Origin: an uncultured Geobacter sp.
GTDB lineage: Bacteria; Desulfobacterota; Desulfuromonadia; Geobacterales; DSM-12255
DNA length: 35,535 nucleotides
Assembly (NCBI GenBank): GCA_937871715.1
Contig: CALMOE010000013.1
Span: 1 to 35,535 of the forward strand
Reading direction: 5' to 3'
The notes below the pieces were generated by a model. The model made no database searches. It had not been told where the DNA came from and saw nothing but the letters and a program-made list of their open reading frames with translations. Shown here one piece after another: positions 1 to 35,535 of this stretch. The position numbers were made by a program, and so were the translations under genes. The stretch's first letter is position 1; every line of letters begins with the position of its first letter.

Positions 1-271
1 TAAACTTAAGGAAAAGATCGGTGTGGATTTTCGTAAATACAAAATACTGGGAGCCTGCAATCCTGCCTATGCATACAAGGCACTTCAAGCTGAACCAAAC
101 ATAGGCACCATGCTGCCCTGTAACGTTGTTGTTCAAGAGCTGGATAGTGGCGCAATACAAATCTCGGCCATTGACCCGATTGCTTCTATGAAAGCGGTTA
201 AAAATGAGCGCCTTGCTGTTATTGCAACCGAGATCCAGGGAAAATTGAAAAACGTCATCGATTCTATTTGA
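1..271 (+). CDS. DUF302 family protein, 3' part only
   Basis: The frame is open from the first bases (codons from position 2) to a TGA at 269-271, so the 5' end lies outside the window. The visible part, about 89 residues, carries the typical end of the DUF302 fold: a VDF-KY-ILGACNP block, then ALQAEPNIGTMLPCNVVV, then a C-terminal helix. DUF302 proteins are small domains of unsettled function, often found in redox or envelope contexts in anaerobes. A GTG at 23 could be read as a start, but the conserved segment continues upstream of it, so it is internal. The family call is secure; function is unknown. Confidence 0.8.
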   Translation, partial: KLKEKIGVDFRKYKILGACNPAYAYKALQAEPNIGTMLPCNVVVQELDSGAIQISAIDPIASMKAVKNERLAVIATEIQGKLKNVIDSI

Positions 272-373
272 TCGATATCCACCCCAAAAGGGAACAGGCT
301 GATTTATCAAGGATCAGGGTCTGGAATCAGTCCGGAAAAGCAGCCTGCCTTCTTACCTCTCTCAATATGTCCC

Positions 374-1360
374 TCACGACAGCTGCAGCGGCGGCTCCTC
401 CAGGGCCGCCAGCTGCTCCCGCAGCTCAAGGATATGCTCACCCCAGTAGCGTACCGTGTTGAACCAGGGGAAGGTGCGGGGGAAGATCGGGTCCTGCCAG
501 CGCCGGGCCAGCCAGGCGCTGTAGTGGAGCATGCGCAGCACGCGCAGGACGCCGACGAGGCGCAGCTCCCGGGGGTTGAAGTCGCAGAACTCGCTGTAAC
601 CATCCACCAGTTCCGCCAGCTGGGCGCTCTGGCGGGGGTGGTCGCCGGAGAGCATCATCCAGAGGTCCTGCACCGCCGGGGCCATGCGGGAGTCGTCGAA
701 GTCGACGAAGTGGGGGGTGTTGTCCCGCCAGAGGATGTTGCCGCTGTGGCAGTCGCCGTGAGTGCGGATCCAGGAGATCTCCCCGACGGAGGCGAGGATG
801 CTCTCCATGACCCCGAGGAGCTGGCCGGTGACCGCGGCGTAGCTCTCCCGGTACTCGGGGGGGATGAAGCGCTCGCGGATCAGGGCGACGCTCTCGTGGC
901 CGAAGCTCTGCAGGTCGATGGCCGGGCGGTGGAGGAAAGGCCTGACCCTGCCGACGGCGTGCATCCTCCCCAGCATCCGGCCGAGGACGAGGAGGTTGTC
1001 CAGGTTGTCGAACTCCGGGGCGTGCCCCCCCTGGCGGGGGTAGATGGCGAAGCGGAACCCCTCATGGTGGAACAGGCTCTCCCCTTCGGTGGTGCGCCAG
1101 GGGGGGACGACGGAGAGCTCCTGCTCGGCAAGCTCGAAGCAGAAGCGGTGCTCCTCGATGATCTGGCCGTCGCTCCACCGCTCCGGGCGGTAGAACTTGA
1201 CTATGAGGGGGGCGTCCTCCTCTATCCCCACCTGGTAGACCCGGTTCTCGTAGCTGTTCAGGGGGAAGGTGCGGCAGTCGCAGCGAAAGCCCCGGCTCTC
1301 CACGGCGTTCATGATGAAGTCGGGGGTCAGGATCTGGAAGGGGTGGACGTTTTCGGTCAT
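374..1360 (-). CDS. srkA: SrkA/YihE-type stress response kinase (APH fold)
   Basis: The product is 328 residues, the same length as E. coli SrkA (YihE). That family is made of Ser/Thr protein kinases with an aminoglycoside-phosphotransferase fold that counter stress-induced death. The catalytic loop HGDCHSGN is at about 201-208 and the metal-binding DFDD at about 220-223. The N-lobe has the Y-ENRVYQVG strand pair and the ATP-site lysine in IVKFYRPERW. The ATG at 1358-1360 was chosen because the family begins there. The frame stays open upstream to 1993, but that extension is low-complexity Glu/Pro/Gly and is antisense to the next gene. It is divergent from the methyltransferase gene at 1463, with a 102-bp gap. 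Confidence 0.9.
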   Translation of the reverse strand: MTENVHPFQILTPDFIMNAVESRGFRCDCRTFPLNSYENRVYQVGIEEDAPLIVKFYRPERWSDGQIIEEHRFCFELAEQELSVVPPWRTTEGESLFHHEGFRFAIYPRQGGHAPEFDNLDNLLVLGRMLGRMHAVGRVRPFLHRPAIDLQSFGHESVALIRERFIPPEYRESYAAVTGQLLGVMESILASVGEISWIRTHGDCHSGNILWRDNTPHFVDFDDSRMAPAVQDLWMMLSGDHPRQSAQLAELVDGYSEFCDFNPRELRLVGVLRVLRMLHYSAWLARRWQDPIFPRTFPWFNTVRYWGEHILELREQLAALEEPPLQLS

Positions 1361-1462
1361 GGTTGCGGATACCTTTGTTTGATGGCGCGTCACGTTTCTG
1401 CTACCATACCACCAACCGCGCCATGAACCAAGCCGGATAGTCACCAGCCGCAAGGAGCTCCC

Positions 1463-1951
1463 ATGACCCCCCTCCCCTGGTGGAAGAACTCCCGGGGTGA
1501 GCTGTTCGTCCTCGGCCAGTTCATCCTCTTCGCCCTGATCATCTTCGCCCCGGCGAACATCCCCGGCCTCCCCCGGTGGGGAGAGCCGGCCAGCTCTGCC
1601 GGGAAGGGGGCCGGTGCCCTGCTCCTCCTCGCCGGCCTCTCCCTCGGCCTGGCCGGGGTAGCCGCCCTCGGGCGGAGCCTCACCCCCCTCATCACCCCCA
1701 AGGAGGGTAGCCGGCTGCTGGAGAGGGGGCCGTACCGGGTAGTCCGCCACCCCATCTACAGCGGCCTGCTGCAGATGGCCTTCGGCTGGGGGCTTTGGCG
1801 CGGGGGGTGGCTCACCCTCCTCTTCAGCCTCCTCCTCCTGCTCCTCTTCGACCGCAAGGCCAGGCGGGAGGAAGAGATCCTCCTCAAGGCGTTCCCCGGT
1901 TATGGAGCCTATGCCCGCCGGGTGCGCCGCCTGCTCCCCTTCCTCTACTAG
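1463..1951 (+). CDS. Isoprenylcysteine/phospholipid methyltransferase-family membrane protein
   Basis: This 162-residue integral membrane protein has helices at about 13-33, 50-72 and a hydrophobic stretch at 105-127. The C-terminal block PYRVVRHPIYSGLL and the ending FPGYGAYARRVRRLLPFLY are the SAM-binding signature of the ICMT/PEMT superfamily. These enzymes methylate isoprenylated cysteines, phospholipids or unknown small acceptors at the membrane; the substrate cannot be read here. AAGGAG lies just upstream of the ATG. It is divergent from the SrkA-like gene, and no partner pathway is visible. Confidence 0.8.
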   Translation: MTPLPWWKNSRGELFVLGQFILFALIIFAPANIPGLPRWGEPASSAGKGAGALLLLAGLSLGLAGVAALGRSLTPLITPKEGSRLLERGPYRVVRHPIYSGLLQMAFGWGLWRGGWLTLLFSLLLLLLFDRKARREEEILLKAFPGYGAYARRVRRLLPFLY

Positions 1952-2044
1952 GCTTCGCACTGGGGTGGAAAAACTGTTGACTTGCACCGCCATAGGGTGC
2001 TTACATGCGCAAAAATAGCAGCCGGCAGAAGAGAGGTTAGCCCC

Positions 2045-2521
2045 ATGAAGCGAATCATCACCCTTCTCGTTCTCGCATCATTATCCATCAGCGGCATCGC
2101 CTCTGCCGAGGAGTGCACCACCAAGCTTTACGAAGGGCTGGTCATCGAAGCCAAGAATGCCGACGCAAACCGGATGTGGGACGGCTCGGAAAAGCTCTAC
2201 CGCCGCATGCTGGACGATTGCCGGGGGAGCATGGCCGAGGGTGACCTGGCCAAACTGTACGACGCCCTGGCCGTGGCCCTTCTCATGCAGCAGAGGTACG
2301 GCGAGGCCATCGATGCGGCGAAGAGCTGCCTGGAGCAGGACAGCCGCTACAACGCCTGCATGATGACCGCCGCCAGCGCCTACCAGAGCCTGGGAGACCA
2401 GGGGATGGCCGCCCAGATGGCGAGGGACGCCATCGAGGTGGGGAGCTACGACGAATACTCGGCGGCCACGGTGATCTACGCCAAGGAGTTCCTGAGGAGA
2501 ATCGAGGGGAGAAACAAGTAA
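2045..2521 (+). CDS. Secreted TPR-like protein
   Basis: The product is 158 residues. It opens with MKR, a hydrophobic core and a cleavage site near SAEE, a clear Sec signal peptide of about 22 residues. The mature part is all helical, with a TPR-like pattern (LYDALAVALLMQQRYGEAIDAAKSCL, then ASAYQSLGDQGMAAQMARDAIEV). Three or more cysteines remain in the mature protein, so a periplasmic disulfide is possible. The ATG at 2045 has a purine-rich site (GAGAGG) upstream; an in-frame extension to 1982 would bury the signal peptide. It probably acts as a periplasmic protein-interaction adaptor, but no partner is known. The helix-hairpin-helix gene follows 57 bp later on the same strand. Confidence 0.7.
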   Translation: MKRIITLLVLASLSISGIASAEECTTKLYEGLVIEAKNADANRMWDGSEKLYRRMLDDCRGSMAEGDLAKLYDALAVALLMQQRYGEAIDAAKSCLEQDSRYNACMMTAASAYQSLGDQGMAAQMARDAIEVGSYDEYSAATVIYAKEFLRRIEGRNK

Positions 2522-2578
2522 CCGGCCAATTCAAGCTGCAGCGGACTGCTGCCAGTTCACATCGAAGGAGGAGTCAAG

Positions 2579-2950
2579 ATGAAAAGAGCGCTACTCAGCA
2601 TCACCACCCTGATGGCAGCCATGATCCTCAGCGCAGGGATCGCCCTGGCCGCGGAGCAGAAGGCACCGGCGGCCAAGCCGGCAGCAGCACCGGCGGCGGA
2701 GAAGAAGGCCGAGGCCCCACCGGCGGCGGCAGCCAAGGAGGAGCCAGTCGACATCAACAGCGCCACCGAGGAGCAGTTGAAGAAGATCCCGGGGATCGGT
2801 GACGAATATGCCAAGAAGATCGTCGCCGGCCGCCCCTATGCGAAGAAGGACCAGCTGAAGACGAAGAAGATCATCCCTGCCGCTACCTACGAGAAGATCA
2901 AGGAGAAGATCATCGCCAAGCAGGCCAAGAAGGAAGAGAAGAAGAAGTGA
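2579..2950 (+). CDS. Secreted ComEA-like helix-hairpin-helix protein
   Basis: The 123-residue product has a signal peptide (residues 1-24, ending ALAA). An Ala/Pro/Lys-rich linker at about 25-55 follows, then one helix-hairpin-helix unit (VDINSATEEQLKKIPGIGDEYAKKIV, about 58-83), and a lysine-rich tail ending KKEEKKK. The IPGIG hairpin is the non-specific DNA-binding element found in ComEA, the periplasmic DNA receptor of natural competence. Free-standing secreted versions are common in Geobacteraceae and their role is not settled. Binding extracellular or periplasmic DNA is inferred. GGAGGAG lies 6 bases before the ATG. A strong hairpin follows the stop codon. Confidence 0.85.
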   Translation: MKRALLSITTLMAAMILSAGIALAAEQKAPAAKPAAAPAAEKKAEAPPAAAAKEEPVDINSATEEQLKKIPGIGDEYAKKIVAGRPYAKKDQLKTKKIIPAATYEKIKEKIIAKQAKKEEKKK

Positions 2951-2956
2951 TCCCCT

Positions 2957-2984
2957 CTGCGGGCGGTCAGGCGACCGCCCGCAG
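2957..2984 (+). terminator. Hairpin after the HhH gene
   Basis: A perfect 12-bp stem, CTGCGGGCGGTC paired with GACCGCCCGCAG around a 4-base loop, lies 6 bases after the stop codon at 2950. No U-run follows directly (the T8 run is at 3016-3023), so it may be a processing or Rho-assisted 3' end and not a classical intrinsic terminator. Confidence 0.65.
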
Positions 2985-3028
2985 GAATCCCCTCCCCAAC
3001 CACTTACCCCTGCAGTTTTTTTTACACC

Positions 3029-3045
3029 TGTCAAATTTCTTTACA
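3029..3045. promoter_or_regulatory. 17-bp palindromic activator-site candidate, copy 1
   Basis: TGTCAAATTTCTTTACA shows the symmetry TGTnAA-N5-TTnACA. A copy differing at only two positions lies 68 bp further on (3097-3113). Both sit upstream of the -24/-12 promoter at 3212-3227, where enhancer-binding proteins normally bind. The cognate protein is unknown. Confidence 0.45.
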
Positions 3046-3096
3046 TGTGCCACAAACCCTCTGCTGGCAAGGCTTCAGCATAACCGCACGGCAGAG

Positions 3097-3113
3097 TGTA
3101 AAATTTCTTAACA
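3097..3113. promoter_or_regulatory. 17-bp palindromic activator-site candidate, copy 2
   Basis: TGTAAAATTTCTTAACA matches copy 1 at 15 of 17 positions and keeps the TGT/ACA symmetry. It lies about 100 bp upstream of the -24 element at 3212, a normal enhancer distance. The rest of 2985-3296 is AT-richer than the surrounding genes and shows no coding potential. Confidence 0.45.
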
Positions 3114-3211
3114 GCTAAGCGCCATCCATCCGGCGTCAACAGCCACCCACCCGCATGGCATAATCACCTGATATTATTATGTTAAATATTTTTATGTGCC
3201 ACAGCGGAATT

Positions 3212-3227
3212 TGGCATCCTCCGTGCT
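3212..3227 (+). promoter_or_regulatory. Sigma-54 (-24/-12) promoter
   Basis: TGGCATCCTCCGTGCT fits the sigma-54 consensus TGGCAC-N5-TTGCW, with the invariant GG and GC at the right spacing. It is about 70 bp before the ATG at 3297. The same core with one or two changes drives dcuB at 16304-16319. Confidence 0.7.
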
Positions 3228-3296
3228 ATAGCTTATTGACATCAACTAATCTATTCATGCCGCCATGTTAATTCCATGCCAGAGAGGGGGCCTCCG

Positions 3297-4340
3297 ATGA
3301 AAGAGCCGTTTGTTGCCACCCGCAGCACAAACGCACACAATCTGCCTGGAAGATACTGCATCCCCTTCCGGCTCAGCCTCCCCCTCTGCATCGCCTCCCT
3401 GGCAGCCGCCCTGGCGGCAGGCATTAGCTCCCATTTCTTCGCCGCTGCCCTGTTCATCGCCATGGCAAACTACTGCTGGTACGGATATCAGGAAGATCCT
3501 GACGCCATGGAGCCTGCCACACCGGGCGACGGGCCACCCGCAGCAGGCGCCCCCATGATGAGGGGGGGTGAGCCGGAACTGTCGCCGACACCCACACCTG
3601 CAGCGGTATACGGCAGCCTCGTCCGGGATGGATACAGGGGGATACGTTTCCTGAACGTAGTGGAGCGTCGCTACGAGACTGCTTGCGGCAGGAGGCTGGT
3701 GGTCGGACGGGGCGAGATCCGCGGGCATGTTGCCATGAACATCTGTCGCAGCCAAGAAGGTCAGGAGCAGATGGATATTGTCGAATGCTCGCTGCGCCTG
3801 GCCGATGACAGCGGGGGCACATGGGAGTGCCGGCAGCTGATGCTCCCCTATCTCCTCACCGACCCGATCGAACCGGGTGCAACCCTGCCGGAGGACGGCT
3901 TCTTCTTCCGCAGCGACGCACCCCAAAGCTGGCGCGAGGCCCTGCAGCGCCCCCTGGTGGGCGGGATCCGCCTCTCCCTGGACACAGGTGACAAGGGGGT
4001 GCTCAAGATCGGCGACTCAGAACATGCCATAACCTTCAGGAAGCAGGAGCTGTCCATCGACCTGGCCTACCTCGACTCCCAAGCGCTGTTCATCGTCGCC
4101 ATCACCGACCTCAAGCAGCAGATGAACGCAACGGACGGTGGAAACTGCGATCCGACCATACCGCCTTTCTGCTACGCACTCCCGGCAGACGAACTACTCT
4201 TTTTCGAGGCGCCGCTACACTACTTCTCCTACCAGAATGAGTGGTACGCCATGGAGGAGGGGATTCGCAAGAAACACCCCCTCTTTAACTGCGTGCCGCA
4301 AAGCGCCCCCCCCCAGCCGCTGGTGACCGTGGCTGCCTAG
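3297..4340 (+). CDS. Unknown membrane-anchored protein behind a sigma-54 promoter
   Basis: This 347-residue protein is not one I recognise. It has a short basic N-terminus, then a long hydrophobic segment at about 28-62 that could be one or two membrane helices. A Pro/Gly-rich linker (about 70-100) precedes a soluble region of about 240 residues with mixed strand/helix composition and several cysteines (for example CRSQ, VECSLR, WECRQ). ATG 3297 was chosen over ATG 3276 because AGAGGGGG lies about 7 bases upstream of it, while nothing resembling a ribosome site precedes 3276. It is a single-gene unit: a sigma-54 promoter and paired palindromes lie upstream and a hairpin downstream. Reading frame and codon use look genuine; function is open. 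Confidence 0.7.
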   Translation: MKEPFVATRSTNAHNLPGRYCIPFRLSLPLCIASLAAALAAGISSHFFAAALFIAMANYCWYGYQEDPDAMEPATPGDGPPAAGAPMMRGGEPELSPTPTPAAVYGSLVRDGYRGIRFLNVVERRYETACGRRLVVGRGEIRGHVAMNICRSQEGQEQMDIVECSLRLADDSGGTWECRQLMLPYLLTDPIEPGATLPEDGFFFRSDAPQSWREALQRPLVGGIRLSLDTGDKGVLKIGDSEHAITFRKQELSIDLAYLDSQALFIVAITDLKQQMNATDGGNCDPTIPPFCYALPADELLFFEAPLHYFSYQNEWYAMEEGIRKKHPLFNCVPQSAPPQPLVTVAA

Positions 4341-4373
4341 CACCGGGGAACAGCGGACCTGCCAAAATGAGAA

Positions 4374-4395
4374 AGGCTCCGACGAAACGGAGCCT
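4374..4395. terminator. Bidirectional hairpin between convergent genes
   Basis: AGGCTCCG pairs with CGGAGCCT around a 6-base loop, with flanking GAGA/CTCT extending the stem. It lies between the convergent genes ending at 4340 and 4431. Confidence 0.65.
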
Positions 4396-4430
4396 CTCTT
4401 CTGCATGCCATTCTGCCCGACCGCATCCAG

Positions 4431-5126
4431 TCAGGCACCGAGCCTTGCCAGGCAGCTGTCCAGTTGCCGCGACGAGGAGCTGCATAGATTAATGAACTGG
4501 ACACCGTACTGTTTTCCGCCTTCTACCCCCATGCTGCGCATCACCACCCCCTCCAGCTCCAGTTGTGATCCGCCTGGGACGGTGAATCTGAAGGTAATGC
4601 TGCGCCCCTGTTCGATCTCGGCCGTGCTTTCCAGGCAGATGCCCGAACGGCTGATATCCCTGGAGCGGCAGTCGAATTCCGCCCCGGATCCGCTTTCGGC
4701 TACCCACACGTCCACCTTGAGATCGACCCTCTTGCTCCTCACCATCTCGGTTGCCAGGAATCTCCCCACTGTCTCAACCAGCTTGAGGGGGTCGATCGGC
4801 CTGAGAATCGTCGCAGCGGCCCTGCAGAGTGCGGCCCGCTGCAGGTGATCGGGTGTATCGTGGCAGATGAGGATGACGGATGCCCGTTCGCGCCCTGCGG
4901 CATGAACCCTGGAGCAGAAGAGATCTCCCCCCATGTCGCCAAGCTGCATGTCTGCCAGTATCAGGTCGAGGCGATTCTCGCCATGTATGCGCAGGGCCTC
5001 CTGGCCACTGGTGGCCTTGAAGAGGCGGAACCCCCGGCGCATGAGGAGGTTGCTGTTCCTGTCGAGAAGAGATTGGGAGGAGCTGGCGAGGAGAATCTGC
5101 TTGAGCGGGTTACCTGCAGGCAGCAT
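4431..5126 (-). CDS. Degenerate receiver-PilZ protein
   Basis: The 231-residue product has a CheY-like domain (about 8-125) and a PilZ domain (about 128-225). In the receiver the acidic pair after the first strand is replaced (ILLASSSQ where ILLVDD is usual). The phospho-acceptor Asp is kept at about 59 (LILADMQL), but the conserved Lys is Arg (LRPIDP). This looks like a pseudo-receiver that may not be phosphorylated normally. The PilZ half keeps D-x-S-x-x-G (DISRSG, about 157-162), but the preceding arginine motif is RSKR, not a clear RxxxR, so c-di-GMP binding is plausible and uncertain. GGAGGTGA is correctly placed before ATG 5126. It is convergent with the unknown gene at 3297. Confidence 0.85.
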   Translation of the reverse strand: MLPAGNPLKQILLASSSQSLLDRNSNLLMRRGFRLFKATSGQEALRIHGENRLDLILADMQLGDMGGDLFCSRVHAAGRERASVILICHDTPDHLQRAALCRAAATILRPIDPLKLVETVGRFLATEMVRSKRVDLKVDVWVAESGSGAEFDCRSRDISRSGICLESTAEIEQGRSITFRFTVPGGSQLELEGVVMRSMGVEGGKQYGVQFINLCSSSSRQLDSCLARLGA

Positions 5127-5427
5127 GGGTCACCTCCGCACAAGCCTTGGCCGCCGGGCAGGCCGGCACCTGGAGCCGGGGAATCTCCGCGAGAAACAAA
5201 TTCCATTGCATAACAACACTCCCTGAGCAGATAATCACTGCCGTGCAGCAGCCGTCAATGGGCTAAGCTGCGCGGCTCTTCTGCCACCATGACAAATTGC
5301 AGGATGATATGGGGCAGATTATACTCATTTTTCACAGCCGTACAATTACTATTATCGACCTATCGGCCTGATTTACATCAATTTTATCTGCAGGGAATCC
5401 AGGGAACACCAGACAGAGGAGCAAACC
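5127..5427. other. Divergent intergenic region
   Basis: This 301-bp gap separates the minus-strand receiver-PilZ gene from yjbQ. It has no convincing ORF. Apart from the weak promoter at 5231-5258 and a purine-rich ribosome site just before 5428, I see no repeats or strong palindromes. Confidence 0.6.
5231..5258 (-). promoter_or_regulatory. Possible sigma-70 promoter of the receiver-PilZ gene
   Basis: On the minus strand TTGACG (5258-5253) is followed after 16 bp by GATTAT (5236-5231), about 105 bp before the start codon. The -35 match is good and the -10 match is only fair. Confidence 0.35.
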
Positions 5428-5844
5428 ATGAAATCATATCGCAAGGAGCTGTGGTTTGAAACTAAAAGGAGGCGGGAGCTGATCAACATCACACCCAGGG
5501 TGATCGACTGCCTGGAAGAGAGCGGTATACGCGAGGGGCTGCTGCTGTGCAACGCCATGCACATCACCGCCAGCGTCTTCATCAACGACGACGAGCCGGG
5601 GCTGCATGGCGACTTCGAGGTATGGCTGGAGGGTCTGGCGCCGGAGAAGCCCTATTCCCGCTACCGGCATAACGGCTGCGAGGATAACGCCGATGCCCAC
5701 CTGAAGAGGAGCATCATGGGGCGCGAGGTGGTGGTGGCGGTGACCGACGGCAGGCTGGACTTCGGCCCTTGGGAACAGATCTTCTATGGGGAGTTCGACG
5801 GCGGCAGGCGCAAGCGTGTCCTGGTGAAGATAATCGGCGAATAG
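5428..5844 (+). CDS. yjbQ: YjbQ/UPF0047 family protein
   Basis: The 138-residue product is full length for YjbQ (PF01894), a compact beta-sandwich family. Diagnostic blocks are the N-terminal [20 protein letters not shown], the [17 protein letters not shown] segment with the conserved His, and [20 protein letters not shown] near the end. E. coli YjbQ has been reported to have weak thiamin phosphate synthase activity, and the family is often named 'secondary thiamine-phosphate synthase'; the physiological reaction is unsure. GAGGAG lies 6 bases before the ATG. A hairpin shared with the convergent ribbon-helix-helix gene ends the unit. Confidence 0.9.
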
Positions 5845-5866
5845 CTGCTGACACACAGCCTGAAAA

Positions 5867-5896
5867 GCAGTAAGGCCGCTGTTGCGGCCTTACTGC
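5867..5896. terminator. Bidirectional terminator
   Basis: A perfect 13-bp stem, GCAGTAAGGCCGC with GCGGCCTTACTGC around TGTT, lies between yjbQ and the convergent gene at 5917. On the minus strand it is followed by TTTT, so it best terminates the ribbon-helix-helix gene. Confidence 0.8.
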
Positions 5897-5916
5897 TGCG
5901 TCATTCTCACCCTGGA

Positions 5917-6102
5917 TCAGGCGGCGCTGCGCTCCAGCTGCAGCGTCTGCAGGCGGGACTTGAAAAGGCCCATGGCCTCGCGCATGATGTCGGAGACGCT
6001 CTTGTTGGTCATCGACATGAGGGATTCGAGCTCGTTACGCTCATCGTCGCTGATTCTCATGGAAATTACATTGTAACGCGGATTTTCTCTCATTTTGCCC
6101 AT
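5917..6102 (-). CDS. Ribbon-helix-helix DNA-binding protein
   Basis: This 61-residue protein consists of one ribbon-helix-helix (CopG/Arc-like) fold. A short beta segment (RYNVISMRISDDERNELESL, about 9-28) is followed by a helix-turn-helix stretch MTNKSVSDIMREAMGLFKSRL. Such proteins bind DNA as dimers through the beta ribbon and often act as repressors or antitoxins. No toxin gene is adjacent, so a free-standing regulator is more likely. GGAG lies 9 bases before ATG 6102. A strong -24/-12 promoter lies about 60 bp upstream, with a palindromic site about 100 bp further. The gene therefore looks like a target of a sigma-54 activator, most obviously the one encoded directly upstream at 6318-8594. 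Confidence 0.8.
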   Translation of the reverse strand: MGKMRENPRYNVISMRISDDERNELESLMSMTNKSVSDIMREAMGLFKSRLQTLQLERSAA

Positions 6103-6162
6103 TGTCTGGTTCTCCTATCGTATTTGCTTCTCAAAGTCTGAGTTAGTGAATACAGCAGTTAG

Positions 6163-6178
6163 TGCTAGGAGTGTGCCA
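6163..6178 (-). promoter_or_regulatory. Sigma-54 promoter of the ribbon-helix-helix gene
   Basis: Read on the minus strand, TGGCACACTCCTAGCA fits TGGCAC-N5-TTGCW almost perfectly, with GG and GC at the right spacing. It lies about 60 bp before the start at 6102. Confidence 0.75.
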
Positions 6179-6248
6179 AAGCGAGCAAAAAGTCATTCGC
6201 GCTGCCAAGATATTGATTTAGCTGAATATTTATTTTAACAGCCCCTAA

Positions 6249-6264
6249 CCGGGTAAAAACCCGG
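6249..6264. terminator. Small hairpin after the hydrogenase-like regulator
   Basis: CCGGGT-AAAA-ACCCGG is a perfect 6-bp stem about 55 bp past the stop codon at 6318. In the minus direction it follows the larger dyad at 6269-6298. It has no long U-run, so termination is only possible. Confidence 0.4.
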
Positions 6265-6268
6265 ACAA

Positions 6269-6298
6269 CCACCGTGTGCCACAGTTGACACATGGTGG
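6269..6298. promoter_or_regulatory. 30-bp dyad containing an 18-bp activator-site candidate
   Basis: The core TGTGCCACAGTTGACACA (6275-6292) reads TGTGyCA-N4-TGrCACA, and CCACC/GGTGG arms extend the symmetry to 30 bp. It lies about 90-120 bp upstream of the sigma-54 promoter at 6178-6163, a typical enhancer position. The same 18-bp arrangement recurs at 8701-8718. It could also fold as an RNA hairpin at the 3' end of the upstream regulator gene. Confidence 0.55.
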
Positions 6299-6317
6299 CC
6301 AAAATTGAACGGCAGAA

Positions 6318-8594
6318 CTACCCACTCCCCCCCTTCCCACCACGGACCCCCTTGAGGCCGTGCTTCTCCAGAATCCTGTAGAATGTCCGCCTGGGTATGC
6401 TTGCCAGCTGCGCCGCCCGCGAGACATTCCCCCCAGCCTCCTCAAGGTAACGCTTGATCAGGGACCTCTCCACCTTGGATACATGGGGATCCCGCTCCTC
6501 CCTGAACGACTGCAGCTCCCCGCCGCCAACGGTTTCGCTCACGGAAATAGTTGAAAATACAGTAGGCATGTTCTCCAGGCGGATGATATTGTCATGGGCA
6601 AGAACCGCCGCCCTCTCGATGACGTTCTGCATCTCGCGGATGTTGCCGGGCCAGTGGTAGCTGACCATGGCATTTATGGCACGCTCCTCAATGGCGATGA
6701 TGTTCTTGTTAAGCTTCTTGCGCGCCTTCTCCAGGAAGTGGTGTGCCAGCATTGGCACAGAGGCTATCCTGCTGCGCAGCGGCGGCATGGTTACGGTGAA
6801 AACGTTGAGGCGGTAGTAGAGATCCTCCCTGAACCAGCCGTCCCGAACCCCTGCCTCAAGATCCTTGTTGGTGGCGGCGATGAGGCGAATATCCACCTTG
6901 CGGCTGCCGTTGCTCCCCACGGGCCGGACGTCGCCGCTATCCAGAACCCGCAACAGCTCAGCCTGCAGCTTGGGGGTTATGTCGCCGATCTCGTCGAGGA
7001 AGATCGTGCCGCCGTCGGCAGCCTCGAACAGCCCCTTCTTGTCGGCGATTGCCCCTGTAAACGCCCCCTTCCTGTGGCCGAAAAGCTCGCTCTCCAGCAG
7101 GGAGTCGGTCAGGGTCGTGCAGTTCACGGTCACCAGGGGCTTGTCGTTTCTCTGGCTATAGCGGTGAATCGCCCTGGCGGTCAGCTCCTTGCCGGTCCCG
7201 GACTCTCCACGGATGAGGACGGTGGTGGGGGTTGGCCCGACCTGCTTGATGAGATCCAGCACCTCTATGGTCTTCCGGTCGTTGCCGACAATGAACTCGT
7301 CGCCATACTCCATGGCCAGCTCGCGACGTGCGAGTTCGTACTTCTGCACCAGCTTGCCGTGCTCCTTCTCCAAGAGCTGCATGGTATGAGGGAGGCACAT
7401 CTCCAGGTCCGCCAGCCCCTGGAACACCGCAACCGCGTACTCTCGGCAGCTGCTGTAGCCGCATGCCCGGCAGTTGAGCTCATCCCTGCGGCTGAACTTC
7501 CCCGTAGCCTGAAGAATCTTCTTCACGTCATCCCCCTTGGGGACCGGCAGGCCGACGTAACGGTTGCAGAAGCTCCTCTCCAGGCAAACCTCGTCCCGTG
7601 TCTCATAATACATCGGCGAGCTCCTGTACTTTGCCCCCATCTTGAAGTGGGAGATGACCAGGTTCCTCTTGTAGAGACCGGTTAGCTCCACATTCCTCCC
7701 GGGTCCGCCGATGCAGCCGTCGTAACAGAAGCGCAGGTCGGCGATCCGAGGCCTGATCCTGCCGGATGCCAGGTCATGAATGATCCCCATGACGTTCACC
7801 TCCCCCTCGGCCGCCACCACCTCGGTGTCAAGGGGATCGGTCATGATGGAGAAGGCCTTGAAGGTACCGCCGCTTATGGGGAAGAGTCTCCCCAGGTGGG
7901 GCTCTACCCCGTCGAAGGGCTCCCCCTCCAGGGAAGTGGCACTTATCCCCCTGGCCTTGAGGATCGAGTCCAGCTCCCTGTAGGTCAGCACCAGGTCAAC
8001 GTCCGGAATCTCCTGGGACTGAACCTCGAACTTGCCGGCAACACAGGAGCTGATGTAGATCACCTTCAGCTCAGGGCCGTGAACCTTCTTCAGGTACCTG
8101 CCGATGGCTATCATCGGCGAAACCACCCTCACCAGCCCCCCAATCAGCTCGGGATAGTGGCGCTCGATGAGATCCACCACGGCCGGGCAGTGGGAGGAGA
8201 TCAACGGCTGGCTCGAATTCTCGATGGCCTCCGCATAGGCGGCGCCAACCATCTCGGCACCGGCGGAACCCTCATGCACCTCGGCAAAGCCCAGCTTCTT
8301 CAGGGCGGCCACCAGCTGCTCCGGCTTGAGATAATGAAAGAAAGCCGGGAAGGAGCACCCCAGCACCGCCACCACCCTGTCAGGGCCGCTGAGCAGGCTT
8401 TCGGTAACAGCCACCTTGTCGCTCACCACCTTGGCCTTCTGGGGGCAGTTGGCAAGACAGTTGCCGCACCCTATGCAGCGCTCGAAGATGATCTCGGCGT
8501 AGCTCTTCTCCACCTTGATCGCCTTCACTGGACAGCTGCGCACGCATGAGTAGCACTTTCTGCATTTGTCAGTAATCGTCGTAATAGGTTGCAT
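6318..8594 (-). CDS. Sigma-54 activator fused to a ferredoxin/[FeFe]-hydrogenase-like sensor
   Basis: The 758-residue protein has, in order: two [4Fe-4S] ferredoxin motifs (Cys 11/14/17/21 and 40/43/46/50); an [FeFe]-hydrogenase large-subunit-like domain (about 70-350); another 4Fe-4S motif of the CxxC-x4-C type (Cys 375/378/383/400); a sigma-54 AAA+ domain (Walker A GESGTGK at 463-469, GAFTGA at 510-515); and a C-terminal Fis-type helix-turn-helix. The four cysteines that hold the H-cluster cubane seem present: C136 in SSHCPA, C184 in SSCVAGK, C290 and C294 in FCYDGCIGG. The proton-relay Cys before C136 is His. This matches the layout of sensory (group C-like) hydrogenases, with a transcription output in place of PAS. 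H2 or redox sensing is inferred. ATG 8594 was chosen over 8630 because AGGA precedes it. Confidence 0.9.
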   Translation of the reverse strand: MQPITTITDKCRKCYSCVRSCPVKAIKVEKSYAEIIFERCIGCGNCLANCPQKAKVVSDKVAVTESLLSGPDRVVAVLGCSFPAFFHYLKPEQLVAALKKLGFAEVHEGSAGAEMVGAAYAEAIENSSQPLISSHCPAVVDLIERHYPELIGGLVRVVSPMIAIGRYLKKVHGPELKVIYISSCVAGKFEVQSQEIPDVDLVLTYRELDSILKARGISATSLEGEPFDGVEPHLGRLFPISGGTFKAFSIMTDPLDTEVVAAEGEVNVMGIIHDLASGRIRPRIADLRFCYDGCIGGPGRNVELTGLYKRNLVISHFKMGAKYRSSPMYYETRDEVCLERSFCNRYVGLPVPKGDDVKKILQATGKFSRRDELNCRACGYSSCREYAVAVFQGLADLEMCLPHTMQLLEKEHGKLVQKYELARRELAMEYGDEFIVGNDRKTIEVLDLIKQVGPTPTTVLIRGESGTGKELTARAIHRYSQRNDKPLVTVNCTTLTDSLLESELFGHRKGAFTGAIADKKGLFEAADGGTIFLDEIGDITPKLQAELLRVLDSGDVRPVGSNGSRKVDIRLIAATNKDLEAGVRDGWFREDLYYRLNVFTVTMPPLRSRIASVPMLAHHFLEKARKKLNKNIIAIEERAINAMVSYHWPGNIREMQNVIERAAVLAHDNIIRLENMPTVFSTISVSETVGGGELQSFREERDPHVSKVERSLIKRYLEEAGGNVSRAAQLASIPRRTFYRILEKHGLKGVRGGKGGSG

Positions 8595-8678
8595 GGTACA
8601 TCCTGACAGAAGTATTTGGGCCGCTTGCATCGACGCAGAGCAGCCATTTGCGGCAGACTAGATGCGCCGCTGTAAAAA

Positions 8679-8707
8679 ATTATAGGGAATCGGAGGAAAA
8701 TGTGCAA
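8679..8707 (-). promoter_or_regulatory. Sigma-70 promoter of the hydrogenase-like regulator
   Basis: On the minus strand TTGCAC (8707-8702) and a perfect TATAAT (8684-8679) are 17 bp apart, about 85 bp before the start at 8594. The -35 lies inside the palindrome at 8701-8718. Confidence 0.6.
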
Positions 8708-8718
8708 CATTTGGCACA
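8701..8718. promoter_or_regulatory. 18-bp palindrome overlapping the regulator's -35
   Basis: TGTGCAACATTTGGCACA has the form TGTGCAA-N4-TGGCACA, the same size and symmetry as the core at 6275-6292. Its overlap with the -35 suggests autoregulation. No sigma-54 promoter was seen between it and the gene. The rest of the gap 8719-8859 shows no gene. Confidence 0.55.
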
Positions 8719-8859
8719 CCCTCGGCCGGACAAAAAAACACCCTAGTGACCAGGAGGGTATGTCAACTAGGGCATAATGAAGGCCTCACGGCCCTCGCAA
8801 CTCTTATCTGTAATTATTTTATATCACAAATCCGGCAAAAAATCTATGTATACAAGATG

Positions 8860-10200
8860 TTAGCTATGGGGGCAAAGGGGTTCCGCCAGACGCTCGCGCC
8901 AGGCAGCTACCTCCCTCTCCACCGCCCCCCTCTCCTTCTCCTGCCAGGACCCCACCACCACCAGATTGAGATTTCCCGGCCTGAACAGCTCACGGGCAGT
9001 GGATTTCAGCATATCACCTGTTATGGTCGCAGCCTCGGCCACATCCTCCTCGATCTGGCGAACCATCCCCATCAGCTCTCCCCAGCCGTAGCGGACCTGC
9101 ATCTCGTAGCAGGAGTCGCGACTATATTCGAGCTCGTAAAAATAACTGCGCCGAACCCGCTCCAACTCCTGGAGCGGGACCCCATCTCCTGCCAGGCGGG
9201 TGACCTCCGCCAGCACCTCGGCAACAGCTGTGGCCAGGTTTTCCGCTCCGGTGGAGAGCTCGATGGAGAAGTAGCCGGTCTCCTCGTAGGCGGCAATGTT
9301 GGCATCCACGGAGTAGACAATGCCGAGCCTCTCCCGCAGGTTCATGTGCAGCCTGGCGCAGCCGCTGCCGCAGAGAATGCGGCGGATGAGACGCAGGGGC
9401 ATTATGCGGCTATCGTGGCGGGAGAAACTGCGGAAAGAGAGCTGCAGATGGGCTTGGCTGTCCGCGTCGGCAACGAAAAGGTTGCGCGGCTCCGACTGCT
9501 CCTCCTGCGGAGACATTGCAACGGGGAGAGCTGACGGGCTCCAGAAGCCGAATGAGCCCCTTGCCGCCGCAAACAGAACCTCCTCTTTGAAGTTGCCGGC
9601 AACGATCAGCACCCCATTGCCGGGGCGATAGTATGCCGCCAGGTGACCCTTCAGGTCCTCCGCGGTGAAGGAAGCGATCGTCTCCAGGGTACCGATGGTC
9701 GGTTCGCCGAGGGGGTGACCGGGCCAGAGGAGTCGGCTGGCAAGGTTATGGGGATTGATGTCATCCCCCTTCTCGCTCAGGTCGTCCAGGGCCTCCTCGG
9801 TAATGATCCGCTTCTCGATATCCAGTCCGATGAGAAGCGGCCGAAGGATCATGGAGGAGAGTATCTCCACCCCGCGCGCCACCTCCCCTGGATGTATCCG
9901 GGAAAAAAAACAGGTGCACTCCTCGTCGGTAGAGGCGTTAATGCTGCCGCCAATCGCCTCGAAAGCCGCCTCGATGTCAAGGGATGCGGGGAAATCCTCG
10001 GTCCCCCTGAAGAGCATATGCTCGAGGAAGTGGGAGAGCCCCGCCTTTCCCGGAGGGTCGTTGCGACCGCCGACCTTCAGATAAAGGGCGAGCTCGGCGC
10101 TGTGCAGATGGGGCATCTGCACGGCCACCACCTTCAGGCCGTTTTCAAGGATGATGCTGGAGTTGCCGATCATAAGGGGTGTACCTCTGTTTCCGTTCAT
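8860..10200 (-). CDS. M16 family zinc peptidase
   Basis: This 446-residue pitrilysin-family protein has the inverted zinc motif HxxEH as HFLEH at 57-61 and a downstream acidic ligand in ITEEALDD (about 135). The second M16 domain (about 185-430) carries the usual R/Y region, here near FYELEYSRDSCYEMQVRYGWGE. It resembles bacterial PqqL/YmxG-type processing peptidases of about 420-450 residues, so it is probably a soluble protease acting on peptides. The substrate is unknown. The ATG overlaps the stop of the upstream YqaA-like gene in an ATGA (10197-10200), so translation is coupled; the frame stays open further upstream but without family similarity. Confidence 0.9.
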   Translation of the reverse strand: MNGNRGTPLMIGNSSIILENGLKVVAVQMPHLHSAELALYLKVGGRNDPPGKAGLSHFLEHMLFRGTEDFPASLDIEAAFEAIGGSINASTDEECTCFFSRIHPGEVARGVEILSSMILRPLLIGLDIEKRIITEEALDDLSEKGDDINPHNLASRLLWPGHPLGEPTIGTLETIASFTAEDLKGHLAAYYRPGNGVLIVAGNFKEEVLFAAARGSFGFWSPSALPVAMSPQEEQSEPRNLFVADADSQAHLQLSFRSFSRHDSRIMPLRLIRRILCGSGCARLHMNLRERLGIVYSVDANIAAYEETGYFSIELSTGAENLATAVAEVLAEVTRLAGDGVPLQELERVRRSYFYELEYSRDSCYEMQVRYGWGELMGMVRQIEEDVAEAATITGDMLKSTARELFRPGNLNLVVVGSWQEKERGAVEREVAAWRERLAEPLCPHS

Positions 10201-10655
10201 ATTGTCATGCTCTCCATCCCCTTCAGGCTGAGCCAAGCAACCACCCCGTACCTGACCATCTTGCCGGTCGCCACCAGAAGGGAAAAACGGGCGAAGGGTA
10301 TACGCAGCAGGCCGCCGGCAAGACATAAGGGGTCACCGACGACCGGCAGCCAGGAGAGCAGGAGGGACCAGCTGCCGTAGCGGGCGAAGAAACGCTCTGC
10401 CCGCCCCCTGGAGGCGGCATCTATACGCAGGACCCGCTCCGCAAGGATGGTCCCGCCGCATGTCCCTACCCAGTAGCTGGTGCAGGCACCGAGGTAGTTG
10501 CCGACAGTGGCAACCATGACGACCGAAGTCGGGTCGTAGCTCTTGGCGAGCATGGAGATCAGCAGCCATTCGGAGCCGAGCGGCAACAGGGTCGAGGCCA
10601 GAAAGCTGAGGAGGAAGAGGGAGGGGTAACCGCAGGCAAAGAGGAGCTCGTGCAT
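10197..10655 (-). CDS. YqaA-like (SNARE/VTT-associated) membrane protein
   Basis: The 152-residue product has hydrophobic helices at about 8-30, 44-66, 95-115 and 122-145. It shows the family pattern SFLASTLLPLGSEWLL, then GNYLGACTSYWVG, then FARYGSWSLLLSWLPVVGDPLCLAGGLLR. The last is the conserved G-P/W-P-x-G-D-P region of the DedA/YqaA superfamily, implicated in membrane lipid and proton homeostasis. No clear ribosome site precedes ATG 10655 (a C-run lies there on the minus strand), so the start is less certain. It overlaps the M16 peptidase gene by 4 bases. Confidence 0.8.
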   Translation of the reverse strand: MHELLFACGYPSLFLLSFLASTLLPLGSEWLLISMLAKSYDPTSVVMVATVGNYLGACTSYWVGTCGGTILAERVLRIDAASRGRAERFFARYGSWSLLLSWLPVVGDPLCLAGGLLRIPFARFSLLVATGKMVRYGVVAWLSLKGMESMTI

Positions 10656-10727
10656 GGGGGGAGATTAGCGGAAAAGTTGCCGCCATGTCAAAGGTTTACT
10701 TGCACTCCGGCGTTTGCAGGCCCACAC

Positions 10728-11057
10728 TTATCTGCGCACGGGCGCCGGGGGGAGAATGTCGGTGAAGATCACCTCCGGGAAGATGCGGCCGAGCTGCTTG
10801 GAGTAGAAGTTGAGCATGGGCGGCGCGTCGACGAAACGTATCTCCTCGCCGTCCCTGAACTCCCTGGCCACCGCCGCCAGCCAGATATCCTTCCCCTTCT
10901 CCTGGCAGCGCAGGTAGACGTACATACCCCCCTTGATAGCCTCCTTGACCATACAGGAGCGGGGCTCGGCCTCGGCACCGGCGTGGGGTACGGCTAGAAG
11001 GGGGAGGAGAAGGAGGAGACAGGCGATCGACTGGCGCAGGGAGGGTGTTGCTTGCAT
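10728..11057 (-). CDS. Secreted NrfJ-like OB-fold protein
   Basis: The 109-residue product has a signal peptide (MQATPSLRQSIACLLLLLPL, cleaved near AGAEA). A small beta-rich domain follows: GGMYVYLRCQEKGKDIWLAA, then GEEIRFVDAPPMLNFYSKQLGR-FPEVIFTDIL. This order of tyrosine-rich strand, 'xxMxNFxSKxLxR' and aromatic strand matches periplasmic proteins annotated as NrfJ-like in deltaproteobacteria, where they are linked to cytochrome c nitrite reductase. No nrf gene is in this window. GGAG 6 bases before ATG 11057 sets the start; an upstream in-frame codon at 11111 would bury the signal peptide. Confidence 0.7.
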   Translation of the reverse strand: MQATPSLRQSIACLLLLLPLLAVPHAGAEAEPRSCMVKEAIKGGMYVYLRCQEKGKDIWLAAVAREFRDGEEIRFVDAPPMLNFYSKQLGRIFPEVIFTDILPPAPVRR

Positions 11058-11131
11058 TTCTACTCCGACCGGGGAGGAGTTCTCCCCCCCCTTAAAAGCG
11101 TTATCGGCCAAACCCGTTCTTTGCTGGCACG

Positions 11132-11160
11132 AAAAAAGGGGGAGGGTTTCCCCTCCCCTT
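11132..11160 (-). terminator. Terminator of the ankyrin gene
   Basis: On the minus strand an AAGGGGAGGG-type stem pairs with CCCTCCCCCTT (one bulged base) and is followed by TTTTTT. It is 25 bp past the stop at 11185. Confidence 0.75.
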
Positions 11161-11184
11161 GTCAGCCGTAGGCATCCGGCGTTT

Positions 11185-11610
11185 TCAGGCGGCCTCCACC
11201 TTTGCCCTCTGCGCCTTCTTCAACAGGGCCGCAGCCAGGGGGTGACCGTTGTTCTCGGCGTAAACCAGAGGGGTATTGCCGCTCAGCGTCTTGGCATTTG
11301 CATCGGCGCCATTGGCGAGAAGCGCCTGGATCGTGTGGTTGCAGCCGTAGATGGCCGCCAGCATCAGGGGGGTGTGCCAGTCGCGGTCCCGGGCATCCAC
11401 TTCAGCGCCTCCGGCTATCAGCTCCCTTACCACCTCCAGATGACCGTTGGCCGCCGCATAATGGAGCGGCGTCTTCCCCTTGTCGCTACGAGCATTTGCC
11501 TCCGCGCCGTGGCGGAGGAGATCGGAAACCGTCTCCAGATCCCCCTCTTTGGCCGCATCCATCAGCGGCGTATGCCCCCCCTTGCCATGGATGTTGACAT
11601 TCTGCATCAT
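11185..11610 (-). CDS. Ankyrin repeat protein
   Basis: The product is 141 residues and is made almost wholly of four ankyrin repeats. Each has the G-TPL/H-AA-x-G-H consensus: GHTPLMDAAKEGDLETVSDLL, GKTPLHYAAANGHLEVVRELI, WHTPLMLAAIYGCNHTIQALL and a final NTPLVYAENNGHPLAAALL. There is no signal peptide, so it should be cytoplasmic. Ankyrin arrays are protein-binding scaffolds; the partner is unknown. Start choice lies among TTG 11613, ATG 11610 and ATG 11607; AGGGGG upstream fits the ATG at 11610. A 136-bp gap separates it from the gene at 11747, so it may have its own promoter. Confidence 0.9.
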   Translation of the reverse strand: MMQNVNIHGKGGHTPLMDAAKEGDLETVSDLLRHGAEANARSDKGKTPLHYAAANGHLEVVRELIAGGAEVDARDRDWHTPLMLAAIYGCNHTIQALLANGADANAKTLSGNTPLVYAENNGHPLAAALLKKAQRAKVEAA

Positions 11611-11746
11611 CAATGATCCCCCTTTCTGTCAATGTTGCACGTTAAGGTTATGCTGCACTGTCAGAGATTGCCTCCGGCCGGGGCCGGCAATTCTTTACAG
11701 GAAGAGATTGATTCTGCGTCGAGTATATGGGCAAGAAAGTGGCGCG

Positions 11747-12040
11747 TCAATAGCTGTTATCGCCACTTTTCAGTTTGCTCGCCGGCTTTTTACCACCCCT
11801 CTCCCCCGGCTCCACCCCCGGGGGGCGGCAGGTGCCGCACGGCTGGTAACCGGCCTGGCGAGCGGCAAGTGGAGAGGGGAAACTGAGGCGATACTCGGGC
11901 TTCACCTCCCCCATCCAGCGGCAGAGCCTTTTGTGGTAGACCCTCGACTTGGCCGACCCCCACACCTCGGCCCAGGCTGCCGGAGAGAAGATGAGCATGG
12001 TCAACAGGAGAAACACCCCCCTCACCACCCAGCCCCCCAT
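11747..12040 (-). CDS. Secreted Ada-like metal-binding domain protein
   Basis: The 97-residue product has a signal peptide (1-24, ending AWAE). A compact domain then runs VWGSAKSRVYHKRLCRWMGEVKPE, then F-SPLAARQAGYQPCGTC. The order Y-H-x3-C ... F-S-x2-A-x3-GY-x-PC-x2-C resembles the zinc-binding N-domain of Ada, which also occurs alone or with nucleases in secreted proteins. Likely ligands are C40, C68 and C71, with H36 nearby. The tail is Gly/Lys-rich. The ATG overlaps the bcp stop codon (TGATG), implying coupling to bcp. Confidence 0.7.
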   Translation of the reverse strand: MGGWVVRGVFLLLTMLIFSPAAWAEVWGSAKSRVYHKRLCRWMGEVKPEYRLSFPSPLAARQAGYQPCGTCRPPGVEPGERGGKKPASKLKSGDNSY

Positions 12041-12504
12041 CACAGCTTCTCCAGGAAGGCAGCGACCTCTGCCGGATGACTCTCCGCCTTGGCGACCTTT
12101 GTCCAGTGGCGCAAAACCGTGCCGTCCGGGCCGACTACCACCGTGGAGCGGATCACCCCCATACTCTTCTTGCCGTAGAGAACCTTCTCGCCAAAGGCGC
12201 CGTAGGCGGTCATCATGGACGCATCCGGGTCGGAAAGGAGGGTGAAGGGGAGACCGAAATCCCTGATGAACTTGTCGTGGGACTTGAGACTGTCCCTGCT
12301 CACACCGAGAAGAACCACCCCCCGCCCCTTCAACTCCTGGTCAAGGTCGCGGAAAGCGCAGGCCTCCTTGGTACAACCGGGGGTATTGTCCCTGGGGTAG
12401 AAATAGATAACCACTCTCCTCCCCCTGTACTCCCCAAGGGTATGCTCCCTGCCATCGCTCCCCGCCAGGGTAAATTCCGGCGCCTGTTTTCCTTCGAGTG
12501 ACAT
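12040..12504 (-). CDS. bcp: Bcp-type peroxiredoxin
   Basis: This 154-residue thioredoxin-dependent thiol peroxidase reduces H2O2 and organic peroxides. The peroxidatic Cys is C44 in PRDNTPGCTKEAC, and the resolving Cys is C49, five residues later, as in E. coli Bcp. The YFYPRDNTPGC and GVSRDSLKSHDKF blocks are diagnostic. It is cytoplasmic. GGAGGGG before ATG 12504 and the family length fix the start; the frame extends to 12582 without homology. It heads a two-gene unit with the Ada-like secreted protein. Confidence 0.93.
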   Translation of the reverse strand: MSLEGKQAPEFTLAGSDGREHTLGEYRGRRVVIYFYPRDNTPGCTKEACAFRDLDQELKGRGVVLLGVSRDSLKSHDKFIRDFGLPFTLLSDPDASMMTAYGAFGEKVLYGKKSMGVIRSTVVVGPDGTVLRHWTKVAKAESHPAEVAAFLEKL

Positions 12505-12617
12505 GATCCCCTCCGCAAACATGAATTCCTGATTTGTGTTTTCATTGCAAGCAGTTGACAGCCATGACAAACTGACTGACACAGGTGATCAACTTATACC
12601 AGACACAATGCTCGGTC

Positions 12618-12653
12618 GCAAGTCGGCCTACGGTTGCCGCAAAACGGACTTGC
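12618..12653 (+). other. Possible structured RNA leader
   Basis: GCAAGTC (12618-12624) pairs perfectly with GACTTGC (12647-12653). Inside, GGC/GCC or CCG/CGG pairs can form in alternation. It lies in the 12505-12711 gap upstream of the micro-ORF. It matches no riboswitch class I know, and no covariation could be checked. Confidence 0.25.
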
Positions 12654-12711
12654 CTCAGGACTTCATATCCAACCATCCACCCACGGCCCCAATCCCCAAG
12701 GGAGGAGTTTA

Positions 12712-12801
12712 GTGTTCAGCACCAGCTCTCGGACTGCAGCCACATCTTCATTGCTCAGACCACCACGGCGAAGAGGCAAGCCAACCGGCAAAAATGCGTA
12801 A
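12712..12801 (+). CDS. Possible 29-residue basic peptide
   Basis: A GTG at 12712 with a near-perfect GGGAGGAG 5 bases upstream opens a 29-codon frame ending TAA at 12799-12801. The peptide is Ser/Thr-rich at first (FSTSSRTAATSSLL), then strongly basic (RPPRRRGKPTGKNA), and has no membrane segment. An intrinsic terminator begins 2 bases after the stop, so the whole thing looks like a tiny transcription unit. It may also be a leader peptide attenuating the downstream small membrane gene at 12917. I do not recognise it. At this length chance occurrence is possible; the ribosome site and terminator are the case for it. Confidence 0.4.
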   Translation: MFSTSSRTAATSSLLRPPRRRGKPTGKNA

Positions 12802-12803
12802 GC

Positions 12804-12824
12804 AGCTGTTCAAACAGTTTTTTT
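12804..12824 (+). terminator. Terminator after the micro-ORF
   Basis: AGCTGT pairs with ACAGTT (one G-U) around TCAA, running straight into seven Ts (12818-12824). The stem is short and the U-run strong. It lies 92 bp before the gene at 12917. Confidence 0.5.
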
Positions 12825-12916
12825 GTTGTTTCAATCATGGGGATTGCTTTATAATCCACATTGTCAAGCTTCACATACACCACGCCTGCGCCTGATTTCC
12901 TTCCCCCGAGGAACAC

Positions 12917-13204
12917 TTGAAAGCTATCATAGCGACAGTTTTTTTCCTGGCGATCCCCATAATCGCCTGGCTGCCGGCCAGACTCTGGACAGTATGCGGC
13001 GACCCTTGGTGCCTGAAGATTTACCCCGAATGGCTCGACAACAAGATCTACTCCCTCGCAAGCCACTATCTGGCCAGAGACATCTCCATTGCGGCCGAAC
13101 AGATGGAGTTCCTGGAGGTCTGGATCGTGTCGGTGATCATCCTGCAGTTATTCACCTCTTGCGCCCTTTATCTCTGCCGCAACGTCTTCAAGGAAGAGAA
13201 ATAA
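12917..13204 (+). CDS. Small two-helix membrane protein, TTG start
   Basis: This 95-residue protein is not recognised. It has one hydrophobic helix at about 4-25 (also signal-peptide-like) and another at about 67-90. Between them is a loop with CGDPWC and many aromatic residues. No ATG lies near the N-terminus. The TTG at 12917 has GAGGA 5 bases upstream and starts directly with the KAII hydrophobic helix, so it is the best start. The CGDPWC pair could form a disulfide if the loop is periplasmic. The radical SAM gene starts 78 bp downstream on the same strand. Confidence 0.6.
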   Translation: MKAIIATVFFLAIPIIAWLPARLWTVCGDPWCLKIYPEWLDNKIYSLASHYLARDISIAAEQMEFLEVWIVSVIILQLFTSCALYLCRNVFKEEK

Positions 13205-13282
13205 AACGGCAATCCCCCTGCCAGCAGCCAACGCCCCCCATTTGCCCTTGCCCAAAAGAGGGGGATACCCCATACTTGAAAG

Positions 13283-14818
13283 ATGCTCCTCATCAACCCT
13301 CCTGTTGCCAAGCCGTGCGAGCCCCCTGCCGGGGTGGCCCGCCTGGCCGGAGCCCTGCTTAGCCGCGGGATCCGATGCCGAGTCTGGGATGCCTCCCTGG
13401 ATGGACTCCTCTGGCTCCTTGGCGAGCCTCTGGCAGCAAGCGACACCTGGAGCCGGCGCGCCCTGCGCCACCGCGAGGCCCACATTGAGTCCATGCGGAA
13501 CCTGCGCACCTACACCTCACCGGACCGCTACCGCCGCTCGGTTGTGGATCTTGGCCGCATCCTCGACCTGCAGGGGAGGAGTCGCGGCGCAGCCATCACC
13601 CTGGGGGATTTCCAGCAGGAGCCCTTCTCCGCAGTGAGGAGCGACGGGCTGCTGGCAGCAGCCGGGAACCCGGAGGCAAACCCCTTCTTCCCCCTCTTCA
13701 GCCGTCGCCTGGAGAAGCTCCTCGGAGAGGGGGACTCCAGCGTCGGTTTCTCACTCAACTATCTCAACCAGGCGGCCTGCGCCTTCGCCATGATCGGCTT
13801 CATCCGCCGCCATTCACCTAGGACCGCCATCATCCTCGGAGGGGGGCTGGTCACCTCCTGGTTGCAACGACCAGAATGGCAAAGCCCCTTCACAGGCCTG
13901 GTGGACGAGATGGTGGCCGGCCCGGGGGAGGCCATCCTCCTCGCCAGGGCCGGCGGATTTTCGCAGGGAGACCCGACAACAACACCAGACTACTCGCAGC
14001 TCCCCCTTGACGACTACCTCTCACCGGGATTCGTACTCCCCTACAGCGCCGCCTCAGGCTGCTTCTGGAACCGCTGCTCCTTCTGCCCCGAGACTGCCGA
14101 AGGGAACAGGTACCGCCCCATCCCCGTCTCACGGGTGATGACCGAACTAAAGGATCTGGTTTGCCGTCATCGGCCGGCCCTTGTCCACCTGCTGGACAAC
14201 GCCCTCAGCCCGTCGCTCCTCTCCGGACTGGCAAACTCCCCGCCGGGAGCGCCGTGGTACGGCTTCGCCCGCTTCACCCCGGAGCTGGCAGACCCGGATT
14301 TCTGCCGCGACCTGGCCGCTTCGGGGTGCGTCATGCTCAAGCTGGGGCTGGAGTCGGGTGACCAGGGGGTGCTGGAACGAATGGATAAGGGGATCGACCT
14401 GGCGCTGGCCGCCACCGTGCTGGAAAACCTGCGCCGCGCGGGGATCGCCACCTACGTCTACCTCCTCTTCGGCACCCCTGCTGAGGACGAGGCAGCTGCC
14501 CGCCGCACCCTGGAGTACGTCCGGAGACACCACGAGGGGATAACCTTCCTCAACCTGGCCCTGTTCAACATGCCCCTGGGGAGCCCCGAGGCGGCCATCT
14601 ACGGCAGCGGAGCGCCTTCCAGGGACGACCTCTCCCTCTACACCCCCTTCAATCACCCCTCCGGCTGGGACCGGCCGAGGGTGAGGCGCTTCGTCAGCGG
14701 CGAGTTCGGCCGCGATCCAATTGTGGCGGCCATCCTGCGCCGGGATCCACCCCTGTTCACCTCCAACCATGCGCCGCTGTTCCTGCCCCCGCTCCTCCCC
14801 AAGGAGGGAGGGACCTGA
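13283..14818 (+). CDS. B12-binding-type radical SAM protein
   Basis: The 511-residue product begins with LLINPPVAKPCEPPAGVARLAGALLSRG, the start of a cobalamin-binding-like Rossmann domain (about 1-225) with GGG near 186. The radical SAM barrel follows (about 250-470). The cluster cysteines are C260, C265 and C268, spaced C-x4-C-x2-C, not the usual C-x3-C-x2-C; the bases confirm this. GLESG at about 354 and the YLLFGTP block are typical of the barrel. A DXHXXG cobalamin motif is not evident. The family includes methyltransferases and many of unknown substrate. The ribosome site is weak (GAAAG). A strong terminator follows. Confidence 0.85.
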   Translation: MLLINPPVAKPCEPPAGVARLAGALLSRGIRCRVWDASLDGLLWLLGEPLAASDTWSRRALRHREAHIESMRNLRTYTSPDRYRRSVVDLGRILDLQGRSRGAAITLGDFQQEPFSAVRSDGLLAAAGNPEANPFFPLFSRRLEKLLGEGDSSVGFSLNYLNQAACAFAMIGFIRRHSPRTAIILGGGLVTSWLQRPEWQSPFTGLVDEMVAGPGEAILLARAGGFSQGDPTTTPDYSQLPLDDYLSPGFVLPYSAASGCFWNRCSFCPETAEGNRYRPIPVSRVMTELKDLVCRHRPALVHLLDNALSPSLLSGLANSPPGAPWYGFARFTPELADPDFCRDLAASGCVMLKLGLESGDQGVLERMDKGIDLALAATVLENLRRAGIATYVYLLFGTPAEDEAAARRTLEYVRRHHEGITFLNLALFNMPLGSPEAAIYGSGAPSRDDLSLYTPFNHPSGWDRPRVRRFVSGEFGRDPIVAAILRRDPPLFTSNHAPLFLPPLLPKEGGT

Positions 14819-14848
14819 ACGTCTACCCCCTATAAATCCCGAAAACGG

Positions 14849-14881
14849 AACGGCCCGTGCGCATCTGTCGCACGGGCCGTT
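14849..14881. terminator. Bidirectional terminator
   Basis: A perfect 13-bp stem, AACGGCCCGTGCG with CGCACGGGCCGTT around a 7-base loop, lies between the convergent radical SAM and dcu genes. Confidence 0.85.
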
Positions 14882-14909
14882 CGCTTCCTCCCCCAACCTC
14901 TGTATCTGC

Positions 14910-16238
14910 TTAGAAAATCACCCGGGAGATCATGTAGGCGGTGACCGTGGATGTGGAGACCCCGATGAGGCCGGGGATCATGAAGCTGTGATTCAAGAGG
15001 TACTTGCCGATGCGGGTGGTGCCGGTGCGGTCGAAGTTGATGGCAGCCAGGTCGCTGGGGTAGAAGGCGAAGAAGAAGTAGGCGTAGCTGGCCGGCACCA
15101 GCCCCAGGAGCAGCGGCACCGGCAGGCCGAGGGCTAGCCCTAGCGGCAAGGTGATGGCCAGGGTCGCCGCCTGGCTCTTCACAAAGGCGGAGATGCAGAA
15201 GGTGGCGATGGCGAAGGTCCAGGGGGCCATCTTCACCATGATGCCGATGTTGTCCACGAGGAACTTCTTGTTGGCGCTGATGAAGGTATCGCTCATCCAG
15301 GCGATGCCGAAGATGGAGACAACGGCGATCATCCCGGCGATGAAGACGCTGGAGTGGGCTATGTCCTTGGCCTTGACGTCGGCGGCGAACATTATGAAGG
15401 CGCCGAAGGCGAGCATGACGAACTGCACCACAGTGGTCATGGGGACGGCTTTGCCTTCACTGTTCAGGGGGAGCAGGTCCGGGAAGATGGCAAAGAGGAT
15501 GATGGTGCCCACGCCGGCGAAGAAGAGCGCCACGGAGAGCTTGGCAGTGGAGGAGATCTCCTTGTCCAGGGTGGTCACGTCCGCATCGAGGGATTTGCGG
15601 AAATCCGGATCAGCAAGGCGGGCCTGGAACTCCTGATCCTTGTCCAGATCCTTCCCCCGGTTGAAGCTCCAGGCGGCCGCGGCCAGCACGCCGATCACAC
15701 CGGCAGGGAGGGTGACGGAGAGGATGTTCATCAGCGTTACAGGATGGCCGGCCTTGGCGGCGAAGCCGAGGAAGAAGGTGACCGCCGCGGCCACCGGGCT
15801 GGCGGTGATCCCCATCTGGGAGGCGACGCTGGAGATGGCCATGGGGCGTTCGGGACGGATGCCGGTCTTGATGGCCACGTCGGCGATGACCGGCAACAGG
15901 GCGTAGACCGCGTGGCCGGTGCCGACGCAGACGGTGAGGAAGAAGGTGGAGAGGGGGGCCAGGATGGTGACGTACTTGGGATGGGCGCGGAGCAGCTTCT
16001 CGGTCAGCTGCACCAGGTAGTCGAGGCCGCCGGCCACCTGCAGGGTCGCCGAGGCGGTGACCACCGCCAGGATGATCAGCATGACGGCGATTGGGGGCTC
16101 GGAAGGGGAGCTGCGGAAACCTAGGGTGAGAAGCGCGACACCGAGGCCGCCGATCAGGCCGAGGGCGACGCCCCCCCGGCGGATACCGACCAGCACGGCA
16201 CCAAGGACGAGGACGAACTGGATCCAGAACATTGTCAT
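14910..16238 (-). CDS. dcuB: Anaerobic C4-dicarboxylate transporter, Dcu family
   Basis: The 442-residue product has about 10-12 hydrophobic helices and is close to E. coli DcuA/DcuB in length. Diagnostic stretches are GGLDYLVQLTEKLLRAHPKYVTILAP, CVGTGHAVYALLPVI and RPMAISSVASQMGITASPVAAAV near the N-half, and AYFFFAFYPSDLAAINFDRTGTTRIGKYLLNHSFM at the end. Dcu carriers exchange fumarate, malate or aspartate for succinate across the inner membrane; Geobacter uses DcuB for fumarate respiration. A sigma-54 promoter lies 66 bp before the start and two palindromes lie further upstream. The two-component pair upstream on the same strand is the likely regulator. DcuA versus DcuB cannot be settled by eye. 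Confidence 0.92.
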   Translation of the reverse strand: MTMFWIQFVLVLGAVLVGIRRGGVALGLIGGLGVALLTLGFRSSPSEPPIAVMLIILAVVTASATLQVAGGLDYLVQLTEKLLRAHPKYVTILAPLSTFFLTVCVGTGHAVYALLPVIADVAIKTGIRPERPMAISSVASQMGITASPVAAAVTFFLGFAAKAGHPVTLMNILSVTLPAGVIGVLAAAAWSFNRGKDLDKDQEFQARLADPDFRKSLDADVTTLDKEISSTAKLSVALFFAGVGTIILFAIFPDLLPLNSEGKAVPMTTVVQFVMLAFGAFIMFAADVKAKDIAHSSVFIAGMIAVVSIFGIAWMSDTFISANKKFLVDNIGIMVKMAPWTFAIATFCISAFVKSQAATLAITLPLGLALGLPVPLLLGLVPASYAYFFFAFYPSDLAAINFDRTGTTRIGKYLLNHSFMIPGLIGVSTSTVTAYMISRVIF

Positions 16239-16303
16239 GGGACACCTCCATAGTGTGGGATAGCTGCGTGAGCCGGACGGCTCGAAACTGTTACCCTTTA
16301 CAA

Positions 16304-16319
16304 AGCATGAAGGATGCCA
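16304..16319 (-). promoter_or_regulatory. Sigma-54 promoter of dcuB
   Basis: On the minus strand TGGCATCCTTCATGCT fits the -24/-12 consensus with correct GG/GC spacing, about 66 bp before ATG 16238. Confidence 0.75.
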
Positions 16320-16397
16320 AGAGAGATTTATCCATATACCTATACGATATTATTAAGCAATTTCGACTTGCACAACTGGTCCCATCGCCCCACCCCC

Positions 16398-16414
16398 CAT
16401 AACCCCAGGTTATG
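16398..16414. promoter_or_regulatory. Palindromic activator site 1 for dcuB
   Basis: CATAACCCCAGGTTATG is a 7+3+7 inverted repeat (CATAACC-CCA-GGTTATG). It is about 80 bp upstream of the -24 element, a typical enhancer distance. Confidence 0.7.
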
Positions 16415-16487
16415 AATGTTGCCCGCCGAGCGGCTATTTCGATGGCATTTCATATGGTTAGCCGTAATTATAACCGGAGGGGATGGT

Positions 16488-16502
16488 ATAACCTGGGGTT
16501 AT
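16488..16502. promoter_or_regulatory. Palindromic activator site 2 for dcuB
   Basis: ATAACCTGGGGTTAT has the same ATAACC-N3-GGTTAT arms as site 1. Site centres are 89 bp apart. A half-site ATAACC also occurs at 16470-16475. Together with the promoter these account for most of the 375-bp gap 16239-16613. Confidence 0.7.
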
Positions 16503-16613
16503 GCCGGTTCGACGCAGACGCCGGGCGGGAGCTGCCGGAATGAGAACCTTTTGGACAATTTCTGCAATCTGGCTATCAATTCCTCTTGCGTAATATCTTC
16601 CCCCGCCGGCGTT

Positions 16614-18026
16614 TCAATCACGCAGCATCTTCAGCCGCTTGTTCAGTGCGGGCTGGGAGATGCCGAGGAGGCGGGCGGCCAGGGTCTGGTTCCCCCCTGC
16701 CCGGGCCATGGCCTCGGCAACCAGGAACCCCGCCGCCTCGGCGAAGGTGGGGAGATCGGGGAAGCCGGCAAAGGGGTTCTGTCTCGCCGAAGAGGAGGGG
16801 GACGTGGCCGTCTGCTTTGCCGTGCCGACCGCCCTGACGAAGGAGTCCATGGAGAGCATCTTCTCCCGGTGGATGCTGACGGCATCGTAGGCCATGGCCT
16901 TCAGCTCCCGCACGTTTCCGGGAAACCCATAGGTTGCCAGGAGTGGCGCCAGTTCCCGGGGGGGTGTCGGTTTCTTCTTCCCCAGTGCCCGGGCCGCCTC
17001 GGCGAGGAAGTGGTCCAGGAGCAGGGGGATGTCGCCGGTCCGCTCCCGCAGGGGGGGAACATACACCTGGTGGGTGCGGAGGCGGTAGTAGAGGTCGCGG
17101 CGGAAGGTTCCAGCCCCCTCCTTCTCCGCCAGGTTCTGGTGGGTGGCGACGATGATCCTTGCGGAGAGGCGCCTCGGCTGGTCGCTCCCCAGGGGGAAGT
17201 ACTCCCCCTCCTGGAGGAGGCGCAGCAGCTTCACCTGGGAGGGGATGGAGAGGTCGCCGATCTCGTCAAGGAAGAGGGTGCCGTCCCCTGCCTCCTCCAC
17301 CATCCCCCGCCGCACCTGTTCGGCGCCGGTGAAGGCGCCCCGGACATGGCCGAAGAGGGTGTCGCTGAAGACCGTGTCGTCCAGTCCGGCGACGTTGACC
17401 GTCACCAGCTTCCCCCGGCAGCCGCTCAAGGCGTGGGCGGCCCGGGCGACCAACTCCTTCCCCACGCCGCTCTCCCCGGTGATGAGGAGCGGCTGGGGGC
17501 TTTTCGCCACCGCCTCCACGTAGGCGAAAATCGCCAGCATCCCCCGGTCGCCGGTTACTATGGGGGCGAATGCCTCGGGGTGCTGCAGCTCGCCGGAGGC
17601 GAGGCGACCCGCCATCTCCCGGTAGTCCCGCTCCATCTCCTTCATCCGCACCGCCCGCAGCACCCCGCCGACGATCCTGTCCTCCTCGTCGGTCTTGATG
17701 AAGTAGTCGAAGGCGCCGAGCTTCATGCAGCGGACCGCGGTCTCCAGCTGGTTGAGGCCGCTCACCACGATGGTGGTCACCTCGGGGTGGCACTCGCCGA
17801 TTGCCTTCAGCAGCTCCTCTCCGGAGATGTGGGGCATGGTGAGATCCAGGAGTACCAGGCCGATGCCGCCCCTATCCAGCAGCCCCATGACATCACGGCT
17901 CTCCTGGCAGGTGACGATGTTGGTCAGGCCGGCACAGCTCCTCAGGGTGAGGGAGAGGGATTTCAGCCAGGCCGGTTCGTCGTCCACCAGGAGTATGGCG
18001 AAGGGGGGGTAGCTCTGGGGGGTCAT
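16614..18026 (-). CDS. NtrC-family response regulator, sigma-54 dependent
   Basis: The 470-residue product has a receiver (phospho-acceptor D61 in LVLLDLTMP, K111 in YFIKTDE) and a sigma-54 AAA+ domain (GESGVGK at 184-190, GAFTGA at 230-235, arginine-finger region FRRDLYYRL). It ends in a Fis-type helix-turn-helix (TLAARLLGISQPALNKRLKML). Once phosphorylated it should form a ring and open sigma-54 promoters. Its start overlaps the kinase stop in an ATGA, so the two are co-translated. The kinase partner and the palindromes before dcuB make dicarboxylate uptake its probable target. It has no ligand domain of its own. Confidence 0.93.
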   Translation of the reverse strand: MTPQSYPPFAILLVDDEPAWLKSLSLTLRSCAGLTNIVTCQESRDVMGLLDRGGIGLVLLDLTMPHISGEELLKAIGECHPEVTTIVVSGLNQLETAVRCMKLGAFDYFIKTDEEDRIVGGVLRAVRMKEMERDYREMAGRLASGELQHPEAFAPIVTGDRGMLAIFAYVEAVAKSPQPLLITGESGVGKELVARAAHALSGCRGKLVTVNVAGLDDTVFSDTLFGHVRGAFTGAEQVRRGMVEEAGDGTLFLDEIGDLSIPSQVKLLRLLQEGEYFPLGSDQPRRLSARIIVATHQNLAEKEGAGTFRRDLYYRLRTHQVYVPPLRERTGDIPLLLDHFLAEAARALGKKKPTPPRELAPLLATYGFPGNVRELKAMAYDAVSIHREKMLSMDSFVRAVGTAKQTATSPSSSARQNPFAGFPDLPTFAEAAGFLVAEAMARAGGNQTLAARLLGISQPALNKRLKMLRD

Positions 18027-19783
18027 GGGGTCTCCTCCTCTAGGGCCGGGAGCACCAGGGTGACGATGGTTCCGGTGCCAAGGGTTGATTCGAACTGCAG
18101 CCTGCCGCCGTGCTCCTTGACGATGCCGGTGGAGACGGAGAGGCCGAGGCCGGTCCCGCCGGAATCCCGCTTGGTGGTGAAGAACGGGTCGGTCAGGCGG
18201 GGGAGGTCCTCGGGGGCGATGCCGCCCCCCTCGTCCCGCACCGTCAGGAGGAGGCTCCCGGTCGAGCGGTTATGGCGGGTGGACACCATGATCCCCCGCT
18301 CGGGGTCGGGGAGGGCCTGGCAGGCGTTGATGACCAGGTTGACCACCACCTGCTCGATCCGCTGGGCATGCCCCCGGAATGGGGGAAGGTTGTCGCCGTA
18401 GTCGACCCGGAAGCGGCTGGTGGCCTTGCGCAGAGTCGGCTCCACCAGGCGCAGCGCCGTGGCCACGATCTCGTTCAGGTTCAAGGGGGACAACTCGGCC
18501 AGGTCGTCTCGCCGGGCAAAGTCCTTGAGATCGTTGACAATCCGCTTGATCCTCTTGGCGCCGTCGTGCATCTCGTCGAGCATCCGGGGGATCTCGTCCC
18601 GCATCTCATTGTAGGGGAGCCCCCCGAGAAGGAACTCCCCCTGCTCGGCGGCATGGTTATCCAGGATGGTCCGGGCGTCCCGGTGGACTCGTTTCAGCAC
18701 CGGCAGGTCCAGGAGAATCAGGCCGGTGGGGTTGTTGATCTCGTGGGCCACACCGGAGACCAGCACCCCCAGGGCGGCCAGCTTGTCAGCCTGCAGCAGC
18801 TGCTGCTGGTTGCGGCGCAGCTCCTCCTCCGCATGTTTACGCTCGGCGATCTCCCGGGTCAAGTCGGCGGTACGCAGGGCCACCTGGCGGTGCAGGGTCC
18901 GGGACCAGAGGGCGAACACCCCGAGGAGGAGCACCAGGGGGACCACCACCACGGCGGCATAGCGGGCAATGGTGCGCCACTCCACATGCTCCGGCTCCAG
19001 CACCCCCAGCCACTCATTGTAGATCTTTTCGTACTGGCCGGTCTTGCGCAGGATCGCCAGCCCCTCGTTGAAGCGGGAGAGGAGTTCGGCGTTCCCCTTT
19101 TTGACGGCATAGCCGTAGCGGTGGGTCGCCACGTTGCGCACCACGGGGAGGAGGTTGGTCAGCTTCAGCTCGCGGATCAGGTACATCCCGGGGACGATGG
19201 CGACGATGGCGTAGTCGGTCTTCCCCGCCGCTACCAGCCGCAGGGCATCGGCCGGGGTCGGGGTGAGATGCAGCCTTCCGCTGAACCCGGTCCGGGCAAG
19301 CAGGTCGTGCATGATCCCACCCCGGTGGACGGCAACGCTCCTCCCCGCCAGTTCGTCGAGGGAGTTGACCGGGGGGGAATCCCGGCGGGCGAAGATGGCA
19401 TGGTTGACCATGGCATGGGGGGTGGAGAAATCGACGGTCTCGGCCCTCTCCCCGGAAAGGGACATCCCTTCGAGGACATCGACACCGCCGTTCTGCAGGG
19501 CGGTGCGTACCTCGGACCAGCCGCCGAGGCGAAACTCCACCCGCATCCCCATCACTTCGGCAATCGCCCTGGTCAGTGCAACGTTGAACCCCGCCGGATT
19601 CCCCCCCTTATCCAGGTACTCGTAGGGGGGATAGTCCCGGTCACCGCCGACGACGATAGCCCGCTCTCCCCCCCCTTCGGCTCCGGCGACAGTGGCCAAA
19701 GCGAGGAGTAGCAGGGTAATGGAGAACACAGGCCAGCCGAGGCGGCGTCCCCTCTTATCTCCCGACCGGCGATGACCGTACAT
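18023..19783 (-). CDS. Histidine kinase with periplasmic solute-binding (SBP_bac_3) sensor
   Basis: The 586-residue product has a signal peptide (about 1-35), a family-3 solute-binding domain (about 40-262, starting IVVGGDRDYPPYEYLDKGGNPAGFNV), a membrane helix (about 273-293), a coiled coil (about 300-335), a HisKA domain with H347 (SGVAHEINNP) and an ATPase domain (N-box NLVINA 482-487, G1 DEGGG 517-521, G2 GGTGLGL 542-548). The periplasmic domain should bind a small ligand, by context perhaps a dicarboxylate or amino acid. ATG 19783 has GGGAGGG upstream; an in-frame extension to 19942 overlaps the divergent MFS gene and precedes the signal peptide. It is co-translated with the regulator through an ATGA overlap. 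Confidence 0.92.
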   Translation of the reverse strand: MYGHRRSGDKRGRRLGWPVFSITLLLLALATVAGAEGGGERAIVVGGDRDYPPYEYLDKGGNPAGFNVALTRAIAEVMGMRVEFRLGGWSEVRTALQNGGVDVLEGMSLSGERAETVDFSTPHAMVNHAIFARRDSPPVNSLDELAGRSVAVHRGGIMHDLLARTGFSGRLHLTPTPADALRLVAAGKTDYAIVAIVPGMYLIRELKLTNLLPVVRNVATHRYGYAVKKGNAELLSRFNEGLAILRKTGQYEKIYNEWLGVLEPEHVEWRTIARYAAVVVVPLVLLLGVFALWSRTLHRQVALRTADLTREIAERKHAEEELRRNQQQLLQADKLAALGVLVSGVAHEINNPTGLILLDLPVLKRVHRDARTILDNHAAEQGEFLLGGLPYNEMRDEIPRMLDEMHDGAKRIKRIVNDLKDFARRDDLAELSPLNLNEIVATALRLVEPTLRKATSRFRVDYGDNLPPFRGHAQRIEQVVVNLVINACQALPDPERGIMVSTRHNRSTGSLLLTVRDEGGGIAPEDLPRLTDPFFTTKRDSGGTGLGLSVSTGIVKEHGGRLQFESTLGTGTIVTLVLPALEEETP

Positions 19784-19920
19784 CTGGTCCCTCCCCACCA
19801 TGGCGATTGACTTCGCTACAAAGCATACCCCACTTTGCCGTTCCGGCCAGCAGCTGGCGAAAAGGTGTCGGCAAAAATGCACCACCGTGTTATACAGGGT
19901 CCCGACCCCCACGGAGGAAG

Positions 19921-21141
19921 ATGTCAGTGCCGCAGCTGCCAAGAGAATTCAACCGTTCCTTCCTCAGCTTCGTCGTTGCCCGGGCCGCAGGGACCGTCGC
20001 CTTCCAGATGGCCGGGGTGGCGGTGGGGTGGCACGTGTACGCCCTCACCGGCAGGGCCTTCGACCTGGGGCTGGTGGGGCTGGCCCAATTCCTCCCCTCG
20101 GTGGTACTGGTGCTGGTCGCCGGCCATGCGGCAGACCGCTACAACCGCCGCGCCATCGTCGCCACGGCCCAGATCGCCATGGCCCTGCTCCTCGCCCTCC
20201 TCGCCCTGGGAAGCTTCGGCGGCTGGATCGGCCGGGACGCCATCCTGGGGATCCTCTTCCTCATCGGCATCGCCCGCTCCTTCGAGTTCACCACCCTGCA
20301 GACCATCCTCCCCGGTCTGGTGGACCAGGAGACCCTGCCGCGGGCCCTGGCCCTGGCCGGCTCGGTCCGCCAGGGGGGGGTGATCATTGGCCCGCTCCTG
20401 GGGGGGTTCCTCTACCTGGCCGGCGCCACCACCGTCTACCTGACCAGCGCGCTCCTCTTCGTCGTATCGGCAATCATCACCCTCTCCCTCGCCATGGCCC
20501 GTCAGACTACCAGCCGGGAGCCCCCGTCGATCTCATCCTTCCTGGCCGGCATCCGCTTCATCAGGGGGAGGCCCGTCCTCTTCGGCGCCCTCTCCCTCGA
20601 CCTGTTCGCCGTGCTCCTCGGCGGGGCCACCGCCCTCCTCCCCATCTACGCCCGGGACATCCTCCAGACCGGCCCCGGTGGGCTAGGGATGCTGCGGGCC
20701 GCCCCGGCCATCGGAGCGCTGCTGGTGTCGCTTGCCATGGTCCGCTTCCCCCTCAGGCGCCGGGTGGGGCGGACCATGTTCGCCTGCGTGGCCCTCTTCG
20801 GGGGCGCCACGATCGGTTTCGCCCTCTCATCCTGGCTCCCCCTCTCCTGCCTGCTGCTGGCGGTACTGGGGGGGGCGGACATGGTGAGCGTGGTGATCCG
20901 CTCCACCCTGGTGCAGCTGCAGACGCCGGACGAGATGCGCGGGCGAGTTAGCGCGGTGAACGCCATCTTCATCGGCTCCTCCAACGAGCTGGGGGAGTTC
21001 GAGTCGGGCCTCACCGCCGCCTGGTTCGGTGTGGTGCCAGCGGTACTCATCGGCGGCTTCGGCACCCTGATCGTGGTGCTCTTCTGGGCCCGGCTCTTCC
21101 CCGAGCTGCTGCGCCACGACCGGCTGAAGGCGCAGACGTAA
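19921..21141 (+). CDS. MFS transporter, EntS-like (MFS_3)
   Basis: This 406-residue protein has about 12 hydrophobic segments and the MFS loop motif (GHAADRYNRRAIV, about 63-75). It also has the GSVRQGGVIIGPLLGG and MRGRVSAVN blocks typical of MFS_3 exporters such as enterobactin exporter EntS. It probably exports a small molecule by proton exchange; no siderophore genes are near, so the substrate is unknown. The ATG at 19921 has GGAGGA upstream with a short 2-base spacing. The frame is open earlier (from 19807), but that part does not look like MFS. It is divergent from the kinase gene. Confidence 0.88.
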   Translation: MSVPQLPREFNRSFLSFVVARAAGTVAFQMAGVAVGWHVYALTGRAFDLGLVGLAQFLPSVVLVLVAGHAADRYNRRAIVATAQIAMALLLALLALGSFGGWIGRDAILGILFLIGIARSFEFTTLQTILPGLVDQETLPRALALAGSVRQGGVIIGPLLGGFLYLAGATTVYLTSALLFVVSAIITLSLAMARQTTSREPPSISSFLAGIRFIRGRPVLFGALSLDLFAVLLGGATALLPIYARDILQTGPGGLGMLRAAPAIGALLVSLAMVRFPLRRRVGRTMFACVALFGGATIGFALSSWLPLSCLLLAVLGGADMVSVVIRSTLVQLQTPDEMRGRVSAVNAIFIGSSNELGEFESGLTAAWFGVVPAVLIGGFGTLIVVLFWARLFPELLRHDRLKAQT

Positions 21142-21142
21142 G

Positions 21143-21172
21143 AAGGGCCTGGCGATTCGCCGCCAGGCCCTT
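21143..21172. terminator. Bidirectional terminator
   Basis: AAGGGCCTGGCG pairs perfectly with CGCCAGGCCCTT around 6 bases, directly after the MFS stop codon and before the end of convergent selA. Confidence 0.85.
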
Positions 21173-21198
21173 TCGATTCATACCAATGCAAATCCCCC

Positions 21199-22578
21199 CT
21201 ACCCATCCAGCCCCTCCAGGGCGGCGGCCACGAAAGGCAGGTCGTCGTCCATGATGGTGCGGACGTCGAGGAGGAAGAGCCCCCTGGAGATCCGTCCTAC
21301 CACCGGGGTGGCGGCGCGGCGCAAGCGCGCCTCGATCTCCCCGGGGGAGAGTCGCCCGCTCTCCACGGCCAGGAGACTGGTGGGGAGCTGCAACAGCGGC
21401 AGGGCACCTCCGCCTACCATGGAGACCCCGCTAACCAGGGAGAGGCGCACCCCTTCCGGGAGATGCCGCTTAAGCCGGCGGAGCATCCTGCCTCCTCGAG
21501 CCGCCAGATCCTCCTCTGTCATGGTGAGCATCCGCAGGGTGGGGATCTCCTTGAGCGCCTGCCGTTCGTCCCTGTAGAGGCGCAGCACCCCCTCCAGGGC
21601 AGCCAGGGTCATCTTGTCCACCCGCAGGGCGCGCAGGAGCGGATGCTTCTTCATGGCGGAGATGAACTCCCGACGGCCGGCGATGATGCCGATCTGGGGC
21701 CCGCCCAGAAGCTTATCGCCGCTGCAGACAACCACGTCGGCGCCGCTCTGCAGGTACTGCTGCACCGTCTTCTCGCCGCACCCCAGGAGCGGCTCCAGGT
21801 CGATCATCAGGCCGCTGCCGCAGTCAACCAGCAGGGGGATGCCGCTCTCCTTTGCCAGGGCCGCCAGCTCACCCGCTCCAACCTCGGCGGTGAAGCCGAC
21901 CACGGCGAAGTTGCTGCAGCTCACCTTGAGAATGAGGCCGGTCTGATCATTGATGGCACCCCGGTAATCCTTCGGGTGGGTACGGTTGGTGGTCCCTACC
22001 TCACGCAGCACGGCGCCGCTCTGCTCCATCACCTCGGGGATGCGGAAGGAGCCGCCGATCTCCACCAGCTCCCCCCGGGATACTATCACCTCCCGCCCCC
22101 GTGACATGGCGGCCAGGGCCAGCAGCAGGGCTGCGGCGTTGTTGTTCACCACGATGGCCGCCTCGGCGCCGGTGATCTCGCAGATCAGTGGCTCCACATG
22201 GCTGTAGCGTTCACCCCGCTCTCCTGCGACAAGGTCGAACTCAAGATTGGAGTAGTGGCTGGAGGTCTCCACCAGCTGGTGGACGACCTTCGGGGGGAGG
22301 GGAGATCTGCCCAGATTGGTGTTGATCACCGTGCCGCTGCCGTTAACCACCCGGCGCAGGCTGGGGGTGTCGAGCCGCACCAGGACGGCCCCTATCCTGG
22401 CGATGATTACGTCCATCTCCGGCACGGCTTCACCGCGGCGCAGCTCGGCGCGGAGCTCTTCCAGGACAGTGCGGATCCCCAGCAGCATCAGGGGGCGGTG
22501 ATAAAGCCGCAGCCAGGAGGCCGCGGCTGGGTGGGTAAGGATTTTGTCAACCTTGGGAATTCTGCTGAGGTGGGGCAT
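21199..22578 (-). CDS. selA: L-seryl-tRNA(Sec) selenium transferase
   Basis: SelA converts seryl-tRNA(Sec) to selenocysteinyl-tRNA with selenophosphate, using PLP. The product has 459 residues, a normal length. The PLP lysine is K289 in VVCSGDKLLGGPQIGII; RVVNGSGTVINTNLGRSPLP and VVNNNAAALLLAL are other signatures. The organism therefore probably makes selenoproteins, although selB, selD and tRNA-Sec are not in the window. It starts 9 bp after the GntR gene on the same strand, with AAGGGA before ATG 22578, and is likely co-transcribed with it. The pairing of selA with a GntR regulator is unusual. Confidence 0.95.
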   Translation of the reverse strand: MPHLSRIPKVDKILTHPAAASWLRLYHRPLMLLGIRTVLEELRAELRRGEAVPEMDVIIARIGAVLVRLDTPSLRRVVNGSGTVINTNLGRSPLPPKVVHQLVETSSHYSNLEFDLVAGERGERYSHVEPLICEITGAEAAIVVNNNAAALLLALAAMSRGREVIVSRGELVEIGGSFRIPEVMEQSGAVLREVGTTNRTHPKDYRGAINDQTGLILKVSCSNFAVVGFTAEVGAGELAALAKESGIPLLVDCGSGLMIDLEPLLGCGEKTVQQYLQSGADVVVCSGDKLLGGPQIGIIAGRREFISAMKKHPLLRALRVDKMTLAALEGVLRLYRDERQALKEIPTLRMLTMTEEDLAARGGRMLRRLKRHLPEGVRLSLVSGVSMVGGGALPLLQLPTSLLAVESGRLSPGEIEARLRRAATPVVGRISRGLFLLDVRTIMDDDLPFVAAALEGLDG

Positions 22579-22587
22579 CTATCCCTT

Positions 22588-23295
22588 TCAGATGTCGATC
22601 TGGGCAGCGGCGCTCTGTTCGGCCAGGGTGAGGCGCAGGGGAGCATCGTCGTTCTCCATCAGCACCCTGCCGCCGTACTCGGCGTTCTTGCGCACCAGCT
22701 GCTCGGCCAGCTCAGGGTTGCGCGCCCGGAAAGCCTCGATGATCTTGTTATGCTCCTGCACCGAGATCTTCATCCTTCCTGGCTTGCTCAGGGAGGCGTA
22801 CCTGAGTCGCTGGAACTTGCTCACCAGGCTGCTGATCAGATCGTCCAGCTTGGAGTTGTCCGCAGCCTTGCGGAACAGTTCATGAAAATCGTTGTGGATC
22901 TTGAAGAAGTGCTTGATGTCGTCTTCCTCTGCCAACTGACTCAACTTATCGTTGATGGCGGTCAGCTTGTCAATCTCCTTTTCCGTCAGATTGCGGCAGG
23001 CCAGGTTGGCGGCGTACCCCTCGAGGATGCTCTTGATGGCATAGAACTCCTCAACCTCCTTGTTGGAGAAGGAGGCCACCACCGCCCCCTTGCGGGGGAT
23101 GACGGTCAGGTACCCCTCGGACTCCAGCTGGCGAAATGCCTCGCGGATGGGGGTGCGGCTTATGCCGAACCTCTCCGCCAGTTCCGGCTCGGCAACCTTC
23201 TCCCCGGGCTTGAGCGCACCGCTGGTGATGGCGTCGCGGATGGTTTCCAGTATCTTCTCCCGCAGAGTAAGGTGTTTTTCGATGGTTTTTTTCAT
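22588..23295 (-). CDS. GntR-family regulator, FadR/FCD subfamily
   Basis: The 235-residue product has an N-terminal winged helix (LREKILETIRDAITSGALKPGEKV, then ELAERFGISRTPIREAFRQLESEGYL, about 8-75) and an all-helical FCD ligand domain (about 90-225). It shows FCD-type D/H residues near HFFKIHNDFHELF and VQEHNKIIEAF, which usually hold a metal that helps bind a carboxylate. GGAG precedes ATG 23295. A perfect palindrome in its promoter suggests autorepression. It heads a probable operon with selA. The ligand is unknown; organic acids such as lactate are usual in this subfamily. Confidence 0.92.
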   Translation of the reverse strand: MKKTIEKHLTLREKILETIRDAITSGALKPGEKVAEPELAERFGISRTPIREAFRQLESEGYLTVIPRKGAVVASFSNKEVEEFYAIKSILEGYAANLACRNLTEKEIDKLTAINDKLSQLAEEDDIKHFFKIHNDFHELFRKAADNSKLDDLISSLVSKFQRLRYASLSKPGRMKISVQEHNKIIEAFRARNPELAEQLVRKNAEYGGRVLMENDDAPLRLTLAEQSAAAQIDI

Positions 23296-23322
23296 TCCGC
23301 TGCTCCGAATTGGTGATTATTT

Positions 23323-23350
23323 ATTGTATACAGTATACAGAAGATGTCAA
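23323..23350 (-). promoter_or_regulatory. Sigma-70 promoter of gntR-selA
   Basis: On the minus strand a perfect TTGACA (23350-23345) and TACAAT (23328-23323) are 16 bp apart, 28 bp before the gntR start. Confidence 0.75.
23325..23339. promoter_or_regulatory. GntR operator
   Basis: TGTATACAGTATACA is a perfect 7+1+7 palindrome covering the spacer and part of the -10 of the gntR promoter. This is a standard position for autorepression by a GntR dimer. Confidence 0.75.
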
Positions 23351-23503
23351 GCTGAACTACGTACTGGGAGGCGGATTGGCGCAATTCATCACCTGCCAGC
23401 CCCATTGCCCCTTAGGCCTTCCCCCCAAAGCACTTGAAATTTGCCCGATCGGCATGTAATCTCAACGAAATGTTGTGAAATCCCCATCATCGATGGAGAG
23501 CCA

Positions 23504-24556
23504 ATGGACCCCATACGCCACCTGAAAATTTCCATGGGAGTGCTCCTGGTTCTGGTCACCCTGGGGATTACCGGATACATGACCATCGAAGGGTGGTCGC
23601 TGCTGGACTCCCTCTATATGACGATCATCACCCTGGGCACAGTAGGATTCAGGGAGGTGCACGAACTATCCGACTACGGCAAGATGTTCACCATCGCGCT
23701 GATCGTCTTCGGGGTGAGCGTCCTCGGCTACATCGTCGGCAGCCTGGCCCAGATCATGTTCGAAGGGCAGATTCAGCGCATCATCGGGAGGAAGAAGGTG
23801 GAGAAGAAAATCGACTCCTTGAAGGACCACTACATCATCTGCGGTTTCGGCCGGATCGGCCAGCTGATCTGCAAGGAGTTCAGCGCCAAGCCGATCCCCT
23901 TCCTGGTCATAGAGAAGCACCCCGAGGCCCATGAAAAGCTGCACCACGAGGAGTACCTCCACCTGCGGGGCGACGCCACCGAGGACGAGACCCTCCTCAG
24001 GGCCGGGATCAAGCGGGCCAAGGGGCTGATATCGGTGGTCACCTCGGACACGGAAAACGTCTACATCACCCTTACCGCCCGGGGGCTCAATCCCGACCTG
24101 TTCATCCTCGCCCGCTCCGGTGAGGAGGGGTCGGAGATCAAGCTCCGCCGCGCGGGGGCCAACAAGGTCATCTCCCCCTACGTAATAGGCGGGAGCAGGA
24201 TGGCCCAGGCTATCCTTCGTCCCAACGTGGTGGACTTCATCGAGATCGCCACGGGTCACGAACACCTGGAGCTGCAGATGGAGGAGATCGTCATCCCGGC
24301 CGATTCGGCCTTCGTCGGCGAAAACCTGGTAAGCTCCGGCTTCCGCAAGGAGACCGGGGTGATCATCGTCGGCATCAAGAAGGTTCACGGCAAGATGGTC
24401 TTCAACCCCGAATCCCACTCCAAGATCGAGGGGGGGGACACCCTCATCGTCCTCGGCAACCCTTCGGCAATCCAGAAACTGGAGGAGTTGGTGATCTGTG
24501 CAAGCTGCGCCAGCAGCATCATCAATAAACACAAAACGGAGCATCATCGTGTCTGA
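23504..24556 (+). CDS. K+ channel with RCK (TrkA-N/TrkA-C) domains
   Basis: The 350-residue product has two membrane helices (about 8-26 and 62-86) around a pore loop, then an RCK nucleotide-binding domain (Rossmann GFGRIG at 114-119, with VVTSDTENVYITLTAR) and a TrkA-C domain (about 265-335). The filter is TVGFRE at 46-51 where TVGYGD is classical, so the residue after the Gly-Phe is Arg. Such variants occur in this bacterial family, but selectivity cannot be assumed. The TM2-TM2 tetramer gated by RCK rings is as in MthK/GsuK. GGAG precedes ATG 23504. It overlaps the next gene by 8 bp. Confidence 0.9.
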   Translation: MDPIRHLKISMGVLLVLVTLGITGYMTIEGWSLLDSLYMTIITLGTVGFREVHELSDYGKMFTIALIVFGVSVLGYIVGSLAQIMFEGQIQRIIGRKKVEKKIDSLKDHYIICGFGRIGQLICKEFSAKPIPFLVIEKHPEAHEKLHHEEYLHLRGDATEDETLLRAGIKRAKGLISVVTSDTENVYITLTARGLNPDLFILARSGEEGSEIKLRRAGANKVISPYVIGGSRMAQAILRPNVVDFIEIATGHEHLELQMEEIVIPADSAFVGENLVSSGFRKETGVIIVGIKKVHGKMVFNPESHSKIEGGDTLIVLGNPSAIQKLEELVICASCASSIINKHKTEHHRV

Positions 24557-25340
24557 CATAATCCATGCCCACGTCCCCTTCTCGCTGGCTGCTGACCACC
24601 TGGACTACATGATTGCCAAGGGGGTCCACCCTGAAATCTTCCTCAGTGCCGACGCCCTGGACAACATCCTCCCCGAGCAGGTGGAGTCCCTGGCCGCCTC
24701 CTTTGCCGCCAACGACATAACCTGCACCATCCACGCCCCCTTCATGGACCTCAACCCCGGGTCGGAGGAGCGCCTCCTGCGCGAGGCCACCAGGCACCGC
24801 TTCCGCCAGGTCTGCGCTGCTGCTGCCATCCTAAGGCCCAAGGTGATGGTCTTCCACCCCGGCTATGACCGCTGGCGCTACGGGGAGAAGCAGAGCTCAT
24901 GGCTGAAGCACGCCATGGAGAGCTTCGCCGAGGTGTTGTCATTGACGGAGCAGACCGGCTGCACCATCGCTGTGGAAAACATCTTCGAGGAGGAGCCATC
25001 CACCCTGGTCACCCTGATCGAGGCGTGCAGCCACCCCCGCCTGCGTCACTGCTTCGACGTGGGGCACTGGAACCTATTCCACGCCGACGGGGTCGGGCTG
25101 GAGGAGTGGTTCGACGCCCTGGGGAAGCAGATTGCCGAGGTGCATATCCACGACAACAGAGGCGACAGGGACGAGCACGCCCCGGTGGGGGAGGGGAACA
25201 TCGACTTCGACCTCTACTTCGAGCTGCTGCAGCGCCACGCCCCCGGCGCAGTCTGGACCATCGAGGCCCACAACAGGGAGTCACTGGAGCGGGGGATCAG
25301 GAACATCTCCGCCATCTCAGCAAAAGTGCGCGGCGCCTGA
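24549..25340 (+). CDS. Xylose-isomerase-like TIM barrel (AP endonuclease 2 family)
   Basis: The 263-residue product belongs to the sugar phosphate isomerase/epimerase superfamily. Metal-site landmarks are IHAPF (about 61), VFHPGYDRW (about 99), VENIFEE (about 138), CFDVGHWN (about 171) and VHIHDNRGDRDEH (about 196), with the final E in WTIEAHN. The fold includes endonuclease IV and sugar epimerases; the reaction here is not known. GTG 24549 is preceded by GGAG at a good distance and overlaps the K+ channel gene by 8 bases, so it is translationally coupled. No ATG lies in the N-terminus. Confidence 0.88.
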   Translation: MSDIIHAHVPFSLAADHLDYMIAKGVHPEIFLSADALDNILPEQVESLAASFAANDITCTIHAPFMDLNPGSEERLLREATRHRFRQVCAAAAILRPKVMVFHPGYDRWRYGEKQSSWLKHAMESFAEVLSLTEQTGCTIAVENIFEEEPSTLVTLIEACSHPRLRHCFDVGHWNLFHADGVGLEEWFDALGKQIAEVHIHDNRGDRDEHAPVGEGNIDFDLYFELLQRHAPGAVWTIEAHNRESLERGIRNISAISAKVRGA

Positions 25341-25353
25341 GCCGGGCGAAGCC

Positions 25354-25382
25354 TTGCGGTTTGGCGGCGCACCCCCTATAAT
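25354..25382 (+). promoter_or_regulatory. Sigma-70 promoter of htpX
   Basis: TTGCGG (25354-25359) and a perfect TATAAT (25377-25382) are 17 bp apart, 52 bp before ATG 25435. Confidence 0.65.
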
Positions 25383-25434
25383 AAATATTGACGCGCCATA
25401 AGGGTCGCCACAACCTACAAGGGGGAGAATCGGC

Positions 25435-26283
25435 ATGAATACTCTGCGCACAACCCTGCTCCTCGGCCTCCTCACCAGCCTCCTGGTCATCGCCGGCGGA
25501 GCCATCGCAGGGAAGTCCGGGATGACCGTCGCCCTGATCATGGCCGGGGTGATGAACTTCGTCAGCTACTGGTTTTCCGACAAGATCGTCCTTGCCATGT
25601 ACGGTGCCAGGGAGGTCGGGGAGCATGATTCACCCGAGTTCTACTCCATGGTCCGCCAGTTGGCCATCCAGGCAGGCATCCCCATGCCCAGGGTCTACCT
25701 CATTGAGTCCGACACCCCAAACGCCTTTGCCACCGGCCGAAACCCAGAGCATGCCGCGGTGGCGGCCACCACCGGCATCATGCGCATCCTCACCCGCGAG
25801 GAGCTGATGGGGGTCATGGCCCACGAGCTCTCCCATGTGCGCCACCGGGACATCCTCATCTCCTCCATCGCCGCCACCATTGCCGGCGCCATAACCTACC
25901 TGGCCCACATGGCCCAGTGGGCGGCAATGTTCGGCTCCGGCCGCGACAGCGATGAGGAGGGTGGCGGGATAGGCCTGATCTTCATGGCCATCCTCGGCCC
26001 CATTGCCGCCATGCTCATCCAGATGGCCATCTCCCGCTCCCGGGAGTACGAGGCCGACCGCGGCGGAGCGCAGATATCCGGCAACCCCCTCTACCTGGCC
26101 AATGCCCTGCGCAAGCTGGAGATGGCCAACCGCCAGATCCCCATGAATGCCACCCCGGCGACTGCCCACATGTTCATAGTGAGCCCGCTGGCAGGCGGCA
26201 GCCTCATGTCCCTCTTCTCCACCCACCCCCCCATGGAGGAGCGGATCAGGAGACTTGAGGCCTTGGCCTACGGGCCAAGGTAA
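25435..26283 (+). CDS. htpX: HtpX membrane zinc protease
   Basis: HtpX is an inner-membrane M48 protease that degrades misfolded membrane proteins. The 282-residue product has N-terminal helices (about 6-25, 30-48), the zinc motif HELSH at 130-134, two more helices (about 145-165 and 178-200) and the third-ligand region [10 protein letters not shown] (about 203-212), with [14 protein letters not shown] near the end. All match the family. GGGGGAG precedes the ATG. No CIRCE or heat-shock sigma site was seen; the upstream promoter looks like sigma-70. Confidence 0.95.
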
Positions 26284-26293
26284 ACTACCCCCC

Positions 26294-26318
26294 CTCCCCC
26301 CTGCCTTGCAGGGGGGAG
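26294..26318 (+). terminator. Hairpin 1 after htpX
   Basis: CTCCCCCCTGC pairs perfectly with GCAGGGGGGAG around CTT, 11 bp after the stop codon. It has no U-run of its own. Confidence 0.55.
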
Positions 26319-26331
26319 CAAGCAACGCGAG

Positions 26332-26367
26332 AAGGGGGGCGAGCTGGGAAAGTTCACCCCCTTTTTT
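26332..26367 (+). terminator. Hairpin 2 / terminator before rsmB
   Basis: AAGGGGG (26332-26338) pairs with CCCCCTT (26357-26363), followed by more Ts (T6 run 26362-26367). With hairpin 1 it forms a compact intergenic double hairpin that could be a dispersed repeat. Confidence 0.55.
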
Positions 26368-26400
26368 CAGCGCAATCAACCACCCAGGAAAAGAGCAAAA

Positions 26401-27753
26401 GTGACCCATAACCCGCGCTACGCCGCATTCACCACCCTCCTTCGCATCGAGAAGGAGCGCTCCTACGCCGACATCCTCATCGACCGCGAACTGCGCGAGG
26501 GTCGCCTGGCCGGCCCGGACAGGGGGCTGTACACCGAGCTGGTCTACGGCACCCTCCGTCGCAGGGGGACCCTGGACCACATCATCGCCACCTTCTCCAC
26601 CACCCCGCCGTCAAGGCTGGAGCGATCGGTGATCCTCCTCCTGCGCCTCGGTCTCTACCAGCTCTTCTACCTGGACAGGGTGCCGGTATCCGCGGCGGTC
26701 AACGAGACCGTCAACCTGGCAAAGCAGGCGGCCCCAAGGGGGGCAGGGTTCATAAACGCCGTGCTGCGTGCCGCAGAGCGGGGGAGAGAGAAGATAACCT
26801 ACCCCGATCCGGGGGAGCATCCGGCCGAATACCTTGCCCTGCGCCACTCCCACCCCCGCTGGATAGTCACCGACTGGATCGGGCAGTTGGGGTTCGACGA
26901 GGCAGAAGAGCTGGCCTCCCTGATGTCCACCCCCCCCTCAATGACAATCAGGACCAACAGGGTAAAGAGTTCGCCGGATGACCTGCGGCAAAGACTGGCG
27001 ATTGAGGGGGTGAGCACCATCCCCTGCCGACATTCACCAGACGGCCTGGTGATAACCTCGGCCATCTCCCTGGGGAGCCTCCCCTCCTTCAGGGAGGGGC
27101 TGTTCGTCGTACAGGACGAGGCCTCACAGCTGGCGGCCCTTCTCCTCACCCCGGAGGGGGGTGATACCATCCTGGATCTCTGCGCCGCGCCGGGGGGTAA
27201 GGCAACCTACCTGGCAGCAATGGCCGGCCCCGGCGGGAGGGTCATCGCCTGCGACAGGAGTCCGCGCAAGCTTGAGCAGGTGAAAGAGGCTGCCTCCCGA
27301 CTGGGGATCGCCACCATCACCACCATCCCCATGGACGCCACCAAGCCGCTGCAGGAGCTGCTCCCAACCCCCTTCGACCGCATCCTGGTCGACGCCCCCT
27401 GCTCTGGGCTGGGTGTCATCCACCGCAATCCGGAGGGGAAGTGGTGGAAGGAGCCCACCGACCCGGCCAGGCTGGCGGTCACCCAGTTGAACATCCTGGC
27501 GAATGCTGCCCGCTGCCTCAAACCCGGAGGGGTACTGGTATACTCCACCTGCTCGACTTCCCTTGAGGAAAATGAAGGGGTGGTGGAGAATTTCCTTAAC
27601 GATCACCCGGATTTTGTGATAGAACCCGTCAGTGTGGCACTCCCCATCCTGGCGGACATGGAGAGCGGCAGCGGTTTTTTCCGCAGCTGGCCCCACCGTC
27701 ACGCCATGGACGGCTTCTTTGCCGCGCGAATGAGAAAGAGAGAGCGGAACTGA
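26401..27753 (+). CDS. rsmB: 16S rRNA m5C967 methyltransferase RsmB
   Basis: RsmB methylates C967 of 16S rRNA with SAM. The 450-residue product has an N-terminal NusB-like RNA-binding domain (about 1-135) and a Fmu methyltransferase domain. The SAM motif is [13 protein letters not shown] (about 259-271). The two catalytic cysteines are in [15 protein letters not shown] and [12 protein letters not shown]. The start is GTG 26401; GGAAAAGAG upstream is a weak ribosome site. rpe follows on the same strand after 41 bp, a common neighbour in proteobacteria. Confidence 0.95.
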
Positions 27754-27794
27754 CCGGCAAAGTCCGGCAATATCCGCTCACGAGGAAAAGTGCC

Positions 27795-28460
27795 ATGAAA
27801 AAGATAGCCCCTTCCATACTCTCCGCCGACTTCTGCCGTCTCGGCGAAGAGGTACGCGCCGTTGAGGCCGCCGGAGCCGACTACATCCACGTGGATGTCA
27901 TGGACGGCCAGTTCGTCCCCAATATCACCATAGGTCCGCCGGTTGTGGCTGCCCTGCGCAAGGTTACAACCCTCCCCCTGGACGTGCACCTGATGATCGC
28001 CGACCCGGACCGCTACATCCCGGATTTCGCAGCTGCCGGGGCTGACATCATCGTCGTCCATGCCGAGGCGTGCATCCACCTGCACCGCAGCATCCAGCTG
28101 ATCAGGAGCCTGGGGAAGAGGGCCGGTGTCTCCCTAAACCCAGCCACCCCCCTCAGCTACCTGGAGTACGTCCTTTCGGACCTGGATCTGGTGCTGCTGA
28201 TGACTGTCAATCCGGGCTTCGGCGGCCAGTCTTTCATCGAATCCTGCCTCCCCAAGATCCATTCCCTGCGGGCCATGCTGGACAAGCGGGGGGTCGAAGC
28301 CGAGCTGGAGGTGGATGGAGGGGTTAAGGTGGAGAACATCGCCGCAATCTCCCACGCTGGGGCCGACGTCTTCGTTGCCGGCAGCGCGGTCTTCGGCAGC
28401 AGCGACTACAAGGGAACAATCAGCGCCCTGAAGCAGCAGGCCAGGGAGCCGAGGCTATAG
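27795..28460 (+). CDS. rpe: Ribulose-phosphate 3-epimerase
   Basis: Rpe interconverts ribulose 5-phosphate and xylulose 5-phosphate in the pentose phosphate pathway. The 221-residue product starts [13 protein letters not shown] and holds the metal/active-site blocks [12 protein letters not shown] (about 33-44), DVHLMI (about 65), [10 protein letters not shown] (about 137-146) and EVDGGV (about 173-178). Length and motifs are standard. GAGGAAA lies 7 bases before the ATG. It lies between rsmB and the GGDEF gene (8-bp gap), so the three may be one operon. Confidence 0.96.
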
Positions 28461-28468
28461 GTCAGGTC

Positions 28469-29392
28469 ATGGCGAAGAGCATCCTCATAATCGACGATTC
28501 GCCACAGGTAAGGGAGCAGACAATCCGCATCCTGCAGGGGACGGAGCTGTTCGACCATATCCTCCAGGCTGCGGACGGGGTGCATGCCCTGAAGATTCTC
28601 CTGGAGAAACCCGTCGACATAGTACTCTGTGACCTGGAGATGCCCATCATGGACGGGAGCAAGCTCCTAGCCATGATCTCCGCCAGGGAAGAGCTGCGTG
28701 ACATCCCGGTGATCATGCTCACCGGCCACGAGGACAGGGAGCATAAGATCAGACTCCTCGGCCAAGGGGCCAGCGACTACATCACCAAGCCCTTCGACGC
28801 CGGCGAACTTGTTGCCAGGGTAAAGGTACACCTGAAGATCAAAACACTGCAGGACGAATTGAAGGCATCCAACGCCAAGCTGGAGCAGCTCTCCACCACC
28901 GACCCCCTGACCGGCCTCCGCAACCGTCGCTACATGATGGAGATGCTCGAGAAGGAGATGCAGCGCGCGGAACGAAAAGGGACCCACCTCTCCATGATCA
29001 TGCTGGACATCGACCACTTCAAGCAGGTGAACGATCGCTACGGTCATCAGAGCGGAGACAGGGTCCTCGTGGATGTCGCCGGCCTCTCATCTGTGGAGAT
29101 GCGCAGCTACGACTGTGCCGCCCGCTACGGTGGCGAGGAGTTTGCCCTGGTTCTCCCCGAGACGAGCCACGATGACGCCATCAGCATTGCGGAGCGGATA
29201 CGCAGCCGCATCCAGCAGCATCCATTCACAGGCCAACTGAAAGGGGTGCGCGTAACGGTAAGCCTCGGGGTCGCCACCTACCCTGCCGACTTCATAACAT
29301 CCATCGAAGACCTGATCAGGGAGGCGGACGAGGCTCTCTACCGTGCCAAGGGCGCGGGGAGGAACCGGGTTTTCTCCATGTTTCGCAGGTAG
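28469..29392 (+). CDS. Receiver-GGDEF response regulator (diguanylate cyclase)
   Basis: The 307-residue product has an intact receiver (D55 in VLCDLEMP, K107 in YITKPFD), a short coiled linker (about 122-142) and a GGDEF domain with GGEEF at 221-225. The inhibitory I-site RSYD is at 212-215, so product feedback by c-di-GMP is likely. This is PleD/WspR-like in logic: phosphorylation should favour dimers that make c-di-GMP from GTP. No dedicated kinase is adjacent. The nearby PilZ protein at 4431 is 24 kb away. The ribosome site is weak. Confidence 0.93.
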   Translation: MAKSILIIDDSPQVREQTIRILQGTELFDHILQAADGVHALKILLEKPVDIVLCDLEMPIMDGSKLLAMISAREELRDIPVIMLTGHEDREHKIRLLGQGASDYITKPFDAGELVARVKVHLKIKTLQDELKASNAKLEQLSTTDPLTGLRNRRYMMEMLEKEMQRAERKGTHLSMIMLDIDHFKQVNDRYGHQSGDRVLVDVAGLSSVEMRSYDCAARYGGEEFALVLPETSHDDAISIAERIRSRIQQHPFTGQLKGVRVTVSLGVATYPADFITSIEDLIREADEALYRAKGAGRNRVFSMFRR

Positions 29393-29416
29393 CATTGCCA
29401 GGAAGTATCAACGCCG

Positions 29417-30334
29417 ATGAATGACAACAGATCCGCTCCGGTCTCCCAGACGAAGGTCCATCTCTTCCTGGTACTGACCACCCTCTTCTGGGGTGGGAGC
29501 TTCATCTTCAACAAGCTCGGCTTCCGCGAGATTCCGCCACTCCCCTTCCTCGCCATGCGCTTCTCCCTTGCCACGCTGGTCATGGGAATCTTCTGTCTCC
29601 CCCGGCTGGGAGGGCTCAGCCGCACCATCATCCGCCGCGGCACCATGGTGGGACTGGCACTGGCGGCCACCAACGTCTCCTTCGTCATCGGCCTCTCGGG
29701 CACCAGCGCCACCAGGGCCGGCTTCCTCAACAACCTCTTCGTCCTCTTCATCCCCCTCATCTGCTTCCTCATCTGGCGCGAGAAGGTGGACAGGTGGAGC
29801 ATGGCGGGCATCCTCCTCGCTCTGGGAGGCATCTGGGAGCTCGCCCAGGGGGGTGCAACCGGTTTCAGCCGCGGCGACCTCATATCCACCACCTGCGCCC
29901 TGTTCATCGCCGTGCATATCATCACAGTCTCAAGGATTCTCAAGGACGACGACGTCTACCTGGTCAGCCTGGTGCAGTTCATAACGGTAGCCGCCATCGG
30001 CATCACCCTCACGATCCTCTTCCCGCCGCCACCTTTCAGCATCGGCCCGTTAGCCGCCGGCTCACTGGCCTACTGCGCCATCTTCCCAACGGTTGTCTGC
30101 TTCACCCTGCAGAACAGCTGGCAGCGCCACACCACCCCAACTCACGCGGGTCTGGTCTACACCCTCGACCCGGTCTGGAGCATGCTTGGTGGGTACCTCG
30201 TCCTCGGCGAACGCCTCACCCCCGGGGAGTGGGCCGGCTGCCTCCTCATCTTCGCCGCCGTCCTCCTCCCCCTTACCATCCGCCAGCTGCGGGAGAGCCG
30301 CCTGCGCAGCTTCTACCGGCAGGAAGCCGCCTGA
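29417..30334 (+). CDS. EamA/DMT-family transporter
   Basis: This 305-residue protein has about 10 membrane helices in two EamA repeats. The first begins LVLTTLFWGGSFIFNKL; the second repeat contains FTLQNSWQRHTTPTHAGLVYTLDPVWSMLGGYLVLGERLTPGEWAGC, a common EamA signature. Such carriers export amino acids or metabolites; the substrate is unknown. AGGAAG lies rather far upstream (13 bases) of ATG 29417. The gene ends at a strong terminator shared with convergent mglA. Confidence 0.9.
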   Translation: MNDNRSAPVSQTKVHLFLVLTTLFWGGSFIFNKLGFREIPPLPFLAMRFSLATLVMGIFCLPRLGGLSRTIIRRGTMVGLALAATNVSFVIGLSGTSATRAGFLNNLFVLFIPLICFLIWREKVDRWSMAGILLALGGIWELAQGGATGFSRGDLISTTCALFIAVHIITVSRILKDDDVYLVSLVQFITVAAIGITLTILFPPPPFSIGPLAAGSLAYCAIFPTVVCFTLQNSWQRHTTPTHAGLVYTLDPVWSMLGGYLVLGERLTPGEWAGCLLIFAAVLLPLTIRQLRESRLRSFYRQEAA

Positions 30335-30340
30335 ACACGA

Positions 30341-30374
30341 AAAAAGGGGCTGCGGAAATCCGCAGCCCCTTTTT
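30341..30374. terminator. Strong bidirectional terminator
   Basis: AAAAAGGGGCTGCGG pairs with CCGCAGCCCCTTTTT around AAAT. It has a U-run on both strands and lies between convergent genes. Confidence 0.92.
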
Positions 30375-30401
30375 CATACTCGTTATATTTCTACAGAAAC
30401 C

Positions 30402-30989
30402 CTACTGCCCCTTCTTCAGGTCGATGAGGATCAGCTTGGCCACCGCCTTGAGGGTCTCGAAGACCCCCTCCCCTGTGGCGGCGCAGGCCTCGAACTCCGG
30501 CACCCCGGTGGTGTTCAGGTCGCGGCGCAGCTCCTCAAGAGGCATGGCATTTGGGAGGTCGCGCTTGTTGTACTGGATGACGAAGGGGATCCTGTCCAGG
30601 TCGTACCCCTGCTCGGTCATGTTGTAGCGCAGGTTGTCCAGGGACTCGATGTTGGCGTCGTAGCGCTCCTCCTGGGAGTCCGCCACGAACACCACCCCGT
30701 CTACCCCCTTGAGGATCAGCTTGCGGGAGGCGTCGTAGAAGACCTGTCCAGGAACAGTGTAGAGGTGGAAGCGGGTCTTGAAACCGCGGATCTCGCCGAG
30801 GGCCAGGGGGAGGAAGTCGAAGAAGAGGGTCCGCTCCGTCTCGGTGGCCAGGGAGATCATCTTCCCCTTGGCGTCTGCCGCGGTCTTCTGATAGACGTAC
30901 TGCAGGTTGGTGGTCTTGCCGCAGAGACCCGGCCCGTAGTAGACTATCTTGCAGTTGATTTCTCTGGAGGCGTAGTTTATGAACGACAT
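30402..30989 (-). CDS. mglA: MglA-type small GTPase
   Basis: The 195-residue Ras-like GTPase of the MglA family has its P-loop in GPGLCGKTT (about 19-27), TVPGQ (switch II, about 78) and NKRD (about 142). In Myxococcus MglA sets polarity and motility; in Geobacter-type genomes the pair is common with less known roles. The N-terminus [21 protein letters not shown] is highly conserved in the family. It is 18 bp downstream of mglB on the same strand, so the two form an operon with MglB as likely GAP. Confidence 0.93.
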
Positions 30990-31007
30990 TGGTAAGCTCC
31001 GCTGATC

Positions 31008-31499
31008 CTAACTGAAGAGGTTGTCGATGTCGTCATCGGTGATCTCCGCGAAGGGGAAATCGGTGGCGCCGCTCTTCTCCTTCTCCTCGGCCTTCTTCAT
31101 CAGGCCGTCGAAGATGACAGTCAGTTCGTCGGAGGCCTTCTTCACCCGCAGGCGTACCAGCCCCAGGGAGGAGCGGTTGTCGAAGAGGACGACCAGAATC
31201 ACCCGGCCGCCGACGATGGAGATGTGCAGGTTGTCCTTCTCCCCCTCGTGGAAGAGGATGGAAAACTCCTTCTCGCCGATGAGCTTGGCCAGTCCGCCGG
31301 TGGCGGCAATGTTGCCGGCGGTCAGGGATGCCAGCGACGTTGTGTCGAAGCGCTCCACCTCGCCGACTCCGGAGATCAGCTGCCCGTTCTTGTCCACCAG
31401 GAAGATCACCTTGGCATTGGCATCGCGGAGCAGCTTGTCGATGACGGTGTTTATCTGCTTGAACTCCTCATCGTACATCACCATCTGAGGGGACGCCAT
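31008..31499 (-). CDS. mglB: MglB-like Roadblock/LC7 protein
   Basis: The 163-residue product has a Roadblock/LC7 domain (about 8-125: INTVIDKLLRDANAKVIFLVDKNGQLISG, then DTTSLASLTAGNIAATGGLAKLIGE, then LVVLFD-RSSLGLVR). A Glu/Asp-rich tail ends ITDDDIDNLFS. Roadblock proteins such as MglB form dimers that stimulate the GTPase activity of MglA. ATG 31499 with AAGGAG upstream is preferred to the in-frame codon at 31535. It is cotranscribed with mglA. Confidence 0.9.
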   Translation of the reverse strand: MASPQMVMYDEEFKQINTVIDKLLRDANAKVIFLVDKNGQLISGVGEVERFDTTSLASLTAGNIAATGGLAKLIGEKEFSILFHEGEKDNLHISIVGGRVILVVLFDNRSSLGLVRLRVKKASDELTVIFDGLMKKAEEKEKSGATDFPFAEITDDDIDNLFS

Positions 31500-31576
31500 G
31501 GAAGACTCCTTACGCTTGGCATTTTGCAGTTGCAAACTTCATCTATAACAGAAATGCCCCCTGCTTTCAAGATAGT

Positions 31577-31614
31577 AAAAGAGCCCCCGGCTTGCGGCCG
31601 GGGGCTCTTTTTTT
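31577..31614. terminator. Terminator after nifJ
   Basis: A 15-bp stem, AAAAGAGCCCCCGGC with GCCGGGGGCTCTTTT around 5 bases, is flanked by T-runs on both strands. On the minus strand it follows the nifJ stop (31628) and isolates nifJ from mglB. Confidence 0.92.
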
Positions 31615-31627
31615 GCTGATAATCCCG

Positions 31628-34600
31628 CTATTTTCCGCAGGTATCCTCGAAGTTGAGGGCAGCCAGCTTCTGGTAGTAGGAGAAATGGGCCTTGACCCAC
31701 TGACCTGCTTTTTTCATCAGCTCATCGGCCGCCTGAGGGTTGGCCTTCTTCAGCATCCGGTAGCGGTTCTCGGCACCGGTATACTCTTCGAAGCTGATGG
31801 TCGGCGCCTTGCTGTCAAGCTGCAGCGGATTCTTGCAATCCCCTGCCAGGGCCGGGTTGTAGCGGTAGAGCGGCCAGTAGCCTGACTGGACGGCACGTTT
31901 CTGGGCATCCACACCGCTGGTCATGTCGATGCCGTGGGCGATGCAGTGGGCATAGGCGATCACCAGGGACGGGCCGTCGAAGGCTTCCGCTTCGAGGAGC
32001 GCCTTGACGCACTGGGCAGGATTGGCCAGGGAGACGGTGGCTACGTAGACGGTGCCGTAGGACATGGCGATCATCCCCAGGTCCTTCTTGGAGACCGGCT
32101 TGCCGCCGGCGGCGAACTGGGCGACTGCACCCAGCGGGGTGGCCTTGGAGGCCTGGCCGCCGGTGTTGGAGTAGACTTCCGTATCCATGACCAGGAGGTT
32201 GATGTTCTTGCCCGAGGCAATGACATGGTCGAGACCGCCGAAGCCGATGTCGTAAGCCCAGCCGTCGCCGCCGATGCACCAGACCGACTTCTTCACCAGG
32301 TAGTCGGCGATGGGTACGAGAAGCTTGGCTGTCTGCTCCTTGCGCCCCTTAAGTGCCTTCTTCAGCTCCTCAACACGGCCGCGCTGGGCTTCAATACCGG
32401 CCTGGCTGCTCTGGTCGGCCCCGAGGATGTCCGCGGCCAGCTTGTCGATCCCCTTCACCGAGGAGAACTCGGTGAGGTACTCCCGGGCCGACTTGCTGAA
32501 CTGGTCCACGGTGAGACGCATGCCGAAGCCGAATTCGGCGTTGTCTTCGAAGAGGGAGTTGGACCAGGCAGGGCCCCTGCCGTCCGCCCTCTGGGCATAG
32601 GGGGTGGTGGGGAGATTGCCGCCGTAGATGGAGGAGCAGCCGGTGGCGTTGGCCACCATCATCCGGTCGCCGAAGAGCTGGGTGAGGAGCTTGAGGTAAG
32701 GGGTCTCGCCGCAGCCGGCACAGGCACCGGAATATTCGAAGAGCGGACGGACCAGCTGGTTGCTCCGCAGGGTTTCCAGCTTGACCTGGGTCGGGTCGAC
32801 ATCGGGGATGGAGAGGAAGAAGTCGTAGTTCACAGCCTCCTGGGCGCGCAGCGGCGGCTGGAAGGCCATATCAAGGGCCTTGTGGCCAGGGTTTGCCTTG
32901 TCCTTGGCCGGGCAGTTGTAGGCGCAGGCGCCGCAGCCGGTGCAGTCTTCCGGGGCGACCTGGACGGTGAGCTTCTTCCCCTTCATCTCCGGGATGGTGC
33001 AGTCGGCAGATTTGAAGGCTTTCGGGGCCCCCTTGAGTTCCTTGGCGTCGAAGGCCTTCATCCTCACCGAGGCATGGGGGCAGACGAAGGAGCAGATGCC
33101 GCACTGGATGCAGATCTTCTCGTCCCAGACCGGGATTTCGGTGGCGATGTTCCGCTTCTCGTACTGGGAGGTGGCGGTGGGGAAGGTGCCGTCGGCGGGC
33201 ATCTTGGAGACCGGCAGGGAATCCCCCAGGCCGGCGACGATCACCCCCGTGACCTCCTTGACGAATTTGGGGGCCTTGCCGCTGATGGCCGCTGCCATCT
33301 TGATCTTGCTGCTGGCCTTGGCCGGGACCTTGACCGCGTAGAAGTTGTTCAGGCCGGCATCGACGGCCTTGTAGTTCATCTCCAGAACCTTCTCCCCGGC
33401 CTTGCCGTAGGATTTCTTGATGGCGTCATTGATGGAGGCAACGGCATCCTTGAGGGGGATGATATTGGAAATCTTGAAGAAGGCGGTCTGCATGATGACG
33501 TTGATGCGGGGTCCGAGGCCGATCTCGTTACCCAGCTTGACGCCGTCGATGACGTACATCTTCATCTTCTTGTCGATGATCTGCTGCTGGACCTCTTTGG
33601 GGATGTTGTCCCAAACCTCTTCGGGGCCGAAGGGGGCGTTGAGGAGGAAGGTGGCGCCGCTCTTGGCCTTGGCGAGCATGTCGTACTTCTCCAGGAAGGA
33701 GAAGTTGTGACAGGCAACGAAGTCGGCCTCCTGCACCAGGTATGGGGCACGGATCTGCTTCTTGCCGAAGCGCAGGTGGGAGGTGGTCATGGAGCCGGCC
33801 TTCTTGGAGTCGTAGACGAAGTAGGCCTGGGCGTTGTTGTTGGTCTCCTCGCCGATGATCTTGATGGAGTTCTTGTTGGCGCCGACGGTGCCGTCGGAAC
33901 CGAGGCCGTAGAACATGGCCTGGTAGACCCCTTCCATGGGGTTCTTGTAGCTGTAGTCCACCTTGAGGCTGCAGCCGGTCACATCCTCTTCGATGCCGAC
34001 GACGAACTTGTTCTTCGGCTTGGCGCTCTTCAGGTTGTCGAGAACAGCCTTGGCCATGGCCGGGGAGAACTCCTTGGAGCCGAGGCCGTAGCGGCCGCCG
34101 ACGATGACCGGGTAGCCATCGGCCTTGAACTTGCCGGAGGCCATGGCCTCGCCGATGGCTGTGCGCACGTCCAGGTAGATCGGCTCGCCAAGGGCGCCGG
34201 GCTCCTTGGTGCGGTCGAGGACGGCGATCTTCTTGACGCTCTTGGGGAGGGCCTTGATGAAGGCATCCAGCGGGAAGGGGCGGTAGAGGCGGATCTTGAC
34301 GACGCCGACCTTCTCGCCCTTCTTCACCAGGTTCTCCACGGTCTCCTGGACGACGTCGGCTCCGGAGCCCATGACTACGACGACACGCTCCGCATCCTTG
34401 GCACCCACATAATCAACCAGCTTGTACTTGCGGCCGGTCAGCTTGCCAAACTTCTCCATCTCCTCCTGGACGATCTTCTCGCAGATGGGGTAGTAGGGGT
34501 TGACGGTCTCGCGCCCCTGGAAGTAGACGTCCGGGTTCTGGGCGGTGCCGCGCATCACAGGCTTGTCGGGGGTGAGGCCCCGCCCCTTGTGGTCGGCGAT

Positions 34601-35197
34601 GAGGTCGTTGTCCAGCATTGCTGCCATCTCTTCCCTGCTGAGCTCAACGACCTTCTGCACTTCGTGGGAGGTGCGGAAGCCGTCGAAATAGTGGAGGAAC
34701 GGCACGCGGCTGCGGAGGGTGGAGGACTGGGAGATGAGGGCGAAGTCCATCACCTCCTGGACGTTGTTGGAGCAGAGGAAAGCCCAGCCGGTGGAGCGGC
34801 AGGACATGACGTCGGAGTGGTCGCCGAAGATGGAGAGTGCCTGGGCGGCGATAGCGCGGGCGGAAACATGGAATACAGTGGAGGTCAGCTCGCCGGCGAT
34901 CTTGAACATGTTGGGGATCATCAGAAGAAGACCCTGGCTGGCGGTAAAGGTGGTGGTGAGGGCTCCTGCCTGCAGGGCGCCATGCACGGCGCCGGCTGCG
35001 CCACCTTCGGACTGCATCTCGACTACGGTGGGGATGTTGCCCCAGATGTTCTTCTCCCCGGCCGCGCTCTTGGCGTCGGAGATCTCACCCATCACCGACG
35101 ACGGGGTGATTGGGTAGATGGCGATTACCTCGTTGGTGGCGTGGGCCACGTGGGCAGCGGCTGTGTTGCCGTCAATGGTGACCATTTTACGACTCAT
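31628..35197 (-). CDS. nifJ: Pyruvate:ferredoxin (flavodoxin) oxidoreductase
   Basis: This 1189-residue single-chain PFOR oxidises pyruvate with CoA to acetyl-CoA and CO2, reducing ferredoxin; it is the central carbon entry in anaerobes and can run in reverse. The N-terminus MVTIDGNTAAAHVAHATNEVIAIYPITPSS opens domain I. Two 4Fe-4S motifs (CIQCGICSFVCPH and CTGCGACAYNCPAK) lie near residues 700-770. CAGCGETPYLK and the TPP motif GDGWAYDIGFGGLDHV, followed by NTGGQ, complete the site. ATG 35197 has GAGGAGGAG upstream. It is preceded on the same strand by recR, 126 bp away. Confidence 0.97.
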   Translation of the reverse strand: MSRKMVTIDGNTAAAHVAHATNEVIAIYPITPSSVMGEISDAKSAAGEKNIWGNIPTVVEMQSEGGAAGAVHGALQAGALTTTFTASQGLLLMIPNMFKIAGELTSTVFHVSARAIAAQALSIFGDHSDVMSCRSTGWAFLCSNNVQEVMDFALISQSSTLRSRVPFLHYFDGFRTSHEVQKVVELSREEMAAMLDNDLIADHKGRGLTPDKPVMRGTAQNPDVYFQGRETVNPYYPICEKIVQEEMEKFGKLTGRKYKLVDYVGAKDAERVVVVMGSGADVVQETVENLVKKGEKVGVVKIRLYRPFPLDAFIKALPKSVKKIAVLDRTKEPGALGEPIYLDVRTAIGEAMASGKFKADGYPVIVGGRYGLGSKEFSPAMAKAVLDNLKSAKPKNKFVVGIEEDVTGCSLKVDYSYKNPMEGVYQAMFYGLGSDGTVGANKNSIKIIGEETNNNAQAYFVYDSKKAGSMTTSHLRFGKKQIRAPYLVQEADFVACHNFSFLEKYDMLAKAKSGATFLLNAPFGPEEVWDNIPKEVQQQIIDKKMKMYVIDGVKLGNEIGLGPRINVIMQTAFFKISNIIPLKDAVASINDAIKKSYGKAGEKVLEMNYKAVDAGLNNFYAVKVPAKASSKIKMAAAISGKAPKFVKEVTGVIVAGLGDSLPVSKMPADGTFPTATSQYEKRNIATEIPVWDEKICIQCGICSFVCPHASVRMKAFDAKELKGAPKAFKSADCTIPEMKGKKLTVQVAPEDCTGCGACAYNCPAKDKANPGHKALDMAFQPPLRAQEAVNYDFFLSIPDVDPTQVKLETLRSNQLVRPLFEYSGACAGCGETPYLKLLTQLFGDRMMVANATGCSSIYGGNLPTTPYAQRADGRGPAWSNSLFEDNAEFGFGMRLTVDQFSKSAREYLTEFSSVKGIDKLAADILGADQSSQAGIEAQRGRVEELKKALKGRKEQTAKLLVPIADYLVKKSVWCIGGDGWAYDIGFGGLDHVIASGKNINLLVMDTEVYSNTGGQASKATPLGAVAQFAAGGKPVSKKDLGMIAMSYGTVYVATVSLANPAQCVKALLEAEAFDGPSLVIAYAHCIAHGIDMTSGVDAQKRAVQSGYWPLYRYNPALAGDCKNPLQLDSKAPTISFEEYTGAENRYRMLKKANPQAADELMKKAGQWVKAHFSYYQKLAALNFEDTCGK

Positions 35198-35323
35198 ACA
35201 ACTCCTCCTCTGTTGTTTATGTTGCCAAGTTATTGCAAACAAGCTTCTACGAAGCTGATGCTCAGCCTACCATGACCCCCCCGGGAGTCAACTACCCTCG
35301 ACCGATGCGGCCTTTCCTGCCAT

Positions 35324-35511
35324 TCACATCTCCGCTCGTCCCTGGAGCGCCCGCTGCATGGTGGCCGCATCGATGTACTCCAGGGCGCTCCCAATGGGGA
35401 TGCCGTGGGCCAGTCTGGTGACCCGTACCCCCCTGCTCCTGATGAGGCCGGTGAGGTAGATGGCTGTCGCCTCCCCCTCCACCGAGAAGTTGGTGGCGAT
35501 GAGCACCTCCC
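35324..35511 (-). CDS. recR: RecR recombination protein, C-terminal part
   Basis: The 3' end of recR reads GEVLIATNFSVEGEATAIYL, then GVRVTRLAHGIPIGSALEYID and LQGRAEM. This is the Toprim end of RecR, which works with RecO/RecF to load RecA at gaps. About 62 residues remain. The 5' part is cut by the adapter at 35512; the frame is intact up to it. Longer frames that continue into 35512-35535 are artefacts. Confidence 0.92.
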
Positions 35512-35535
35512 CTGTCTCTTATACACATCTGACGC
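35512..35535. other. Nextera transposase adapter (assembly artefact)
   Basis: CTGTCTCTTATACACATCT is exactly the Tn5 mosaic end used in Nextera libraries, and the following GACGC is the start of the read-2 adapter. It joins recR in mid-gene, so the true genome sequence ends at about 35511. Confidence 0.98.

Follow-up and report, generated by a model that had tools for sequence, protein, structure and literature searches.

A Nextera adapter remnant follows a truncated recR gene at the end of a Geobacter contig

The window analysed here is a stretch of 35,535 nucleotides from an uncultured Geobacter sp. (contig CALMOE010000013.1 of assembly GCA_937871715.1). It is the complete contig, referred to below as C13, and position 35535 is a true contig end. 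Two protein-coding features on the minus strand lie near this end. The gene for pyruvate:ferredoxin (flavodoxin) oxidoreductase occupies 31628..35194 (TIGR02176, 1795.9 bits with a cut-off of 911.35) and is positioned downstream of recR, of which the 3' part is found at 35324..35511. This fragment corresponds to profile positions 138-195 of 196 in TIGR00615 and is genomic up to 35511. It matched the profile with an E value of 1.6e-19 and 70.1 bits; the cut-off of 162.55 was not reached, which is expected for a partial gene. In Pfam, RecR_C was matched and Toprim_4 scored slightly below its cut-off.

The last bases of the window read ...GAGCACCTCCC, followed by CTGTCTCTTATACACATCT and then by GACGC up to the final base 35535. 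The CTGTCTCTTATACACATCT at 35512..35530 (plus strand) is an exact match, 19 of 19 bases with no mismatch, to the Tn5 mosaic end, which is the transposon end of the Nextera kit and is directed outward from the insert. The five bases behind it (35531..35535, plus strand) match the first bases of the Read-1/i5-side arm. The final 24 bases of the window (35512-35535) are identical at 24/24 positions to the first bases of the reverse-complemented Nextera Read-1 oligo. The 19-mer has no other match in the window, even when up to three mismatches are allowed, and it did not occur in 100 dinucleotide shuffles. The claim of the first-pass annotation that a 19-base Tn5 mosaic end plus GACGC is present at 35512-35535 is therefore confirmed as an exact match to the Read-1-side adapter. 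At the left end of the window, no adapter was seen by sequence inspection or by a 12-mer search. By eye, positions 1-300 appear A+T-richer than the rest of the window, which has 55-70% G+C per kilobase.

The boundary between genome and adapter was compared with the recR genes of related genomes. A recR scoring above the curated cut-off was found in 18 of 19 relatives, the exception being G011, which is 81% complete. Nucleotide comparison with these 18 genes gave a match in 17 (G006 gave none). In 11 of the 17, homology ends at 35509-35511, and in five it ends before 35509. In the remaining one, G002, the alignment extends five bases into the mosaic end. We read this extension as chance and the five earlier stops as fading similarity. 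The recR fragment is 86.7% identical to that of the same-genus relative G001 over 188 bases, and the last matching base is 35511, just before the adapter. The encoded protein is 91.9% identical to the G001 protein over 62 residues, and the recR reading frame is open as far as the last genomic base. In all five relatives fetched across both genes, recR is followed by the pyruvate:ferredoxin oxidoreductase gene on the same strand, so the fragment lies in its usual place.

The other contig ends had been proposed as a check on the adapter reading, and they agree with it: the assembly holds 17 further exact copies of the 19-mer, every one terminal and facing outward. The assembly consists of 304 contigs (3,425,549 bases, 608 contig ends). 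Including the copy in the window, the exact 19-mer is present 18 times (6 forward, 12 reverse), compared with 2.5e-5 occurrences expected under equal base frequencies, and the reversed control pattern was absent from the assembly. In all 18 cases, 2 to 29 bases separate the copy from its contig end. Beyond the mosaic end, ten copies continue into the Read-1 arm and eight into the Read-2 arm, the shortest continuation being two bases. At nine other ends, GACGC extends through the whole i5-side arm into index bases that fit S503. The sequence extends into the index at 16 of the 18 ends, in one case by just one base, and S503 or N703 fits every time. Two copies, one of them that of the window, are too short for this. 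Since the window's own copy has five arm bases and ends before the index, its library membership is taken from the sister contig ends. The index names and letters are those tabulated in PMC7589761; the layout of the oligos (index, then Nextera arm), from which the test oligos were built, was taken from a table in PMC13400746. A 12-mer search of the assembly, in which remnants shorter than 12 bases go uncounted, added two ends: in one the adapter stops at 15 bases, and in the other the mosaic end has one mismatch. All 20 of its matches lie at contig ends, which amounts to 20 of the 608 ends of the assembly. The TruSeq-type 12-mer was not found in the assembly.

Among the 19 relatives searched, the 19-mer occurs in one only, the same-genus G001, which contains 42 copies. 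Thirteen of these 42 ends were read, and all 13 fit S502 or N702. The present assembly (G000; L001-L018) and G001 (L039-L051) thus carry neighbouring Nextera index pairs, as if from one sequencing project. The adjacency of the pairs (S503/N703 and S502/N702) suggests two libraries of a single project.

The indices at the sister sites, the outward location at contig ends and the stop in homology make the identity of the adapter as good as proven. We put at about 99% the probability that bases 35512-35535 are Nextera (Tn5 tagmentation) adapter left untrimmed where an assembled contig ends. This is an ordinary artefact of a kind already known. Tn5 transposase would have cut the sample DNA within recR and joined the Read-1-side adapter there. 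If the resulting fragment was shorter than the read, the read would have passed beyond the insert into adapter sequence. This sequence would then have stayed untrimmed, and the assembler would have retained its first bases as the terminus of C13. The lack of sequence beyond this end would reflect a gap in coverage or a short contig that was dropped.

The mosaic end derives from the ends of IS50, and here it sits within a gene, as would be seen if a real Tn5/IS50-type transposon end had entered recR and truly disrupted it. However, the sister copies run into Illumina indices and are confined to contig ends. The Tn5-type transposase DNA-binding domain PF14706 had no match in the genome at E 0.001 (the E. 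coli control was positive), and the native outer end was absent from the genome at up to two mismatches. The last two results speak against a native Tn5/IS50 end, which the index sequences already contradict, and we give this explanation practically no weight. Of the two flanks at which a 9-bp target duplication would lie, the assembly contains only one. Natural degradation or absence of recR in the lineage is in keeping with the single partial recR in the assembly, but we consider it extremely improbable. In G001, recR is complete (247.7 bits) and the gene order is dnaX-ybaB-recR, and the fragment in the window keeps both an open frame to its last genomic base and its high protein identity to G001. 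A technical rather than biological truncation is therefore supported, in agreement with the first-pass annotation. The annotation had also held that recR is truncated because of the adapter, and this part of its claim was too strong, since about 1.4 kb beyond the contig end was not found and the facing contig end is without adapter.

That facing end belongs to contig C205 (L060, position 1-6), where dnaX was found running off the contig start with its 3' end missing. On the scale of G001, C205 and C13 are 1,442 bases apart, and the missing stretch of about 1.4 kb holds the whole of ybaB, flanked by the end of dnaX and the start of recR. Profile searches of the assembly at E 0.001 detected no ybaB (TIGR00103) and no second recR piece beyond the window's fragment (TIGR00615). 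The gap may come from failed coverage or from a contig of about 1.4 kb that was omitted from the bin. The adapter marks where the last read ended; it is also possible that the adapter itself broke the contig, in which case trimmed reads would carry C13 through recR, ybaB and dnaX into C205. This possibility is compatible with the adapter reading and concerns the cause of the break only. It finds a precedent in PMC11536531, where N50 rose after trimming in 327 of 1110 contaminated assemblies; the authors, who argue that adapters hinder the merging of contigs, take the rise as a sign of this. Against it stand the roughly 1,442 bases between C13 and C205 that searches of the assembly did not find, together with the adapter-free end of C205. 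A short contig omitted from the bin would explain the missing bases under either cause of the break. We regard a break caused by the adapter as a tentative explanation, somewhat less probable than its opposite. With at least 12 adapter bases at only 20 of the 608 ends, the adapter is not the general cause of breaks in this assembly.

The adapter affects the reading frames at the contig end. Translated inward, it encodes ASDVYKRQ, RQMCIRD and VRCV*ET in its three frames. Two false ORFs on the minus strand begin inside it: one of 98 aa at 35230..35526, with a GTG start and the N-terminus MYKRQ, and one of 78 aa at 35292..35528, with an ATG start and the N-terminus MCIRDR. At E 0.001, neither matched a family in NCBIfam or Pfam. 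Frames beginning with these letters had been named in the annotation, and both exist, but both lie outside the frame of recR. The recR frame is the third one, which the adapter closes with a TAA stop; a gene caller would accordingly report either a 60-aa ORF from 35506 or one of the false ORFs. These N-termini had also been described as well known in databases. Among the papers listed in literature searches, no title or abstract dealt with protein ends derived from adapters, and no report of the N-termini under those letters was found, which is no proof that none has been printed; adapter-coded residues in annotated genes were found nonetheless, as described below. Of the strings themselves, a guppy receptor record quoted in PMC4658143 begins with MYKRQN, the texts of PMC12817525 and of PMC7694136, discussed below, also contain MCIRDR or MYKRQ, and the 19-mer is printed once in PMC4777721. 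For the biology of the organism the remnant has no significance. The 24 bases are to be trimmed, recR should be regarded as incomplete through the assembly and not as lost, and the 98-aa and 78-aa adapter-led ORFs should not be treated as genes.

Similar remnants occur in public sequence collections. Of 50,697 phage records, 26 contain the 33-base Read-1 arm; of 72,556 plasmid records, 8 match it along 32 or 33 bases. Three of the 26 phage records, picked for having a CDS at the match, were fetched and the CDS translated from their coordinates. All three annotated CDS contain adapter-coded residues. VUF54226.1 (L302, 414-641) has RQMCIRD near its start, the CDS being incomplete at that end. 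YP_009909638.1 (L303, 462-647) has SYTHLTLPT near its end, and the terminase YP_009877169.1 (L301, 777-2585) has CLLYTSDAAD near its end. A 28-base pattern had at least 127 matches in at least 119 stretches of public genome contigs. Among the matches listed, to which these counts apply and which are not a prevalence estimate, 121 of 127 face outward with a contig end no more than 50 bases away, and the other six lie 74 to 471 bases from one. Among the 80 viral-contig matches listed, one lies in a contig interior (L183, 2159-2186), and two (L246, 4061-4088; L258, 13-40) lie inside the record at the edge of the examined stretch. For data hygiene such remnants carry some weight: adapter-bearing ends put adapter-coded residues into annotated genes, and a screen restricted to the TruSeq-type adapter misses them. 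The retained indices point to the library.

Adapter words may also have entered a published drug-resistance model built on amino-acid 5-mers. Table 2 and Tables A5-A11 of PMC7694136 give 49 distinct selected 5-mers, and the Nextera arms together with up to two insert bases encode 60 5-mers. Three of the 49 are among these 60, namely SEPTR, CIRDR and GSEMC (Tables A6 and A7), and all three were selected for Klebsiella pneumoniae: SEPTR and CIRDR for imipenem and GSEMC for tobramycin. In the adapter translations, SEPTR comes from LSLIHISEPTR and GSEMC from LVGSEMCIRD, while CIRDR arises from MCIRD plus a codon completed by the insert. If all 5-mers were equally likely, the chance of three or more adapter words would be about 1e-10, which is a rough guide only. 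In the same tables the gene product is left blank for 11 of the 49 5-mers, including these three, and three of the four blank K. pneumoniae 5-mers are adapter words; the other eight blank-product 5-mers gave no adapter match. According to PMC7694136, SEPTR, CIRDR and GSEMC occur in 169, 162 and 160 of 1,666 strains, and the strains that carry them have a mean MIC below that of the rest. The three 5-mers are words of the adapter translations, and it is quite probable that adapter remnants entered the model in this way; what it learnt would then be a batch effect of library preparation that follows MIC. As a counterpoint, section 28 of the paper states for all datasets that the 5-mers chosen align with known resistance genes, but the blank rows of its tables do not bear this out. 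Section 21 explains that the product was left out when hits disagreed or were mostly hypothetical proteins. The words adapter and Nextera are absent from the main text. If the adapter origin is true, adapter remnants reach biological conclusions, and this resistance feature would be a batch effect and not a determinant.

The pattern in this assembly resembles that described by Moeller et al. 2024 (PMC11536531), who found adapters concentrated at contig extremities, with one orientation at contig ends and the reverse complement at contig starts. In contrast to our case, the adapter counted there was the 12-base AGATCGGAAGAG, which does not occur in the present assembly, and the screen as described would miss a Nextera remnant of this kind. 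The adapter-bearing ends correspond to the Nextera XT combinations N703/S503 and N702/S502, as they match oligos assembled from the layout in PMC13400746. The arms printed behind the indices in the table of PMC7589761 differ from those found here, and only the names and index letters of that table were used. A further parallel concerns the encoded peptide: PMC11075570 reports that 18 nucleotides from the inverted repeat of Tn5 encode DVYKRQ as an in-frame Tn5 linker peptide. There, the residues come from a deliberate insertion in a cloned gene, whereas at the end of this contig they are an artefact.
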